DNA of 64,000 nucleotides from Pedobacter faecalis (lineage in GTDB: Bacteria > Bacteroidota > Bacteroidia > Sphingobacteriales > Sphingobacteriaceae), in the NCBI RefSeq assembly GCF_030182585.1, contig NZ_JARXOW010000001.1, positions 1,426,001 to 1,490,000 on the forward strand, read 5' to 3'. Positions within the stretch are counted from its first letter, which is position 1. The number at the start of each line of letters is the position of its first letter. Below the pieces are notes generated by a model that did not search any database, was not told the origin of the DNA, and was given only the letters and a program-made list of their open reading frames with translations. Below are positions 1 to 64,000 of the stretch, piece after piece. The translations under genes and the position numbers were made by a program.

Positions 1-280
1 CATTAAAATCTTTGCCTCTTACAGCCGATGTACGTAATATATTTGCTGCCGGCCCCAAGGTGCGGTCGCCCAAACGCATCGATATCGCAGAAGGATGTAA
101 AATCTCCCTGTCGTTATAGCGTACGCTGTATCGGAGACTGTCGCCCGCCGCAACGGAAATCGACATCCTTTTATTTGGGGAGCGAACTACATATCGGCCG
201 TCGGCGGCATCTATGTTTTGGGCAGACAGCAGGCAAATCAGCAGTGCGACGCAGCTGCTTAGCGTGATCAATTTGTTCAT
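1..280 (-). CDS. GH97 family glycoside hydrolase, N-terminal part (cut by window edge)
   Basis: The gene reads leftward off the window, so only about 93 N-terminal residues are visible. They begin with a signal peptide (MNKLITL..., hydrophobic to about residue 22). Next comes a beta-rich stretch with SPNKRMSISV, SLRYSVRYNDREILHPS and a following MRLGD, which is the pattern of the GH97 N-terminal domain (SusB-like alpha-glucosidases and alpha-galactosidases). GH97 enzymes act in the periplasm on oligosaccharides imported by SusC/D. The gene is divergent from the AraC regulator, with about 105 bp between them. The catalytic domain is outside the window, so the substrate and the retaining or inverting type cannot be told. 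Confidence 0.75.
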   Translation of the reverse strand, partial: MNKLITLSSCVALLICLLSAQNIDAADGRYVVRSPNKRMSISVAAGDSLRYSVRYNDREILHPSAISMRLGDRTLGPAANILRTSAVRGKDFN

Positions 281-295
281 AAGGAATATTTGGCT

Positions 296-308
296 CGTTC
301 AATGAACG
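296..308. promoter_or_regulatory. Perfect palindrome between the divergent GH97 and AraC genes
   Basis: CGTTCA-A-TGAACG forms a perfect 6-bp-arm inverted repeat 15 bp upstream of the GH97 start codon and about 80 bp upstream of the AraC start. Its position suits an operator for the neighbouring regulator, but AraC proteins more often bind direct repeats, so this is only a candidate. Confidence 0.3.
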
Positions 309-359
309 TAAATCTCGCCTAAAAAAGAGCCCTCATCAATGGACGATAAGGAGGAAAAC

Positions 360-407
360 ATGGACTTTTTGTTACATTTGGTTACATGGAAGAACCAAAG
401 AAAATAA
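360..407 (+). other. Short upstream reading frame overlapping the AraC start
   Basis: An AAGGAGGAAAAC stretch lies just before an ATG that opens a 15-codon frame (MDFLLHLV...). The frame ends at 407, overlapping the AraC start codon at 386 in another frame. The purine-rich site is stronger than is usual in Bacteroidota. It could be a translationally coupled leader or chance. The N-terminus encoded from 386 fits the family, so this frame is not a missed extension of AraC. Confidence 0.25.
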
Positions 408-1270
408 AGGAAGGCTTTCTGGGTCAGAAAATGATTGTCCTGACCCCCAACATCAGGAAGAGCATCAAGAATAACCCGCTGATCAGCCCGTTTTATCTCA
501 CCGCGATCGGGTATTACCCTCATGCTACGGGGCACGACCGTGAACGGAAAACCGGCTCGGCAGAGTTCATCCTGCTGTACTGTATAGACGGCGAAGGACG
601 CATAGAGATGGACAATACCACCTACGACCTGAAAGCAAACACCTTCTTTATCATCCCGAAGAACGTACCCCACCGGTATTACAGTTCGGTTAAGGCGCCA
701 TGGAGCATATACTGGCTGCATTTCAGCGGATCAAACTCAAGAACCATCTATGAACGCTCGCTCAGCGATGGTGTACACCAGGTACATGCCGTGCCCTTCG
801 AGGAATACCGCATCCAGCTGTTCAACCAGATTTATACCATTCTGGAGCAGAGCTTTAATGCGCGCGACATGGAAATCATGAACTTCCGTGTGCTTCATTT
901 TGTTACCTCACTGATTTATTACAGGGAGATCAACCCGATTGTAAACAGCCAGGACGCGATCAGCAATTCCATATTGTACATGAAGGCCAACCTCGACAAA
1001 AAACTGTCCATCAACCAGCTTGCCGAACAGCAGAAAATATCCCTGTCGCATTACCTCCGGATCTTTAAACAGAAAACGGGCATTTCGCCCATTTCCTATT
1101 ACAACCAATTAAAAATCCAGCATTCCTGTCAGTACCTCTACTTCACAGATAAAAGTATTAAGCAGATATGCAACCTGATCGGTATTGAAGACCAGTATTA
1201 CTTTTCAAGGCTCTTCAGTAAACTGATGGGCACTTCGCCATCAGAGTATCGCAAGAAGCATAAAAAATAA
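386..1270 (+). CDS. AraC family transcriptional regulator
   Basis: This is a 294-residue regulator. Residues about 25-160 form a cupin-like sensing domain (FILLYCIDGEGRIEM, then FFIIPKNVPHRYYSS, the usual PxxxPHxY turn), where a sugar ligand is expected to bind. Residues about 190-292 hold the two helix-turn-helix motifs of the AraC DNA-binding domain (LSINQLAEQQKISLSHYLRI and the second helix ending FSRLFSKLMGTSPSEYR). The start MEEPKKIKEGFLGQK matches the family's usual opening. It sits between the GH97 gene and the SusCD operon, so control of this glycan locus is likely. No STN domain occurs on the neighbouring SusC, which fits AraC rather than sigma/FecR control. Confidence 0.88.
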   Translation: MEEPKKIKEGFLGQKMIVLTPNIRKSIKNNPLISPFYLTAIGYYPHATGHDRERKTGSAEFILLYCIDGEGRIEMDNTTYDLKANTFFIIPKNVPHRYYSSVKAPWSIYWLHFSGSNSRTIYERSLSDGVHQVHAVPFEEYRIQLFNQIYTILEQSFNARDMEIMNFRVLHFVTSLIYYREINPIVNSQDAISNSILYMKANLDKKLSINQLAEQQKISLSHYLRIFKQKTGISPISYYNQLKIQHSCQYLYFTDKSIKQICNLIGIEDQYYFSRLFSKLMGTSPSEYRKKHKK

Positions 1271-1284
1271 TACCGGCCAAAAAA

Positions 1285-2499
1285 TTACAATTGCTTAAAG
1301 AAGGACAACTCCATCAGGTGCAGGTAATTGGCCCCGCCCCAGGTTTCGAGCACCTTAAACCTAACATAGCGGTATTCGGGCAAACCTTCTACGGTAAACT
1401 TCTCGCCAGCGGCGGCAAAGTTGCGGTCGGCATCACTTACCTGGCCCTTGGGCAACCCTGACGGCTTGAAAGAGTTGAACGTACCCAGCTTGGTCCAGCT
1501 GCTGAAGCTGCCATCGGACGACGGATCGTTACTGCCCCACAGCTCAAACTGCTTCAGGTTACCCACATCATAGAGCGCAGAAGTGCGCTGCCATACCCGG
1601 AAATGATCAAGCTTGGCTTTTACGCCCAGATCAACGGTAAACCACTGTGGCATAGACGTACCGGGCGTATGAAAGCCCGGCCCCGCATTTTCAGCCGTCT
1701 TTTTATCCCACAGGTACTGCAGTTCCCAGCCGTATTCCGACCGGATGTCGGTAGGCAGGTTGCGCTTGGCAAACAGTGCCTTATCATACTCCACGATGGC
1801 CTTGATGACCGGAAAATCACTGTAAGCGCCCACCTCAAAAGCATCCGCGGCAGTTTTTTCGGGCTTGTAGGCCGACTTATACTGCACTGGCGTACCAAAT
1901 TTATAATTGGTTAGCGTCACCGAGTTTTCATCCGGAGCGAGAACCTTCTCCTCCACCACGTCCGAGGTGTTGGTGTAACGGATCTTTGTAGAGAAATTCG
2001 CAGAATCAGCCTTATTGAAATGAAGCACCACCGAGGAGGGGCTGTTGACCACATAAGGATTGGCCGCATCGTGCGAGCGGTTGATCAGGCTGGCGATATA
2101 AGCCGGGCCATATACCCTTACATTGTTCAGTTCCTGACCCACGGATTTGTTGCCTTGCGCATCGCGGGCCACAATCTTAAAGCTATATACATATTCATTG
2201 AGGTTCGGAATAGAAACGCTCATCTTAACTGCGGGGTCGTTCGATGTGGCATTGACCACCAAAGAGTCGGCCCCGTTGTTCCAGGTTACCAGATAGCTTT
2301 TGATACTTGGATCTGGACTCGGGCTCCAGTACAGGACCGTACGGAGGTTGCCCGCCTGATAGCCCACATTGGTTGCCAGGCCCGGATAGGTAATCTCTTT
2401 ATTTTCGAGAAATTCCTTATAGTCGTCAGCGTACTTTTTACAGCTCGCCAGGGTGAAGGTCGCAACTGCAATTAACGCGATATGGAAAATGGTTTTCAT
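1285..2499 (-). CDS. DUF4998 lipoprotein with C-terminal discoidin-like domain
   Basis: This is a 404-residue predicted lipoprotein. The start MKTIFHIALIAV is preferred over an upstream ATG at 2547 because it gives a clean signal peptide with lipobox LASC (Cys20). The first part (DDYKEFLENKEITYPG...) is DUF4998-like, with Ig or fibronectin-like strands. The last 150 or so residues (GWELQYLWDKK... WFTVDLGVKAKLDHFRVWQR ... YRYVRFKVLETWGG) form a discoidin/F5-8C-type beta-sandwich that may bind glycan. It is the last gene of the susC-susD-lipoprotein operon, 31 bp after the previous gene, and probably serves as a surface glycan-binding protein. No catalytic motif was seen. Confidence 0.75.
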   Translation of the reverse strand: MKTIFHIALIAVATFTLASCKKYADDYKEFLENKEITYPGLATNVGYQAGNLRTVLYWSPSPDPSIKSYLVTWNNGADSLVVNATSNDPAVKMSVSIPNLNEYVYSFKIVARDAQGNKSVGQELNNVRVYGPAYIASLINRSHDAANPYVVNSPSSVVLHFNKADSANFSTKIRYTNTSDVVEEKVLAPDENSVTLTNYKFGTPVQYKSAYKPEKTAADAFEVGAYSDFPVIKAIVEYDKALFAKRNLPTDIRSEYGWELQYLWDKKTAENAGPGFHTPGTSMPQWFTVDLGVKAKLDHFRVWQRTSALYDVGNLKQFELWGSNDPSSDGSFSSWTKLGTFNSFKPSGLPKGQVSDADRNFAAAGEKFTVEGLPEYRYVRFKVLETWGGANYLHLMELSFFKQL

Positions 2500-2530
2500 T
2501 TTTGTCGTGTTTAGATTAACGATAGTTTGC

Positions 2531-3754
2531 TTACAACGGATTGCCATACAAAGTGATCTCCATAGCGTTCACATAATCTTGCCCGCCCCAGGTTTGGGTA
2601 ACATGGAAGCGGATATACCTTACCGATGGTGCCAGTCTCGGCATCGTAAAGTTTACACCCTTAGACACAAACTCCTTATCAGCCGCATTGGCTTGATTTG
2701 CTGGTAAGCCTGATGGCGGATTCGGGAAGGCAAAATTACCCATGTTTATCCAGTCGCCCACCACCGTGCCTGGCGCTGAACTGCCCGGCAATGAAGCGTC
2801 GGCAGGGTTTTGCTTCTCCGAGCCCCAAACGGTAAACTTCCGCGTATTCTGATAAGCATAATACTCAGATGGCCGCTGCCAAAGCATAAAACGGCTGATC
2901 TTGGCTTCTACACCCAGGCCAAACGTGCCGATCGTTTTAGGTGCGCTCAACGTATGCCAGCCCGGATCGCCCAGGTTACCATCAAAGAAATACCGGAACT
3001 CCCAGCCATAGCCGATCGGTGCGTCGCTAGGCAGGCGGTACACGAAGAACTTCGATTTGTCGAGCACCGACTCCGCCAGGGGTGTCAGCGTTTTAAACAC
3101 CGTGTCTGATGCATTGCCAAACCTGTCCATCGTATATACCCCAACTTTTTGCGGGGTAGGCGGCAGGTTCCTTACCGACACATCGATGGTGTCGCCATTG
3201 ATGTATTCGGGCTCCTGCTCTTCGTACGACTTCGTCCGCTCGTTGTACACCAGCATGTGCAAGGAAACGGGTACACGGTTAGTGTTCAACCCAAAAAAGT
3301 TCGCCCCGCCAAAATCAGGGCTGATCTCCAGGTTCGAGTTGATCAGCAGGTAGTTCGGCTTTTTAGGGCTCACCTTTACCACTACAGGATCCGATTTTAC
3401 ATTGGCCCGGCTTACTGCATACAGCGTGACCTCATATTCCTTTTCCCGGGCAAAGCCGTCGACCACAATCGTGTCGGTATAATAACTCGCCTTGGTTTCC
3501 CTCACCCGGTTATCGTTGATCGGGTATTGCGCCAGGACGTACAACAGGTTTTTCGAATCAGGAAGGCGGTACATGATCCTCGCACCACCATTAAAATTTT
3601 CCACCTTTACGTTGGTGACCACGCCTGGCTTGGTCATATCATCAGACACCACCTCCGCAACCGTGTCGGCTTTTTTACAAGCAGCCAGCGCACCCAGCAA
3701 CATCGCGGGAAGCAGCATAAACCGGAAAACTCTTTTGAAATCTATATTTTTCAT
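2531..3754 (-). CDS. DUF4959/DUF5126/DUF5000-type lipoprotein with discoidin-like C-terminus
   Basis: This is a 407-residue predicted lipoprotein; the lipobox ends at Cys26 (ALAACKK). A fibronectin-like domain (GVVTNVKVENFNGGARIMYRLP) spans about residues 40-130. A middle beta domain follows, then a C-terminal discoidin-like domain (GYGWEFRYFFDGNLGDPGWH ... RYIRFHVTQTWGGQDYVNAM). The C-terminus resembles that of the next gene, so the two are related surface proteins placed in tandem. DUF4959, DUF5126 and DUF5000 proteins of this kind commonly follow susD in polysaccharide-utilisation loci. A glycan-capture role at the outer membrane is inferred from that context. Confidence 0.75.
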   Translation of the reverse strand: MKNIDFKRVFRFMLLPAMLLGALAACKKADTVAEVVSDDMTKPGVVTNVKVENFNGGARIMYRLPDSKNLLYVLAQYPINDNRVRETKASYYTDTIVVDGFAREKEYEVTLYAVSRANVKSDPVVVKVSPKKPNYLLINSNLEISPDFGGANFFGLNTNRVPVSLHMLVYNERTKSYEEQEPEYINGDTIDVSVRNLPPTPQKVGVYTMDRFGNASDTVFKTLTPLAESVLDKSKFFVYRLPSDAPIGYGWEFRYFFDGNLGDPGWHTLSAPKTIGTFGLGVEAKISRFMLWQRPSEYYAYQNTRKFTVWGSEKQNPADASLPGSSAPGTVVGDWINMGNFAFPNPPSGLPANQANAADKEFVSKGVNFTMPRLAPSVRYIRFHVTQTWGGQDYVNAMEITLYGNPL

Positions 3755-3790
3755 CTCTCAGTCAATCAAAATTTATCTCAAATATTTGCA

Positions 3791-5722
3791 CTACCAGAAC
3801 GGATTCTGGACAAGATTTTCGTTGATCACCACATCTGTATTCCTGATCGGCCAGAGGTAATCCTTTACGCCAAACACGGGGATCAGCACGGTCTGCGGAC
3901 GATAATAATCGACAGCATTGCCCTCCTGCACATGCCAGCCTTGCAGTGGCCGACTTAAAACGCCCTGCAGCTCCTTCCAGCGGCGCAGGTCCCAGCCAAT
4001 CTGTCCCTCAAAACACAGCTCGATACGGCGCTCCTGGTGAATGATGGCACGCAGCTTATTCTTATCGGCCGGGTCGTTCGGATTTTTAGCGTAAGCCGCC
4101 CAAGCCTCGCGCACACCCGGCAGCTTGGCACGCTGACGAACCTTGTCGATATACGTGTAAACTTCTTCGGATGGGGCTGATAAGCTCTCATTAAGGGCCT
4201 CGGCATACAGCAGGTACAGTCCGCTTAGCCTGATCAGCGGCATGCGGAAAGGCTGATACACCACACTCTCATCCAGTACAGACAAATAGTTGCCCAGCTT
4301 CTTCGGCCAGTAGCCGGTTACGTTGGTGGCAAACACACTTTTTGGTCCCGCAAAGGCGAAAGGCCCGCGTGCCTGCACATAAAAAGCATCACTTTCATTC
4401 CGCTTTCCGTTTCCAAACCAGATACCCCCATCGAAACCCACGCTGGCATAAAAGCGCAGTTCGCGATCGAAATGCCCTTTTGCCGTTTCGTAGCCCGATT
4501 TGATATAAGACTTCGTCGCATCTGTACCTACCTGCGGTGTATTCCGGTTTGCATAATCCCAGGTTTTATCCTCCGTTATTGGCACCCCGTTTTTGGTATA
4601 AAAAAGCTCCGCTGTAGAAATCGGCACTGCAAAATTCGAAGGATGCTCATTGCTGAACGCAATAGCCTTCGAACTCAGCTTAGGAATTACATAACCCTGA
4701 AACTCAAAAGCATACTGCGAAGCCATGATCAGCTCCGGGTTCTCCTCCCAGCGCTGGGTAACCGCCGCCTGCAGCGTAAGTACATTCTTCAGTTCGTTCG
4801 ATACATTTTCCACCTGGTCGGACGGCACCGCAGTGTAAAGGCGGCCGCCGTGCGACTCAAATTCCAGAATTGCTTCCTTACATGCCGTAGCCGCCTTAAC
4901 CCATTTCTGCTGATCATAAGTTGCCGGGAACAGGGCCTTGCCCGACTTATCACGGAACGAAGCGTAATCGGGATTGCCATTAAAAAGCGGACTTGCAGCC
5001 GTGGTAAGCACCTCGGCCTTTACGGCCATGCCGATAGATTTCGTGACCCGTCCAAATTCATTGATCCGGTTCTCGATGGTTGGCGGCAGATCAGGGATGG
5101 ATTCTGTAAGTAATTCTTCCACATAAGCGAAGCACTCGTCGACCGTAGAGCGGGCCACTTTAGTGTCCGCAATCGGGCCGTCGACCGGCCTGTTTTGTTT
5201 GATCAGCACGATCGGGCCATACAACCTCATCAGATAATAGTGATAGTAAGCTTTCAGAAACTTCACCTCCGCAATCCAGCGCTTCTTCTCCGTCGCTGTC
5301 AGGTCGATAGGTTTATCGATGTTTTCGAGCATAATGTTGCAGCGACGGATCGCCACATAGATCGCCTGTCCGCCGTTCGTACCGCTCCAGTAATCGAGCG
5401 CCGGCTGCGACACATTCTGCACGCCCCTCACGAGCGAAAAGCCCGGTGAAGTGATCTTGTTGAACGGATTGCCCTCAAAATTAGGGTAGATGACCTCTGC
5501 CGATACGGTAAATCCAGGGTTGCTCACTATATCGCGGCACAGGCTCTGATAGGTATTGTAGCACCCGTAAAGATAATTCTCGGCCTCGTTTCTGTTAGAA
5601 AAAGCATAGTCGAGCGTACCCACATTGTTGGGCACCACATCCAGATATTTTTTGCACGACGTGCCCGCTACGCAAAGCAGCACCAGGCAAATCAGTTTAT
5701 GATAGAATCTCATGTCTTTCAT
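3791..5722 (-). CDS. SusD/RagB family nutrient-binding outer-membrane lipoprotein
   Basis: This 643-residue protein has a lipoprotein signal ending at Cys23 (AGTSCKKYLDVVPN). The KYLDVVP start, the N-terminal TPR-like helices (KKRWIAEVKFLKAYYHYYLMRLYGPIVLI, typical of SusD) and the C-terminal block (IHQERRIELCFEGQIGWDLRRWKEL, then LWPIRNTDVVINENLVQNP) are all diagnostic. It forms the lid over the SusC barrel and captures oligosaccharides. It begins 9 bp after the susC stop, the usual coupling. Either of two Met codons (5722 or 5713) could start it. At 643 residues it is longer than many SusD proteins because of inserts in the middle. Confidence 0.95.
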   Translation of the reverse strand: MKDMRFYHKLICLVLLCVAGTSCKKYLDVVPNNVGTLDYAFSNRNEAENYLYGCYNTYQSLCRDIVSNPGFTVSAEVIYPNFEGNPFNKITSPGFSLVRGVQNVSQPALDYWSGTNGGQAIYVAIRRCNIMLENIDKPIDLTATEKKRWIAEVKFLKAYYHYYLMRLYGPIVLIKQNRPVDGPIADTKVARSTVDECFAYVEELLTESIPDLPPTIENRINEFGRVTKSIGMAVKAEVLTTAASPLFNGNPDYASFRDKSGKALFPATYDQQKWVKAATACKEAILEFESHGGRLYTAVPSDQVENVSNELKNVLTLQAAVTQRWEENPELIMASQYAFEFQGYVIPKLSSKAIAFSNEHPSNFAVPISTAELFYTKNGVPITEDKTWDYANRNTPQVGTDATKSYIKSGYETAKGHFDRELRFYASVGFDGGIWFGNGKRNESDAFYVQARGPFAFAGPKSVFATNVTGYWPKKLGNYLSVLDESVVYQPFRMPLIRLSGLYLLYAEALNESLSAPSEEVYTYIDKVRQRAKLPGVREAWAAYAKNPNDPADKNKLRAIIHQERRIELCFEGQIGWDLRRWKELQGVLSRPLQGWHVQEGNAVDYYRPQTVLIPVFGVKDYLWPIRNTDVVINENLVQNPFW

Positions 5723-5731
5723 CGTTATGAA

Positions 5732-8700
5732 TTATAAGTTCAGGTTTAAGCCAAAATTGAACACCTTCTGTACCGGATAGGCAAAACCATTGCCGCCCAG
5801 TTCCGGATCCCACATTTTAAAAGGGCTCCAGGTAATCAGGTTTAAACCGTTCAGGTAAAACCGGCAGTTCGACAACTTAAGCGAGTTGGATATCCGCGCA
5901 GGCAGCGTATAGCCGATCTCGACAGATTTCAGGCGCATAAAGCTACCATCCCGCAGCCACCAGGTGCTGTTCTGCAGGTTATTGGCCACCATGGCATTGC
6001 TCATGCCCAGTCTGGGATGCATGGCGTATAAGTCCTGGTTTTCTTCCGACCAGTGACTATCGGCAAATGCCTGCAGCACCTGCGTATTGCCGTCTATATA
6101 AGGCACGTTGCGTTCAAGAAAGGGGCTAACCTTCCTGGGGTCGATAAAGAAGGAAACCCGGGCCTGTCCCTGGAAGAAGGCCGATAGATCGAAGCCTTTA
6201 AAACCAGAAGAAAAACCGAAACCATACACGATCTCAGGCGTGGTGGGGTAGCCCATAAACACCTGGTCGAGGTCGTCAATTTTCCCGTCGCCATTTACGT
6301 CACGGTATTTGATATCTCCGCCCTGCGGCAAAATACCGTTGATCCGGTTATTGTAGGCATCGGTGGTCGACATGATCTGGCTTGGTGAGTTGCGTGCCTC
6401 TTCGTCGTCGACAAACAGGCGTTCTGCGATATAGCCGTAACCGCGACTGATGGGCTGACCGATAAACTTGCGCCAGCTCTCGGCATAGTTGGGTTCTTCT
6501 ATATAGGTGTATTTGTTGGTGGAGTACGTAAAATTACCACGCAAAGCAGCCCATAGCGTGTTGTTAAAAGTCTGTTTATAGTCGAGCGACAAATCAATAC
6601 CTTCAGAATCCACCTCACCAAGATTGGTGCTCACTGCCGCTTCAAATCCTTCGGTTGAAGGAATAAACCGCTCTCGCAAGATATCATAGCGATGGTTTTT
6701 ATACACCTCGGCTATCATGCTGAAATTTTTCAGGAAAGTGATCTCAGCCGCCAGGTTGGTCTGACGTGATGTTTCCCAGGTAATGTTTGAGTTGGCATAA
6801 CTGCGGATGGTTACCCCGTTCAGCTGGTTCTGGTTATTGACGCCAAACTGCGCGAAATTACCCCCGTTCAGGTTAACATCGGAAAGATAGAAGAAACGCT
6901 GACTTCCGATGGCGTCGTTGCCCACCAGACCATGGCTTGCGCGGATCTTCAGCCGGTTTATGAAACCATTGGTGTTCCAAAACTCTTCATTGGAAGCCAC
7001 CCACGAAACACCAAAAGTTGGGAAGAAACCAAAGCGGTGTTCCTCCGAAAAGCGCTCGGAACCATTGTAACCAAAGTTGAACTCCGCAAAGTACCGGCTC
7101 TTGTAAGAATAAGTAGCCCGGCCGGCAAGCCCCATGTTCCGGAATGGCAAGGAGTAAGGCAGCGTTGTGGTATTTGTACGCGGATCTCTGGCACTCGAAT
7201 ACAAGGTCTGCTGCATGGTACCGATCAGTGAAGTACTCACGTTGTGACTTCCAAACTGCCTGTTATAGTCGACCGCCCCCTGCAAATAATAGAAAGAATT
7301 GGCATTGGGCTCGTTCTTGCTGTATACCAGATACTCTGTAGGCACATTGTTCGGCACATTGTTTCTGGGGTTAAGCCAAGTCAGTTTATAGCTGTTGTTT
7401 AGCTTGTCGTAATCGCTGTAACTATAGAAGTAGGGCGAATAAGCCAGTTGGGAATCAAAGTACGAATACCTGTTCGTATTAAATATACCCCTGAACTTTA
7501 GGCCCTCGGTAATAAATTTAAAGTCCTGATTCAGCTCCAGCTGGGCCGACATACGCGACTCCGAAAAGTTCTTGTGCCCGCGCAGCAACTGTGCATAAGG
7601 ATTGCCCGTAGGGAAACGGATGCTGTTTGTTGCCGTACCATCCGGACCGCCAATGTTGCCGAACAGAATATGATTGGCCCGTGCATTGGCCTCATCGGCA
7701 GGATAATACGCAGGGAACAGCACCGGACTCGCATGCATCGCTACGCTGTACAAGTCGGACGCAAACGAACCATCGGCCGTGATCGGCCCGTTATAATCGC
7801 TGAACGTACCCGACAGCCTTACGATAGCCTCAGTGGTCTTGGTCAGGTTTACGTTCACGTTAGAACGCAGCTGATAGTTCTGGAACTTCACATTATTGTC
7901 GTTGTTATTGCGTGTATCCGTTTTCAGCACGCCATTATCACGATTGTATGAACCCGCTATATAATATCTCGCCACAGAACCACCGCCGTTTACACTCAGG
8001 TTGTTCCGCTGCGTGCTCGCGTTTTTCTTAAACAACATATCCAGCCAGTCGACCGCCGGGTACACATACTCATTGCTTCCCGGTGCTCCCGCCATCGTCG
8101 CCTCCGTATTGCGGATTTTAGTTGGCGTAAAAGGCAAAGGCAGCGTCGGATCACGCGTTAGCGAAGCCTCGTTATACATATGCATATACTGGATGGGATC
8201 AACCAGATCAAGCGTTTGGGTAGACTGCGACATGGAGTACTCCGACCTGAAATTGATCTTCGCAGGCCCTTCCTTACCTTCTTTGGTGCTCACCAGGATC
8301 ACGCCGTTGGCTCCTCTCGCACCATAAAGGGCAGTTGCACTCGCATCTTTCAGGATCACAAAGCTGGCAATATCGTCTACCTGCAGCCTGGCCAGGTCGT
8401 TGGTAGTCAGCTCCACGTTGTCGATCAGGATCAACGGGTCCTGCTTATACCCGAACGTAGTAACGCCCCTGATGAAAAAAGATGCATTATCCTGCCCTGG
8501 CTGTCCGCTTCGCTGATAAGCGATAACCCCTGCCGCCTGCCCCGCCAGCGCATTGGTCAGGTTACTCGCCGGAATCTTCAGGTCGCCCGGCGTAATGCTC
8601 GTAACAGAGCCCACCAACGCCTCCTTGCGTTCGCGTTTACCGAAGGCTGTTACAACGACCTCCCCTACCTGTATGGCATTTTCTTTTAAGATGATGGTAA

Positions 8701-8983
8701 GCGTTTTGGTGTCGGCAGTAACCGGAACCAGCCTGTCGAGATACCCTACATAAGATACCTTGAGGACACTCCCCGGCACCACATCAATAACAAACTTACC
8801 GTTGGAGCCAGTCATGGCCCCGTTTTTCGATTCCTTCTCCACAACCACACTGGCACCGGGGATGGCTACACCCGCGGAATCTGTAACAGTACCAGTAATC
8901 GTAATCTTGGGCTGGGTCTGCGCAAAAGAATTATAACAGAACACCAAAAGCGCCGGAATCAGCAATGATAAAATTCTTCTCAT
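5732..8983 (-). CDS. SusC/RagA family TonB-dependent outer-membrane transporter
   Basis: This is a complete 1083-residue transporter. A signal peptide (to about 21) is followed by a carboxypeptidase-D-like domain (ITGTVTDSAGVAIPGASVVV, about 28-110). Then comes the TonB-box and plug region (VGEVVVTAFGKRERKEALVG, then SFFIRGVTTFGYKQDPLILI and ASATALYGARGANGVILV), and a 22-strand barrel ends in the SusC terminus (VQKVFNFGLNLNL). It imports oligosaccharides across the outer membrane using TonB energy, with SusD as lid. It lacks the N-terminal STN signalling domain present in the second SusC of this window, so it is not expected to signal to a FecR anti-sigma factor. Confidence 0.95.
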   Translation of the reverse strand: MRRILSLLIPALLVFCYNSFAQTQPKITITGTVTDSAGVAIPGASVVVEKESKNGAMTGSNGKFVIDVVPGSVLKVSYVGYLDRLVPVTADTKTLTIILKENAIQVGEVVVTAFGKRERKEALVGSVTSITPGDLKIPASNLTNALAGQAAGVIAYQRSGQPGQDNASFFIRGVTTFGYKQDPLILIDNVELTTNDLARLQVDDIASFVILKDASATALYGARGANGVILVSTKEGKEGPAKINFRSEYSMSQSTQTLDLVDPIQYMHMYNEASLTRDPTLPLPFTPTKIRNTEATMAGAPGSNEYVYPAVDWLDMLFKKNASTQRNNLSVNGGGSVARYYIAGSYNRDNGVLKTDTRNNNDNNVKFQNYQLRSNVNVNLTKTTEAIVRLSGTFSDYNGPITADGSFASDLYSVAMHASPVLFPAYYPADEANARANHILFGNIGGPDGTATNSIRFPTGNPYAQLLRGHKNFSESRMSAQLELNQDFKFITEGLKFRGIFNTNRYSYFDSQLAYSPYFYSYSDYDKLNNSYKLTWLNPRNNVPNNVPTEYLVYSKNEPNANSFYYLQGAVDYNRQFGSHNVSTSLIGTMQQTLYSSARDPRTNTTTLPYSLPFRNMGLAGRATYSYKSRYFAEFNFGYNGSERFSEEHRFGFFPTFGVSWVASNEEFWNTNGFINRLKIRASHGLVGNDAIGSQRFFYLSDVNLNGGNFAQFGVNNQNQLNGVTIRSYANSNITWETSRQTNLAAEITFLKNFSMIAEVYKNHRYDILRERFIPSTEGFEAAVSTNLGEVDSEGIDLSLDYKQTFNNTLWAALRGNFTYSTNKYTYIEEPNYAESWRKFIGQPISRGYGYIAERLFVDDEEARNSPSQIMSTTDAYNNRINGILPQGGDIKYRDVNGDGKIDDLDQVFMGYPTTPEIVYGFGFSSGFKGFDLSAFFQGQARVSFFIDPRKVSPFLERNVPYIDGNTQVLQAFADSHWSEENQDLYAMHPRLGMSNAMVANNLQNSTWWLRDGSFMRLKSVEIGYTLPARISNSLKLSNCRFYLNGLNLITWSPFKMWDPELGGNGFAYPVQKVFNFGLNLNL

Positions 8984-9071
8984 ACTTAGTCATATTTGGT
9001 TTAGTAAACTTAGACCAATACCACTGGTATAAAAATGGATAATGCAGAAAAAAACATGGACAATACAATCA

Positions 9072-9647
9072 TTAGTATCGCAGCAACTGTTTATCCCTCA
9101 ACCGAATTCTAAAGCGCTTAAGCTGGTCGTGGCTAAGCAAAAGATAACTGGCAATGTCGCGACTTTTAACAATACTCTTCCGGGGCGGCAGCAAACATGG
9201 AAACTTCCGGTAAAAAGCGAAGACACGGTTTTCAGGATTTTGGCTCCTCAGCCCGTTCTTCAAAGCCTCGGCCGACTCAAGGCACTCCGCTGAAGCTCTC
9301 CAGAAGATATCTTCGCAATCAGCATGGCCGCGACGTGCACGTTCCATATCCGGGTAGCTAATACGCCATACCAGTGTATCTGCACAAGCTATAATAGTGT
9401 ACTCCGATTGCTGCTGTAACATAAAGCAATTCAACGCCAGGAAGCTGTGTTCATCGTAAATGGCCCTCACATAGGTATTGCATTCCGGATCATAACCATA
9501 CACCAGCACAAATCCCCGCGCCACGTAGTACGCATATTTCGGAACACAGCCCTCACGCTGCAACACGGCAGGCCTTCTGTAGTACAAATTATTGAAAGAA
9601 TATGGCTGTAAAAGCCTTTTAAGCGCTTCACCATTCAATCTGCCCAT
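9072..9647 (-). CDS. Crp/Fnr-like regulator (cyclic-nucleotide-binding fold)
   Basis: This 191-residue protein has the layout of the short Crp/Fnr regulators common in Bacteroidota. A beta-roll at about residues 20-110 contains REGCVPKYAYYVARGFVLVYG and YDEHSFLALNCF. A long dimer helix follows, and then a winged helix-turn-helix (SRDIASYLLLSHDQLKRFRIRL, about 165-187). No residues for binding cAMP or an Fe-S cluster are obvious, so the ligand is unknown. It is tandem with a related gene at 9711-10313 and has an inverted repeat just upstream that could be its operator. Confidence 0.7.
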   Translation of the reverse strand: MGRLNGEALKRLLQPYSFNNLYYRRPAVLQREGCVPKYAYYVARGFVLVYGYDPECNTYVRAIYDEHSFLALNCFMLQQQSEYTIIACADTLVWRISYPDMERARRGHADCEDIFWRASAECLESAEALKNGLRSQNPENRVFAFYRKFPCLLPPRKSIVKSRDIASYLLLSHDQLKRFRIRLRDKQLLRY

Positions 9648-9657
9648 AGGATAATTA

Positions 9658-9688
9658 CGTTATATTTAGCTGTCAACTAAAAATAACG
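9658..9688. promoter_or_regulatory. Inverted repeat upstream of the Crp/Fnr-like gene
   Basis: Arms CGTTATATTTAGCTG and CAACTAAAAATAACG are complementary at 13 of 15 positions around a single T. It ends 11 bp before the start codon of the gene at 9647, so it may be an autoregulatory operator or a promoter-overlapping hairpin. A separate perfect 10-bp palindrome, TTGACGTCAA, lies at 9705-9714 over the stop codon of the preceding gene. Confidence 0.4.
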
Positions 9689-9710
9689 CAGGGCGAAACG
9701 CTAATTGACG

Positions 9711-10313
9711 TCAAATGACGGAATAACGGGTCCTATACAACGTACTATCACTAATTTTCAAAAACGCCGCCACAAACAAATCCATACGCGCACTTTCGGC
9801 CGGAAGCAGAAAAGGGTACACCTTATAAAACATCCGCACCCTTTCCGGCACCGGCAAACCCATCATATCCTCGCGGAGCTTCTCCTTGGCAGCATCATAC
9901 AGCATCACCGTACGCTGCGCAAACTCATACATACCCGTTATCAGGTAAACCTTTTTCATGGTAGTTATTCTAACGCGCGACAAGATCGTATCCTTACCCG
10001 CGCAAATCGTATACGGCGAAGCCTTCTGCTCCAGAAAACTCAGAAAAGCCACAATGCTATTGCTGCGGTAAAAGCGCAGCACATGCCTTACCCCGGCATC
10101 GCATATATACGTTACATACACATAACCCCTGATAATGTAATACGCATACAGCGGAAGATCCCCCTGATGCACCAGCACCTCATGATGCACAGGGTGAATC
10201 TCATCCATTTCGTTCCGTAGCAGCGGTTCCAGCTGCGGCGGCAGTTCAATATCCGGATTGATACTGCGTAGTAATTTCATTAGCCTGTCAAAGGCGTGAA
10301 CCATTAGAATCAT
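9711..10313 (-). CDS. Crp/Fnr-like regulator, paralogue of the adjacent gene
   Basis: The protein has 200 residues, or 197 if the second Met codon (10304) is used. It shares the layout of its neighbour: a beta-roll core (HHEVLVHQGDLPLYAYYIIRGYVYVTYI, FYRSNSIVAFLSFLEQ), a connecting helix, and a short C-terminal helix-turn-helix (ARMDLFVAAFLKISDSTLYR). The two proteins align over most of their length but have diverged strongly, so the duplication is old. They read in the same direction with a 63 bp gap. Neither has a recognisable ligand motif. They lie between two glycan loci, but nothing in the sequence ties them to either. Confidence 0.65.
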   Translation of the reverse strand: MILMVHAFDRLMKLLRSINPDIELPPQLEPLLRNEMDEIHPVHHEVLVHQGDLPLYAYYIIRGYVYVTYICDAGVRHVLRFYRSNSIVAFLSFLEQKASPYTICAGKDTILSRVRITTMKKVYLITGMYEFAQRTVMLYDAAKEKLREDMMGLPVPERVRMFYKVYPFLLPAESARMDLFVAAFLKISDSTLYRTRYSVI

Positions 10314-10344
10314 AAAATAAGTGTTAATTAGGTTTGTTTGTTAG

Positions 10345-10370
10345 AGACGGAGGTTAAATGACCTCCGTCT
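10345..10370 (-). terminator. Strong hairpin downstream of the first GH2 gene
   Basis: Arms AGACGGAGGT and ACCTCCGTCT pair perfectly over 10 bp with a 6-nt loop, about 13 bp beyond the GH2 stop codon. No long T run follows on the minus strand, so it may protect the 3' end or end transcription only weakly. Confidence 0.5.
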
Positions 10371-10382
10371 GGGAGATATTAT

Positions 10383-12914
10383 TTATTGTTTTTCCTGTGT
10401 GGGCCATGTTGGTAGACCTGCACGCATCTTTTCTAGGGCTTTCTTAACATCCTCGATCGAGCCATTTCCTGGCTCAAGCGTCAAGGCCTTTTCTTCAATT
10501 TCTATCGCTTCGTCCTTCCTGCCCAATTTGTATAATAAGTTCGCATAAGTATCATAATAGTTAGCTGTCGGTTCTTTTTCTACAGCTTTTTTGCTCCATA
10601 GCAGCGCCGTTTCTAGAGCAGCTCTATCTAAGGAATTTTCGAACAAGAACCAAGCATCGTTATTTAATATAAAAACAGATGTGAACTCTGGATACTTCAT
10701 ATTCAATTTATTTTTGATCTTAAGCCAACTTGATATGTCCTTGGCGAGATACCGGCTAAGTGCTTCTACGTCCCAAAACACCTGTTCTCCATATTCGCCA
10801 TATTTCTCAACAATTTCTTTCTCAAGCTCGCCTGTGTTTGAAGTGACCTCTTTGCTCAATAACACCGGATTAATTTTCGCTTTGATTTCGGGCGTCAAAA
10901 AATCAAGCACGGCTTTATCGAACTTAAGATTCTCTGCAAAGGCAGGTTGTTTCCATGTCTTTTTATAGGCATTTGCAAGTTCTAATACTTTGGTGAAGTC
11001 TTTTTTGCGCATTACCATCAGCGTTAGTCGCCTTAATGTTGCAGAGTCAACCTGCCCATTTTTATAAACGTCATAAAGCTCGGCAAATCGATCGTCGGTG
11101 TCCTTAACATCTAAATCTTTTCCAATTATAAATTGCTTGTCAAGTGCGAAACCCTTGGTGCTGAGGTCGATCAACTGCCCGTGCATTTCCCTCAGTCTCG
11201 TTAGAGGAATTTTAATGATCTCCCGGTCGTAGGTCATCAATCCATTTTCTTCCCCTTCTACGTCAAACGGTTGGGTGTAAATACTTCCTGACAAACCCGC
11301 ATCTTTCAATACTTTCAACTTACTTATCATACCTGCATATTTGTCTGCCAGATCTTTAGGTTGCACCTGCACATACCCCCAACCTTTCAAGTCGTCCCAT
11401 TGATGGCCCGGCACTGAAACGCCTATGCCGCCAAACTCACCTATCACTTTTGCTTTTCCTGCTATCGTCATTGGATCTCTCGGATCCGGATATGAATGCA
11501 CGTCGGTCATGTCGCTGCCTACATAAGGTTCTTTGCTATCCTCTCTGAGTTTATTGTCGACGTACAAATACTCACCGCTATGTGCATTTACAAGCCTGGT
11601 TGGGTCGGTAGCTTTTACCCAGTCGGCAATTCGTTTTTGGTCATATGCTCCCCAGCGCTCATTGAACACGACCCATGTTATTATAGAAGGATGGTTATGC
11701 AGTTGTGTTAGCGTTTCCTTAACCTCTTTCTCAAATGCCTGCTTTGCACCTTCTGGTAGTCCCTGATTAGGATTCACAAAATCCTGCCAAACTAAGACCC
11801 CGATTTTGTCTGCGTGGTAGTACCATCTTGCAGGTTCCACTTTGATGTGTTTGCGAATGGTGTTAAAACCCATCGCTTTTATGGCTTTGATGTCAAACGC
11901 TAAGGCCTCGTCAGTAGGGGCGGTATACAAGCCATCAGGCCAGAAACCCTGATCTAGCGTACCAAGATTGAAATAAGGCTTATTGTTTAAAAAAATCCTA
12001 TCGACACCCTTTTCGTCTTTTTGGATCGCGACCTTCCGCATACCAAAGTAGCTATATACCTTATCTTTTCCAAGGGTTACCGTTAGGTCGTATAGGTATG
12101 GATCGTCGGGACTCCATAGCCTGGGATTCCTAATCGGAACGATTATCTGTGTGTTGCTTTTTCCTTTGATCTTTTTTCCTGCGACTTCCAGGCTGACGTC
12201 AGCATTATGAGCAGATTTAACCGTGACTTTAATAACAGACTTATCTATATCAGGGGTAATTGTTAAACCCGATATGAACTTTTCGGGCACAACTTCCAGC
12301 CAAACCGTTTGCCAGATGCCGCTGCTTGAGGTGTAATAAATGTTTTTAGGGTCCAATGTTTGCTTGCCATGAGGATTCAAACCGCTATCGCTTAAATCTT
12401 GGACTTTCACAACCAGCTCGTTTTGGCCTTGTTTGAGCTCGTCGGTGATATCGAATGAAAATTCAGTATATCCGCCGCTGTGTGTTCCTATATCTAAACC
12501 ATTTAGGACAACTGTCGCTTCACAGTCAACTGCCCCGAAGTGAAGTAATATTCTTTTGCCTTTATTTGTTGTTGGCTTGTTAAATTTTTTTTTGTAGCAA
12601 AGAGTTTGTGTAGGTGACAGTTTTTGTCCAACGCCGGACATGAAACTTTCAATGGGATATGGTACGAGTATTTTTCCTCCCTGATCCTTACTTGAATTTT
12701 TTTCTATTATAGCGTACTCCCAAAGCCCGTTCAGATTCCCCCAACCAGACCTTTTGAATTGAGGATTTGGGTGCTCCTTTAAGGGCAACCTGTCGTCCGA
12801 AATCTTGGTCCATCTTGTGTCCAGTTGATGTTTTCCTAGTTTGACCTGAGAATACAAACACAGTGCTGCCATCTGGCAGAGCATTACCATTACACCTTTT
12901 TTGAAGTTGTTCAT
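10383..12914 (-). CDS. GH2 family glycoside hydrolase with extra helical/TPR C-terminus
   Basis: This is an 843-residue secreted enzyme with a signal peptide to about residue 22. It carries the GH2 sugar-binding domain (FKRSGWGNLNGLWEYAI ... ILLHFGAVDCEATVVLNGLD), an Ig-like domain and a TIM barrel. The likely acid/base is Glu419 in VVFNERWG and the likely nucleophile is Glu493 in VIGEFGG. It is clearly paralogous to the GH2 gene at 23476-25326, but carries about 230 extra C-terminal residues. These include a TPR-like repeat (NYYDTYANLLYKLGRKDEAI). It is last in the operon after the S9 peptidase, and is AT-richer than its paralogue. Beta-galactosidase, mannosidase or glucuronidase activity cannot be told apart from sequence alone. 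Confidence 0.85.
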   Translation of the reverse strand: MNNFKKGVMVMLCQMAALCLYSQVKLGKHQLDTRWTKISDDRLPLKEHPNPQFKRSGWGNLNGLWEYAIIEKNSSKDQGGKILVPYPIESFMSGVGQKLSPTQTLCYKKKFNKPTTNKGKRILLHFGAVDCEATVVLNGLDIGTHSGGYTEFSFDITDELKQGQNELVVKVQDLSDSGLNPHGKQTLDPKNIYYTSSSGIWQTVWLEVVPEKFISGLTITPDIDKSVIKVTVKSAHNADVSLEVAGKKIKGKSNTQIIVPIRNPRLWSPDDPYLYDLTVTLGKDKVYSYFGMRKVAIQKDEKGVDRIFLNNKPYFNLGTLDQGFWPDGLYTAPTDEALAFDIKAIKAMGFNTIRKHIKVEPARWYYHADKIGVLVWQDFVNPNQGLPEGAKQAFEKEVKETLTQLHNHPSIITWVVFNERWGAYDQKRIADWVKATDPTRLVNAHSGEYLYVDNKLREDSKEPYVGSDMTDVHSYPDPRDPMTIAGKAKVIGEFGGIGVSVPGHQWDDLKGWGYVQVQPKDLADKYAGMISKLKVLKDAGLSGSIYTQPFDVEGEENGLMTYDREIIKIPLTRLREMHGQLIDLSTKGFALDKQFIIGKDLDVKDTDDRFAELYDVYKNGQVDSATLRRLTLMVMRKKDFTKVLELANAYKKTWKQPAFAENLKFDKAVLDFLTPEIKAKINPVLLSKEVTSNTGELEKEIVEKYGEYGEQVFWDVEALSRYLAKDISSWLKIKNKLNMKYPEFTSVFILNNDAWFLFENSLDRAALETALLWSKKAVEKEPTANYYDTYANLLYKLGRKDEAIEIEEKALTLEPGNGSIEDVKKALEKMRAGLPTWPTQEKQ

Positions 12915-12937
12915 TATCTATTTTATGTTTATTTTGA

Positions 12938-15517
12938 TTAGTTGCCTACCATCCAATTTGGCATCGCCTTGTTCTTTAAATAGTGATCAAAAAACTGTTG
13001 CTGTCGAACAGTAAAGTCCCACCTATTCGTTGAGGAACCCAGTTCATGACCTTCATTATCATATTTAAGAAGCCAAGTCGGCCTTTTAAGTCGTCTTAGA
13101 GCTGCGTACAACTCAACGCCTTGTGAGAAATATACTTTTTCATCGTTCGGGTTATGCATAATTAGCAATGGCGTCGTGACATTATCTGCGAAGAAAATCG
13201 GTGAGTTCCGGATGAAAGTAGCAGGATCTGCCCATGGTTTTGTACCAGTGTTTAATTGGTTAAATTGATTGAATGTTTGTCTTGTTCGATCACCCCAAAT
13301 CTCTGAAAACTCATTAATCAAGTTACATACACCGGCAGACTGCTGTGCCGCCCTGAATAGGTGAGTGTGTGTAATTAGTATATTTGTTTCGTACCCTCCA
13401 AAGCTATGCCCCTGTACACCAAGTTTTCCCGGATCAAACCATGTAAATTTTCGGAAGTAATCAACTGCGGAGACTATTGTGTTTGTTATATACTCACTAT
13501 TACGTCCCGTCTTATATTGAAAGTCTGGAGCAAATACGAGGTATCCATTACTTACATACCAGGAAATGTCTAGATCTCCATTGCTTAAGCGGGGTGGCTT
13601 ATAAACGTTTGCTTCATCACTTTTCTTTTCATACAAATTGAATATGGTCGGGTACTTTTTATTAGCATCGAAATCTTCTGGTTTATAAAGAATTCCAGAT
13701 GTTTCTTCTCCGGTCGGCAGCCTCCACTTTATCAATTCCGTGTACATCCAATTGAAATTTTTCTCCGGAAAAATGTTACTTACTCTTCTCAAACTTTTAA
13801 AGTCTTCAGTGACAAATAAGTTTGGTGATTCGGTCGCGCTCATACGCGAGACTAAGTACGTCTTGTGGTACCTAGACTTCTGAGGTTTGTCGAGGCTGTA
13901 ATAAACCCCATACGACCTTGATGTGTTCACAGTATAATAAGCAACGTTATTTAAGCGAGTGGTGTCGAAGCTAAATTCTGACTTTACGTCCCACAAGAGA
14001 ATGGCTGATTTCTTGTCGTCTATTTTTATTGCAGATATTAAAAGGGTACTGCTCGGAAGATTATTAGCTTCCAATTTTCTGAATTGAACGTTGTTTAGCC
14101 GACCGAGCCCATGTGTGATATTCACAGGCTCCCTTTTTCCGGATAAATCAAGTGACCAGATGTCGTATTTGTCATAGACGAGAATATTGTCACTGTTAGG
14201 AAGCCAGCCGCATCTCCCAAAGAAAGACTTTCGCGCTGGTATTTCCGTTTGTTCGTCGAAAAGGGCTTCGGAAACTTGTCCGGAGATCTTTCGTGTTTCC
14301 CTTGTTTCAATTTCATAAGCAAAGTACGCTCGCTCCGCATAATCTGCCCATACGACGTATTTGCCAGACGGTGAAAAGTTCGCCCTAGGCAGCTTATGTG
14401 ACTTTTGGAATGTTTTAATCAGCTTTTTGCTTCCGTCAAGTAATGAGACAATATTCAATGAGTAAGTCTGACTGTTCCAATAGTATTCATCCTCATTCAT
14501 ATCGTTAGAAGTTTCAAGCATGTAATTACTTTTTTCTTCCATCGTTAGTCTAGTGGTGTCCGTATTTAATTGAAAAACTTTACGGTTTGCAAGCCTATAT
14601 ATTAACCTAATAGTTGACATTTGCTTATATCTATTAATGAATGGACTTTTATAATTCCAAATTTTTCCTCCGGCACTAGTGTCTTTAAAATTGTCTGAAC
14701 TGGGTACGGCGTTTTTGGCATTAAAAATTATAGCCTGTCCATCCAACGTAAATGCAATGTTACCGTTGTCAATGCAAAATTTTGATTTAACTCCACATGT
14801 GGTGCTGTCGACTATTTTTGTACTACACTTCATACCGCGACGATAATACCATACAGAGTAATCTCTTTCGTTTGCCCCGGTTGACAAAAATGCTATCTGG
14901 GTCGTCTTTTTATGACTAGTTACTGCTAGATAATTACTAGACTTAAACACCGTGTCACATTTGCCCTTGGTTAAATGATAGGAAAGTATGGATGATCTTG
15001 TGCAGATAAGAATACCTAAATTTTCCTCATCGATTTCGTACGTGTTAGTTTGAGCCGATATTTTTTTGAGTTGTTTTGTGTTTAGATTCCTCACATACAG
15101 ACTTTGGTCAGTCGTTTTATATACCAGCCAGTTTTCTTTACCGGCGCGAAACAACTTGAAGTCTTGAACAGCTCCGATTGACTCCAACTTCTCAGACCGT
15201 ATGTCGAAGAGATTTAGATGACTTTCGTTGATAAAAACTAGGGTTTTGCTATCGTCAGTAAATGACAATTTGATCTCACCTCTAAAGGCACCGAAGAGTT
15301 TTCTATAGTTCTCTTTTATTCCTTGAAGGATCAGATAGGTTCCAGAAGTGACGGATCCATAACTATACCCGACATACCTCCCATCGCCGCTGATCTCCTT
15401 TTTGTCTCCTAAACTTTCCCAAGATTTAAAGCTGTCAATTGCAAGTGGCCTTTTTTGGGCTAAAGCAGATGGAATTGCACAATGGCAAATAATTATCGAG
15501 ATCAAATATTTCAACAT
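12938..15517 (-). CDS. S9 family (prolyl oligopeptidase-like) peptidase
   Basis: This 859-residue protein has a signal peptide (MLKYLISIIICHCAIPSALAQ). The first 600 or so residues look like a beta-propeller. The alpha/beta-hydrolase domain at the C-terminus carries nucleophile Ser705 in GHSFGG, Asp792 in NPNDEKV and His824 in EGHELGS, which is a complete triad in the S9 order. It should cleave peptides, or possibly esters, in the periplasm or at the cell surface. Its place directly after a susC-susD pair suggests that the pair imports a peptide or glycopeptide. It is strongly AT-rich (a sampled row at 14881 is 20/60 G+C) compared with genes outside the island. Confidence 0.82.
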   Translation of the reverse strand: MLKYLISIIICHCAIPSALAQKRPLAIDSFKSWESLGDKKEISGDGRYVGYSYGSVTSGTYLILQGIKENYRKLFGAFRGEIKLSFTDDSKTLVFINESHLNLFDIRSEKLESIGAVQDFKLFRAGKENWLVYKTTDQSLYVRNLNTKQLKKISAQTNTYEIDEENLGILICTRSSILSYHLTKGKCDTVFKSSNYLAVTSHKKTTQIAFLSTGANERDYSVWYYRRGMKCSTKIVDSTTCGVKSKFCIDNGNIAFTLDGQAIIFNAKNAVPSSDNFKDTSAGGKIWNYKSPFINRYKQMSTIRLIYRLANRKVFQLNTDTTRLTMEEKSNYMLETSNDMNEDEYYWNSQTYSLNIVSLLDGSKKLIKTFQKSHKLPRANFSPSGKYVVWADYAERAYFAYEIETRETRKISGQVSEALFDEQTEIPARKSFFGRCGWLPNSDNILVYDKYDIWSLDLSGKREPVNITHGLGRLNNVQFRKLEANNLPSSTLLISAIKIDDKKSAILLWDVKSEFSFDTTRLNNVAYYTVNTSRSYGVYYSLDKPQKSRYHKTYLVSRMSATESPNLFVTEDFKSLRRVSNIFPEKNFNWMYTELIKWRLPTGEETSGILYKPEDFDANKKYPTIFNLYEKKSDEANVYKPPRLSNGDLDISWYVSNGYLVFAPDFQYKTGRNSEYITNTIVSAVDYFRKFTWFDPGKLGVQGHSFGGYETNILITHTHLFRAAQQSAGVCNLINEFSEIWGDRTRQTFNQFNQLNTGTKPWADPATFIRNSPIFFADNVTTPLLIMHNPNDEKVYFSQGVELYAALRRLKRPTWLLKYDNEGHELGSSTNRWDFTVRQQQFFDHYLKNKAMPNWMVGN

Positions 15518-15547
15518 TATCTTAGATTTAGTGAAATCCGCAGCTAT

Positions 15548-17011
15548 CTAATTTGAGGGATAGCCTGGATTTTGATTGTTCTTAAGGTTCGGATTGGTTC
15601 GTAAATCAGTGACAGGAATTGGATAAAGCGACTTGTACGGCAGCCACACACCATGTTTTGAGGGGGCAACTTTGCTCATTATCTCATCAACTTTCCCTGT
15701 TCTCTTGAGGTCAAGCCATCGATGTCCGAACTCTAAAAAAAACTCAAATTTCCTCTGAGTCAATATCTCATCTATTATTGACTCTTTACTGCCATCAGTA
15801 AAGTCTTTTAAACCAGCCCTATGTCTAATCACATTAATGTCATCTAGAGCGGAGTTGGCTCCTGACAATTTCCCTAAATTTGCTCGGGATTCTGCACGAA
15901 TCAAGAATTGTTCAGCCAGTCGAAACATGACGAGATATTCTTGACGAGGCTTATTTCTTTCCCAGATCTTATATTTAAAAGAGTACGGAAAGGCATTCCC
16001 ATCTACCGTGACTACTGCTGTCCAAATATCTTTACGCCGGTCTCCCACCTCGAATTCATCGTAAATATAATTACTGAGATATACAGGCCTTTCGAATCCA
16101 TTTGGGCCTGGTACTGAGACACCATCCCCTTCGGCTAACACATAGGCTTGCGCATCGTATGTATTTACGCCCGCTTCGGTTGGCTGTAACTGCCAAATCG
16201 CTTCTTTGCTATCCTTTAGAAAGGTCCTTTCCAGAGTCTCGATTTTAAATAAACTTTTATCTTCAATGAGGTTCGTTGACTCTTCCTCCGCGTCTTCCCA
16301 ATTTCCAATAAATAGGTAAACCCTGGCCAAAAGTGCGGTTGCAGTGCTTCTATTTGGTCTTAAACGTTCAGCTACGAAATTAGTAGAATTGCCGTCAAGA
16401 TACTCTTCACTTAGTGTCAGTTGAGCTTCTTTTAGGTCTTTGACAATTTGATCGTAAACTAATGACTTCCTTACTCTTCCGGCTAGACTGTTTTTTTGAA
16501 TCTCCGTCGATGTCAAAAGTGGAACATCTCCATACAGGTTAACTAAGTAAAAGTAGGCAAATGCTCTTAGAAACTTAGCTTCTCCTAACAACTGGCCTCT
16601 AATTTTATCGCTCATTTTTGTTGATTCCCCTATTCCTTCTATTGCGGAATTAGCCCTAAAAATAAGTTCATATAACTCCTGCCAAAACAGTTGATCTCCT
16701 TCATTTGTAAGAGAATTAGTATATAATATAGACAATAAGTTAGACGGATCTGTCACTGGGATTAACTCATCCGCTGATAAGCCAGCTTTCATAGAGAGAC
16801 CTTGACCAGTAAACATGCTGTTACTTAATCTCGTGAAAATTCCGATTAACACAGCGTTTGCCGTAGCATCAGAATTATACACCTCTTTGCTCACAATTTG
16901 ATCAATTGGAGCTTCAACTTCAATCAGTTTTTTGCAACCATAAAATGTTGTTAATGCTATGAGTACCGTCACAATAGCAACTGCATCTCTACGTTTGTAG
17001 GTATTTTTCAT
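15548..17011 (-). CDS. SusD/RagB family lipoprotein
   Basis: This 487-residue lipoprotein has Cys26 (FYGCKKLIEVEAPID). Typical SusD signatures are the early helices (LGEAKFLRAFAYFYLVNLYGDVPLL), the middle AEQFLIRAESRANLGKLSGA, and the end ILTQRKFEFFLEFGHRWLDLKRTGK with LYPIPVTDLRTNPNLKNNQNPGY. It starts 3 bp after the susC stop and is the lid partner of that transporter. It is shorter than the first SusD in the window and AT-rich (the sampled row at 16441 is 21/60 G+C). Its ligand is unknown. Confidence 0.95.
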   Translation of the reverse strand: MKNTYKRRDAVAIVTVLIALTTFYGCKKLIEVEAPIDQIVSKEVYNSDATANAVLIGIFTRLSNSMFTGQGLSMKAGLSADELIPVTDPSNLLSILYTNSLTNEGDQLFWQELYELIFRANSAIEGIGESTKMSDKIRGQLLGEAKFLRAFAYFYLVNLYGDVPLLTSTEIQKNSLAGRVRKSLVYDQIVKDLKEAQLTLSEEYLDGNSTNFVAERLRPNRSTATALLARVYLFIGNWEDAEEESTNLIEDKSLFKIETLERTFLKDSKEAIWQLQPTEAGVNTYDAQAYVLAEGDGVSVPGPNGFERPVYLSNYIYDEFEVGDRRKDIWTAVVTVDGNAFPYSFKYKIWERNKPRQEYLVMFRLAEQFLIRAESRANLGKLSGANSALDDINVIRHRAGLKDFTDGSKESIIDEILTQRKFEFFLEFGHRWLDLKRTGKVDEIMSKVAPSKHGVWLPYKSLYPIPVTDLRTNPNLKNNQNPGYPSN

Positions 17012-17014
17012 TTT

Positions 17015-20000
17015 TTAAAAAGTAATTTGTAGTCCGACAACTATTGTCCGAAGTAATGGCAACGATGAGATAGATTTCGTTTCAGGGTCAAAACCTTTAT
17101 ATTTCGTTAGCGTCCAGAGATTTTGACCCTGCATATAAATCTTCAAGTTTCTAGCTTTTATCTTTTTCGAGACTCTTTCCGAAAATGAGTACGAAAAAGA
17201 GATGTTTTTTAATTTGATATACGACGCGTCGACATATGCAAAGTCACTCGCCTCAAGAAGACTAAAGGATGCCCAATCTTCTTCAGATTTTAAATAGTTA
17301 ACCTTGGGAATGTTTGAAACATCTCCTGGCTTCTGCCAACGATCGGCAAAATCTTCCATGACATTCAAAGGACCGCCCCCAGCTGACCCGAAATAGTTAA
17401 GTAACGGGTTTCTCGCCACCTGTTTTGAGAACTGGAACAAAATATTTAATGAGAATCCTTTATATGTAAATGAATTCAAAAATCCGCCATAGAATTGCGC
17501 ATCTGTTCTGATGCTCTTTGTTGTCGTATCTGGTTCAAACGTATTATTTCCGAACCTATCTTTGAACCGTAGCCTTCCAGTTAATGGGTCAACGCCAGCT
17601 GACTCATAGACTGAAGCTTGTCCATAGAAAGGCTTTCCTAGTTCTAGATATGTAGTGTAGTTAGACTGTTCAAAATTGTCGAACGAAACAAGTTTGTTTT
17701 TAACAGTTGAGAAGTTAATGGCGCTTGTCCAATTGAATAAGTTCGATTTTATATTTTCTGTCGTGACAACACTTTCAAAGCCGGCTATTTGCACGGTTGC
17801 AGGAAAATTTGTGAAAGCTATTCCTGGACCAACGGTACTTGGAAGTGGCTGGCCAATCAGTTGGTTATCAGATCTATTTTTAAAGAAACTTGCAGAAGTA
17901 AATATTCGATCCTCAAAAAATCCGGTTTCAATCCCTAACTCGAATTTTCTGGTTGTTTCCCAATGATAATTGCTATTAAATATGCCAGTGGTTTGGTAAC
18001 CCTTCACACCTAAATACGGATCAGTTGCATTAACTGAACTATATCTCTCTAAGTACTGATAGTCTCCGATACCATCATTGCCAGATGAGCCGTAACTCGC
18101 TCTTATTTTTCCGAAACTAAAGAAAGACGGCATGGATTTAAATATCTTTTCTTCACTAATTATCCACGCAACACCAACTGATGCAAAATTACCAAATTGT
18201 TGTCCAGGGCCAAACCTTGAACTGCCATCTCGTCTGGCTGCTATATTGAGGAGATATTTATTGTCAAAATTGTAGTTGATTCTACCAAACATTGCGGAGT
18301 ATTTATATTGGGACGATGTGTTTTTTACTCGAGGACTTAAGCCAAGTTCCAGATTCTCAACTAAGGCATCATGAGTAAACCCTCCGACATCAATTAACTC
18401 CGTTGCCGCACTAGTAGTTTGAAAGGATCCGCCAATTAAAAGATTTAGTTTCCCCTCCCCAATATTTGCTTTATAGCTAACTTGCGGTTCCGCATTCATA
18501 TTTATGATATTATTTTCATTAAAGGCTGCAGCGGCAGTCGCACCCTTTGTTTCTGGGGGCGATGCTGAAATTACTCTATACCTCCTTATTGAGTTGCCTC
18601 TAGTTCTGTTATATCCAAGTGTTGTCTTAAATTCAAGAGAGGAAAATGGCTCATAGGATAAGTCAGCTGTAGCTATTATATTGTCTATTGTAGCCTCATA
18701 TTTTTTTGCCAGTTCGGCATACGGGTTGTCCCAACTTCTCGCACCGGAAGGCATTTTTTCCCAATTTAACTCCCCGTCCTCCGTTTTTAATGATGGTGCA
18801 TTCGGAGCCAAAGACAATGACAGTGCAGTTAAATCTATACCGGGTAGGGTGTTTTTGTTTGAGATGTAAGCTCCGGAAATGGTAGTTTTAAGCTTTTGAT
18901 TGTCGGTTGTTCCAGTTATACTGAAATGTATCCCTCCTTTTTGATTAAAGTTATCATCCTCAAAAACAGTATTTTCTCTATTAAAGTTTCCGCCGATTAT
19001 ATATTGCGTTTTTGACGTGCCTCCCGCAAGCGTAGCTTGGAAATTTGTATATCTTGCGGCGCTACCGATCAACTCTTCCTGCCAATCGGTATATCGGTTC
19101 TGGTTCCAAAACTTTAGATCCGATAGTGGCCTAGAACTGTTATACGGTAATGTTTCTATATTAATGCCGCTGTTCGCATATGCTTCCTTGCGAAGGTTTA
19201 AATACTGGTCAGTGTTTAACATTTTCACCCTAGAGGGCACGTTGGACCATCCACTATGTGCGTTTACTTCTAGTTTTGTTTCACCAATCTTGCCCTTTTT
19301 AGTAGTGATTAATATTACTCCGTTTGCTCCGCGACTACCGTATATAGAAGTAGCGTCTGCGTCTTTTAATACTTCAATGGACATGATACTACTTGGGCTT
19401 AAAAAGCTTAGTGAGGAAAGTAAATTCCCTGTGAACCCGGGGTGCCCTAATCCAGGTATATTGTTTACGATTGGCATACCGTCGACGACTATTAAGGGAG
19501 ACGTTTCGAAATTTAACGAATTCCTACCACGTATTTGCAGGTTGACAGGGCCACCAGCTAGGCCGGTTAGAGGAACAATTTCTAACCCCGGTACGCGACC
19601 TTGCAATGCTAATAGTGGATTATTAACTGGTTGTTTTTCAATGTCTTCCGCCTTAACTGTCGAGATGTTCCCGGTACTTAACCTCCTAGAGGTAACCCCA
19701 TAAGCTTGTATCTGCACTTCGTCCAGTTTACTCGAACTCTGCTGCAATTGAACATAATTAAACTCCTTACTTACAGAAACCTCCCTCGTCACATAACCCA
19801 AATAACTCACAACCAACACTGCCCCTTCATCCACATTCTTCAACATAAAATTTCCTCCGGCGTCTGTCGATGTAGAGCCTTTGCCGCTTTTTACACTTAC
19901 CGTGGCACCAGCTAGGCCGTTGCCTAGGGAGTCCACCACCTTACCCCGTACATCAATGGCCTGAAATCGGGCAATAATGTTATCGATTATGGTACCGGAC

Positions 20001-20353
20001 TTCTCTTCGATCACGATGATTTTTCCGTCTATGGTGTACTTTAACGGCAATCCTGAGAGCAGGCTTTTCATGGCTTCATCTATGGTTGCGTCTTTGACGG
20101 ATATATTTACCTGACCTGCTTTCTTCAGGATGTTTCTGTCCATGATCACATCATAGCCGCTTTGGTTTCTGATGCTTTTGAGTACTTGCTCAAAGCTGGC
20201 TTTGCGCTGGTTTATAGTGATGCGCTGGCCAAACGTCGCTGCGCTGACCTGCATGAGTGTTGCAATCAAAATTACGGTGGTTAGTCGCATAATGAGCAGG
20301 ATTTTATGGTATAGCCTCACAGGCATACCAAGTCTGTTAGTATTTTTATACAT
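17015..20353 (-). CDS. SusC/RagA TonB-dependent transporter with N-terminal STN signalling domain
   Basis: This is a 1112-residue transporter with a long start (MYKNTNRLGMPVRLYHK) before the hydrophobic segment, as is usual for FecR-linked SusC proteins. The STN domain (about 45-118, FEQVLKSIRNQSGYDVIMDR ... KDATIDEAMKSLLSGLPLKY) transmits ligand occupancy to the FecR anti-sigma factor encoded just upstream. A carboxypeptidase-like domain (about 133-215), plug (SRGANGVILITTKKGKIG) and barrel follow. Base composition changes inside the gene: rows at 20221 and 19861 are 33/60 G+C, while rows at 18241 and 17041 are 19/60 and 23/60. That could mean a barrel replaced by recombination behind a resident signalling head. 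Confidence 0.93.
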   Translation of the reverse strand: MYKNTNRLGMPVRLYHKILLIMRLTTVILIATLMQVSAATFGQRITINQRKASFEQVLKSIRNQSGYDVIMDRNILKKAGQVNISVKDATIDEAMKSLLSGLPLKYTIDGKIIVIEEKSGTIIDNIIARFQAIDVRGKVVDSLGNGLAGATVSVKSGKGSTSTDAGGNFMLKNVDEGAVLVVSYLGYVTREVSVSKEFNYVQLQQSSSKLDEVQIQAYGVTSRRLSTGNISTVKAEDIEKQPVNNPLLALQGRVPGLEIVPLTGLAGGPVNLQIRGRNSLNFETSPLIVVDGMPIVNNIPGLGHPGFTGNLLSSLSFLSPSSIMSIEVLKDADATSIYGSRGANGVILITTKKGKIGETKLEVNAHSGWSNVPSRVKMLNTDQYLNLRKEAYANSGINIETLPYNSSRPLSDLKFWNQNRYTDWQEELIGSAARYTNFQATLAGGTSKTQYIIGGNFNRENTVFEDDNFNQKGGIHFSITGTTDNQKLKTTISGAYISNKNTLPGIDLTALSLSLAPNAPSLKTEDGELNWEKMPSGARSWDNPYAELAKKYEATIDNIIATADLSYEPFSSLEFKTTLGYNRTRGNSIRRYRVISASPPETKGATAAAAFNENNIINMNAEPQVSYKANIGEGKLNLLIGGSFQTTSAATELIDVGGFTHDALVENLELGLSPRVKNTSSQYKYSAMFGRINYNFDNKYLLNIAARRDGSSRFGPGQQFGNFASVGVAWIISEEKIFKSMPSFFSFGKIRASYGSSGNDGIGDYQYLERYSSVNATDPYLGVKGYQTTGIFNSNYHWETTRKFELGIETGFFEDRIFTSASFFKNRSDNQLIGQPLPSTVGPGIAFTNFPATVQIAGFESVVTTENIKSNLFNWTSAINFSTVKNKLVSFDNFEQSNYTTYLELGKPFYGQASVYESAGVDPLTGRLRFKDRFGNNTFEPDTTTKSIRTDAQFYGGFLNSFTYKGFSLNILFQFSKQVARNPLLNYFGSAGGGPLNVMEDFADRWQKPGDVSNIPKVNYLKSEEDWASFSLLEASDFAYVDASYIKLKNISFSYSFSERVSKKIKARNLKIYMQGQNLWTLTKYKGFDPETKSISSLPLLRTIVVGLQITF

Positions 20354-20445
20354 TTACGTTTTGGTTTGGTTGATGCAGCATGCCTTTTGTTTCGAAGCTA
20401 GGGGCAGCTGCAGGTATTCATTTAGTTGATTAAGCCAGACTACAG

Positions 20446-20478
20446 ACCAGGGATGTTGTCGCATTCCTGGTTTTTTTT
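20446..20478 (+). terminator. Terminator-like hairpin facing the plus strand
   Basis: The stem ACCAGG(G)ATG / GCAT(T)CCTGGT has a 5-nt loop and is followed on the plus strand by eight T residues. Both flanking genes (FecR and SusC) are on the minus strand, so as a terminator it would stop antisense transcription coming from within the SusC gene. Confidence 0.5.
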
Positions 20479-20498
20479 GTCTCATCAGTTTGTATACG

Positions 20499-21710
20499 TC
20501 ACTTCCTTACGGTCACCCTCCTTCCTTCTATAGTAAAGTGTAATTTGCTGGCTACTTCTATCCGTTTCAGCACGGTAGATAAATTGCTGTTTCTGGATAC
20601 CCAACCGGCAAGTTCTATATGAACAGGGACTGATTGATCGTATATTATTTCCAGATCGTACCATCTGGCTATCTTCCGCATGGTTGTCCTGAAATCTTCA
20701 TCTTCAAACACAAAATCTCCGTTTTTCCAGGAAACGACGTCGTCAGGGTCTACTTCTTTAAGGCTTAGCTTCTGACCGTTATAAATGGCTTGCTGACGAG
20801 GTTTAAGGGTCAGCGTGCCTTGGTTTACGGCAGGTACTACCTGCACCGAGCCCTCGAGCAGGGTGGTCTTAACGCCCTGTTCATCGGCATAGTTGCTGAT
20901 ATTGAAATGCGTTCCCAATACTTTTACTTGCTGCCCGCCTCCTTCTACAATAAAAGGATGTGCTTTGTCTTTAGCCACTTCAAAATACCCCTCGCCATTT
21001 AATCGCACATTTCTTGTGTTGCTACTGGCGAAACTGGCGGGAAACTCGAGTTTTGAATCTGCGTTCAGCCATACCCTGGTGCCATCTGGCAGGGTAAACT
21101 GGTACGTCTGCCCTTTCTGTGTTACCGCTGTCATCCCGGGTGAAGCGGAAGATCCCTTATCTAACCCCTTTTTCAGAATCTCACCGTCTTCACCGGGTAT
21201 AACTGCAGTATTATCGTTGTAAACCAGTCCCGCGCCGCCGCCAATGACTACGCCGCTTTTGGCGTCACTCAGCGTGATCACTTTGCCGTTCGCCAGGGTT
21301 ATGGTTGCCCCGTATTTTCCGGGCGCTACGTCATTTTTTGTCATGTTGGAGAGATCTCCCCTATCGTCGGGCTGACGGTAGTTAAAAAACCATACGCCAA
21401 AAACAATCGTCGCTACCGCAGCGGCAATACTGATTGCTATTCTACCGGCAGACCATAAGGTTTTCCGGGTTGCGCGGGGTTGCGCTGGCGCTTGGGCAAA
21501 CACATGCTTCAGCATTGTCTCCGACTCCTCCGCACTGAAAACTGTTCCTTCGGGATTAAATTGAGTCCACAAGGCGGCAAACAAGTCCTTTACCTGCTCG
21601 CTGTGCTGTTCATCGGCCATCAGTGCCCGCAGCTCGTCCCGCTCTGCATCGCTGGCATTTCTGCTGACTTGCAGTTCAAAAAGTTCGGTAAGCCGGGTAT
21701 TGTTCATCAT
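20499..21710 (-). CDS. FecR family anti-sigma factor
   Basis: This 403-residue protein has an N-terminal cytoplasmic part (about 1-90, binding the ECF sigma factor) and one membrane span (ISIAAAVATIVFGVWFF, about 93-110). The periplasmic FecR domain contains FTLPDGTRVWLNADSKLEFP and LNGEGYFEVAKDKAHPF. A C-terminal DUF4974 domain (about 325-400, FRTTMRKIARWYDLEIIYD) contacts the STN domain of the partner SusC. It lies between the sigma factor and the STN-type SusC, so the three form a classic ligand-gated surface-signalling circuit. There are 86 bp to the sigma gene and 145 bp to SusC. Confidence 0.95.
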   Translation of the reverse strand: MMNNTRLTELFELQVSRNASDAERDELRALMADEQHSEQVKDLFAALWTQFNPEGTVFSAEESETMLKHVFAQAPAQPRATRKTLWSAGRIAISIAAAVATIVFGVWFFNYRQPDDRGDLSNMTKNDVAPGKYGATITLANGKVITLSDAKSGVVIGGGAGLVYNDNTAVIPGEDGEILKKGLDKGSSASPGMTAVTQKGQTYQFTLPDGTRVWLNADSKLEFPASFASSNTRNVRLNGEGYFEVAKDKAHPFIVEGGGQQVKVLGTHFNISNYADEQGVKTTLLEGSVQVVPAVNQGTLTLKPRQQAIYNGQKLSLKEVDPDDVVSWKNGDFVFEDEDFRTTMRKIARWYDLEIIYDQSVPVHIELAGWVSRNSNLSTVLKRIEVASKLHFTIEGRRVTVRK

Positions 21711-21796
21711 GCCTTGTGTCTCGCTTATACGGTTCTTTAATGTTCTTTACCCTAAAGACACAGCGGGGATAAAAAAGGGGATATGTGATTTGAAAT

Positions 21797-22384
21797 TTAT
21801 TTTATGAACAGCAGCACGGAGAGTGCGGCGTGGGCCTTAACAAACTCGGCTACGGCCTTTAACGCCCATTGCTGGTACTTTTTAACAGACTCTGTAGAGA
21901 TGTCCATTTCCCTGGCAATCTCCGGATTCTTTAATCCCTGCTGCCTCAGGCGGAAAACTTTCTGTTGCTGGGGCGGCAGCTGAGCCACAGCGCGCTCTAC
22001 CAGGCTGATATATTCCGGGTCGTCTAACAGCGATTTATCTTCGGGGTGTTCCAGCTCATCTTTCAGTGCTTCGATGCCATAAGAACTGATCTGTGCCTGC
22101 TCCCGGCTGCTCTTGCGTATACAGTTTAAGGTATAGTTGCGGGTCAGAATAAAAAGGTAGGAGGTAAACTTGTCTACCGTGCCCAGCGCTTCCCTGTTCA
22201 TCCATACCTTCACAAAAACGTCCTGCACAATCTCCTGGGTCATTTCTTTAGAGCCCGTAAGCATCTGCACGTACACGCCCAACTGCTGATGGTATCCATA
22301 AAAGAGCTCTGCAAAGGCACTTTCGTTTCCCTTTACCACTTCTTTCAGTAGCTCAGCTTCGTTATGTAATGGTCTTAGTGCCAT
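21797..22384 (-). CDS. ECF RNA polymerase sigma factor
   Basis: This 195-residue sigma-70 factor has region 2 (FAELFYGYHQQLGVYVQMLT ... EIVQDVFVKVWMNRE, about 20-90) and region 4 (ERAVAQLPPQQQKVFRLRQQ followed by a helix-turn-helix, about 130-185). It has no region 1 or 3, as expected for an extracytoplasmic-function factor. The FecR protein encoded next should hold it inactive until the STN-type SusC binds its ligand. It has its own housekeeping promoter (22425-22455). The targets are probably the downstream susC-susD-peptidase-GH2 genes, but no ECF-type promoter was identified there. Confidence 0.95.
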   Translation of the reverse strand: MALRPLHNEAELLKEVVKGNESAFAELFYGYHQQLGVYVQMLTGSKEMTQEIVQDVFVKVWMNREALGTVDKFTSYLFILTRNYTLNCIRKSSREQAQISSYGIEALKDELEHPEDKSLLDDPEYISLVERAVAQLPPQQQKVFRLRQQGLKNPEIAREMDISTESVKKYQQWALKAVAEFVKAHAALSVLLFIK

Positions 22385-22424
22385 TGTCTGGCGGTATTAA
22401 ACTATACTACTGATTGATTTGCTT

Positions 22425-22455
22425 CAAATATACACAATTATCGAATGTCAACAAG
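22425..22455 (-). promoter_or_regulatory. Bacteroidota housekeeping promoter of the ECF sigma gene
   Basis: On the minus strand a -33 CTTG (22452-22455) and a -7 TATATTTG (22425-22432) are separated by exactly 19 nt, matching the Bacteroidota consensus. The -7 element is about 40 bp from the sigma start codon. Confidence 0.6.
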
Positions 22456-22643
22456 TTTGCCGATTTTGTCGTGTGAAAACAACAAAATTGGTCATATTTT
22501 GTATGTTTGAAGCAACAAAAACGATATTTATGGAGCCGCTTCTTTAATATCAAGACAATTCGGGACGAAAGTTCCGCTTTGGCTATTCGGGTTCTTATAT
22601 TGAAGGCGAACTAGTACAACACGACTTACTAACGCTCGCTTAC

Positions 22644-22712
22644 CGATGGTTGAACAATGGTTGAATGATCCCCGGATCATTCAACGATCATACAAGGTTC
22701 ATTGAACCATCG
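22644..22712. repeat. Nested inverted repeat (cruciform-like) in the sigma/DUF6266 intergenic region
   Basis: The core, 22660-22685, has 12-bp perfect arms GTTGAATGATCC / GGATCATTCAAC around CC. An outer 8-bp pair, CGATGGTT (22644-22651) and AACCATCG (22705-22712), encloses it, and GGTTGAA-like words repeat in between. It lies in the 440 bp gap between divergent genes, too far from either start to be a simple operator. It could be a palindromic repetitive element or a structured RNA. The rest of the gap (22456-22643 and 22713-22825) shows nothing recognisable apart from a weak TTTGC word near 22790. Confidence 0.6.
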
Positions 22713-22825
22713 CTACGCCATCAAAAGTTAATAGGAGAAAAGCCTGTTCTGGTGCGCTTTGCCCCGGCCCCGGGTAATATTGTACCGTACTTTGCCTAAG
22801 CAACATATACAGTAAAAAGAACATT

Positions 22826-23479
22826 ATGGGAAAACTTACAGCAGGTCCGTTTGGCTTTGTACACGGACGTATCGGAAATCTGGTGAGCTATACATTAAAC
22901 GGCAAGAACGTAACGCGCATCATTGGTGAGCGAACCAAACCACCTACACCAAAGATGCTGGCCAACTACCAGCGTATGACGGTTGTGAATGCCTTCCTGA
23001 GGAATTTCGTGCCATTCATCAAACTGGGCTTTGCAGGGGTAACCGAAGAGAGCGATAGCAATCCTTACAATGCGGCCGTAGCATATAATAAGGTTCATGC
23101 GTTGCAGGGTGCATATCCGGATATTGAGATGAACTACAGCGCGGCGCTGGTTTCGAAAGGCGACTTGCCTCCAGCGGTTAATCCGTCGCTTGAGCTCTTA
23201 CCGGGCGGCGTGGAGTTCAGTTGGGAGATGCCTGATGATTTGGAACAATGTTATCACCGCAACCGGGCAATGCTGCTGGTGTTTTTCCCGCAAGGCCTGA
23301 ATAGCTCAGGCATTCCGGAAGCTTTTATGGAACTTAGCGGAGCAAAGCGCCGGGATGGCAGTGATTTTATGGAATTGCCAGCGGGGTATTCCCTTAAAAC
23401 ACTTGAAGCCTATATCGCTTTTATAGCGTATGATAGGCTTCAAGTGAGTAATAGCGTATGGGTTAAGCGCCCTTTTTAA
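22826..23479 (+). CDS. DUF6266 family protein
   Basis: This 217-residue protein begins MGKLTAGPFGFVHGRIGNLV, the hallmark opening of DUF6266, a family found widely in Sphingobacteriaceae and often present in many copies per genome. There is no signal peptide and no membrane span. The middle contains fibronectin-like strands (LLPGGVEFSWEMPDD). The opening resembles phage or secretion-associated structural proteins, but the function is unknown. Its stop codon overlaps the stop of the convergent GH2 gene by 4 bp. Confidence 0.8.
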   Translation: MGKLTAGPFGFVHGRIGNLVSYTLNGKNVTRIIGERTKPPTPKMLANYQRMTVVNAFLRNFVPFIKLGFAGVTEESDSNPYNAAVAYNKVHALQGAYPDIEMNYSAALVSKGDLPPAVNPSLELLPGGVEFSWEMPDDLEQCYHRNRAMLLVFFPQGLNSSGIPEAFMELSGAKRRDGSDFMELPAGYSLKTLEAYIAFIAYDRLQVSNSVWVKRPF

Positions 23480-25326
23480 GGCATTAGCGCATTGTTGCCC
23501 GTATACAGTTTGTCGTTTACGCTTTTCAAACGCTGTACGGGTATTTTAATGACTTTACGATCGTAGGTCATGAAACCGTTGGTCTCTACTTCTACGTCGG
23601 TGGTTTGTGTATAAACCGCAGCCGAAAGACCGTCGTCGATAAGTTTCTTCATGTCGTCTATGAAGGTGGAATAGCGTTTAAACATATCGTCGGCTGTCTT
23701 AAAGCTCTGGTAACCCCAGTTGTCTTTCTGCTGCCATACGTGGCCGTCGACAGGCAATCCTAAACCGCCGTACTCTCCGAGTACGAGGACACGCTCTTTA
23801 CCGAACAGTTCGGGTGTAGGCATAGCCGGCTCCGGATAGTGGTGCAAGTCGATGATGTGACCTGTCAGGAAGAAGTTACCGCCGCTGGCAGCGTTAATCA
23901 ATCTCGAAGGATCTTTCTTCATGGTCCACTCCGTGATCTCTACGGTTTTAAACTGCCCCCATGCTTCGTTGAAAGGTACCCAAACCACGATGCTTGGTGA
24001 ATTATGCAGCGCATCCATAATGGCGGTCCATTCCTTACGGTAATAACCTTCAGATTCAGCAGTACGGTTTTTGTCTGTTGCTCTGCCGTATACACCTGGC
24101 CGACTGTCCCAGCGGTTTCCAAGGTCGCCGCTTGGCATATCCTGCCAAACCAGCATACCCAGTTTGTCGCAGGCATGGTACCATCTTGCAGGCTCTACCT
24201 TAATGTGTTTACGGATCATGTTGAAGCCCATCTCCTTGGTCTTGATCACATCAAAAACCAATGCCTCATCACTCGGCGCGGTGTATAAACCATCTGGCCA
24301 CCATCCCTGATCGAGAGGGCCAAACTGGAATACAAATTTATTGTTAAGCAGCATACGCTGAATACCATTCTTATCGGGCGCATGGGAGATTTTACGCATA
24401 GCGAAATAGCTTTTTACGCTATCGATGGCCTTGCCTCCTCTAACCACGGCAACCTTAAGGTCGTACAGGAATGGCGTTTTGGTATCCCAGAGCTTAGGGT
24501 TACTGATTTTCAGGCTAGCTGTAGAAGAAGCATCTATGGTCGTTTCTGCTACCTTCTTGCCTCCATCCCATGCCGAGATCCGCACCTGATCGCCTGCCTT
24601 GGCATTGCTTACCTTAGGCTCTACGGTCAGCGTTTGCGCGTCGATATCCGGAGTTTGCTTCACGTTGGCCAGGTAAGTAGGTGCTACGCCTTCCAGCCAT
24701 ACGGTTTGCCAGATACCGGTTACAGGCGTGTACCAGATTCCTTCTGGCTTGCGCACCTGCTTACCGCGCGGCTGCGGACCCTGATCGGTCGGGTCCCATA
24801 CCCTCACGGTAAGTTCCTGTTTGCCGGAGCCCTTTACAAGCTTGGTGATGTCGAAGTTGAACGGATCAAAACCGCCCTCATGCGTACCGGCCTTTTTGCC
24901 GTTTACGTAAACTTCCGAGCGCCAGTCGACCGCCCCGAAGTGCAGCAACAAGGTCTTGCCTTTCAAATTGGCGGGCACGGTAAAAGTGGTATTGTACCAA
25001 AGCACACTGTCTTTGCCCACGGTTTTACCTACACCGGAAAGCGCGCTCTCTACAGCGAAGGGAACCAATATCTTACCCTGGAAGCTTTTAGGCTTGGCCG
25101 ATACCTCTTTAGGGGTGATCGAGTAGTCCCAAAGCCCGTTCAGGTTTTTCCAGGCAGCACGCTCCATTTGCGGGCGCGGGTATTCAGGAAGTACATTTGT
25201 TGGATCTACCTTTTCGGCCCAGGGCGACATGATTTTGCCGGGGACAGGCTTCCACTGATTCGTCTGCGCACTGGCATACAAAGCCATGCAGGAGAGTGCA
25301 GCAGATAATAACAGGTTTTTGTTCAT
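23476..25326 (-). CDS. GH2 family glycoside hydrolase
   Basis: This is a 616-residue secreted enzyme (signal peptide to about residue 20, ALYASAQ). It has the GH2 jelly-roll (AAWKNLNGLWDYSITPKE ... LLLHFGAVDWRSEVYVNGK), Ig-like domain and TIM barrel. The catalytic acid/base is predicted at Glu454 (FNEAWG) and the nucleophile at Glu518 (LGEYGG). It stops shortly after the barrel, while its paralogue at 10383-12914 continues for more than 200 residues. GH2 covers beta-galactosidase, beta-mannosidase and beta-glucuronidase, among others; the exact substrate is not decidable here. It has typical local base composition (the row at 24601 is 32/60 G+C). Confidence 0.88.
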   Translation of the reverse strand: MNKNLLLSAALSCMALYASAQTNQWKPVPGKIMSPWAEKVDPTNVLPEYPRPQMERAAWKNLNGLWDYSITPKEVSAKPKSFQGKILVPFAVESALSGVGKTVGKDSVLWYNTTFTVPANLKGKTLLLHFGAVDWRSEVYVNGKKAGTHEGGFDPFNFDITKLVKGSGKQELTVRVWDPTDQGPQPRGKQVRKPEGIWYTPVTGIWQTVWLEGVAPTYLANVKQTPDIDAQTLTVEPKVSNAKAGDQVRISAWDGGKKVAETTIDASSTASLKISNPKLWDTKTPFLYDLKVAVVRGGKAIDSVKSYFAMRKISHAPDKNGIQRMLLNNKFVFQFGPLDQGWWPDGLYTAPSDEALVFDVIKTKEMGFNMIRKHIKVEPARWYHACDKLGMLVWQDMPSGDLGNRWDSRPGVYGRATDKNRTAESEGYYRKEWTAIMDALHNSPSIVVWVPFNEAWGQFKTVEITEWTMKKDPSRLINAASGGNFFLTGHIIDLHHYPEPAMPTPELFGKERVLVLGEYGGLGLPVDGHVWQQKDNWGYQSFKTADDMFKRYSTFIDDMKKLIDDGLSAAVYTQTTDVEVETNGFMTYDRKVIKIPVQRLKSVNDKLYTGNNALMP

Positions 25327-25417
25327 TGTTTGTTTTATTCTTAAAAGTTAACCTCAAATATTGTCTTTTAAACAGGATGTTGGATTCAGATCCGTCTCAT
25401 AGTTTTAATCTTTTGTC

Positions 25418-27514
25418 TCATTTGATGTGGAAGGTCTGACTGAAGGCACCATTGGCAGCGATGTCCCAGGCTTCTACCCTAACCCATTTACGACCAGCCA
25501 GCTTCGCTTTATGGTTAAACACCTGCTCGCCGTATGCTCTGGTTTTCGATAAATCGATGCGCTCGCGGTATACTTTCTCGCCGTCGCCCGAGATGATCTC
25601 AATAAAGTTCATCGGGAAAGTCCAGCGCAGCTTAAGCGTCATATCTGCCAGTCCGCCAGCATTCAGCGAGAAGGTTTCACCTGAGATCTTACCGTTGAAA
25701 GTAAGTTGTGGCATAAGTACTTCGCCTGTTGACACGAAGAACTTACCTTTCTGCATGGCATCTACTACCGGCTGCCAGCCTTCGCTGTACTTGGGCAGCT
25801 TGTCTAGCATCATATAGTTCACATTCATGTGGGCATACATCTCGTTTTCGTGCGTAATGGTAAACAAGTCGGCCTCGGCAATTACTGTTTTCTTTTCGCC
25901 CCAGTTGTTCATATCGTCCATCAGGTCGAGCACCCTTTTACCCATACGAGGCTGCGAGAGATCGGCGGGCATCGCTTTCCAGGCAGCACCCATAAAGCGG
26001 TCTGATTTGAAGAAAGCTTCGTGGTTGTAGATATCCGGTGCGTTTACTGATCCTTTGGTACGGGCATGCGCGGTCCAAGCCAGGCCATTCTCTTCTTCGA
26101 GCAGGCGAAGCATCTCTTCCTTGTTGCCTACATGATATACTTTTCCGAAACCGGGCTTGTTCTCAACAAAGGGTACATCGCGGCGGCGCGACATCACCCA
26201 GTATACGGGCTTTGGAAATATCTGCAGCCAGTGTCCGCCAAAAAATTCGTTAGGCTCTTCGCCGGGTATCAGCAGAAACTGGTCGTCCGACAAACGCTCG
26301 CACTGCTCAAACAATGCTTTCAGTTCGCGCAGGCGCAGGGAATCTGGGCCCTTAGGGTTGGCCGTGTAATGGAACTCACCAAGGTGTACCATATCTACGC
26401 CGCCTCGCTTAAATACGTCGACAAACTCCGGCTTTTCAGGGATTGGTTTGCCTGCCAGTACAACACTCATGATGAACTCGTTGTGGAAGTGACTCGACAT
26501 GGTTTTGAAGCCGGGCAGCTTGGCGTAAGTATCGTTATTGGTGAAGCGTTTGATCTGCGCAAAGGCATCATCATTGCCCTGATCGCTGATCAGACAGAAG
26601 AAATTGAGCCGCTGCTGTGTTTTAGGCGGGGCGTTAAACCATGGCACAAAGCGGCGGTCGCCCTCCAGATCCTGCCGGATACCGATGCCGTAGCCGTTAA
26701 GCTGATCGCGGTATTTGTTGCCATACCAGGTAAACTTCAGGTTGAAAGCTTCATCGAGCGGATAGAAGTACTGGTGCGGGGCCGGGAATACGGCGAGCGT
26801 TCCTTCTTTGCCCTGTGCGGCAATGCTGCGATATCTTACTTTCAGATTGGTCGCATTATCGCTGGCCACAACTGCTGCAGTTTGCATCTTCTCATCGGTG
26901 CTCGTCCACACCACGTTTTTCCAGCTGCCACCGCGGTCTATAAGACCTGCATCGTATACGATTGCCGTAGCATCTACATCGGTACTCATTACGGCAGCGA
27001 TGTTAAACATTGGGCTTCCGTTATAGAAAGTCACTTCCAGATCTCCCGAGAAACGATCGGCCTTAACCTTTCCGATGCGCACGACGGTGCGGCTTCCTAC
27101 CGTTCTGACTGAGGCTGAGTTTTTCTTAAGCTCTACCGTATAGGTCTTGTAGGGCCTCAGCGGAACCTTATCGAAAAAGATGTTCCATCCGTTTTGCGAC
27201 ATCAGGTCGCGTTTCCCCACACTGAGCAGGAACGCCGGATCTACCCCTTCTGATATGTTTTTCTGCGCGGCTCCTTTACCGATGCTGATGACTTTAAAAA
27301 GCGGCTTGCCATTTTGCAGGTCGAACTGCACTTTTCCGGTAGACCCATTGCCGGCCGGCCAGCTTAAATTAAGGATGTGCCCTTGCTGACTAACAACGGC
27401 TTCATTTTTCTGATCAAAATTTTTGATGTCTGCTTTAATCTGCGCGGAAAGGGAGGAACCCGCAGAAATACCGATTAGCAGCAATCCGAAGATACGCGCT
27501 AAATTTTTCTTCAT
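25418..27514 (-). CDS. Secreted PHP-like putative metal-dependent hydrolase
   Basis: This 698-residue protein has a signal peptide to about 24. The first half is beta-rich and resembles sugar-binding or galactose-mutarotase-like folds. The second half has a histidine set suggestive of a PHP or CehA/McbA-type metal site: His342 and His344 (SHFHNEF), His377 and His382 (HLGEFHY), EEPNEFFGGHW with His428, and His483 (TAHARTKGS). The reaction is unknown, and phosphoester or glycoside-related chemistry would both be possible. It follows a GH2 gene in the same direction (91 bp gap) and precedes DUF1080 and LamG-like proteins, so a role in degrading a plant or microbial glycan is inferred. Confidence 0.55.
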   Translation of the reverse strand: MKKNLARIFGLLLIGISAGSSLSAQIKADIKNFDQKNEAVVSQQGHILNLSWPAGNGSTGKVQFDLQNGKPLFKVISIGKGAAQKNISEGVDPAFLLSVGKRDLMSQNGWNIFFDKVPLRPYKTYTVELKKNSASVRTVGSRTVVRIGKVKADRFSGDLEVTFYNGSPMFNIAAVMSTDVDATAIVYDAGLIDRGGSWKNVVWTSTDEKMQTAAVVASDNATNLKVRYRSIAAQGKEGTLAVFPAPHQYFYPLDEAFNLKFTWYGNKYRDQLNGYGIGIRQDLEGDRRFVPWFNAPPKTQQRLNFFCLISDQGNDDAFAQIKRFTNNDTYAKLPGFKTMSSHFHNEFIMSVVLAGKPIPEKPEFVDVFKRGGVDMVHLGEFHYTANPKGPDSLRLRELKALFEQCERLSDDQFLLIPGEEPNEFFGGHWLQIFPKPVYWVMSRRRDVPFVENKPGFGKVYHVGNKEEMLRLLEEENGLAWTAHARTKGSVNAPDIYNHEAFFKSDRFMGAAWKAMPADLSQPRMGKRVLDLMDDMNNWGEKKTVIAEADLFTITHENEMYAHMNVNYMMLDKLPKYSEGWQPVVDAMQKGKFFVSTGEVLMPQLTFNGKISGETFSLNAGGLADMTLKLRWTFPMNFIEIISGDGEKVYRERIDLSKTRAYGEQVFNHKAKLAGRKWVRVEAWDIAANGAFSQTFHIK

Positions 27515-27583
27515 ATTGTGTAGTTAATTTGGTTACAAAAGCGGCCCTGGAGCCATTTGAAGGCTCAAGATATAAAAATAATC

Positions 27584-29185
27584 TCAGTCGGCAGCCGGAA
27601 GGGTGAAATAAAACGTTGAGCCTATGCCCTTCTCGCTCTCCAGCCAGATGCGGCCGCCGTGACGTTTAACGATCTCCGCACTTAAATATAAACCGATGCC
27701 AAAGCCCGAAATAGACCTGGTATGATCAGATTCTACGCGATAGTAACGGTCGAATATCTTTTCGACATCTTCCGGTTTTATGCCCATACCTTCGTCGGCG
27801 ACGCTGGTGAGCAGCATATCGCCTGAACGCACACATTTCACTTCAATATTTTTACCACGCGGTGAGTACTTTACGGCGTTACTGAGCAGGTTTGAAATTA
27901 CCGATCCGATCTTTTCATGGTCCGCATATACGGTAACCGGCTCGCAATCGGAATAAATAATGTCGTGATATGGGGAGGTCATCTGTATCTCCTCTACCAT
28001 CTCCTTGATCAACTTGTTGATGGAGAAGCGCTCACTCTCGATGACTATGGTGCCCGACTCGAGCCTGGAGATATTCAGAAAGCTATGAATAAGGCTGATC
28101 ATCTTCTTGATCTGGTTATTTGCGCGGATCATTGCCCCGGAGATGAATGGATCGGGACTGTCCTGCAGTTTTCTGTGAAGCAACTGTACGATGCCCGTAA
28201 GGGTAGTCAGCGGTGTTTTCAGTTCGTGACTCGCTATACCGATAAAGTCGTCCTTCTGCTGGTCAATCTGCCTAAGTTCTTCCTGGCTCTTCTCGATCTT
28301 CTGCAACGCAGTTTGCAGGTCGGTGACGTCGGCAGCGGTGTTTATTACACCGTAGATATGCCCGTTGGTATCATAGATCGGCGTGAAACTGTAGTTGAAG
28401 AAAAACGAGCCCATCTGCCCGTCGACCACCAGGTCGATCTGCTGATTTCTGGCATGATAAGGTTCGCCGGTCATGTACACCCGGTCGAGCTGCTCATAGA
28501 TCCCCTGACTTTCGAGTTCAGGCAGTACCTCCCTGTAACGTTTACCGACAATGTTACTTCCCTTTCCCCATACTTCTATGATGCTCTTATTGGCCATTAC
28601 GATCCGCATTTCGCGGCCTTCGTAAACACCGATAGGAAAAGGAGCGCTTTCTACAATGGTACGCAGCCGATGCTCGCTTTCGGCAAGGTCGAGCGTGCGT
28701 TCCAGTATTCGCTCTTCCAGTTCACTGTTGAGCAGAAACAGCTCCTGCTTAGAATGCTGCAGTTCCTCATTAATGACAGATTGCTCCTCGGGAAGGGCCG
28801 ACCTGAAGAAAGTATGCACATCCATACAGTTTACGGCATAACCGATAAAGTCGCCTTCTGCACTAAAAAGCGGCACACCATGATGTACAACCCACCGGAA
28901 CTCTTTGTTATGTTTTTGCAGCCGGCAGCGGATCTGAAATTCCTTCCGGGCATCGAATGACGAGCTGTAGTTGTTCTGAAAGCTTTCGGCGTCGTCGGGA
29001 TGCAGCCCTTCAAACCATCCGATACCCACCTCGTCGTGAAGGGTTCGGCCCCGAAACCCAAGCCAGCCCTCATTAAAGTAAACAGCCAGTTTATCGGGTC
29101 CCGAAACCCACACCATTGCAGGGGCCTGTGCGGCCATTGCAACGAACTGAGACTCTGAGGATATTAAAGGCTGTCTTTTCTTCAT
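27584..29185 (-). CDS. PAS-domain sensor histidine kinase
   Basis: This 533-residue soluble kinase has a first PAS domain (about 15-125; WVSGPDKLAVYFNEGWLGFR) and a coiled coil with LLNSELEERILERTLDLAES. A second PAS domain (about 170-290; GVYEGREMRIVMANKSIIEV) and a HisKA domain (IASHELKTPLTTLTG, phosphoacceptor His) follow. The HATPase domain has N-box LLSNAVKYSP, G1 DEGMGIKPED and G2 GFGIGLYLSAEIVK. All catalytic motifs are intact and there is no membrane span, so a cytoplasmic signal is sensed. No response regulator gene is adjacent. It sits alone among glycan-degradation genes. Confidence 0.9.
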   Translation of the reverse strand: MKKRQPLISSESQFVAMAAQAPAMVWVSGPDKLAVYFNEGWLGFRGRTLHDEVGIGWFEGLHPDDAESFQNNYSSSFDARKEFQIRCRLQKHNKEFRWVVHHGVPLFSAEGDFIGYAVNCMDVHTFFRSALPEEQSVINEELQHSKQELFLLNSELEERILERTLDLAESEHRLRTIVESAPFPIGVYEGREMRIVMANKSIIEVWGKGSNIVGKRYREVLPELESQGIYEQLDRVYMTGEPYHARNQQIDLVVDGQMGSFFFNYSFTPIYDTNGHIYGVINTAADVTDLQTALQKIEKSQEELRQIDQQKDDFIGIASHELKTPLTTLTGIVQLLHRKLQDSPDPFISGAMIRANNQIKKMISLIHSFLNISRLESGTIVIESERFSINKLIKEMVEEIQMTSPYHDIIYSDCEPVTVYADHEKIGSVISNLLSNAVKYSPRGKNIEVKCVRSGDMLLTSVADEGMGIKPEDVEKIFDRYYRVESDHTRSISGFGIGLYLSAEIVKRHGGRIWLESEKGIGSTFYFTLPAAD

Positions 29186-29295
29186 ATCTGCATAATATCA
29201 ATACACAAATATGGATTCGAACTATTTTGTTTTTAAAAATTATCTCAAACAATTAGCCGGTGTTCTGACTTTAGGATACATACGAAATAAAAACT

Positions 29296-29544
29296 ATGCA
29301 AAATCCAAACACAAACTATCATGCAGACCTGCAGAAATTCATTGAAAAGTTTGAACCTAATAAATTTAAAATGCTTTCCAGAGGCATTGAAATAAGGGGG
29401 ACGAATGATATCCACAGGAGCATCACTTTTGCCAAAGAACTTATTGAGCGCTTAAAACTCAAGCTAAAAGTCCTTCACACGGCTGATATGGCAATGTATG
29501 GTGGATTTGAAGTGGTATACGCTACAGCTGAGCCTAGGGCATAA
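29296..29544 (+). CDS. Small hypothetical protein, 82 residues
   Basis: I do not recognise this protein. It is lysine-rich and cytoplasmic, with an amphipathic alpha region (DIHRSITFAKELIERLKLKL) followed by strands (VLHTADMAMYGGFEVVYATA). This would suit a small alpha/beta fold or DNA-binding partner. It is divergent from the PAS kinase gene, with 110 bp between them, and its end overlaps the convergent LamG-like gene by 11 bp. A coding nature is supported by its clean start, its length and its ordinary composition. Confidence 0.6.
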   Translation: MQNPNTNYHADLQKFIEKFEPNKFKMLSRGIEIRGTNDIHRSITFAKELIERLKLKLKVLHTADMAMYGGFEVVYATAEPRA

Positions 29545-30388
29545 CCGGAATGTTGTAGTAGTGACGGAGCTGCTTTGCAGCCATGATCATCTCCTCATCG
29601 CTTAAGGGGCGATCGTACACCATGAACCTGGCCATTTCGCCTATGAAAGACTCCCTGCCCGGGTGTTCAATAGCATCCCTCTCCTGTCCGACCGCCATTT
29701 TTGAGGAATTGGCTCTTGGATTAACGGGAAAGGGGTGCACTGCGATCGGGGCGGCCCCCTCGTTCAGGTAAAGCGAAAGCATCACCGTATCTGTACCCTT
29801 GCCCATGCGGCCCATGATGAGGTAGTACCGGTTCTGACTAAGGATCTTTTTGGAGGCTACGTACGGATTATTCTTATCCCAGCGGCCGAACGTTATGGCA
29901 TTCCTGCTGCTCATCCAGAAGGTATTGTCGTCGGCAAAGCCACCCCAGAAGCCTTCGTTGTTTGGTTTGTTCCTAAGGTTACCGAAGAAACAGTTGACGT
30001 CTTTCAGTTCGCCCGGCTGCTTTCCTGGCTTCAGAACCGCAAACCAGGTATAGCCGGTGCCCTGGATCAGGTGATCAAAAGCATCTTCGTCCATGTTGAC
30101 CAGTTCCTGCTGTTTAAAGGCAATGCTGTTATGTCCGTTCAATTCAGGTACTTTTGCTAATAGCTTTGGACATCCCGACCCCGGAACCTTCCGCCCTTCA
30201 TCGCGCTTCTCAAAATCTCTTGCCGGAAAGGTCTTTACCTGGTTTTGCCACTTGTAGACGAGATTCTGTTCATTGGCAAACACGCCTTTGTCGGCATTAA
30301 GATCGAGAATGAGCGACTTTTTGCTCATCTGCTGCGCGCCTGCCGAAACAGCTGCCAGGCAAAGCACTGAGAGGACGGTTATTTTCAT
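29534..30388 (-). CDS. Secreted LamG/concanavalin-like protein
   Basis: This 284-residue protein has a signal peptide to about 18 (AVSAGAQQ). Its body is beta-rich with the LamG-like pattern: SLILDLNADKGVFANEQNLV near the start, NSIAFKQQELVNM, TWFAVLKPG, then RESFIGEMARFMVYDRPLSDEE and a final helix. That ending (a helix after YDRPLSDEE) is typical of LamG-like jelly rolls. It probably binds or recognises carbohydrate. It lies 2 bp downstream of the DUF1080 gene and is likely co-transcribed with it. Confidence 0.7.
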   Translation of the reverse strand: MKITVLSVLCLAAVSAGAQQMSKKSLILDLNADKGVFANEQNLVYKWQNQVKTFPARDFEKRDEGRKVPGSGCPKLLAKVPELNGHNSIAFKQQELVNMDEDAFDHLIQGTGYTWFAVLKPGKQPGELKDVNCFFGNLRNKPNNEGFWGGFADDNTFWMSSRNAITFGRWDKNNPYVASKKILSQNRYYLIMGRMGKGTDTVMLSLYLNEGAAPIAVHPFPVNPRANSSKMAVGQERDAIEHPGRESFIGEMARFMVYDRPLSDEEMIMAAKQLRHYYNIPVMP

Positions 30389-30390
30389 GA

Positions 30391-31062
30391 TCAGTCTTTA
30401 TATTCTTCAATTTGGATATTGCGGTACCATATCTCCGCACCCTCCGACTGAAGCAGGATCCTGCCGTTGGAAACACTCAGATATTCTCCTTCATTTACAA
30501 TAATGCCATTGACGATGAACCGGAACCGTCCGTTGCGGTAGATCAGTTCCAGTGAGTTCCACTCCCCGCTTTTCCGTTCAGCATCTTTGGTTTTCGCAAC
30601 CCTGGCATAGTCCTTAGGCTCCGTCTGCAAGCCTTCAATAAAGGTAGTGACGCTGTCGATTAACCAAAGATCGCCTACGTCTCCTTCCTGTATCTGGAAC
30701 TCGGCCGACTTCGGCCATATGCGGTTATCATTTTCGCCTACATGGAAGCAGATACCAGCATCGCGCTTGTCGCGCTCCCTTGGCGGAAACTTCTTAGTAC
30801 CCCACTTGAAGTCGAGCAGCAGACGGAAGTCATGATAAACTCTATTGGTCGCCACATATCCAAACTCTTCTCCGGTAACATAGATGCTGCCATCGGCTAC
30901 CGAAATCACTTTCTTGGGATCGGTGTTGAGCCCCCGCTTTTGTATATATTTCGTCCAGCCGGTAAGGTCCTTGCCGTTGAACAGTGGTTTAAGATTGGTT
31001 TGCTGGGCGCTTACTGACAGGCCAAACAGCAGCAATGTGAACAGGGCTATTGATTTGTACAT
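30391..31062 (-). CDS. DUF1080 protein (3-keto-disaccharide hydrolase family)
   Basis: This 223-residue secreted protein (signal peptide to about 19) matches DUF1080 along its whole length: LKPLFNGKDLTGWTKYI, DGSIYVTGEEFGYVATNRVY, DFRLLLDFKWG, DAGICFHVG, SAEFQIQEGDVGDLWLI and a terminal ILLQSEGAEIWYRNIQI. DUF1080 proteins have a jelly-roll fold, and some members hydrolyse 3-keto-glycosides made by GMC or Gfo/Idh oxidases. No such oxidase is seen here, so substrate supply from elsewhere in the genome is assumed. It is 13 bp downstream of the DUF6263-like gene. Confidence 0.85.
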   Translation of the reverse strand: MYKSIALFTLLLFGLSVSAQQTNLKPLFNGKDLTGWTKYIQKRGLNTDPKKVISVADGSIYVTGEEFGYVATNRVYHDFRLLLDFKWGTKKFPPRERDKRDAGICFHVGENDNRIWPKSAEFQIQEGDVGDLWLIDSVTTFIEGLQTEPKDYARVAKTKDAERKSGEWNSLELIYRNGRFRFIVNGIIVNEGEYLSVSNGRILLQSEGAEIWYRNIQIEEYKD

Positions 31063-31075
31063 TTAAGGTTTAAAA

Positions 31076-31975
31076 TTATTTATTAATGCTCATCTCCATG
31101 GTCATTTCCATAGGGATCTTAACGTCTTCGCCGTCCGCACCGGCTTTGCTCATGGTTGTGGTTCCTTTCATGGAGGTGGTGATCTTCCCATCGGAGACCC
31201 AGCCAGTTTTGCGGTCAAGTTTAAGGTTGCCTGTCAGAGTACCGCCAAGGACGACCTGCGCCGTCCTGTCGCCACCTACTGATTGCTGCGTGTCGGTATT
31301 GAGCGTAGAGTTTGCATTCAATACATAATGGGTAGCGGTTGTTTCGGAAAGTGTGTACTTCGCGTCCATGCTCATTCCTATGTTGCCTGGTGCTTCGTGG
31401 TGTACCGTCCAGGTATCACCCTTAGCTACAGCCTGGGTCGGATATATGCCTGAAAACGATTCCAGATTTCTTTTAAAGGATTCTGTGCCGAACGCACCAG
31501 AGATCTGACCCCGCTGCTCTTCGCTGAGACCGGAGGATTCTTTAAACGCTGATTCCAATATCTGCTGGAGGTTTGTTGCATCGGTAATTTTACCAAGTCT
31601 GGTCATTTTGATTTGAAACGGTTTTCCTACAATGTTATTCAGGAGACGGGATACCATATCATCGGCACCGGTCTGCCCCGAAGAAAAACTCATTGCAGCA
31701 CCTGGAAAAGCCACCTTCATGGAAAGCTCCTTATAAGTGGCGTCAAACACATAACCTTCAGCCGTGACATTGTTAACCTTATATTCAACGGAACTGATCA
31801 TATCAATAGTAATATCGATAGTCTGACCGGCAGCGGCCTGCTTAACTACACTGTGAATGGTCATTCTCTGGGGGTAAACCTCTCCCTTTTTAAGATTAAG
31901 TTGCAGTGTGTGCTTTTGGGCCTGTGCTGAGAGGCAAAGAAGCAAAAGGGCGAGGATGTTTAAAGTTGTTTTCAT
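31076..31975 (-). CDS. DUF6263-like secreted protein
   Basis: This 299-residue protein has a signal peptide to about 19 and then a continuous beta-rich body (HTLQLNLKKGEVYPQRMTIH, YKVNNVTAEGYVFDATYKEL, TWTVHHEAPGNIGMSMDAKY, TGNLKLDRKTGWVSDGKITT). The pattern matches DUF6263, a Bacteroidota family of unknown function with tandem lipid-binding-like sheets. A central KMTRLGKITDATNLQQILES helix links the halves. It is the first gene of a three-gene leftward run with DUF1080 and the LamG-like protein. Any role in glycan metabolism is inferred from these neighbours only. Confidence 0.65.
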   Translation of the reverse strand: MKTTLNILALLLLCLSAQAQKHTLQLNLKKGEVYPQRMTIHSVVKQAAAGQTIDITIDMISSVEYKVNNVTAEGYVFDATYKELSMKVAFPGAAMSFSSGQTGADDMVSRLLNNIVGKPFQIKMTRLGKITDATNLQQILESAFKESSGLSEEQRGQISGAFGTESFKRNLESFSGIYPTQAVAKGDTWTVHHEAPGNIGMSMDAKYTLSETTATHYVLNANSTLNTDTQQSVGGDRTAQVVLGGTLTGNLKLDRKTGWVSDGKITTSMKGTTTMSKAGADGEDVKIPMEMTMEMSINK

Positions 31976-32081
31976 CAGGTTATGTAGCGTTAATGCTGTT
32001 GCAAGATAGCAAAAGATTAATGCGGATTGTATTGGCAGGTTGCTTTATTTCGTTTATTTTAGGAAAAGAATTACTTAATCA

Positions 32082-33305
32082 ATGACCTATTTACCAGTGA
32101 ACGAAAAACAATACCCAGTTCCGGGAAACGAAATGGAACGCATCATCAGCTTGTCTGAGCTTGACCTGGATTATGCTAGTTTATCCGAAAATTTTAAAGA
32201 TCTGACGCACCTGGCTGCAAAAGTTGCAGGCACAGACATTTCTTTAGTGAACCTGATCGACTCTTTTACGCAGTGGACCGTGGGCAGACATGGCCTGGAA
32301 ATAGATCAAATGACCAGAGAGGAGTCGGCCTGCCAGTATACCATCATGGGAGACGATCATTTTGAGGTTAAAGATCTTTCGGCAGATGAGCGTTTTAAGG
32401 AGAATTTTTATGTAAAGGATCCGCTTTCCCTGAGGTACTACTTCGGCGTGCCGCTTAAAAATAATGATGGGGCAAACCTGGGCGCTCTTTGTGTGCTTGA
32501 CACGCAGCTGAAATCGCTGACACCGGAAAAAGTCGAGCTGCTTAAAATCATTGCAAACGAGATCGTAAACCGTTTGAACGTCCATAAGGTAATCGATTCG
32601 TTGCGGACCAAGGTGAAGGATGCGAATGAGTCTAAAAAGAAAGTGGCGCATGACATTCGAGGCCCGCTGGCCGGGATTATTGGTTTATCGGAGATTATCG
32701 CGGAGCAAGGTTCAAGCGTTAAGCTGGAAGAGGTGCTCGAATTCATTAACCTGATCAACAGGAGCAGCAAATCGGTACTTGAGCTGGCTGATGAAATACT
32801 GACCGAGGAAAGTGCTGTTCGAAACTTAAAGGAGAATCAATTCAATCTGAACGTGTTCGCAGAAAAGCTACAGAAGCTCTATGCACCACAGGCTGTTAAT
32901 AAAGGTGTTCAGCTGGACATTGAGCTGATGAAAGGTGCGGAACATATTCCGTTCTCGCGCAACAAGCTGCTGCAAATCGCGGGCAACCTGATATCTAACG
33001 CTATAAAGTTTACCGGTAAAAATGGACGTGTGCATGTGGTACTGAATTTGATTGTACAATCACATCAAAATATACTTAGTATCAGTGTTTCAGATTCAGG
33101 AACGGGCATGCACCAGGAAATGATAGACAATATTATGAGCGGCGGGGCTAAGTCGACCGCAGGCACTTCAGGAGAAAAGGGCTACGGTTTCGGGCTTTCA
33201 CTGGTTAGCCACCTCATCAATGGCCTGGGAGGAAGCCTAAGCATTAACTCAGCACCCGGACAGGGAACAACTTTTCTTGTACTTATCCCGCAAAACAATG
33301 TGTAG
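32082..33305 (+). CDS. GAF-domain sensor histidine kinase
   Basis: This is a 407-residue cytoplasmic kinase. The GAF domain (about 25-175) contains TDISLVNLIDSFTQWTVGRH, YYFGVPLKNNDGANLGALCV and a closing helix. HisKA has KKVAHDIRGPLAGIIGLSEI with its phosphoacceptor His. The HATPase domain has AGNLISNAIKFTGKNG, DSGTGMHQEM and GYGFGLSLVSHLINGLGG. It has no receiver domain. It is first in an operon whose next gene (YaiO barrel) starts 8 bp before this gene ends. The convergent operon at 35715-40561 begins with a stand-alone receiver that could be its partner. It probably senses an intracellular small molecule or redox state. Confidence 0.9.
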   Translation: MTYLPVNEKQYPVPGNEMERIISLSELDLDYASLSENFKDLTHLAAKVAGTDISLVNLIDSFTQWTVGRHGLEIDQMTREESACQYTIMGDDHFEVKDLSADERFKENFYVKDPLSLRYYFGVPLKNNDGANLGALCVLDTQLKSLTPEKVELLKIIANEIVNRLNVHKVIDSLRTKVKDANESKKKVAHDIRGPLAGIIGLSEIIAEQGSSVKLEEVLEFINLINRSSKSVLELADEILTEESAVRNLKENQFNLNVFAEKLQKLYAPQAVNKGVQLDIELMKGAEHIPFSRNKLLQIAGNLISNAIKFTGKNGRVHVVLNLIVQSHQNILSISVSDSGTGMHQEMIDNIMSGGAKSTAGTSGEKGYGFGLSLVSHLINGLGGSLSINSAPGQGTTFLVLIPQNNV

Positions 33306-34545
33306 ACCTTTCAGCTGTTTCTTTGTTGCAGTAATGCTGTGTTTTGCTGTAACGGCAAGGGCACAGTCCGGGCAAAGCTCCGACGAACTGTTTCAACAGG
33401 CCAGGAAGCTTGCTTTTGAGGAAAAAAACTATGCGGAAGCAATTCGTATAACAAAGTCTGCCCTAACTATGAGCCCTGATTATGCGGATATTAGGATATT
33501 TCTTGGCAGGTTATACACCTGGAACGATGAACCCGACAGCGCACGCCGGGAGTTCCATCGTGTGCTGTCTGCTGAACCGGATCATCTGGACGCCTTACTG
33601 GCAATCGGAAGCCTTGAATTCTGGGAAAATAATTCACTTAAGGCGCTTGAATATGCGAACAAGGGTCTTGGTATTGATCCTAAGGCGCGGGATCTGCTCT
33701 TGCTCAGGGCAAAAATCCTTAACGATCTCAAAAGGTGGTCTGAAGCAAACGCTGACCTTGAAATTGTACTAAAAGCAACACCGGGCGATACCGAGGCCCG
33801 CGCACTCGCAGCCAGGGTAAGGGAAAATTCTTCAAAAAACAGGATGGGTGTAACCTATGATTTTGTGTATTTCGATAAACAGTTTGATGACCCCTGGCAT
33901 TTGGCAAGTCTTGATTACAGCAGACAAACAGGCTTGGGTTCGGTTACCGCCAGAATAAACTATGCGAACCGGTTCAGAAGTAACGGTCTGCAGTTTGAGC
34001 TGGATGCCTATCCACGGATCTCAAAGACCTTCCAGGCTTATATTAGCGGTGGCTATTCGGACGACGTTGGAGTGTTTCCAAAGTATCGTGCAGGCTTTTC
34101 ATTATACGCGAACCTGCCGGCCGCTTTTGAAGCAGAGGCTGGTTTTCGTTATCTTAACTTCGGTGAGGCAACATGGATATACACTGCTTCGGTAGGCAAA
34201 TATTATAAAAGTCTGTGGTTTAACCTGAGAACCTTCCTGACACCCGCCCATAAAAATATTTCGAGGTCTTTTGCGCTGACTACGAGATATTACTACGGCG
34301 GAGCGGATGATTATCTGAGTTTGCGTCTGGGTACCGGAGTTTCACCAGATAACCCCCAGAATAATGTGCTGATCGGAAATACCGATTTTAAACTGAGGTC
34401 GAACAATATTAATCTTGGGTTTCGCAAGGCGGTTAAGACGTTTAATGTGTTGACCTTAAACGTGGGACTGGATAACCAGGAATATCTTGTGAACACGAAG
34501 GGCAATCAGATCGATGTGGGGATTGGTTATATGAGACGCTTCTGA
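33298..34545 (+). CDS. TPR - YaiO-type outer-membrane beta-barrel protein
   Basis: This 415-residue protein is taken from the ATG at 33298 because that gives a clean signal peptide (MCRPFSCFFVAVMLCF..ARAQ); a longer frame from 33277 is less likely. Residues about 25-165 are TPR repeats (ADIRIFLGRLYTWNDEPDSA, LDALLAIGSLEFWENNSLKA, WSEANADLEIVLKATPGDTE). The rest is a barrel of the YaiO family (MGVTYDFVYFDKQFDDPWHL ... TKGNQIDVGIGYMRRF) ending in an aromatic residue, as outer-membrane barrels do. Barrels with TPRs often export or bind polysaccharide. It is encoded with a kinase and an unknown protein, facing a glycosyltransferase operon. Confidence 0.82.
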   Translation: MCRPFSCFFVAVMLCFAVTARAQSGQSSDELFQQARKLAFEEKNYAEAIRITKSALTMSPDYADIRIFLGRLYTWNDEPDSARREFHRVLSAEPDHLDALLAIGSLEFWENNSLKALEYANKGLGIDPKARDLLLLRAKILNDLKRWSEANADLEIVLKATPGDTEARALAARVRENSSKNRMGVTYDFVYFDKQFDDPWHLASLDYSRQTGLGSVTARINYANRFRSNGLQFELDAYPRISKTFQAYISGGYSDDVGVFPKYRAGFSLYANLPAAFEAEAGFRYLNFGEATWIYTASVGKYYKSLWFNLRTFLTPAHKNISRSFALTTRYYYGGADDYLSLRLGTGVSPDNPQNNVLIGNTDFKLRSNNINLGFRKAVKTFNVLTLNVGLDNQEYLVNTKGNQIDVGIGYMRRF

Positions 34546-34546
34546 A

Positions 34547-35710
34547 ATGAGCAAAAAGAAAATCATCGGGATCGCTTTGTTACTGGTTCTGCTGCTACCC
34601 TTATGGATGTGGCTGGCATGGGCCCTGTCTTCTAAAACGAAGTTGGTCGCAGCAATTGTAGACAAAACGGTACTCACCCGCCGGGGACAGGAACATTTAT
34701 CGCTCACCTGGATATTAAACCATGAACGGTTTACGAAAACACGGACCAAACCTTACCAAATAGCAGAAGACTACTTCGGATTTTTCCCTTTGGACAACGA
34801 AAAGTACAGGCTAAAAGGGCTGGAACGCTTCAGTGAGGAGCAGCTGGCACAGTTGAGCAATGACGCGGATATAGCCTACTATACAGACACCTATGGCATC
34901 TTTAACAATGAGTGGCGGCAGCATGGCGACGAAAAAGAGCGGTCGGGCCTCATATATGGGGGATTGAGTGAGCAGGATATGAACTTCCTGAGGTTAATGA
35001 AGGCGAAGCGAAAACTGATCATTACAGAATTTAATACCATAGGGTCGCCCACCAATACATCCGAGCGCCATTCGTTCGAGAAATTGTTTGCAATGCGCTG
35101 GACAGGCTGGACAGGGCGTTTCTTCGAAAGTTTAGATACCAACAGGAACAAGGAACTGCCCGGATGGCTGATCAGAAATTACAAAAGAGACAACAACAAT
35201 CGCTGGCCTTTCCAAAAGTCAGGAATCGCGTTTGTAAGTGAATCTGACCAGGTAGTTATTCTGGAAGACAGCACACATATGACCATGCCGCTTCCCCATA
35301 TCGTGAGCACTGAGGAGGGCGCGAACAAGCTCGGGCTGCCCCGGCGGGTCAAATATCCATTTTGGTTTGACGTGGTAGTTCCTGACCGGAAGATCAATAA
35401 GGAGATGGCCTCGTTCGAAATAGGACTTAACCACCATGGCCGTCGTGTGCTGGACCAGCACCATTTGCCGCACCGCTTTCCTGCTGTGCTTTCGCATGAC
35501 GGACCGGATTACCGCTTTTTTTACTTTTGCGGTGACTTCAGTGACAACCAGGTGAGCATCACTTCTTCCTACTTTAAGGGTATAGGCTTTTTTAAATGGC
35601 TGTTTTACAACAGCGACAACCCGATGGAGCGCTCAAGTTTCTTCTGGAACTTTTACCGGCCGATGGTCACAAACATACTTCAGGCCGAAAAAGATCGCTT
35701 AGGCAGGTAA
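34547..35710 (+). CDS. Unknown membrane-anchored protein of the polysaccharide cluster
   Basis: I do not recognise a family with confidence. It has 387 residues: a positively charged start, one N-terminal membrane span (IGIALLLVLLLPLWMWLAWA, about 6-26), then a large, probably periplasmic alpha/beta domain. This contains conspicuous conserved-looking patches (KPYQIAEDYFGFFPLDNEKY, DADIAYYTDTYGIFNNEW, NTIGSPTNTSERHSFEKLFA, GGLSEQDMNFLRLMKAKRKL). The AYYTDTYG and EFNTIGSPT patches resemble the Rossmann-like or deacetylase-like folds of sugar-modifying proteins, but this is a guess. It starts 1 bp after the YaiO stop codon, so the two are translationally coupled. It ends 4 bp short of the convergent transferase gene. 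Confidence 0.7.
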   Translation: MSKKKIIGIALLLVLLLPLWMWLAWALSSKTKLVAAIVDKTVLTRRGQEHLSLTWILNHERFTKTRTKPYQIAEDYFGFFPLDNEKYRLKGLERFSEEQLAQLSNDADIAYYTDTYGIFNNEWRQHGDEKERSGLIYGGLSEQDMNFLRLMKAKRKLIITEFNTIGSPTNTSERHSFEKLFAMRWTGWTGRFFESLDTNRNKELPGWLIRNYKRDNNNRWPFQKSGIAFVSESDQVVILEDSTHMTMPLPHIVSTEEGANKLGLPRRVKYPFWFDVVVPDRKINKEMASFEIGLNHHGRRVLDQHHLPHRFPAVLSHDGPDYRFFYFCGDFSDNQVSITSSYFKGIGFFKWLFYNSDNPMERSSFFWNFYRPMVTNILQAEKDRLGR

Positions 35711-35714
35711 CTGG

Positions 35715-37727
35715 TTACTGGGGCGCAAATCGCTTGTAAATGGAGTCGGGCAACAAAGGAGATCCATTGCTCAGCTTGCTGTTACGCTGCTTAAACCGGT
35801 CAAACGCCCGCTTCAGCTGACTTTTCTTTTGTTCATCCTCAATGGCTTCCTCACTCATGTTTGGCGAGAGCTTGTAAAGCTGGCTTCCGTTTAAATGGTA
35901 TTCGTCCATAATGAAGTCGACGATTTCTGTCTTGGTTTGCATGAGCGGATAAGCGTGAATGTTCCTGAATGCCCGCGCCGTATCTAAGCCCAGCCCCATC
36001 CAGCTGCTCAAAGCTGGCGCCGGCAGCTGATAATTCTGTTCCAGGAAGCTGAAGAGGCTGGGTGCAATGTCGAAATGCGTGGAGACCGAGTTAAACGTCG
36101 CGGTTCTTTTCAGAAGCGGTGAATAGATCATGAGCGGCACATGATACCGGTCTATTTTACTGCTCATCGGGATTTCCGGCATCCTGTGGTCGCCGGTGAC
36201 AACGAAAATGGTTTGCTGGTAATCTGCACGCCTTTTATATTGCTCAAAAAACTCCCTCAGCGCCTGATCGGCGTACATAATGGTGGAATACTGTAAGGCA
36301 TAGTGCCGGTAAGTGTCTTTTTTCGACTCGTCGAAGCCCAGGTCGGACATCCTTTTTTCGAACACCGCGGTATATCGCGCCTGCTCATTTATGATAAATG
36401 GATTATGCGTAGCAACGGTAAGTATTACATTAAGCTGAGGTGTGAGAGACGGCACTGCAGCGGTTTTTGAAAAGTAATGTCTGAAGAGTTCCTTATCGCT
36501 ATAGCCCCAGGTAAATCCGTTAACAGCGGGCATTTTCCTGTATCCGGCCGGAAAGCTCTTTGCATCGTTGACCTGGTCGACATCATTCTTTTTCAAAAAG
36601 ATATTCATATTATCGAATGCTGCATCTCCTCCATAGTAAAAGGCGGTATGATAACCTGCCCTCTTTAAAATGTTGTATAATGAAAGATGTTCAGGCATAT
36701 CGTTGCCAAGCTCAAGAAAGCCGTTTCTGGCAAATGGCAGTGAGGCCATTATGGAAGGGAGTACGGCAAATGTTCGCCCGCCCTGACTAAGGAAATTTTT
36801 CCAGTAAAGACTTTTCCCAGCCAGGGAGTCCAGAAAGGGCGTAAAGTTACCCAGATATGCGCCTTCGTTGGTGAAGGCTCTGCCCAGGCCTTCTACAAGG
36901 ACGATCACTATATTTGGACGCTGCTTACCCGGTTGGAAAAACGGACCAAGTACATCGCGGCTGACCTCCTGGTGTAAAAAGGGGTATTTCTGTTCATCTG
37001 CATATTTAAAAGCAACGTTACCTGGAGCCGAGGTTATGTAATCGCCTATATAAGCATCGGCGTAAATATCGACGTCATCGTCGCCCGGAAAAAAATGATC
37101 GTAGCTGTCGGAGAAGAAATAATCAGCTTTGTTTGTCACCAGATTATTGCTGAAATCTGAAGAATATCCTGGTCCCTTCCAAAAAGCGTATGCCGAGGTT
37201 AGGTGGAGCAAAAGGGATAGTACCGGGAAGGCGACAGCCAACCAGAATGGCACCTGCAGTTTGCGCGGGATATACCTGAGGCTAAGCGCTACCGCAGCAA
37301 TAAAGATCAAAAGAAATATGAGAGGCAGAAAGCCTATACCGCCTGAAGCGCCGACTGTTTGCCTGATATCGGACAAAGAGTAACCGAAAAGGTCGGCCCC
37401 TAATGGCACCAGCGACACATTAAAATACTGGATAAGCAACAGATGTGTTATAATGATGAGAACGATAAAAACGCTGAAAACAAGTCTGGCCAGACGAGGC
37501 TTGGCGAAATAAAGTAAAACGAACAGGATATACGCTGCAACCTGCCATTTCAACCAGAACAGAAAACCGGCCAGCCATGACCAAAGCACCATGGCAGGCC
37601 AACCTGCAGGAAACTCATGGGTGAGCCCATTTAATACAATTTCAAAAAGGCCGATGCATAAAACCGCCATCAGCCAGACCAATGAAAGCTTGATAAACAA
37701 ATGTGACGCTGCTTTTATCCGGATCAT
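35715..37727 (-). CDS. LTA-synthase-like phosphoglycerol/phosphoethanolamine transferase
   Basis: This 670-residue inner-membrane enzyme has about five N-terminal spans (to about residue 190), then an alkaline-phosphatase-like periplasmic domain. The sulfatase/LtaS motifs are NIVIVLVEGLG, GGRTFAVLPSIMASLP with the likely nucleophile Thr319, YHTAFYYGGDAAFDNM, FIINEQARYTAV and VVTGDHRMPE with metal ligands. It would transfer a phosphoglycerol or phosphoethanolamine group to a glycan. It ends the receiver-HEAT-GT2 operon, 1 bp after the GT2 stop, so decoration of the polymer made by that GT2 is the simplest role. The donor lipid is not predictable. Confidence 0.82.
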   Translation of the reverse strand: MIRIKAASHLFIKLSLVWLMAVLCIGLFEIVLNGLTHEFPAGWPAMVLWSWLAGFLFWLKWQVAAYILFVLLYFAKPRLARLVFSVFIVLIIITHLLLIQYFNVSLVPLGADLFGYSLSDIRQTVGASGGIGFLPLIFLLIFIAAVALSLRYIPRKLQVPFWLAVAFPVLSLLLHLTSAYAFWKGPGYSSDFSNNLVTNKADYFFSDSYDHFFPGDDDVDIYADAYIGDYITSAPGNVAFKYADEQKYPFLHQEVSRDVLGPFFQPGKQRPNIVIVLVEGLGRAFTNEGAYLGNFTPFLDSLAGKSLYWKNFLSQGGRTFAVLPSIMASLPFARNGFLELGNDMPEHLSLYNILKRAGYHTAFYYGGDAAFDNMNIFLKKNDVDQVNDAKSFPAGYRKMPAVNGFTWGYSDKELFRHYFSKTAAVPSLTPQLNVILTVATHNPFIINEQARYTAVFEKRMSDLGFDESKKDTYRHYALQYSTIMYADQALREFFEQYKRRADYQQTIFVVTGDHRMPEIPMSSKIDRYHVPLMIYSPLLKRTATFNSVSTHFDIAPSLFSFLEQNYQLPAPALSSWMGLGLDTARAFRNIHAYPLMQTKTEIVDFIMDEYHLNGSQLYKLSPNMSEEAIEDEQKKSQLKRAFDRFKQRNSKLSNGSPLLPDSIYKRFAPQ

Positions 37728-37728
37728 C

Positions 37729-39153
37729 TTAGTTCGGCTTTTTTGTGAAACCCTGCCTGGTCATCTCGCCCCAGGCATTCTTTTTTCTCAGGAGGTCTAT
37801 ATTTCCCATAACGGCTGACCAAACCACGAAGGGATGGAAAATAAATGGTTCAAGGAATGCCGTTAAAACCAGCATAAGGATATCGCGACTGCGTTTATAT
37901 TGATTGTAGGTCAACACCTCCATAAGAATGGCAAAAACGGAATACAAAAAGCCGAAACTGAATATAAAAAACAACAGGCCCAGGAAGAAAGTCCAATGAA
38001 TAAGTCCGAGCAGTACGAATATCAGGAATGCCACCATGCCCAGAAATTCAACGATCGGTGCTAAAAACTCGAAAAAAAACCAGTAAGGATAACTGACCAT
38101 ACCTAAAAGGCGGTATTTGGGATTGAAGAACATGACCTTATGCATCTGCAAGGTCTCTATCGTACCGCGGGTCCAACGGTTACGCTGCCTGCCCAAAATC
38201 TTAAAGGAGGCAGGCGCTTCTGTCCAGCACAGCGGATCAGGAATAAAACTAACTTTGTAAGGCTCGTTTTGTTCTTCCATGTATCTTCTCATCCGAACAA
38301 CCAGTTCCATATCTTCACCCACCGTATTATGGTTGTATCCGCCACATTTAATCACAATATCCCGATCGAAAGCACCAAAAGCCCCGGATATTAATAAAAG
38401 GCCGTTAAGCCTGCTCCATGCCATCCTTCCTAATAGGAAGGCCCTGATATATTCCAGCGTTTGCACCCTTGGCAGGAATTGCCTCGGCAAATTAACCTTA
38501 ACAAGTCGACCGTTTTCGACCTCGCAGCTGTTGGCTATGCGGATAACACCACCCGTGGCAATGACGCGCTTCTCTGTCGTTTCCAGAAAAGGCTTGGCTA
38601 GTTTAAGCAGGGCATCCTGCTCAAGGATACAGTCCACGTCAATACATACGATATAACTGTTTTGAGCAATATTAATCCCCACATTAAGAGCGTCTGCTTT
38701 ACCGCCGTTTTGCTTGTCGACCACAATAAGCTTCCTGTAAACAGCCTTATTGCTTTTATAAACACCCCGTACCGGTTTGGTCTGGATCTGCGGATTCACA
38801 AAAAAATCTGCCTTGTAAAGGTCGTAAGCACTAATAAGCTTTTCCAGTGAATCGTCTTTGCTGCCATCGTTAATAATAATCACTTCCAGGTTATTAAAGT
38901 TAATAGACAGCAGCGACCTCACATTCTCGATGATGTTGGCTCCTTCGTTGTAGGCCGGTGCCAGTATGCTGATGCTTGGCGATTCGTTGGAGCCGGCAAG
39001 TACCCGGTAATCGGTAAAACTATTCTTGCGGAGATAATTTCTTACCTCGCCGATGGAATACGCACCAATAAAAAGATAGCCCGACAGGAGCAGCACGGAA
39101 TAGAGCAAAAGTCCGTAGGTAAAGATATCTAGTAGTATAGTCTGCCAGCTCAT
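37729..39153 (-). CDS. Family 2 glycosyltransferase, processive (PgaC/cellulose-synthase-like)
   Basis: This 474-residue membrane glycosyltransferase has one N-terminal span (about 8-30), a GT-A domain and a C-terminal block of about four spans. The catalytic motifs are SISILAPAYNEGANI, IINDGSKDDS, CIDVDCI (DxD), GEDMELVVRM (TED-type base) and QRNRWTRG (QxxRW), which together mark processive synthases such as poly-N-acetylglucosamine, hyaluronan or cellulose synthase. It should polymerise a surface polysaccharide from a nucleotide sugar in the inner membrane. Its start overlaps the HEAT gene end by 4 bp (ATGA). No c-di-GMP PilZ domain is present. Confidence 0.9.
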   Translation of the reverse strand: MSWQTILLDIFTYGLLLYSVLLLSGYLFIGAYSIGEVRNYLRKNSFTDYRVLAGSNESPSISILAPAYNEGANIIENVRSLLSINFNNLEVIIINDGSKDDSLEKLISAYDLYKADFFVNPQIQTKPVRGVYKSNKAVYRKLIVVDKQNGGKADALNVGINIAQNSYIVCIDVDCILEQDALLKLAKPFLETTEKRVIATGGVIRIANSCEVENGRLVKVNLPRQFLPRVQTLEYIRAFLLGRMAWSRLNGLLLISGAFGAFDRDIVIKCGGYNHNTVGEDMELVVRMRRYMEEQNEPYKVSFIPDPLCWTEAPASFKILGRQRNRWTRGTIETLQMHKVMFFNPKYRLLGMVSYPYWFFFEFLAPIVEFLGMVAFLIFVLLGLIHWTFFLGLLFFIFSFGFLYSVFAILMEVLTYNQYKRSRDILMLVLTAFLEPFIFHPFVVWSAVMGNIDLLRKKNAWGEMTRQGFTKKPN

Positions 39154-40202
39154 TTCATTTCATTTTTTACTTGTGCTACCATCTCATTGATGGGATAGAC
39201 ATTCGTATCTACGTATTGTTCGAGGAGGTCGGTTCCTTCGCCAATAATGAACAGTGTGCGTACAAGTGCAAGTTTTAGGCCGAGGTGAGATGTAGCCAAA
39301 AAATTTATCAGGGCAGGTACGTCTTCCCTGTCGCCGATTTTGGCGAGAACCTTTGCAATGACCAGCTGGATATCGACGGGTTGACCGGGAAATATTTCAA
39401 CAAGTCTATCGGAAGTGTTTTCCGTGTATATGTCGGATAGTGTCAGGACAGCCTGTGCGCGCACTTCGGCCTGGGGATGATCAAGGCATAGCATGATATC
39501 GTCGTACAGTTCGAAATGATGATAATTCCGGGCGAGCTTAAGTGCAAAAATGATCACACTGGCATTGTCGGATCGTAGCCAATGATCAACACCCTTAAGC
39601 TCTGTGTGCGGCAATTGGGAAAGTTCTTTCAGCAGGCGGATCTGCTGCCATTCGGAAATCTGGTAGGATACGTTGTCTAGAAACCGAAGACCTTCGAAAC
39701 CAGATAGTTTAAGTACGGCAATCTGAGCTTCGACTCGAACCAGGTCATTTTTATCGTTGGTGAAGCGGGATACAAGATTCAGATGCTCGGTGAGTTCCAT
39801 GGCGCCGATCTGCTGCAAACCATGCGATTTTTTATGCCATTGCGAGCTCTCCGCCATTTTAAGCGCGAACTTGTCGAGCCCAAGCTGTATGTATAGCCTC
39901 TGAAGGTTGCGGAACGATTGCCCCGAAAGGCTTCTTGAGGCTGAAACAATTTTTCTGGTCAGATGATGCCTGAATCGCTGGTTCGCCAACAGCTCATTTA
40001 ACCTGGTGGTGATCGGTATAATATGATGCTTATCATCTTCATCAAAAAAGATCGCCTTGCGAACCAGAAGGTCGGACATGTGGTTCCATTTACCGTATTT
40101 CTGTCGCCGTTTCTTTCTGACAAGCAGATAAACGCTCATAAATACCGTCAATGTAACTGCAGTACCAAGCAGAAATATCAGGGAAACACCAAGATAGATC
40201 AT
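39150..40202 (-). CDS. Membrane-anchored HEAT-repeat protein
   Basis: This 350-residue protein has an N-terminal span (IYLGVSLIFLLGTAVTLTVF, about 2-28) followed by a basic stretch. The rest is an alpha-alpha superhelix with HEAT-type repeats, clearest in DLVRVEAQIAVLKLSGFEGL, HPQAEVRAQAVLTLSDIYTE, VDIQLVIAKVLAKIGDREDV and LGLKLALVRTLFIIGEGTDL. The repeats lie in the cytoplasm if the N-terminus points out. It overlaps the receiver gene before it and the glycosyltransferase after it by 4 bp each, so all three are made together. A scaffold linking the receiver to the synthase is a fair inference. No catalytic motif was seen. Confidence 0.78.
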   Translation of the reverse strand: MIYLGVSLIFLLGTAVTLTVFMSVYLLVRKKRRQKYGKWNHMSDLLVRKAIFFDEDDKHHIIPITTRLNELLANQRFRHHLTRKIVSASRSLSGQSFRNLQRLYIQLGLDKFALKMAESSQWHKKSHGLQQIGAMELTEHLNLVSRFTNDKNDLVRVEAQIAVLKLSGFEGLRFLDNVSYQISEWQQIRLLKELSQLPHTELKGVDHWLRSDNASVIIFALKLARNYHHFELYDDIMLCLDHPQAEVRAQAVLTLSDIYTENTSDRLVEIFPGQPVDIQLVIAKVLAKIGDREDVPALINFLATSHLGLKLALVRTLFIIGEGTDLLEQYVDTNVYPINEMVAQVKNEMK

Positions 40203-40561
40203 TTGGGGACTTGTATGGCCAATCTTCTGATGCGGACGGAGAGCTCATTCGGACTGAATGGCTTGGTGATAAAATCATCTGCACCGAGCTTAAATGCCTC
40301 TAAAACGACATCTTCCTGCCCCATAGCAGAGAGGATGATGATAGGTGTGTTGAGCTTTTCTTTAACTGCACCTACGATTTCGAGCCCGGAATTATAAGGC
40401 ATCATGATATCTGAAATGACAAGATCCGGACTCATGGTGTCAATTTTAGAAAGGGCCTCGCGACCGTCCCTGGCAATGACAACGTCGTGTCCGTCCTTTT
40501 TTAAACGGAACTCTAGGGTCTTAAGCATTAATTCATCGTCTTCAGCAATCAAAATTCTCAT
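40199..40561 (-). CDS. Stand-alone response-regulator receiver (CheY-like)
   Basis: This 120-residue single-domain receiver has acidic pocket residues Glu7, Asp8 and Asp9, phosphoacceptor Asp51 (LVISDIMMP), Ser80 (IILSAMG) and Lys in FITKPFSPNEL. There is no DNA-binding or enzymatic output domain, so it must act through protein contact. It is the first gene of the operon with the HEAT protein, the processive glycosyltransferase and the LTA-like transferase, and overlaps the HEAT gene by 4 bp. Phosphorylation-gated binding to the HEAT protein, switching polymer synthesis, is a reasonable model. Its kinase may be the GAF kinase of the convergent operon. Confidence 0.92.
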   Translation of the reverse strand: MRILIAEDDELMLKTLEFRLKKDGHDVVIARDGREALSKIDTMSPDLVISDIMMPYNSGLEIVGAVKEKLNTPIIILSAMGQEDVVLEAFKLGADDFITKPFSPNELSVRIRRLAIQVPK

Positions 40562-40655
40562 ACGGATATTTAAGGGATGTTTTGTGTTTTGTATATGCTA
40601 ATATAAATAAACTAAAAGACTATGTAAGTTGTTCTTTTTAAAAAAACATAACCCT

Positions 40656-40898
40656 ATGAAAACGAATGAAACAACACAGCAGGACGTGGACAATGTATTG
40701 CTCATGTCGGCACAGCAGAACATCGGTGAACGACCGGAGCGACCGGTTGACGACGCTGACGAGATGAGCGACTATGACTCATCGGAAGATACCGGAAACA
40801 CGGAGGAAGATCTGGACCTGGACTTAAGCGATGATCCGGATACTGACCTGTATGAAGATGATTTGGACGCATTAAACGGAGAAGACGATGAAGACTAA
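40656..40898 (+). CDS. Highly acidic small protein, 80 residues
   Basis: The start MKTNETTQQ at 40656 is used rather than an upstream ATG at 40629. The C-terminal half is almost entirely Asp, Glu and Ser (SSEDTGNTEEDLDLDLSDDP, then a DLYEDDLDALNGEDDED end), so the protein is strongly negative and probably disordered. Its stop overlaps the following DUF4142 lipoprotein by 11 bp. I know no family; metal or cation binding, or a DNA-mimic role, are guesses. Confidence 0.6.
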   Translation: MKTNETTQQDVDNVLLMSAQQNIGERPERPVDDADEMSDYDSSEDTGNTEEDLDLDLSDDPDTDLYEDDLDALNGEDDED

Positions 40899-41550
40899 CA
40901 TATTAAACCTGTCGGTCGCCTTGATTGCTGCCTGTGCAATCGGCGCTTGTTCCGGAGCCCGGGAAACGGCAGTTACCACAACAGGTACTGCACCTTTAAC
41001 CGGCGCTGAAGCTGTAACGGAAAATCTTAACACGCCGGATAAACCGACAGCCTTAACATCAGCAGGAAGCCAGATCACACTGGATACCCTTGCATTAAAC
41101 TTTCCGACAGACCAAAACGGACAGATAAGCGCTGCCGATTTTGTTGCACACGCGGCGCTTGCGGGAAAGAAGGAAGTAGAGCTGGGTCGCATTGCCCAGC
41201 AAAAGGGACAAAGTGGCGAGGTTAGAAGTTTTGGTGCAATGATGGTGACAGATCATACCAAGGCGAACGCAGAACTGCAGGCCCTGGCTACATCGAAAAA
41301 CATCAGCAAAATGCAGCCCGACTCTATTCCTGTAGATATGGACATCGCTATGGCATCCAAGCAGCTTAACGCACTAAGCGGCGAGCAGTTTGACCGCGTG
41401 TACCTGACGACCATGCTGAATGATCATCGTAAGGCGATTGCCCTGCATGAGCTTGGCGCTAAATCATCAGATGCGCAGGTAAAGGCCTATGCGGAAAAAC
41501 ACTTGCCTTCGCTTCGCAACCATATGGCTGCGGTAGAGAAACTGCAGTAG
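40888..41550 (+). CDS. DUF4142 family lipoprotein
   Basis: This 220-residue lipoprotein has lipobox Cys21 (AIGACSGARE). A low-complexity linker (about 25-85) precedes the DUF4142 helical bundle (ISAADFVAHAALAGKKEVEL, GRIAQQKGQSGEVRSFGAMM, VTDHTKANAEL, LTTMLNDHRKAIALHE, SDAQVKAYAEKHLPSLRNHM). DUF4142 has a ferritin-like four-helix fold and conserved His residues (TDHTKAN, NDHRKA); its function is unknown, and it is linked to envelope stress in some bacteria. It faces a second DUF4142 gene across a shared terminator, so the pair arose by duplication. It starts within the acidic gene. Confidence 0.85.
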   Translation: MKTNILNLSVALIAACAIGACSGARETAVTTTGTAPLTGAEAVTENLNTPDKPTALTSAGSQITLDTLALNFPTDQNGQISAADFVAHAALAGKKEVELGRIAQQKGQSGEVRSFGAMMVTDHTKANAELQALATSKNISKMQPDSIPVDMDIAMASKQLNALSGEQFDRVYLTTMLNDHRKAIALHELGAKSSDAQVKAYAEKHLPSLRNHMAAVEKLQ

Positions 41551-41576
41551 TGAAAGCTTAGTAAAGCGCTAAAACA

Positions 41577-41613
41577 CTAAAAAGGCGCCTCCTTGCGGAA
41601 GGCGCCTTTTTAG
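41577..41613. terminator. Bidirectional terminator between convergent DUF4142 genes
   Basis: CTAAAAAGGCGCCT pairs with AGGCGCCTTTTTAG over 14 bp around a 9-nt loop. The T run follows the stem on both strands, so it can end transcription from both the plus gene (stop 41550) and the minus gene (stop 41631). Confidence 0.9.
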
Positions 41614-41630
41614 TTTAAGAACCTTTTATC

Positions 41631-42224
41631 TTATTTGATAGAACCTTTTACGGATTTAGCTGAATCAAGGTGCATCTTCAAAATAGGAAGGGTTTTAGAA
41701 GCGAAGGCTTTAATATCGGCGTCTTTGGATGTCTTCGACGCATCTTCAAATAAATTAACGTCATCTTTGTGGTCGTCGACCATCATGGCCATGTACTTCG
41801 TATCGAATTCTTTGCCTTTGAGAAATTTAATGTCATTGATATGATGCTGCATTTCTTCGGGCATGGTAGAGGGAAGACGGATGCCTTTAAGTTCTGCCAG
41901 GGTCGTCAGTTCCTGATTTGCCTTGCTGTGATCTTTGACCATCATGGCACCAAAGGCCTTCACACGTGGATTGTCTGACACTTCCTGGGCAACGGTACCC
42001 AGTTCGACTTCCATCTTTCCGCCAGCGGCTGCTTTAAGGGCAAAGGTAACCAGCGGGTTAGATGCCGTATCGGCCGCATTGTGAACGGTTGTGGCCGAAT
42101 CATAAGAGGAAAGGCTGTCGGTCCGCGTTTCTACGGCTACTGTATTTTTGTTGCTGTTGTTGGTACAGGCGTAGCATAAAGAGCCTATAGCCAGAACAAG
42201 TAGAGATTGATTTAATTTTTTCAT
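41631..42224 (-). CDS. DUF4142 family lipoprotein
   Basis: This 197-residue lipoprotein has Cys20 (LCYACTNNSN). After a short linker it has the DUF4142 helical bundle: VTFALKAAAGGKMEVELGTV, NPRVKAFGAMMVKDHSKANQ, EFDTKYMAMMVDDHKDDVNL and DADIKAFASKTLPILKMHLD. The same His-containing motifs (KDHSKAN, DDHKDD) occur as in the neighbour at 40888. It has no acidic gene before it. The two are convergent paralogues, and both probably sit in the periplasmic face of the envelope. The function is unknown. Confidence 0.85.
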   Translation of the reverse strand: MKKLNQSLLVLAIGSLCYACTNNSNKNTVAVETRTDSLSSYDSATTVHNAADTASNPLVTFALKAAAGGKMEVELGTVAQEVSDNPRVKAFGAMMVKDHSKANQELTTLAELKGIRLPSTMPEEMQHHINDIKFLKGKEFDTKYMAMMVDDHKDDVNLFEDASKTSKDADIKAFASKTLPILKMHLDSAKSVKGSIK

Positions 42225-42319
42225 AGCTGCTTTTTTGTTTTAATAACAAAATGGGCCGGGCTTGGTTTTATTTTACACAGGCATGTCTGACCGACGGGAT
42301 GAGAAACTTTGCTAAACCG

Positions 42320-42328
42320 TAAATTTGC
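42320..42328 (+). promoter_or_regulatory. Candidate -7 promoter element of the MFS gene
   Basis: TAAATTTGC fits TAnnTTTGC exactly and overlaps the first possible TTG start (42325). No clear TTG/TTTG lies 19-21 nt upstream. If it is used, transcription begins at about 42334 and translation must start later, at the in-frame TTG at 42349. Confidence 0.45.
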
Positions 42329-42348
42329 GCCCTCAAAAAGATCAGAAC

Positions 42349-43554
42349 TTGCGTACTGCTAAAAGACTTAAGCCGGAAAATCAAGGCATATCAACCGTGC
42401 TTGCATTTGCACTTATTCCAATGTCGGGTTTCGCTACCGATGTATATATACCCTCTTTGCCCAGCATGGCGGCTTCACTTAAGGCCAGCGACATACAGGT
42501 GCAGCTGACGCTCAGCCTGTTCTTGATAAGCTATGGCGTTTCACAATTGTTTGTAGGCAGTTTGCTCGACAGCTTTGGGCGTTACCGGATCAACCTGGTA
42601 AGCCTGGCGGTATTCGCGCTGGCCAGCCTGACGATTGCCAACACCACGAGTATTTATGTGATTTATGCGATGCGCATTGTACATGGCATTACGGTCGGCG
42701 CAGTAGTGGTATCTAAACGAGCTTATTTTGTAGACCTGTTTTCGGGCGACAAACTGAAGCATTATCTGAGCATGTTTTCCATTATCTGGGCTACGGCACC
42801 AATCATCGCGCCCTTTGCTGGCGGTTATTTGCAGACGTATTTTGGCTGGCAGGCAAACTTCTATTTTCTTACCGTTTTCGCCGTCGTTATTCTTCTGCTC
42901 GAACTGATCTTCAGCGGAGAGACGATCAGACAGAAAATGAGTTTTAACCTGAAAACCATTTCCGGAGTGTACGGAAACATGCTGAAAACGCCGAGTTTTA
43001 CGCTAGGCATCGTGATGCTGGGACTGGCATACAGCATGGTGATGATCTATAACATGACCGGTCCGTTCATTATTGAACACCAGTTGGGCATGACCCCTAT
43101 TGTTGCGGGTTACAGTTCGCTGATCCTGGGCGCGGCGGTGATGACCGGCGGGATGATCAGTAAATCGACGATAAACCGGCCTTTTAACAAAAAGCTGTTC
43201 GTAAACCTTGGCATACAATGCGCCGCCGGACTGCTGATGCTTGGGGTGATGGGTTCTGCGGAAAATCTGTATACGCTGATCATCTTTGCTTTTATTATCC
43301 ACGCAGCTTCAGGGTACACGTTTAACAGCTTCTTTACCTACTGCCTGAGCCGCTTCCCAAAAAATGCAGGTATAGCCAGCGGGTTAACCGGCGGTATTAA
43401 CTATGTAGTGGTTTCCTTCCTGAGTTATGGGATCATATACCTTATACCAGCCAGCGGCGGGGTAAACCTGAGCTTGAGTTACCTGCTGCTGATCTTACTT
43501 TCGGGCGCTTTAATGGTATTTATAGCCCGGATCTCCAGGACCAACCCGGAATAG
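42349..43554 (+). CDS. MFS drug-resistance transporter, Bcr/CflA type
   Basis: This is a roughly 401-residue transporter with about 12 membrane spans. The signature DVYIPSLPSMAASL (first loop, as in Bcr/CflA: DxYLPxxP), the motif A-like GSLLDSFGRYRINLVSLAVF and the helix ITVGAVVVSKRAYFVD are all as expected for a drug/proton antiporter. The start codon is uncertain: there is no ATG before the first span, and a TTG at 42349 is preferred over a TTG at 42325, which lies inside the promoter element. It exports toxic compounds from the cytoplasm. Its stop abuts the convergent hybrid kinase gene with no gap. Confidence 0.88.
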   Translation: MRTAKRLKPENQGISTVLAFALIPMSGFATDVYIPSLPSMAASLKASDIQVQLTLSLFLISYGVSQLFVGSLLDSFGRYRINLVSLAVFALASLTIANTTSIYVIYAMRIVHGITVGAVVVSKRAYFVDLFSGDKLKHYLSMFSIIWATAPIIAPFAGGYLQTYFGWQANFYFLTVFAVVILLLELIFSGETIRQKMSFNLKTISGVYGNMLKTPSFTLGIVMLGLAYSMVMIYNMTGPFIIEHQLGMTPIVAGYSSLILGAAVMTGGMISKSTINRPFNKKLFVNLGIQCAAGLLMLGVMGSAENLYTLIIFAFIIHAASGYTFNSFFTYCLSRFPKNAGIASGLTGGINYVVVSFLSYGIIYLIPASGGVNLSLSYLLLILLSGALMVFIARISRTNPE

Positions 43555-45684
43555 CTACATAAAGAGCAGTAGTTTTTCGAAAAGATCTTCTTTGACAAAG
43601 GGTTTTGATATGTATTCGTTCATCCCCGCGGCTTTACAGCGATCGCGTTCGTCTGAGAGAACCGAGGCGGTCATGGCTATGACCGGCACATCAAGGTTCA
43701 GTTCAGCCCTGATGCGTCTGGTGGTTTCCCGCCCATCTATCTCGGGCATCTGAATATCCATGATCACGGCATCGAAGCGCTGGGTTTTAAGTCGCTCGAG
43801 TGCGTCGAAACCGTTGTCACAAAGCGTTGTGGATATTCCGGAATTTTCCAGTGTTTTGACGATCACCTTCTGGTTGATGATATTGTCTTCCACGATAAGT
43901 ATGCTCTTACCTTTCAGCAGCTCAAATTTATTGGCCTCTGCTATGGTGCGCACGCCTACAGGTGCCGGCTCGAATGGGATTTCCACAACAAAACAACTTC
44001 CCTCGTTTAGTTTGCTGCTTACAGATATCCGCCCGTTATAAAGATTGACGAGTTGTTTTACAATGGCCAGACCCAGCCCGGTGCCACCGTATTTGCGACT
44101 GATGTCCAGGCTGGTTTGGGCGAAACTCTGAAAAATATAGTCGATCCGGTCTTCCGGTATCCCAATGCCTGTATCGGTAATCCTGAAAATAACCATGACC
44201 CGGCTGGAGTCGTGGCTCCTGGCTGTGACGTCGATGGTAACCGATCCTGAAGGTGTGAACTTAATGGCGTTGGAAACGATATTGGAAAGAATCTGGTAAA
44301 GCCGCAGCGGATCGCCCAGAACGCCAAGGGGCACTTTATGATCTGCATGGAGCGACAGGTCGAGTTTGCGTTCGGCTGCCTTAAACCGCATGGTAGAGAG
44401 CACCTGATTGAGAACTTCTGATATCTTGAAGGAAATGCATTCCAGTTCAAGCCGCCCAGCCTCTATCTTGGCAAAATCGAGAACATCATTGATAAGCACC
44501 ATGAGATTATTGGATGACTGGCTGATGATTCCGACATATTCAGCCTGTTCTTCGGTCAGCGGTGTCGCCTTGAGCAATTCGGCCATTCCCATCACCCCAT
44601 TCATGGGCGTACGTATCTCGTGACTGATATTGGCCATAAACTGTTCCTGGGTAAGCCGTGCATGTTCCGCTTCCTCACGTGATTTCCGTAGCCCCTCCTC
44701 GTTCAGGATACGCTCTGTAATGTTCCTGCTGATGATTGCAAAAGCGTAGGTCTGACCGGCAGCATCGCGGAGCGGAAACTTACGGGTAAAGAAGTAATTT
44801 TTCTCACCATCTATATGGACGACTTCCTCAGTCTCGAAAGGCGAAAGATGGGGGTCGGCCCGCAACGATGGGTTCTCAAAATTAAGGGACCTGCCTGGAT
44901 GAAGTTCCTTGAACAATTTCCCCGTAATGTAATTTGCTTCGAGGCCTAAAAATTCACAAAAGGACTTGTTGACGTAAAGTATGCGCCCGGATTGGTCGGC
45001 TATATGCATGGCCGTGCTGGTGGTGTCGAGCAGCGACTGCATAAACAGTGCGTCGTTGGATAATTTAGCGGCGCTTCGCTTATTTTCTCTTTTACCCGAA
45101 ACGAAAGCCGCTGTTAACAGCAGAGCAAGCAGGGCCAATACATATCCTGTATTTCTTGAAGTCTCCGCAAGTCTGGAGATGTTATAGTTGGTATTCTGAA
45201 GCTGCCCTTTAACGATTTTCCGGTAGTCATACAACAACGTCCAGACCACATCCATTCTCAATTCATGATTAACCACGGCCCTAAGCGCGCTGTCGGTATT
45301 TCGCACACCATTTACGTCGGCCGTCATTAAGGCCTCTTCTGTCATATAAGCTTCCTTGATCCTCTGGGAATATTTTTTCAGCACCGAACTTGTCGCTGAA
45401 AGACTCCTGAGGCTGTCGAGCGACTGCCGCACAATGAATTGATGGGCGAAAATGGTTGCCCGCATTTCAGGAGAAGGCTCTGAAAGATAAGACCGGTAGT
45501 CTTGCTGTACTGAACCCAGATTGTCGTTCGCTTCTTCCGAAAGATTGAGCAGCACCTGGAGCTTGACAGCCGATCTCTGGTTCGAATGAATTGCGGACAG
45601 GTTGTACAATTGAAATACAACGACAATTGCTATGAAAAATAAGAGGCAATAAAATATACTCCCCCTGATATTTTTATAATTCAT
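43555..45684 (-). CDS. Hybrid sensor histidine kinase with receiver domain
   Basis: This 709-residue kinase has a first span (about 10-30), an extracytoplasmic helical sensor of CHASE3 type (about 30-178) and a second span (TGYVLALLALLLTAAFV). The PAS domain (about 210-325), HisKA (MANISHEIRTPMNGVMG), HATPase (NIVSNAIKFTPSG, DTGIGIPEDR, GTGLGLAIVKQLVNLYNG) and C-terminal receiver (about 590-705, phospho-Asp in DAVIMDIQMPEIDG, Lys in YISKPFVKEDLF) follow. All motifs are intact. A histidine phosphotransfer protein would be needed next and is not seen here. It is convergent with the MFS gene. Confidence 0.93.
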   Translation of the reverse strand: MNYKNIRGSIFYCLLFFIAIVVVFQLYNLSAIHSNQRSAVKLQVLLNLSEEANDNLGSVQQDYRSYLSEPSPEMRATIFAHQFIVRQSLDSLRSLSATSSVLKKYSQRIKEAYMTEEALMTADVNGVRNTDSALRAVVNHELRMDVVWTLLYDYRKIVKGQLQNTNYNISRLAETSRNTGYVLALLALLLTAAFVSGKRENKRSAAKLSNDALFMQSLLDTTSTAMHIADQSGRILYVNKSFCEFLGLEANYITGKLFKELHPGRSLNFENPSLRADPHLSPFETEEVVHIDGEKNYFFTRKFPLRDAAGQTYAFAIISRNITERILNEEGLRKSREEAEHARLTQEQFMANISHEIRTPMNGVMGMAELLKATPLTEEQAEYVGIISQSSNNLMVLINDVLDFAKIEAGRLELECISFKISEVLNQVLSTMRFKAAERKLDLSLHADHKVPLGVLGDPLRLYQILSNIVSNAIKFTPSGSVTIDVTARSHDSSRVMVIFRITDTGIGIPEDRIDYIFQSFAQTSLDISRKYGGTGLGLAIVKQLVNLYNGRISVSSKLNEGSCFVVEIPFEPAPVGVRTIAEANKFELLKGKSILIVEDNIINQKVIVKTLENSGISTTLCDNGFDALERLKTQRFDAVIMDIQMPEIDGRETTRRIRAELNLDVPVIAMTASVLSDERDRCKAAGMNEYISKPFVKEDLFEKLLLFM

Positions 45685-45774
45685 TCCTGATTAAGAATAT
45701 GATCTCCCCTGATCAATTATCGTCGTAAAATAGATATTAAAACTGACAGTTGCAAAGTAGCAAGGCAGGAATAT

Positions 45775-45863
45775 CCCAGGTATCTGGGCTTCGACTGATT
45801 CGGCCTTAATCAAGGCACTATCCGTACTTTCTTCGGAAAAGCACCCCATTTTCCCGAAGAAAG
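45775..45863. other. Three consecutive hairpins in the gap before the toxin-antitoxin remnant
   Basis: Within 90 bp lie CCCAG-GTAT-CTGGG (45775-45788), GCCTT-AATC-AAGGC (45803-45816) and a larger stem at 45827-45863. The last pairs CTTTCTTCGG with CCGAAGAAAG, plus four more A-T pairs past a bulge, around an 8-nt loop. The rest of 45685-45982 shows only the promoter below. The cluster could be a small structured RNA, or terminators of the flanking units. Confidence 0.5.
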
Positions 45864-45943
45864 CTTTGATTATGCCCGAAAAATGACCGGACAAGGGTAT
45901 AACCGTCGCACGTGAAATTACTTTGAAAAATTCAGCGTTGTTA

Positions 45944-45978
45944 TTTGTACCTTACGAGTCAAACTAGAGTATATTTGC
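45944..45978 (+). promoter_or_regulatory. Promoter of the XRE/ImmA-IrrE - DUF4411 unit
   Basis: The -33 word TTTG (45944-45947) and -7 TATATTTGC (45970-45978) are 22 nt apart, slightly more than the usual 19-21. The ATG at 45983 lies only 5 nt after the -7 element, so the message would be leaderless or nearly so. Confidence 0.5.
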
Positions 45979-45982
45979 AATA

Positions 45983-46912
45983 ATGAGAGCAGAAATTGAA
46001 GTTAACCCTACAATGCTTACTTGGGCAATTACCCGGGCTGGACATCGTGTGGATGAATTTCTGGATAACAACCCTACTGTCCACAAATGGTTAAATGGGG
46101 TCAAAAGGCCGACTGTAAAGCAACTTGAGGACTTCTCCAAAAGGGTTCATATTCCTTTCGGCTATCTATTTCTAAATGACCCGCCACAAGAAGCAATACC
46201 GTTTCCTTTTTTTAGAACTGGCAGCAAGCCTACGGCAAAAGTAAGCCTAAATGTATATGATACCATACTGATCATGCAGCGTAGACAGAATGGCTCACAG
46301 ACTATTTACTTGACACCGGAGCCAAACCCTTGAAGTTCGTCGCAAGCTTCAATGCCAATGCAGACGTACATTCCATTGTAGCCAATATTCGCAATACATT
46401 GAATTTACAGCCAGATTGGGCTAAGAATTTTAAGACTTTTGAAGACAGTTTAAATTTCCTTGTCGGAAAAATTGAGGAGGTAGGAGTAATAGTCAACTTT
46501 AATGGTGGACCCTATTGAGTTACTATGTGATCATGTTGCCGCCGAGTTCTTAGTCCCAGAAGATTATTTCTTGGAACTTTGGAAAAACAACCCAAATCCG
46601 GCTACCGTGGCCAGGTTTTTCAAGGTAAGCCAAATTGTGATAGCAAGAAGAGCACTCGATCTCGGCTTAATGTCTAAAAAAGACTTCTTTAACTTTTACC
46701 ATAATTACATTTCAGGCGTCAAATTAAAAAAAGAACAAGCAACAGGGGGCGGCGACTTCTATCTAACTGCCCGCAAAAGAATTAGTGTAAGTTTTGCTAA
46801 TTACGTAGATAAGGCCGTAAAACAAGAACGCTTACTTTATAGAGATGCTTATAAGATTACCGGGTTGAAGGGAGATACATATCAGAATTTTGTAAGTAAC
46901 TACCTCTACTAA
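45983..46912 (+). pseudogene. XRE/ImmA-IrrE antitoxin gene, broken by a frameshift and an internal deletion
   Basis: The intact relatives are about 370-390 residues: an XRE helix-turn-helix, a linker, an IrrE-type zinc peptidase with HExxH, and a C-terminal helical part. Here the HTH part is read to 46333 (MRAEIEVNPTMLTWAITRAG ... HIPFGYLFLNDPP). The linker then continues in the +1 frame from about 46291 (read as WLTDYLLDTGAKPLKFVASF), consistent with one lost base. At about 46500 the sequence jumps from IEEVGVIVNFNG to IELLCDHVAAEFLVPEDYF in the first frame. About 60-70 residues, including the HExxH site, are missing. What could still be made is a 116-residue HTH protein. Calling the shorter reading frames separate genes would be wrong. 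Confidence 0.82.
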
Positions 46913-46913
46913 C

Positions 46914-47408
46914 GTGTCGCCCTTATTTGTTTCAGATGCTAACTTTTTTATACAAGCCCATCGGATGCATTATCCTATTGATGTCGTTCCGGGCTTCTGG
47001 AGCAAGGTAATTGAGCTGGCTGAGAAAAAAATAATATGTTCTATCGATAAAGTTCAGGCAGAGTTGTACTCTGGCAACGACCAGTTAAGTAACTGGTGTA
47101 GGAGTAATCTGCCTAAAGATTTTTTTGAAGATACTACGAGTATTATTGGGCACTATGCAGCGGTATGTGCTTGGGCAAATGGCATGAGCAATCACTACAA
47201 TCTCTCGGCGTTAAATGAATTTTTGGATGCTGATGAAGCAGACGCCTGGTTGGTGGCATATGCGCAAGCTAAAAACTTAAAAATCGTTACACATGAAACT
47301 AGCGAACCTCAAAGAAAAAGCAAAATTAAAATCCCAGACGCCTGTCAGACTTCTGGCATGTGTGTAAATATCATTGAGATGTTTAGGCTTCTAAAGGAGC
47401 GATTCTAG
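46914..47408 (+). CDS. DUF4411 family PIN-like toxin
   Basis: This 164-residue protein starts with GTG 1 bp after the pseudogene's stop. It matches DUF4411 well: FVSDANFFIQAHRMHYPIDV, VPGFWSKVIELAEKKI, IDKVQAELYSGNDQLSNW, then LNEFLDADEADAWLVAYAQA and LKIVTHE. The PIN-like acidic residues are in place (Asp8, Glu50, Asp107 and Asp110), so a metal-dependent RNase active site is plausible. DUF4411 genes are usually paired with an upstream XRE/ImmA-IrrE gene as a type II toxin-antitoxin module. Here the toxin is intact and the partner is not. The start codon and its tight spacing suggest translational coupling to the upstream gene. Confidence 0.82.
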   Translation: MSPLFVSDANFFIQAHRMHYPIDVVPGFWSKVIELAEKKIICSIDKVQAELYSGNDQLSNWCRSNLPKDFFEDTTSIIGHYAAVCAWANGMSNHYNLSALNEFLDADEADAWLVAYAQAKNLKIVTHETSEPQRKSKIKIPDACQTSGMCVNIIEMFRLLKERF

Positions 47409-47474
47409 TATCAGTCTAACTCTGGACGCTTAACAAGGCGTGCACGTCTCAAAAAGCAGCATTTTGACATTTTA

Positions 47475-47506
47475 TTTGCATACTTTTTAAAAATCCTTAC
47501 TTTTGC
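47475..47506 (+). promoter_or_regulatory. Housekeeping promoter of tRNA-Ala
   Basis: TTTG (47475-47478) and TACTTTTGC (47498-47506) are separated by exactly 19 nt, a textbook Bacteroidota promoter. The tRNA starts about 36 bp after the -7 element. Confidence 0.75.
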
Positions 47507-47542
47507 CCCCACTCTGGTAACGTTTTGTTGCCGTAGCCACAC

Positions 47543-47616
<74 letters not shown>

Positions 47617-47623
47617 CTAGATC

Positions 47624-47656
47624 AAAGCCTTTCAGTTCGACTGAGAGGCTTTTTTT
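47624..47656 (+). terminator. Terminator of tRNA-Ala
   Basis: AAAGCCTTTCAG pairs with CTGAGAGGCTTT over 12 bp with one G-U pair and a 5-nt loop, followed by a run of T. It lies 8 nt after the tRNA. Confidence 0.85.
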
Positions 47657-47690
47657 ATACGTGCACAAAATCCGTTACCAAAATTTCGAC

Positions 47691-47768
47691 ATGAACAGGA
47701 AAATAAGCTACCGCTATAACGATATGATGATCGAACTGTTCGACGATCCATCATATCATAGACTCTAA
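47691..47768 (+). CDS. Possible 25-residue peptide
   Basis: A 25-codon frame (MNRKISYRYN, then DMMIELFDDPSYHRL) starts 35 bp after the tRNA terminator. It has no recognisable ribosome-binding site and no family. The balanced basic start and acidic end could be a remnant of a longer gene. The rest of 47657-47950 shows no other gene. Confidence 0.2.
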   Translation: MNRKISYRYNDMMIELFDDPSYHRL

Positions 47769-47950
47769 AGTCCTATTTAGAATTTAGTATACTCCCTATA
47801 ATCGGAAGAAACTCATATCTTGGTCCTATAAAAACGCTCACCGTCCATGACAGCCAAAGACAAGCAAAGAGAACTTATTAAATAAAGGTTGACTTAGCTG
47901 TACAAAAAGTCCTTATAATTACAGCGAACACCCACTAATTGCCCGCGAGT

Positions 47951-48391
47951 ATGAAGATATCATTGCTTTTGTTTATCACCTTTTTATCTTCAATAATCGG
48001 CGCTTCGGTTCAAGCGCAGCAAAAGGTTTACTATCTAGTTGATACAATCGACGTCAGCCCGAATAACAGGATTGTATCAATTGGTCTCGAAAATGGAGGG
48101 TCGCGCCAAAAGCGGTATTATCAGTTTTTCTGTCGATGCATAAAAAAGCACAAATACTTATACCCTATCTTCCAGTATACTATTCCTCGCGGCGAGATTA
48201 AATTCTATGACAAGCCACCAGTTGGCAGATATCTGTCCTGGAAGGAACTGGAGAGCGCCTTGCATGACCATCAGGAAAATTTCGATGGTTTTTATCTACT
48301 AACCATCGTTGAGAAGCAGCCAAATAGCCAATTCATTCAGAATGAGGTGAGGTTATATATGGAAAAGAGGTTGGGAAATATGCCTCACTGA
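47951..48391 (+). CDS. Hypothetical secreted protein
   Basis: This 146-residue protein starts at the ATG at 47951 (the frame opens earlier at TTG 47939, but a signal peptide fits from 47951: MKISLLLFITFLSSIIGASV, cut near QAQQ). The mature part is about 120 residues with Cys and Tyr-rich patches (RYYQFFCRCIKKHKYLYPIF). I recognise no family. It stands alone between tRNA-Ala and the kinase operon and is AT-rich, so it may be recently acquired or fast-evolving. Confidence 0.55.
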   Translation: MKISLLLFITFLSSIIGASVQAQQKVYYLVDTIDVSPNNRIVSIGLENGGSRQKRYYQFFCRCIKKHKYLYPIFQYTIPRGEIKFYDKPPVGRYLSWKELESALHDHQENFDGFYLLTIVEKQPNSQFIQNEVRLYMEKRLGNMPH

Positions 48392-48575
48392 TCAAGTGCT
48401 GATGAAGTACCCATTCTATGTTAATACTCACCCAACTGAAACCCAGCTATTATACAGGGGTGGGTAAGACAGAACAAACAGATCGTACCAATAAGCACAT
48501 AAAGAAAAGTAAAAAGAAACGAGAGCCATAAACGTGATATCTTTATGAAAAGCAATTATGATTGAACTTGAGCCA

Positions 48576-48621
48576 AACCAAAACAAAAAAGCCCCTTATA
48601 AGTGGCTTTTTTGTTTTGGTT
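48576..48621. terminator. Long bidirectional terminator-like hairpin
   Basis: AACCAAAACAAAAAAGCC and GGCTTTTTTGTTTTGGTT pair perfectly over 18 bp around a 10-nt loop that itself contains CTTATAAG. The right arm is T-rich on the plus strand and the left arm is T-rich on the minus strand. It isolates the following operon. The rest of the 406-bp gap, 48392-48797, shows nothing recognisable. Confidence 0.8.
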
Positions 48622-48797
48622 ATCTGATCTGGCTTTGCATAGTAGCTGATAAATATAGTCTGGCTGATGCCTCATCATACGCAGCCAGCCAGTGAGGTTT
48701 CGCAAGGATAGAAGTGCAAACATCATTAACGGATTTTTGTTAATAGAATACAGACCATTATTATTATCTTTCATTCATCACCAATTTACGCATTTCG

Positions 48798-49745
48798 ATG
48801 ACGACAAAACCTTCTTTTTGGCAGCGCATAGGCATACAGGACTGGTTTCTGACCAATGACGGGACTACACCTGGCAATGCTAAGCCGCTTACGCCGAATA
48901 TGGTATACAAGTACATTATCGACCGATTTGAGCAGTCGATCTCCGAGCTTTCTTTCTCCGAACGGGTGATCTTTTATCATGAATTTATTATTTGTCTGAA
49001 CGTGGAGGATTACCGCGAATTTATGGCACACAAGAAAGGGATTCTCGGACTTGTAGCGCATGAAACGGTGAAGAAATTTTATGAGATTTTGAATAAGATG
49101 GTTGAAAGCGGGAAACGGGTGGAACCTGCGAGTAACAAGTGGGTGTTTCGCTTCGTGTCGCACCCCGACTACCGCAAGGGGGATATCGGTTTTATCGGCA
49201 AGCTGCTGCCCGACAGCAATCAGCAGGAGGAAAACCTGAGGGTAACGTTTATTCCGCGGCAAACGGGTATGGCACAGACGTTTGATATCAATAATGATAT
49301 CTTGAAGGACTTCATCTATTATAGCGAAGGGTATTATGAAATTCCGTATGTGGATACGCTAAAACATGACGAAAAAAAGGTGACCCAGGCGGTTAGCGCT
49401 GTTCTTGCAAGGTTTGAGACGACCATACCTGATAAGGCTTATACAGGCAAGAAGCTGGAATATATCATGAAAGCGGCCGAAATTACCGTGTCGGGCGATG
49501 AAGAGATCCGAGAGGAATCGAGCGTTTTCCGGATTCCTTCGGAATGGGTAAATACACCGCATCTCCGCATTCGTTATGCGGCCGATGAAGAGAAGTTCTA
49601 TCTGGCTTCTTTCGGGGAGAAAACGATAGTAAATGAGTTATTGGTCGAACGGAGCGATGCGGAGGAGCCTAAATGGCATGAGCTGCCGGTAAACTCAAGG
49701 ATTATATTGAACGGCATAATTGGTATGAATATATTTAAATCTTAG
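48798..49745 (+). CDS. FHA-like protein with FhaA-type N-terminal domain
   Basis: This 315-residue soluble protein is the first gene of the kinase-cell wall operon. The N-terminal half (about 35-130; YIIDRFEQSISELSFSERVI, then FIICLNVEDYREFM and a VFRFVSHPDYRKGDIG strand) has the order of the DUF3662 domain of actinobacterial FhaA: a helix, a strand with a DYxxF turn, a helix and a final strand. The C-terminus (about 245-315; VFRIPSEWVNTPHLRIRYAA, FYLASFGEKTIVNELLVE, LPVNSRIILNGIIGMNIF) looks like an FHA domain with a degenerate NTPH in place of SxxH. It would bind phosphothreonine proteins, though the degenerate motif makes that uncertain. The operon promoter was not identified. Confidence 0.6.
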   Translation: MTTKPSFWQRIGIQDWFLTNDGTTPGNAKPLTPNMVYKYIIDRFEQSISELSFSERVIFYHEFIICLNVEDYREFMAHKKGILGLVAHETVKKFYEILNKMVESGKRVEPASNKWVFRFVSHPDYRKGDIGFIGKLLPDSNQQEENLRVTFIPRQTGMAQTFDINNDILKDFIYYSEGYYEIPYVDTLKHDEKKVTQAVSAVLARFETTIPDKAYTGKKLEYIMKAAEITVSGDEEIREESSVFRIPSEWVNTPHLRIRYAADEEKFYLASFGEKTIVNELLVERSDAEEPKWHELPVNSRIILNGIIGMNIFKS

Positions 49746-49746
49746 T

Positions 49747-49845
49747 ATGTCGCAGATTTTAGCGCTTGCGCTTTTCTTCATTTGTGTGCTTTTGCTGGTT
49801 GCACACTTCAGGAACATTAAAAATTCGCCAAAAAAGAATGGATAA
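49747..49845 (+). CDS. 32-residue single-span membrane peptide
   Basis: The frame starts 1 bp after the FHA-like stop and ends 8 bp into the phosphatase gene, so it fills the gap exactly. It encodes a hydrophobic span (MSQILALALFFICVLLLVAH) and a basic tail (FRNIKNSPKKNG). The overlap with the next start (ATGGATAA) would give translational coupling. Its length, clean topology and exact fit to the gap make it a credible small protein. A role as a membrane partner of the phosphatase or of the SEDS synthase is inferred only. Confidence 0.6.
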   Translation: MSQILALALFFICVLLLVAHFRNIKNSPKKNG

Positions 49846-51310
49846 GAGTTACTTTGGACTAACAGACCCGGGCCGGGTTAGGGACAACAATGAGGATACT
49901 TTCATTGCGGAGAAAACCAAAAACAATGATGTTGTTATTGCCTGCGTGATCGACGGCGTGGGGGGCTATGCCGGGGGCGAAATCGCTTCGGCTATTGCCA
50001 GGAAATCAATCATACAATTTCTGAACCGTCCTAATGCGGATTATCCTGCGCTGATGCGGGATGCCATTATTGCCGCGGATGAGGATATACGCGCTGAAAA
50101 AATCAAGAACAACGGTCATGAACAAATGGCCTGTGTGCTTACCCTCGCGGTAGCTGATCTGGACAAAAACCAATTCTGGTATGCCCATGTTGGGGATACG
50201 CGGCTGTATTTGCTGCGCGACCGCTCGCTGGTCAAGATCTCCAAAGATCAGTCGTTCGTTGGTTTTATGGAGGACAGTGGGCGGCTGACCGAAGAGGAGG
50301 CCATGCGCCACCCGAAGCGCAATGAGATTAACAAGGCGCTGGGTTTCGGGATAAGTATTGCCGCCCAGCAGGATTATATTGAAACGGGTCATTCTCCCTT
50401 TTTGCCCGGTGATGTGTTGCTGGTGTGCAGTGACGGACTGAGTGATATGGTGAACCGGCAGCAGATGACGGACATTTTGAACAGTCCGGCTTCGCTGCAG
50501 CAAAAGGCGGAGGCCCTGGTTAAGGCAGCAAACCTGAACGGTGGTCTGGATAATATCACAGTAGTGCTTGTGAAGAATGATAAGCAGTCGGCCCAACACG
50601 AACCAGCCATGCCGGCGAGCAAAAACCGGAAGCAGCGTGTCGCCCCTACGCCGCTTGCGGATAAGGTCGAAAATTCTGACCCCCGGACGGCGCAGTGGGA
50701 AGGCGACAGGCTTTCTGCCACGCAGGGTGCCAGGCAAGAGACCGTACGCAGCAATACTGGCTGGATTACGCTGCTCTCTATTCTCTGCGTTGCTATGGCG
50801 GGCGTGATCGCTTTCTTGCTTTGGCAGAACAATCGCGCAGAACTTCGCAGTATGCAGCAGCGTAAACTAAGTGTCATAAAGCCACCGAGGAATGCACAGG
50901 AGAAAAAGTTGCAGGACACGATCAATAAGCTGAACCAGAATGTGCTGATCTTGACGGATTCTCTGTTTAAATCGCCGATACAGATCACAGAGCCCTTACA
51001 GATTGATCGCGATACACTGTACCTGATTGCAGAAAAGAATATTAGGTTGGTGGCAGATTCTACATTTAAAGGCATTCCGATCAATGTGAGGCCGGCCAAT
51101 AAGCACCTGCGTCTGGAGAACTTCACCTTTCAGAACTTTTCGACTGCGATTACCTCGGGCAGCAATGCGCTTGAATTCAGGAAGGTGCGGTTTATTAACA
51201 CGCCCAACGCTGTGCAAAGCGTATTCCGCTTTCCATCCGGCAGCTCCGTTAGCGGATCTGTTCCTGCCAGCACATTCACAACCGATTCCTTACCTGAAAA
51301 GATGAATTAA
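49838..51310 (+). CDS. PP2C Ser/Thr phosphatase with membrane span and outer beta domain (PstP-like)
   Basis: The start is the ATG at 49838 (MDKSYFGLTDPG); the longer frame from TTG 49766 lies inside the small peptide gene and is rejected. Residues 1-245 or so are a complete PP2C domain with metal-binding motifs GRVRDNNEDTF, CVIDGVGGYAGGEI, HVGDTRLYLLRD, CSDGLSDMV and LDNITVVLVK. After a linker there is one span (about 308-328). An extracytoplasmic region of about 160 residues has a coiled segment and beta-helix-like strands (IRLVADSTFKGIPINV, HLRLENFTFQNFSTAI, ALEFRKVRFINTPNAV). It should remove phosphate from kinase substrates at the membrane. Actinobacterial PstP also has a span, but its outer part is small, so this larger domain is unusual. 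Confidence 0.9.
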   Translation: MDKSYFGLTDPGRVRDNNEDTFIAEKTKNNDVVIACVIDGVGGYAGGEIASAIARKSIIQFLNRPNADYPALMRDAIIAADEDIRAEKIKNNGHEQMACVLTLAVADLDKNQFWYAHVGDTRLYLLRDRSLVKISKDQSFVGFMEDSGRLTEEEAMRHPKRNEINKALGFGISIAAQQDYIETGHSPFLPGDVLLVCSDGLSDMVNRQQMTDILNSPASLQQKAEALVKAANLNGGLDNITVVLVKNDKQSAQHEPAMPASKNRKQRVAPTPLADKVENSDPRTAQWEGDRLSATQGARQETVRSNTGWITLLSILCVAMAGVIAFLLWQNNRAELRSMQQRKLSVIKPPRNAQEKKLQDTINKLNQNVLILTDSLFKSPIQITEPLQIDRDTLYLIAEKNIRLVADSTFKGIPINVRPANKHLRLENFTFQNFSTAITSGSNALEFRKVRFINTPNAVQSVFRFPSGSSVSGSVPASTFTTDSLPEKMN

Positions 51311-51312
51311 CT

Positions 51313-54300
51313 ATGCGCTTTCTGTTTTTGATCATATCTATTGTTTTAGGCGCACTGTTTTTTACGTTATATAACCACCTTCAGGATGGTTTTGACGAGG
51401 TGCCCTCGCGTTTAAGGAACGGCACCATGATAAACCTGAACGACAAGCAACCGGGAAAACGAATGCGCCAGTTGCTCGAGAAGGGTTATTATTTTGAGGA
51501 CCCGCGCGATATGGCGCTGGTGGAGCGTGTGGTAGCAACGGCTAGTAAACCGGCCGGACTGGTACTCGACAATGTGGGTGAGATTAATAAAAGCCGGTAT
51601 TTCGTAGATGCCGATATGGCTTTTGCAGAGGGTGGTAAAAGTTTTAAGCGCCGGGTACTCGACTCGAGGGCGCTACTGGGCTATACGGGCGAAGATTCGC
51701 TGCGTTTTACGCAGGAGCGTACAAATCCGCCTAAGCTTCCTGCTGTTGCGGATATGAAGAAGGGGGCATACAGCATTACCGGGAAGATTGTGGACTCGCT
51801 GGACCGACCGGTGGCGGGTGTATTGGTTAAGCTGCACATGGTGTTGCCTCAGGACAGCACCTACGCTGAAGATGAAGTGGGTATAAAGACGCTGGGCCTG
51901 ACTGCTTATGTACGTACAGATGGGAATGGCAGCTATGCCTTTATGCACCTGCCTGATGGTAAGGCTTACCAGGTTTTGCCTCTGCAGCCGGGCTCGCAGT
52001 TTGGCCGTTCCCAGGGTGTGCAAGTGCTCGACAGTGATGTGTCTTTTGTTTTCCGGCAAAGTCCGCATAGCATACGCTTGTTTTCGGTAAGGGATTTTAA
52101 AATTCTGAAAAAAGAACGCTCACTCATTGTACGGACGGCGGAAGAGTTTAATCAGTGGTTCCTCATTATTGCCGGATCCTTCTTCTTTGGTTTCTTCCTG
52201 CTCAAGGCTATCCTGGCATGGAAGTTTCCCCAGGCAGATCAGTTGCTCCTTCCGGTAATTATGCTCATGACGGGCTTATCGTTCATCTCTCTTCTCAGTT
52301 TGCAGGACCCATTGCGCGACCGCTTTCTGGCCAGAGATACACTGACGTTTTTTGGTATAGGTATAGGCGGCATTATTGTCATGCTGATGGTTAAGTTCAG
52401 GCGACTTACGGTGGACTCTGGCTTTTACCGGATGTTTATTCTTGGCCGGAGCAGCGGGAAGGCCAGCGGATGGCAATGGGCCATTGCCTCGCTCGTTCTT
52501 CTTGGCTTAACAGTCGCTTTCGGCAGCGGTCCGGAAGGTAGCGGGGTTAAGGTAAACCTGTTTGGCGTTCAACCCAGCGAACTGGTAAAATATGGCATTA
52601 TTTTATTCCTTGCCGGCTTTTTCGCCAGCAATGAAAAGTTCATCACAGAATACAGCAGCTGGCACAAGCGCTGGTACTTCTTCTCTTTCGCGCTGGTGGC
52701 GATGGTGCTCGCCATTCTCCTGTATCTCACCCTGGGTGATTTGGGTCCGGCGATGGTGGTATGTTTTACATTTATTATTTTATTCTCCTTTTCAAGGGGC
52801 GATTTTGCGATGATGATGGTAGCCATCATCACCTATACTTTGTCGGTTTGGTTCCTGAACATCTGGCTGGGCAGTCTGCTTACAGCTGTGTTACTGACGC
52901 TTGCGATGATTTTCTATGAAAAGCGCACCAGTGAATCGGCCATCATGATTATTATGGTTATGGCTGGTTTCCTGCTTATCGATCAGATTCCGTATTTGGA
53001 TAAACTGATACCGGGGCCGGTGAACCGCCTGAATGAGAGAAAGTCGATCTGGCAGGATCCATGGAATAACGAGGTGTATGGGGGCGACCAGGTGGCGAAC
53101 GGTATTTGGGCTATGGCTGGCGGGGGCATCAGCGGACAGGGTGTTGGCGAGGGCTTCGCTAAGAATATACCTGAGGCGCATACGGACATGATCCTTCCGG
53201 CTATAGGTGAAGAGTTTGGTTGGGCAGGTGTGGTTAGTATTTTCATTTTGTTCCTTATTTTTCTGAACCGGGCTGTAGTGATTGGTCGGCAGACGGGTAC
53301 GCCCTTCCTCTTCTATTTATGTTCGGGCATTGGCATCAGTATGTTTGTACAGTTCCTCTTGATTGCAGGGGGTTCTACAGGAGCCCTGCCTTTGTCGGGC
53401 GTTGCCCTACCCTTTATCAGTTACGGCGGCTCCTCGCTGGTGGCGAACATGCTGGCAACGGGTGCGTTGCTTTCCATCTCTGTGATCAGGGGAACCCCGG
53501 TGCAGATGGAGTTTATTACCCGGCAGCAGGACCGCAACCTCGTGCCTGCTTTGTTGTCGGCCAGTATTGCGATACTGCTGCTGACTTTCACGGTTTCGCG
53601 TTATATTATTGATAATAAAAGATGGGTGGTGCAACCGGCTCTGGTGGCCGACCGCAGCGGGCTTCGCATGTTTAGCTACAATCCGCGCATCTCTATCTTA
53701 ATGAATAAATTGGAGGCGGGGCAGTTGTACGATCGTAAAGGGCGCATACTGGCTACAAGCAATCCTGATTTTGTGCGCAAGCAGCGTAAAACTTTGCAGG
53801 CAGCCGGCGTAAACTACAATCTGGACTCGGCAGAACATAAACGGGTAGACCGCTACTACCCTTTTGAAGAGCAGACGTTCTTCTGGACCGGCGACATGAA
53901 TACCGGTGTGTTTACCGGCAGTACGAACGGCTATTTTGCCGAGTACGAACACGCTGCGGAACTCCGGGGTTTCCGGACACCAACGGCTTCGTTTAGCACT
54001 AAGGCTAGCAAATACCGCGAAAACCGCTTCCTGCCTCGGGGTGTTAAAGAGATGACGGTGAGTAAGCGCGACTACGCGGCCCTGGCCCCGCTCCTGCTGG
54101 CGGGCATTAACAGTGCCGATGTGGATGCCTTCAAAAAACGTAACCGCGATGTGAAACTGACGATTGATGCCAGGTTGCAGGCCACGATACAGCAGTCGAT
54201 AGCCAAAGATGATTCGCTGCAGAACAACAGGGTATCGGTGGTGATTATGGAAGACAATACCGGCGATGTGCTTACCTCGGCGGTGTATCCGCTGCCACCG

Positions 54301-55332
54301 GTGAAGGACTGGGAGCTTCTGACCATGAGCGCTGCAGAACAGAACCGCTTGTCGGGATGGTATACCAACAGCGACCTTGGTTTTACTTACGCTACGCAGC
54401 CGGGGTCGACCGCCAAACTGGTGACCACCATGGCGGCGTTTAACAAGTTGGGTTTGGCGGCGGCCGAGCGAAAATTTCCGGTGGCTGCGCATGAAAGGAT
54501 CCGGACTAAAGGCTTGGAACCTGATGAGACTGGCTTGATCAGTCTTGAACGGGCCTTGGTAAAGTCGAACAACGTGTACTATATCAAACTGGCCAACGAG
54601 GAGCACCTGGAGGAGGATATGGCCCGCCTTTATCTGAAAACAGGAATGTTCCTGCATGGGGTTGGCGGTTATTATTATGAAAAGGGTGCGCAAAACGCCG
54701 AGCAGGAGAAGGAATGGTTTTCACTGTGGAGGGAGACGGAGTTTAACACCAAACCGCGTTATGATCCGGCAAGGATACGCCGGACCCGGGCGAAGGGGAT
54801 TTCGGGCATGGCATGGGGACAGGGTGAACTGATTGCTACCCCCGCGGCCGTGGCGCGCGTGGCGATGGGCGTTGCCAACAAGGGCACGCTGGTACCGAAT
54901 CGTTATGTGCTGAAGGTAAGTGATTCTGCAACTTCAGTGAAACCGGGTATAAAACTTGCTGAAAACCCTAGGTATGCTGAACTAATGAAAGATTATATGC
55001 TGAAGCAGAGTGCGGGTAAAGTGTGGACGCTGAAAATGAATGTTGCCGGAAAAACGGGTACACCGGAACGGATATGGAAGCAGGAGCAGATTAACGATGG
55101 CTGGTACGTTTTCTTTGTGCCAAAGAAAGATGGTCAGGGACATGTGGTGACCTGCATTCGTATTGAATCGACCAAAGGTTCCAGCAAAGCGGTGTTGCTT
55201 GCTGGCCAGCATGTGATCCCTGCCCTGCTTAAGCTGGGATATATCAAGGATTTTAAAGAGGAATTGGAAAAAGGTAAGAAAAAGCAAACAGCAAATAAGA
55301 TTAAAGCCGATGAGTATGTTCAATCTTTTTAA
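51313..55332 (+). CDS. SEDS (FtsW/RodA) glycosyltransferase fused to class B penicillin-binding protein
   Basis: This is a single 1339-residue frame. An N-terminal span (about 2-20) is followed by an outer region with a carboxypeptidase-like beta domain (about 150-245; GKIVDSLDRPVAGVLVKLHM, GNGSYAFMHLPDGKAY). About ten spans make up the SEDS domain (about 280-760), with PSELVKYGIILFLAGF, LGDLGPAMVV, the catalytic-loop HTDMILPAIGEEFGWAGV (Asp625) and GVALPFISYGGSS. The transpeptidase domain (about 770-1320) has the SxxK serine Ser1032 (PGSTAKL), SxN Ser1085 (KSNN) and KTG Lys1247 (AGKTGTPER). So both polymerising and cross-linking activities of peptidoglycan synthesis are on one chain. All key residues are present. 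The usual state is two separate genes. Confidence 0.93.
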   Translation: MRFLFLIISIVLGALFFTLYNHLQDGFDEVPSRLRNGTMINLNDKQPGKRMRQLLEKGYYFEDPRDMALVERVVATASKPAGLVLDNVGEINKSRYFVDADMAFAEGGKSFKRRVLDSRALLGYTGEDSLRFTQERTNPPKLPAVADMKKGAYSITGKIVDSLDRPVAGVLVKLHMVLPQDSTYAEDEVGIKTLGLTAYVRTDGNGSYAFMHLPDGKAYQVLPLQPGSQFGRSQGVQVLDSDVSFVFRQSPHSIRLFSVRDFKILKKERSLIVRTAEEFNQWFLIIAGSFFFGFFLLKAILAWKFPQADQLLLPVIMLMTGLSFISLLSLQDPLRDRFLARDTLTFFGIGIGGIIVMLMVKFRRLTVDSGFYRMFILGRSSGKASGWQWAIASLVLLGLTVAFGSGPEGSGVKVNLFGVQPSELVKYGIILFLAGFFASNEKFITEYSSWHKRWYFFSFALVAMVLAILLYLTLGDLGPAMVVCFTFIILFSFSRGDFAMMMVAIITYTLSVWFLNIWLGSLLTAVLLTLAMIFYEKRTSESAIMIIMVMAGFLLIDQIPYLDKLIPGPVNRLNERKSIWQDPWNNEVYGGDQVANGIWAMAGGGISGQGVGEGFAKNIPEAHTDMILPAIGEEFGWAGVVSIFILFLIFLNRAVVIGRQTGTPFLFYLCSGIGISMFVQFLLIAGGSTGALPLSGVALPFISYGGSSLVANMLATGALLSISVIRGTPVQMEFITRQQDRNLVPALLSASIAILLLTFTVSRYIIDNKRWVVQPALVADRSGLRMFSYNPRISILMNKLEAGQLYDRKGRILATSNPDFVRKQRKTLQAAGVNYNLDSAEHKRVDRYYPFEEQTFFWTGDMNTGVFTGSTNGYFAEYEHAAELRGFRTPTASFSTKASKYRENRFLPRGVKEMTVSKRDYAALAPLLLAGINSADVDAFKKRNRDVKLTIDARLQATIQQSIAKDDSLQNNRVSVVIMEDNTGDVLTSAVYPLPPVKDWELLTMSAAEQNRLSGWYTNSDLGFTYATQPGSTAKLVTTMAAFNKLGLAAAERKFPVAAHERIRTKGLEPDETGLISLERALVKSNNVYYIKLANEEHLEEDMARLYLKTGMFLHGVGGYYYEKGAQNAEQEKEWFSLWRETEFNTKPRYDPARIRRTRAKGISGMAWGQGELIATPAAVARVAMGVANKGTLVPNRYVLKVSDSATSVKPGIKLAENPRYAELMKDYMLKQSAGKVWTLKMNVAGKTGTPERIWKQEQINDGWYVFFVPKKDGQGHVVTCIRIESTKGSSKAVLLAGQHVIPALLKLGYIKDFKEELEKGKKKQTANKIKADEYVQSF

Positions 55333-56116
55333 TAAGAACACCCCGGATAAACCGAGGGATATAAAAGCGATCAGGGAAGCCATGCTGTTTTTCATAAAAC
55401 AGGAGATGCAGAAAATGGAGGGCGGCGAAGGACGGTCGATAAAAGGCTTGCAGCTGTGCATCGCCTGTTTGCCGGAAGAGCGTTACCTATACGACGCTGC
55501 GGTTTTCTCAGCGGAAGAGAATCGCTTTAAACAGGAGCTGCAGCGGCTGGCGGATGATTTTGCTATTGACCTGCCCGAACGTTGGACGCTGGATATTGCC
55601 TTTCTGGATGAATTGCCAGAAGGCGCTGTGAAAATGGATCAGTTGGATGTGGCACTCTGCATAAAAATGCCGGAGATCACCATTACACAAAAGTCGGACA
55701 CCGCTTTTCTGCGCGTTCTGAACGGCGAAGCGGAACAACAAGAATATACCATAAGTGCTGCCGACGGACGTATTAACATCGGCAGGGAACGGATGGCGCA
55801 GGATCAGGATGGCTTTGTGCGTGAAAACCACATTGCCTTTCCGGACGGCAGCAGCAACCAGGCCAATAAGTATGTGAGCCGACAGCACGCACATATCATC
55901 TGGAATGAGGAGAGCGCTGCCTTCATGCTGTTTGCCGACGACGGAGGCGTGCCGCCGAGGAACAAGGTAAAGGTAAAATCGCCCTCGGAGCATAACCCGG
56001 TGAAACTGACCTTTACTGAACTGGGACATGCGCTGCAGGAGGGTGATCAGATTATTCTGGGCGAGTCGGCCGTGCTGGAATTTAGTTATAGCTCACACCA
56101 ATCTGCAACAGTCTGA
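55310..56116 (+). CDS. FHA domain protein with FhaA-like N-terminal domain
   Basis: This 268-residue protein starts 23 bp before the SEDS-PBP gene ends (55310, or 55316 with the next ATG), so it is coupled. The N-terminal part (about 20-125; REAMLFFIKQEMQKMEGGEG, LQLCIACLPEERYLYDAAVF, ERWTLDIAFLDELPEGAV) resembles FhaA's DUF3662 domain. The C-terminal FHA domain (about 150-265) has the canonical binding loop GRERM...VSRQHAHIIW with the SxxH Ser and His, unlike the degenerate one at 48798. It would read phosphothreonines on the kinases or on the synthase. It ends overlapping the kinase start by 1 bp. Confidence 0.85.
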   Translation: MSMFNLFNKNTPDKPRDIKAIREAMLFFIKQEMQKMEGGEGRSIKGLQLCIACLPEERYLYDAAVFSAEENRFKQELQRLADDFAIDLPERWTLDIAFLDELPEGAVKMDQLDVALCIKMPEITITQKSDTAFLRVLNGEAEQQEYTISAADGRINIGRERMAQDQDGFVRENHIAFPDGSSNQANKYVSRQHAHIIWNEESAAFMLFADDGGVPPRNKVKVKSPSEHNPVKLTFTELGHALQEGDQIILGESAVLEFSYSSHQSATV

Positions 56117-57399
56117 TGGCGAAAGTATTTACGATAACGGAAGGGCTCGAGAACATGGGAGCGCTGCGTACAGGCGGCCAGGGTTCTGTGTATAAAGGTA
56201 AACGAACGGGTGCCATTATTACCGCCGTAAAATTGTTGCCTACGCCCATCCATTCTGAGGATCACGAGGACAAACATTTCCGGGATTTCAAGAATGAGGT
56301 GGAAAAGCTTAAGAAGGTTAACGAAAACCCAAGTCCGAATGTCGTGAAAATCCTGAGCTCGGGCCTCACCGAGAGCGGTGCCCTCCCTTTTATAGAGATG
56401 GAGTATATCGAGGGCCCCGAGTTGGAGGAATTACTTAAACCGCCGCATCAGCCGGTGTTCAGCATCAGGGAAAGCTTGAAGCTTGCCCAGCAGTTGGCCG
56501 CTGCGCTGGCGCATTGTCACCGTGTGGGCGTGAAGCACGGTGATATAAAGAGCAATAACGTGAAGTTTAACGCGAGCACAGGCAACTATGTACTGCTGGA
56601 TTTTGGTCTGGCCGTGATGTCGGACGAGCAGCGCAGAACGAGTTTGCGGAACGCTGGGGCCGTGGAGTTTATGGCTCCTGAACAGCATGAAGGCGAAATG
56701 CTCTTTCAAAGCGATGTTTACAGCTATGGTATTATCCTATATGAATTGCTGGCTGGTACTGTACCCTTCCCACTCATTAACAGTCACGATACCTCGCGCA
56801 ACATGGTGATGCTTGCGCATATAGAAAAAGAAATACCGGATCTGCTGGCTTTGAGAGAGGCGCGCTTGCCTGAAAGCTGGTCGGACGACAAGCGAAGTCA
56901 CGAAATGCGGGTTCCACCCTGGTTGCTGCAGGTCATTTACAAATGCCTGGAAAAGCGCCCGGAGAACCGGTTTGCCAACGGCACGGAACTTTATGAGACT
57001 ATCTGCGGCTATATGGAAGCTGCTGATCGGAATGAAGATGCGGCCATCATGCTTGACGCTTACAAGGAGCAGAATGAAAAGCTTTTGGCTACGGTGAAAC
57101 GGTATGAAAGGTTGAACAAAGCGAAGTGGTGGATAGCTGCGGCGGCCGTAATACTTCTCGTGTTAAGCTTTTTGGGAGTGGCGGCATTGTTCGACGATCG
57201 GGCTGACTTGCCCCAAAATGGAGTTCTGCCTGACACCAGCACCCAGGCACAGCAATTGGCTGATACTGCAGCCGCGCCTAAAAGCGATACAGTGCGGAAT
57301 ACGGTTGTACAGCCGCCACCTGTGAATAAAAAGCCTAAGGATCCGAAGAAAAATAGGCGGACAAAAGATGGATTAGTTGATGATGTACCTTATTTTTAG
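56116..57399 (+). CDS. Membrane Ser/Thr protein kinase (PknA/B-like)
   Basis: This 427-residue kinase has a glycine loop (GALRTGGQGSVYKG, 15-28), the ATP-binding Lys39 (AVKLL), the catalytic loop HGDIKSNN (Asp143) in place of HRD, DFG (Asp162 in LDFGLAVM) and the APE motif in MAPEQHEGE. The HGD loop marks it as a non-RD kinase, so activation-loop phosphorylation may not be needed. A single span (WWIAAAAVILLVLSFLGVAA, about 336-356) is followed by a short basic tail with no sensor domain (KKNRRTKDGLVDDVPYF). It starts 1 bp inside the FHA gene's stop codon and is closely paralogous to the next gene. Two kinases in tandem match the pknA-pknB order. Confidence 0.93.
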   Translation: MAKVFTITEGLENMGALRTGGQGSVYKGKRTGAIITAVKLLPTPIHSEDHEDKHFRDFKNEVEKLKKVNENPSPNVVKILSSGLTESGALPFIEMEYIEGPELEELLKPPHQPVFSIRESLKLAQQLAAALAHCHRVGVKHGDIKSNNVKFNASTGNYVLLDFGLAVMSDEQRRTSLRNAGAVEFMAPEQHEGEMLFQSDVYSYGIILYELLAGTVPFPLINSHDTSRNMVMLAHIEKEIPDLLALREARLPESWSDDKRSHEMRVPPWLLQVIYKCLEKRPENRFANGTELYETICGYMEAADRNEDAAIMLDAYKEQNEKLLATVKRYERLNKAKWWIAAAAVILLVLSFLGVAALFDDRADLPQNGVLPDTSTQAQQLADTAAAPKSDTVRNTVVQPPPVNKKPKDPKKNRRTKDGLVDDVPYF

Positions 57400-57416
57400 A
57401 AAATAATATTCAAACT

Positions 57417-58961
57417 ATGAGCAAAGTATTTACCATAGCAGAGGGGCTTGAAAACCTGGGTGCGCTGCGTACGGGCGGACAAGGTTCTGTGTATAAGGGT
57501 AAGCGGTTGGGCGAAATCATTACTGCGGTAAAGATATTGCCTACGCCGATCCTCTCGGAGGACATGTCGGACAGGAACTACCGCACGTTTAAAAATGAGG
57601 TGGAAAAGCTAAAGAAGGTAAATGAGGTTCCGAACCCGAACGTAGTTAAGATCATGAATTACGGGCTCACCGAAAGTGGCTCCTTCCCGTTCATAGAAAT
57701 GGACTATATAGAGGGTCCAGATCTTGGTGATCTACTGAAACCTCCTCATGAGCCGGTATTTACAATAAGGGAAACGATTAAGGTGGCCGAGCACCTAGCC
57801 AGCGCTTTAGCACATTGCCATAAAGTGGGTGTTAAACATGGCGATATCAAGAGCAATAACGTGAAGTTTAACACGGCAACAGGCAACTATATTTTATTTG
57901 ACTTTGGCTTGTCGATCATGTCGGACGAGCAGCGGCGGAGTAGTATACGCTATGCCGGTGCGGTTGAATTTATGGCGCCCGAACAGCATGATGGAGAAAT
58001 GTTCTTTCAGACGGATGTGTATAGTTATGGTGTAATTCTGTATGAACTGCTTGCAGGCTCAGTACCCTTCCCACAGATCAACAACAGTGAGACACACCGG
58101 AATGCGGTGATGCTTTCCCATATGGAAAAGCCAGTGCCCGACTTGCTAGACCTTCGGCGTCAGAACATCCCCGAGGGCTGGTCGGCCGAAACAAAAGCTG
58201 AGGAGATGAACGTGCCGGCCTGGCTTCTTAATCTGATCAGGAAGTGCCTGGAAAAACTTCCTGAAAAAAGGTATGCAGACGGCATAGCGCTTCAAAATGC
58301 GCTGATTCATCACAGAGAACTTGTCGCCCCACCTATGGAGACCCCTAGCCTGGCTTTACCCGAACCTGAGGAGGCCTCGCCAGACGCGGTAAGGGTTTCC
58401 AAGCCAATATTCTACGTGATGGTATTAGCGCTGGTTGCGCTGACGTTATTTGCGGCTTATTCTATCTATCTGAACGATATTAATCAGCGGCAGCTTGCAT
58501 ACTATACAGATAGCCTGAGCAATACGCCAGATACGACATCGCTTGTCGCGGAAACGATACCGGAAGACACGGTAAATACCATTAAGCCTATCATTACAGA
58601 TACGGCAGCGCTACAGGGCAGCACGGATGTAGACAGTCTTAAACAAATCTATGAGGCGCAAATGGGTGCCGAGCAGCCAACGGAGCAGCAGTCTGCAATT
58701 CCAAAAGAAAACACGTCAAAAAACAAAGACATTGTACTGGTTAGTGAAGGTGTTCGTTATCAGCTGCCCAAAGGCACCCTGTTCTTTTACGATGCCCCTC
58801 AAACGGATGCGTCTAAGCGCGGGGTGTTCGGTTTATGGACCATGAATAAGTTTAGCGTAGTAGATGAACAGAATGGTTTTATTTATGTAACCCACACGAA
58901 TAATGATGGCGAGGTTACAAAAGGCTGGCTTAATAAAGCCGACCTGAAAGAGGTTCCATAA
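57417..58961 (+). CDS. Membrane Ser/Thr protein kinase with SH3-like outer domain
   Basis: This 514-residue kinase has catalytic residues that line up with those of the preceding gene: Lys39, Asp143 (HGDIKSNN) and Asp162 (FDFGLSIM), with APE at MAPEQHDGE. It is also non-RD. After a span (YVMVLALVALTLFAAYSIYL, about 330-350) comes an acidic, Thr-rich linker and a C-terminal domain of about 75 residues (IVLVSEGVRYQLPKGTLFFY ... NKFSVVDEQNGFIYVTHTNN, ending GWLNKADLKEV) with an SH3b-like fold. SH3b domains bind peptides or wall fragments, so it could sense the cell wall as PASTA repeats do in PknB. It is the last gene before a terminator. Confidence 0.92.
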   Translation: MSKVFTIAEGLENLGALRTGGQGSVYKGKRLGEIITAVKILPTPILSEDMSDRNYRTFKNEVEKLKKVNEVPNPNVVKIMNYGLTESGSFPFIEMDYIEGPDLGDLLKPPHEPVFTIRETIKVAEHLASALAHCHKVGVKHGDIKSNNVKFNTATGNYILFDFGLSIMSDEQRRSSIRYAGAVEFMAPEQHDGEMFFQTDVYSYGVILYELLAGSVPFPQINNSETHRNAVMLSHMEKPVPDLLDLRRQNIPEGWSAETKAEEMNVPAWLLNLIRKCLEKLPEKRYADGIALQNALIHHRELVAPPMETPSLALPEPEEASPDAVRVSKPIFYVMVLALVALTLFAAYSIYLNDINQRQLAYYTDSLSNTPDTTSLVAETIPEDTVNTIKPIITDTAALQGSTDVDSLKQIYEAQMGAEQPTEQQSAIPKENTSKNKDIVLVSEGVRYQLPKGTLFFYDAPQTDASKRGVFGLWTMNKFSVVDEQNGFIYVTHTNNDGEVTKGWLNKADLKEVP

Positions 58962-59057
58962 TTTTTTTAGTTTTTTTAAAACTTTTTATAGTGCCTCACG
59001 TTATATATTCGGTTTGTTTGGTTTAGGTTGATCTGTGGTGGGTCAACCATCTTTAAT

Positions 59058-59095
59058 AACAGGGATAGCTTTTAGCTTATCCCTGTTTCTCTTTT
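59058..59095 (+). terminator. Rho-independent terminator after the kinase operon
   Basis: AACAGGGATA pairs with TATCCCTGTT over 10 bp around a 10-nt loop and is followed by a T-rich tract. It lies 97 bp after the kinase stop. A 6-bp inverted repeat (GGTTGA...TCAACC) near 59026-59047 precedes it. Confidence 0.8.
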
Positions 59096-59184
59096 ATTTC
59101 AGATTTTCTTAGGCACAATTCGGGGCAAATTCTATTTTTACAGAAAAACTAACCAATTAAAACACCATTAAAACAGTTATTCTG

Positions 59185-59973
59185 ATGAAGAGAGTATTGT
59201 ACCTGATCGGTTTATCGGCTATTTTATATAGCTGTGGTAAAAGTGACACCAGCGCTACTTATGTGGCCCGGCCGCTGACAGTAAATGAGAAATTTAACAG
59301 CAGCGCTCCTGATAGTGTTCTGAAAATATATCCTTATAAGGGGGAAGATGCCGGGTCGGACGGCAAACCAGTGTATACGGTTAAGTTTAGGGATACGCTT
59401 GTTAAAATCCAGATGGGCGAATCAGATACTGGAGCTGTTGCTGAAAAATTTGGCTTTGCAGAGTTTATCAATACACAAAAAACGGCGATGCTGGTGCAGG
59501 TGGCGGATAACTCGGGACTTACTGCACCCTTTTTTATCGTTGCCTTTAACGACGGCAAGCTTGACGTGGCCAGCCTTTACAGGGCTTCAAACGGCAAGCG
59601 CGACAAAGATGTTACAAAGGGAATTAACCAGATTGGCCGCAATGGTTACGTGGTGAACAATGACTTCTTTGTAGCCAATGTAAATGCGAAAGTATATGTG
59701 CTTAAAAGACAAAATCCGGAAGAGCGCATACAAGGTGAATTCCTTACACACTCTCCTGACCGGACTACACTGGTTTTTTTAACGCCTAACTCGCTATACC
59801 AGGTGAATTATGTAGCTAATGAAACTTTAAACGTTCCTTACAGGCCTGAAGAGGCTGACAACATCATCAGAACTGTGCAGCAAAATTACACCTGGCAGCA
59901 GCAAGGCAATACCAGCGTGTATTTCTTTAAGCCCGGTAAGGACCGTGTCGTAGATATTTCAGAATTTAACTAG
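59185..59973 (+). CDS. Hypothetical lipoprotein
   Basis: This 262-residue lipoprotein has lipobox Cys17 (LYSCGKSD). The mature part is beta-rich (YKGEDAGSDGKPVYTVKFRD, FGFAEFINTQKTAMLVQVAD, FIVAFNDGKLDVASLYRASN, RNGYVVNNDFFVANVNAKVY), which could be a small beta-propeller or barrel-like fold. I know no family. It stands alone after the kinase operon's terminator, and its end overlaps the convergent permease by 8 bp. A possible weak promoter word TATTTTTAC lies about 50 bp upstream. A link to the kinase operon is possible but unproven. Confidence 0.7.
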   Translation: MKRVLYLIGLSAILYSCGKSDTSATYVARPLTVNEKFNSSAPDSVLKIYPYKGEDAGSDGKPVYTVKFRDTLVKIQMGESDTGAVAEKFGFAEFINTQKTAMLVQVADNSGLTAPFFIVAFNDGKLDVASLYRASNGKRDKDVTKGINQIGRNGYVVNNDFFVANVNAKVYVLKRQNPEERIQGEFLTHSPDRTTLVFLTPNSLYQVNYVANETLNVPYRPEEADNIIRTVQQNYTWQQQGNTSVYFFKPGKDRVVDISEFN

Positions 59974-61381
59974 TCTTGCGGCCGGTTAAATAATAGACCG
60001 GAATTCCGATTAACATAATCACAACACCCCATCCGCATGTGCTTGTCTTAAATATCAGCAAGGCAATGCATAGTGCGGATGCGGTGATGATATAGAAGGC
60101 AGGAAGAAAGGGATAGCCAAACGCTTTATAGGGCCGCTCGGCCTCTGGCATTTTCCGCCTTAAGATAAAAATGCCGTATATAGTCAGAATATAAAAGACG
60201 AGCACGATAATCACCACAAAATCGAGCAATGCGCCGTATTTCCCGGTGAGACATAGTACGGAGGCCCAAACACTTTGTACCCACAATGCGCGTCCGGGTA
60301 CATCTGCTGAATTTAGACGTGCTGCCTGTTTGAAAAACAACCCGTCTTTGGCCATAGTGTAATATACCCTAGCCCCTGCCATAATAAGTCCGTTGTTGCA
60401 CGCAAAGGTGGATATCATAATCATGAGGGCAATAATGACGGTTCCTGCAGGCCCGAAAATTGACTGAGCGGCCACTACTGCAACCCGGTCAGATTTTGCT
60501 GTGGCTATTTCGTTCAGGGGAAGAACGGAGATATACATCAGGTTGGCCAGGATATAAATCACACTGACGATAAAAGTTCCAAGAAAGAGGCTTAATCCGA
60601 CGTTGCGCTGGGGATTTTTGATTTCTCCGGCAATAAAAGTAACTCCGTTCCAGGCGTCGCTGGAAAAAAGGGAACCTACCATAGCTGCAGCAATACCTGA
60701 CACAAGGAGGGTACCGCTCACATCTGCCCAACTCAGGGAGCTGGTGTCGAAAGCACGTGGCTGCCAGGCGTCGGCCCAGTTGGCATTCCATACTTCGGAA
60801 CTTGCTGCCAGGCTGAATCCAAAAACAATGAGACCAAATAGTGATAATATCTTAATGATGGTGAGGATAGTCTGCAGCATCTTACTGTTTTTAACTCCCC
60901 TGCTGTTCAGATAAGTAAGCAGCACAATAGTGATGATAGATACGATCTGGGCGGCATTGAGCTGGAAGGAGCCTGCTGTCCAGAGAATATTTTCATCGCT
61001 GAAAGGTTCGTAGAGGTATGCGGCAAACTTTGAAAATGCGACGCCGACCGCTGCAATGGTTCCGGTTTGTATGACAGCGAAGAGACTCCAACCATACAAG
61101 AAGGCTATGAGTTTGTTGTAAGCTTCTTTTAGGTAGATGTATTGTCCACCGGCTTTTGGAAACATTGCACTTAGCTCACCATAACTGACTGCGGCGATCA
61201 TGGTAATAACCGCTGTGAGAACCCATACGAGTATCAGCCAGCCCGCCGAACCTACATTGCGTGCGATATCCGCACTGACAATAAAGATGCCCGACCCTAT
61301 CATGGATCCGACTACAAGCATGGTTCCGTCGAGTAACCCAAGTTCTCTTTTAAACGTGCCGTCGTGCGACTGTGCTTCCAT
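59966..61381 (-). CDS. APC superfamily amino-acid permease
   Basis: This 471-residue transporter has 12 or more spans and the APC start pattern LGLLDGTMLVVGSMIGSGIF (unwound helix with GSGIF). It also has SYGELSAMFPKAGGQYIYLK (the conserved FPxxGGxYxY), KNSKMLQTILTIIKIL and a helix-8 NDAWNGVTF-like block (FSSDAWNGVTFIAGEIKNPQ). It should import or exchange amino acids, probably driven by protons or by antiport. Substrate residues do not allow a precise call (alanine/serine or a broad range would fit). The gene is monocistronic and convergent with the lipoprotein. Confidence 0.9.
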   Translation of the reverse strand: MEAQSHDGTFKRELGLLDGTMLVVGSMIGSGIFIVSADIARNVGSAGWLILVWVLTAVITMIAAVSYGELSAMFPKAGGQYIYLKEAYNKLIAFLYGWSLFAVIQTGTIAAVGVAFSKFAAYLYEPFSDENILWTAGSFQLNAAQIVSIITIVLLTYLNSRGVKNSKMLQTILTIIKILSLFGLIVFGFSLAASSEVWNANWADAWQPRAFDTSSLSWADVSGTLLVSGIAAAMVGSLFSSDAWNGVTFIAGEIKNPQRNVGLSLFLGTFIVSVIYILANLMYISVLPLNEIATAKSDRVAVVAAQSIFGPAGTVIIALMIMISTFACNNGLIMAGARVYYTMAKDGLFFKQAARLNSADVPGRALWVQSVWASVLCLTGKYGALLDFVVIIVLVFYILTIYGIFILRRKMPEAERPYKAFGYPFLPAFYIITASALCIALLIFKTSTCGWGVVIMLIGIPVYYLTGRKTS

Positions 61382-61536
61382 ATGTTTGTTTGCTAAAACT
61401 ACCTTTATTGAATATTTTCTGGGCTAATATATTTAAAAGTCAGTTAAGTTCAATGCGACTGTATGTGAATCATTTTTAGCATAAATCGGACGGATTGGAC
61501 CGCCGAAATAAATATTTGCGGTCGGAGCCTCAAAAA

Positions 61537-61568
61537 TTTGGTAATTACGCAAACACCGCTATTTTTGC
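61537..61568 (+). promoter_or_regulatory. Housekeeping promoter of the pyrophosphatase gene
   Basis: TTTG (61537-61540) and TATTTTTGC (61560-61568) are separated by exactly 19 nt. The transcript would have a leader of about 100 nt before the ATG at 61673. No riboswitch-like structure was recognised in it. Confidence 0.7.
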
Positions 61569-61672
61569 AATAGCCCATCACCCCGTATTCGATTGATTTT
61601 CTTTTGAATAGAGGGTAGGGCTAAAACAACCAAATATCTAAAGACCTATCAGAAATTTAAACGAGAACATTT

Positions 61673-63964
61673 ATGGAGTTTTTACAACAGAATTTAATTT
61701 ATCTCATCCCTGCACTGGGGCTTGCGGGTATTGTGGTGATGGCGGTTAAAAGTGCCTGGGTAAACAAGCAGGATGCGGGCGACAAAAACATGCAGGAACT
61801 GGCCGGCTACATCGCCGACGGCGCAATGGCTTTTCTGAAAGCGGAATGGCGTGTCCTGAGCATTTTTGTACTTGTTACGGCTGCTCTCCTGGCCTATTCG
61901 GGCACAGTGCATGAGATAAACGGAGTAGAACTCCACTCTAGCTGGATTATTTCCATTGCCTTTATTATCGGTGCTGTTTTTTCAGCTACGGCTGGCTACA
62001 TCGGCATGAAGGCTGCGACCAAAGCGAATGTACGAACCACGCAAGCTGCCCGTACAAGTTTAAAGCAGGCCTTGAAGGTATCGTTTACCGGCGGTGCTGT
62101 AATGGGACTTGGTGTAGCAGGACTGGCTATTTTTGGTTTGGGAGGTCTGTTTATTGTATTCCTGAACATTTTCGATGTTGTTGAAGCAAACAGCACGCAA
62201 ATGAAGACCGCTATTGAGGTGCTGACCGGCTTTTCACTTGGCGCAGAGTCGATAGCCTTGTTTGCCCGTGTGGGTGGTGGTATATACACCAAAGCCGCTG
62301 ATGTGGGTGCCGATCTGGTGGGTAAGGTGGAAGCTGGTATCCCGGAAGACGATGTGAGAAACCCTGCGACCATTGCTGACAATGTGGGTGATAACGTAGG
62401 TGACGTGGCAGGTATGGGTGCCGATCTCTTCGGATCTTATGTGGCAACTATACTGGCGACGATGGTTTTGGGACAGGAAATTCAGGTAACTGACGATTAC
62501 AATGGCATGTCGCCCGTTTTATTGCCAATGGTTATCTGCGGGCTCGGCATTATCTTTTCGATCATAGGTACATGGTTCGTCCGCATCAAGGGTGAGGATT
62601 CCAATGTTCAGAATGCATTGAACCTGGGCAACTGGGGTTCTATAGTCATTACGGCTATTGCTTCGTTTTTTGTTGTGAAAGGGATGTTACCTGAACAGCT
62701 TCACTTACGCGGTGTGGATTTTTCAAGTCTGGATGTGTTTTATTCCATTATCGTCGGTTTGGTTGTAGGCACGCTGATGAGTATTATCACGGAATATTAC
62801 ACCGCGATGGGTAAAGGACCTGTGAATTCTATCATTCAGCAGTCGGGCACGGGGCATGCTACGAATATTATCGGAGGCTTGTCTGTGGGTATGAAATCTA
62901 CCGTGGCCCCTATCCTGGTGCTTGCGGGGGGAATAATTCTTTCCTATGCTTTTGCCGGACTTTACGGAGTGGCTATTGCAGCCGCTGGTATGATGGCCAC
63001 TACGGCTATGCAGTTGGCGATTGATGCGTTCGGACCGATTGCCGATAACGCAGGCGGAATTGCAGAGATGAGCCAACTTCCTCCTGAGGTGCGCGAGCGC
63101 ACCGATAATCTGGATGCGGTTGGCAATACCACTGCTGCAACAGGAAAGGGCTTTGCAATCGCCTCGGCAGCACTTACATCCCTGGCATTGTTTGCCGCTT
63201 TTGTCGGTGTTGCGGGGATATCGGCCATCGATATTTATAAAGCACCGGTGCTGGCGGGCTTGTTTGTCGGCGCTATGATACCGTTTATATTCTCCGCATT
63301 ATGCATTGCAGCCGTGGGTAAAGCCGCTATGGATATGGTTAGGGAGGTTCGCAGACAGTTTCGTGATATCCCCGGTATTATGGAGTACAAAGCTAAACCG
63401 GAATATGAAAAATGCGTCGCCATATCGACTAATGCTTCTATCCGTGAGATGATGCTGCCGGGCGCTATCGCGATCCTGGTTCCGATTATCGTGGGATTCG
63501 GTTTCAAAGGTGTATTCCCGGAAGTAAGTTCGGCAGAAATTCTGGGCGGACTTTTAGCCGGAGTTACCGTATCGGGCGTATTGATGGGGATTTTCCAGAG
63601 CAATGCTGGCGGTGCATGGGATAACGCAAAAAAATCGTTCGAAAAGGGTGTTGAAATTAATGGGGAGATGCACTTCAAAAAATCTGAACCACATAAAGCT
63701 TCCGTAACGGGCGACACTGTTGGTGATCCTTTTAAAGATACTTCTGGACCTTCAATGAATATCCTGATCAAACTTATGTCGATTGTCTCCCTGGTTATTG
63801 CACCTTATATTGCTGTATCTGCGAGTGAGCGGCTATCTATGCAAGCTCCAGTGATGCAACTTGAAAAAAGCATGCATTCGATGCAAAAACAGCTAGAAAA
63901 ACAAATGGATTCGTTAGAAAGAGCTGTACAAGCTTCGTTGCCGGACGAAACGGACGCTCAATAG
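61673..63964 (+). CDS. hppA: Membrane-bound pyrophosphatase, K+-dependent, ion-pumping
   Basis: This 763-residue protein with about 16 spans has the diagnostic active-site block ([20 protein letters not shown], then [20 protein letters not shown]). [10 protein letters not shown] carries Ala488 and Gly491, the pair that marks K+-dependent enzymes (K+-independent ones have Lys and Thr there). It hydrolyses pyrophosphate in the cytoplasm and pumps H+ or Na+ across the inner membrane; the K+-dependent clade includes many Na+ pumps, so Na+ is possible. It is slightly longer than many relatives because of a Gln/Met/Lys-rich coiled tail ([20 protein letters not shown]). It has its own promoter. Confidence 0.95.
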
Positions 63965-64000
63965 CGATAGTTTAAGAAAACAAAGGGGGTTTTGAGACAA

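Follow-up and report, generated by a model that had tools for sequence, protein, structure and literature searches.

Gene content and layout of the operon

Seven genes on the plus strand occupy positions 48798-58961 of the window, i.e. the whole 64,000-nucleotide stretch of Pedobacter faecalis DNA that was analysed. In order, they encode an FhaA-like FHA protein, a 32-aa peptide, a PP2C phosphatase, a SEDS-class B PBP fusion, an FHA protein and two kinases, with intergenic spacings of +1, -8, +2, -23, -1 and +17 bp. The features are as follows:

48576..48621, strand unassigned: terminator-like hairpin setting the operon apart from the upstream genes (dG -25.4 kcal/mol, z -7.0, equalled by 0/200 shuffles)
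48798..49745, plus strand: FhaA-like protein, 315 aa; FhaA_N-like N-terminal alpha/beta domain (weakly supported in the protein itself), followed by a divergent FHA domain at the C-terminus
49747..49845, plus strand: single-transmembrane peptide, 32 aa, one predicted transmembrane helix
49838..51310, plus strand: PstP-like PP2C phosphatase (Pfam PP2C_2, 4.2e-15); one transmembrane helix at 310-328 by hydropathy and a C-terminal tail past the helix
51313..55332, plus strand: SEDS-class B PBP fusion, 1339 aa in one frame (FTSW_RODA_SPOVE, 2.4e-46; Transpeptidase, 1.7e-19)
55310..56116, plus strand: second FHA protein, 268 aa; an alpha/beta domain at the N-terminus precedes FHA with GR and SRxH motifs (alignment)
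56116..57399, plus strand: Hanks-type Ser/Thr kinase A (Pkinase, 5.6e-36) with AVK, HGDIK, DFG and APE motifs; one transmembrane helix at 340-358
57417..58961, plus strand: Hanks-type Ser/Thr kinase B (Pkinase, 3.3e-35) with kinase motifs; transmembrane helix at 334-352 and a longer C-terminal tail
59058..59087, plus strand: intrinsic-terminator-like hairpin at the operon end, 96 bp beyond the last stop (dG -16.6, z -5.5)

A sequence-only reading of this DNA had proposed seven plus-strand genes of cell-wall signalling type with one fused pair, and open reading frames, Pfam matches and AlphaFold models confirmed this. All of its gene calls were present, with the PP2C start amended to the ATG at 49838 from a longer TTG frame. 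The terminator said to close the operon was also found, at the amended position listed above, and the second hairpin, upstream of the first gene, was the stronger of the two. Only three Pkinase matches were identified in the whole genome at E 0.001, two of them in the operon, making chance co-occurrence unlikely.

The encoded proteins

The fusion comprised an extra N-terminal domain between two helices (residues ~20-278), a SEDS domain (~300-735), the PBP helix (743-761) and a transpeptidase domain (~975-1283). Its catalytic motifs HTD625, S1032xxK, S1085xN and K1247TG were unchanged in 14/14 aligned fusions, and the SEDS catalytic Asp together with the SxxK, SxN and K-T/S-G motifs of the transpeptidase were present in all 59 Bacteroidia frames; these intact motifs suggest an active enzyme. 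PBP_dimer_2 was found in Nonomuraea and had no match in the window fusion at E 0.01, whilst a sub-threshold CarboxypepD_reg match (21.5 bits, cut-off 32.3) is not claimed. By our reading, no Thr was invariant across the 14 fusions in the stretches assigned to the cytoplasm by simple hydropathy, and phosphorylation may therefore act on a protein other than the fusion. In a divergent relative (L047), the phosphatase was fused too, giving a natural single PP2C-SEDS-PBP chain.

The product of the first gene had no Pfam match, FhaA_N included. Its AlphaFold model (mean pLDDT 76.8, rising to 88-93 at residues 221-310) matched solved FHA domains, including M. tuberculosis FhaA-FHA (2lc1 at rank 13, 3oun at rank 45), with eukaryotic FHA domains ranked higher. 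Compared with FhaA_N, the Bacteroidia first-gene profile scored 22.8, where 60 shuffles reached at most 21.5, and 35.4 when divergent rows were included. In L042, a divergent relative of the same phylum, the positional homologue of the first gene exceeded the Pfam cut-offs for both FhaA_N and FHA (FhaA_N 26.5 bits, cut-off 25); two other homologues scored below it, at 19.9 and 18.4. The second FHA protein scored 18.4 bits against Pfam FHA, under the cut-off of 20.7, and its model (mean pLDDT 88.4) matched solved FHA domains, the FHA part alone being matched among the Foldseek matches listed. Its N-terminal domain aligned weakly and collinearly with FhaA_N (hhalign probability 16, E 0.0016), with a similar order of predicted elements. 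Taken as predictions, the two models support an FHA identity for both proteins. PDB sequence searches with both FHA alignments were set aside, as they matched FHA domains just twice, at E 1 and E 1.6, and otherwise gave unrelated weak matches, the best of which was RadA (E 0.0026).

The phosphatase scored 197 bits against NCBIfam Stp1/IreP, below the cut-off of 230. The metal motifs DGVGG, GDS/TR, SDGL and DN were present in 56/56 PP2C frames, and RxxNED in 47 of these with RxxNQD in the remaining nine. With both the metal motifs and one predicted membrane helix, the window protein fits the PstP/Stp1 type. The two kinases scored 146.7 and 126.1 bits against NF033483 (cut-off 450). PASTA domains were detected in none of ten cassette kinases (Pfam, E up to 1), so the sensed ligand may differ. 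A periplasmic SH3-like domain suspected by eye in kinase B was rejected, Pfam giving no match.

Distribution of the gene set

The sequence-only reading had raised the prospect that relatives carry these genes scattered, and this was not so. In 47 of the 48 Bacteroidia loci with full flanks, the FhaA-like gene, PP2C, fusion, FHA gene and at least one kinase gene were contiguous on one strand. Content was constant and order variable, with seven gene arrangements among these 47 cassette loci, and all 47, the window included, carried a counterpart of the tiny peptide. Within the genus, the FhaA-like gene was present in 9/9 carriers and in none of 20 non-carriers tested; Pkinase matches above 110 bits occurred in 9/9 carriers versus 1/20 non-carriers. 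The cassette was found in 41 of 201 genomes of the host's family, with one match per genome, and a Spirosoma plasmid carried it in full. Curli export genes (csgEFG) lay about 15 kb downstream of the Spirosoma copy. When Acidobacteriota were screened with the fusion profile (E 1e-80), 1/119 matched, and this was the genome enquired about. Partial sets were also seen: L042 and L044 carried FhaA-like, fusion and FHA genes, and a search of some 8 kb around these revealed neither a kinase nor a PP2C; L046 resembled them, judged by position; and L088 carried a fusion without neighbouring partners. The gene set behaves as a unit with a patchy distribution.

Phylogenetic placement and comparison with known systems

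The sequence-only reading had suggested a search for separate rodA, ftsW, pbpA and mreB genes, and RodA, FtsW, PBP2, FtsI and MreB were all found in the genome. They formed two housekeeping sets, mreB-PBP2-RodA and FtsI-FtsW, the latter with an FtsA-like gene nearby. The operon had been proposed as a second wall synthase set apart from the housekeeping RodA/FtsW; it is apart from them, and is amended to the cell's third SEDS set. A maximum-likelihood SEDS tree was built from 20 representative fusions and other SEDS proteins, including those of 12 genomes, leaving out short rows L113, L118 and L124 and eight duplicates. The 20 fusions grouped with 19 Gram-positive-type rows, 15 of which have PP2C or kinase linkage, including SEDS proteins of Actinomycetota and Bacillota; support for the separation of this group from the 42 remaining SEDS proteins was 100/99. 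Grouping the fusion with Bacteroidota RodA or FtsW was rejected by AU tests (p 1.3e-15 and p 0.0014, respectively) on groups chosen after the first trees were seen. In the PBP tree, computed without L041 and L099, a set of 22 other class B PBPs was separated from all remaining rows (100/97); an AU test on this tree was discarded, having pooled FtsI and PBP2 rows that do not form a single group. Both trees gave the fusions a long branch (0.85 in the SEDS tree), and the AU test of a single versus double origin of the fusion, with L117 as the other fused row, gave p 0.235, compatible with either.

PMC6554272 describes linkage of FHA, PP2C, SEDS, PBP and PASTA-kinase genes in Actinomycetota, as well as a pstP-pknB link in Actinomycetota and Bacillota. 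The window operon likewise joins FHA, PP2C, SEDS, class B PBP and Hanks kinase genes, as in fhaA-pstP-rodA-pbpA-pknAB. With the Actinomycetota locus fhaA-fhaB-pstP-rodA-pbpA-pknA-pknB (comparator Nonomuraea, L048) it shares functions, near-identical order, SEDS clade and a first gene apparently of FhaA type; PstP, described as transmembrane in the same source, is matched by a PP2C predicted to be so. In contrast to that locus, rodA and pbpA are fused here, an extra N-terminal domain is present, a second FHA gene follows the synthase, no PASTA domain was found in the scanned kinases, the tiny peptide is conserved, and the set is accessory beside an MreB-type set. Bacillota clusters (L111, L112, L116 and L121) share the PP2C-SEDS-PBP-kinase order, an FhaA_N-type protein in the locus and the SEDS clade, but encode SEDS and PBP separately. 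A Thermoleophilia cluster (L117; Actinomycetota) encodes RodA-PbpA as a single 925-aa frame, together with an FhaA_N-type protein, PP2C and a kinase, yet retains PBP_dimer_2. RodA-PBP2 and FtsW-FtsI also pair a SEDS polymerase with a class B PBP, but as two chains of other SEDS and PBP clades, encoded beside mreB or an FtsA-like gene. Our literature searches found no description of this gene set.

The near-actinobacterial order and the joining of rodA and pbpA, as first proposed, are upheld, the latter by a single 1339-aa frame with its SEDS part in the kinase-linked clade. Given the SEDS tree, the AU tests and the above-cut-off FhaA_N and FHA matches in L042, the likeness to fhaA-pstP-rodA-pbpA-pknAB appears to reflect descent as well as gene order.

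Interpretation and alternatives

We consider it probable that the operon belongs to the fhaA-pstP-rodA-pbpA-pknAB wall-synthesis system as an accessory, patchily distributed Gram-negative branch in which rodA and pbpA have become one gene. In one polypeptide, the SEDS part would polymerise lipid II and the transpeptidase part would cross-link the new strand. The two membrane kinases, with tails that are probably periplasmic, would sense a wall signal and phosphorylate Thr on cytoplasmic targets, and the membrane PP2C would undo this. Both FHA proteins may bind the phospho-sites and so act on the synthase or on its supply of lipid II, by switching or by recruitment, with the tiny membrane peptide a likely subunit or regulator. 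Of the earlier proposal of a phospho-regulated wall synthase, the linkage of kinase, phosphatase and FHA genes with the synthase stands; the phospho-regulation itself we infer, as we do its direction, its targets and transfer between genomes. Since most family members examined lack the cassette, it would most likely be used under envelope stress or in a special growth state.

A narrower form of this explanation, to which we give somewhat less than even odds, treats the cassette as a synthase dedicated to stress, which the kinases would activate on a block of housekeeping synthesis, making it a backup and not a growth regulator. The presence in 41 of the 201 family genomes, with a single match in each, and the separate housekeeping sets fit this, as does a precedent in Listeria, where an extra FtsW2/RodA3 operon (lmo2689-2686) is beta-lactam-induced according to PMC6686043; the linked kinases, however, suggest post-translational and not transcriptional-only control. 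Independent assembly, whereby a duplicated Bacteroidota rodA or ftsW fused with a PBP and gained signalling neighbours later, its actinobacterial likeness being convergent, is improbable. It would accommodate the long fusion branch, the differing gene orders between lineages, the undetected PBP dimer domain and the scanned kinases without PASTA, but both post hoc AU groupings with Bacteroidota SEDS proteins were rejected and L042 has FhaA_N and FHA matches above their cut-offs.

A module for phage defence or conflict, with the kinases reacting to infection and the wall enzyme as effector, appears very unlikely. The patchy distribution and plasmid copy are compatible with it, PADLOC kinase models matched both kinases, and the FHA protein of L045, which groups with Rhodothermales row L102, carries a Swt1-like HEPN domain. 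Against this, the PADLOC matches were to kinase models alone, the other four of six proteins scanned having no match at E 0.01 and no PD-T4-6 or MADS-type partners appearing beyond the kinase domain, whilst the SEDS and transpeptidase motifs are intact and growth genes are the company that the SEDS part keeps in the tree. Type VI secretion includes threonine-phosphorylation modules with FHA proteins, and a type VI-like system could own the kinase, phosphatase and FHA genes here; we regard this as close to negligible. The scan covered 13 flanking genes, 10 of them upstream and 3 downstream, excluding two short frames adjoining the operon; two had no Pfam match at all and none matched a secretion family, contrary to the unrelated secretion system entertained by the sequence-only reading. 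No annotated type VI gene lay near the Spirosoma copy, and 47/48 loci link these genes to a wall synthase.

Returning to the descent-based explanation, the compact kinase-linked set suggests that a Gram-negative group uses a wall-growth phospho-switch too. More tentatively, and with rather less confidence than an even chance, kinase-linked SEDS proteins may form a third SEDS class that extends to Gram-negative bacteria. There it would make up a transferable and self-contained module for growth, composed of FHA, tiny subunit, PP2C, single-chain synthase, FHA and kinases and extending to phosphatase, polymerase and cross-linker in one chain. Such a module could drive wall synthesis, with Ser/Thr phosphorylation as its control, alongside the MreB elongasome or replacing it. 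The natural single-chain synthase offers a ready 1:1 polymerase and cross-linker for biochemistry, one relative adds the phosphatase to the same chain, and the carriers Pedobacter, Mucilaginibacter and Spirosoma belong to groups with many genomes lacking the set. The effect of phosphorylation on a SEDS-PBP pair is therefore directly testable.

Operon layout and gene identities

The sequence-only reading had proposed a compact operon of seven plus-strand genes at 48798-58961, closed by a terminator and containing a SEDS-PBP fusion. All of this held: the genes are spaced by +1, -8, +2, -23, -1 and +17 bp, hairpins bound the operon on both sides, and Pfam places the SEDS and transpeptidase domains within a single 1339-aa frame.

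48576-48621: hairpin, upstream operon boundary
48798-49745, plus strand: first gene, FhaA-like
49747-49845, plus strand: tiny membrane peptide
49838-51310, plus strand: PP2C phosphatase
51313-55332, plus strand: SEDS-PBP fusion
55310-56116, plus strand: second FHA protein
to 58961, plus strand: kinase A, then kinase B
59058-59087: hairpin, downstream operon boundary

Pfam also recognized the PP2C and both kinases; the first FHA gene was undetected and the second fell under the cut-off. An FHA profile search of the genome at E 0.001 returned zero matches, and the operon's own FHA domains therefore escape such a search. The AlphaFold model of the second FHA protein (mean pLDDT 88.4) resembles solved FHA domains. 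That of the first gene (mean pLDDT 76.8; 88-93 over residues 221-310) also matches solved FHA domains, including M. tuberculosis FhaA (2lc1, rank 13; 3oun, rank 45), with eukaryotic FHA domains ranking higher. In the window, the first gene's FHA region has no Pfam match and looks degenerate; its Spirosoma counterpart (L035:14432-15433) scored over the FHA cut-off (22.2 vs 20.7 bits). Elsewhere in the window, an IrrE-like gene and a DUF4411 gene at 46502-47617, possibly a toxin-antitoxin pair, adjoin tRNA-Ala(GGC), and two DUF4142 genes lie on opposite strands at 40888-42224.

By simple hydropathy, the fusion begins with a helix and an extra domain extending to about residue 278, followed by the SEDS helices (about 280-725) and the PBP's own helix (743-761), with the transpeptidase beyond; the window's PP2C, kinase A and kinase B have one predicted helix each. 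Asp625 within the SEDS HTD motif and transpeptidase motifs S1032xxK, S1085xN and K1247TG were invariant across 14 aligned fusions. Among 59 Bacteroidia fusion frames, HTD, SxN and SxxK (PGSSAK in one) were universal; the last motif reads KTG in 52 frames and KSG in 7. The PP2C patterns DGVGG, GDS/TR, SDGL and DN were present in 56/56 frames, alongside RxxNED in 47 and RxxNQD in 9. Of 88 kinase frames, 88 carried DFG, 86 APE, 83 HxD and 70 the strict Lys pattern, and 85 had a helix C-terminal to the kinase domain; given the motif misses, other lineages may include divergent kinases.

Linkage and distribution of the gene set

We profiled 64 Bacteroidia loci including the window, of which 48 had a complete fusion flanked by at least 6 kb on its upstream side and at least 3.5 kb on its downstream side. 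The possibility that relatives carry these genes scattered was contradicted: 47/48 loci, which are related rather than independent counts, keep the fusion contiguous on one strand with the FhaA-like gene, PP2C, FHA and one to three kinases, in seven arrangements (profile scores >100 bits, gaps <1.5 kb). Profiles were seeded by the window and L035-L041 (8/48 loci); leaving these out, 39/40 loci were intact. The exception, L088 of Flavobacterium sp. SUN052, carries the fusion without its partners, with an FHA gene 7.6 kb away. The other 16 loci, with a short flank or no complete fusion frame, were consistent with linkage as far as their sequence extends. In 47/47 loci, the window included, a one-helix peptide of 22-33 aa separated PP2C from the FhaA-like gene. 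Among L035-L107 and the window, PP2C was immediately 5' of the fusion in 45 cases (median spacing 1 bp). Within the genus, the FhaA-like gene was found in 9/9 fusion carriers vs 0/20 listed non-carriers, and Pkinase matches >110 bits in 9/9 vs 1/20. The gene set is real, conserved and inherited together.

Counted by match and frame length, full-length fusions occurred in 12 of 296 genomes drawn phylum-wide, one of which had two copies; in the window's family, 41/201 genomes had one match each (E 1e-80). A named-genome scan gave 401 confirmed matches, and the 80 best of them included Pedobacter, Mucilaginibacter, Segetibacter, Spirosoma, Larkinella and Niabella, one Rhodothermales record and two Acidobacteria records, and the Actinomycetota and Bacillota among these 80 mostly had adjacent separate genes, not fused ones. 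A Spirosoma oryzicola plasmid carries the complete set. The 11.85-Mb Nonomuraea record NZ_LT559118.1, labelled a plasmid and probably a chromosome, has an fhaA-to-pknB growth locus.

Variants were also observed. PP2C, SEDS and transpeptidase are joined in a single 1384-aa frame at L047:7762-11916. L043 (G131:C121) is a second, divergent fusion in the genome of L042, and a kinase-like frame of 265 aa lies close to it. A Rhodothermales-like relative has a longer second FHA protein (L045:12435-13805) that carries a Swt1-like HEPN domain (90 bits); by eye, the L102 counterpart of this protein resembles it at the N-terminus.

Descent of the synthase and the FhaA-like gene

The proposal that this synthase is separate from the housekeeping RodA/FtsW was borne out by a genome search for rodA, ftsW, pbpA and mreB, which found separate sets: mreB, PBP2 and RodA at C1:1581444-1586955, and FtsI, FtsW and an FtsA-like gene at C2:206673-217608. 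FtsW, RodA, PBP2 and FtsI were named by these neighbours and trees, and FtsA by position and a weak MreB-family match. The whole genome had six PF00905 matches and three Pkinase matches, two of the latter within the operon.

Because the Gram-positive SEDS rows came from a motif-based scan, the other SEDS of 12 genomes were added without a motif filter. In the resulting tree (81 domains, 365 columns), 42 other SEDS, including this genome's RodA and FtsW, split from the fusions and Gram-positive-type rows (100/99). The latter side held 20 fusions, forming a single group (100/100), 15 SEDS with PP2C or kinase linkage and 4 without. The groups for the AU tests were chosen once the first trees had been seen, a step outside the terms of the test; these tests rejected grouping the fusion with Bacteroidota RodA (p 1.3e-15) or FtsW (p 0.0014) and left grouping with linked SEDS unrejected (p 0.404). 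The transpeptidase tree, unrooted and with the fusions on a long branch, separated 22 other class B PBPs from all remaining rows (100/97). In a Thermoleophilia locus, a RodA-PbpA fusion of its own lies amid FhaA_N-type, PP2C and kinase genes; the AU test (p 0.235) was compatible with either a shared or a separate fusion event.

At the position of the first gene, L042, from a divergent genome of the same phylum, has a homologue that exceeded the FhaA_N cut-off (26.5 vs 25) and also that for FHA; the homologues of L045 and L047 scored 19.9 and 18.4 bits for FhaA_N, below cut-off, with FHA above. FhaA_N profile comparison gave 22.8 for Bacteroidia alone (maximum of 60 shuffles, 21.5), 35.4 with the divergent rows added and 40.8 for the three divergent rows alone (maximum of 60 shuffles, 20.9). 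Judged by sequence, the operon is of the fhaA-pstP-rodA-pbpA-pknAB type in Gram-negatives, with a fused synthase.

Proposed mechanism

We found no description of a natural SEDS-PBP fusion or such a Bacteroidota locus among the open-licence papers listed, judged by titles and the opening of abstracts and, for PMC6554272, PMC8262863 and PMC6686043, by passages of the text. In mycobacteria, PknB phosphorylates CwlM and MurJ, FhaA is bound by phosphorylated CwlM, and a role in sensing uncrosslinked peptidoglycan has been proposed for the PASTA domain (PMC6180346). PASTA was absent from all 10 kinases scanned here, and the signal or sensor therefore probably differs. The beta-lactam-induced extra SEDS operon of Listeria (PMC6686043) offers a functional precedent. 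By homology, the kinase and PP2C would set a phospho-threonine state, which the two FHA proteins would read, thereby gating or recruiting the single-chain synthase.
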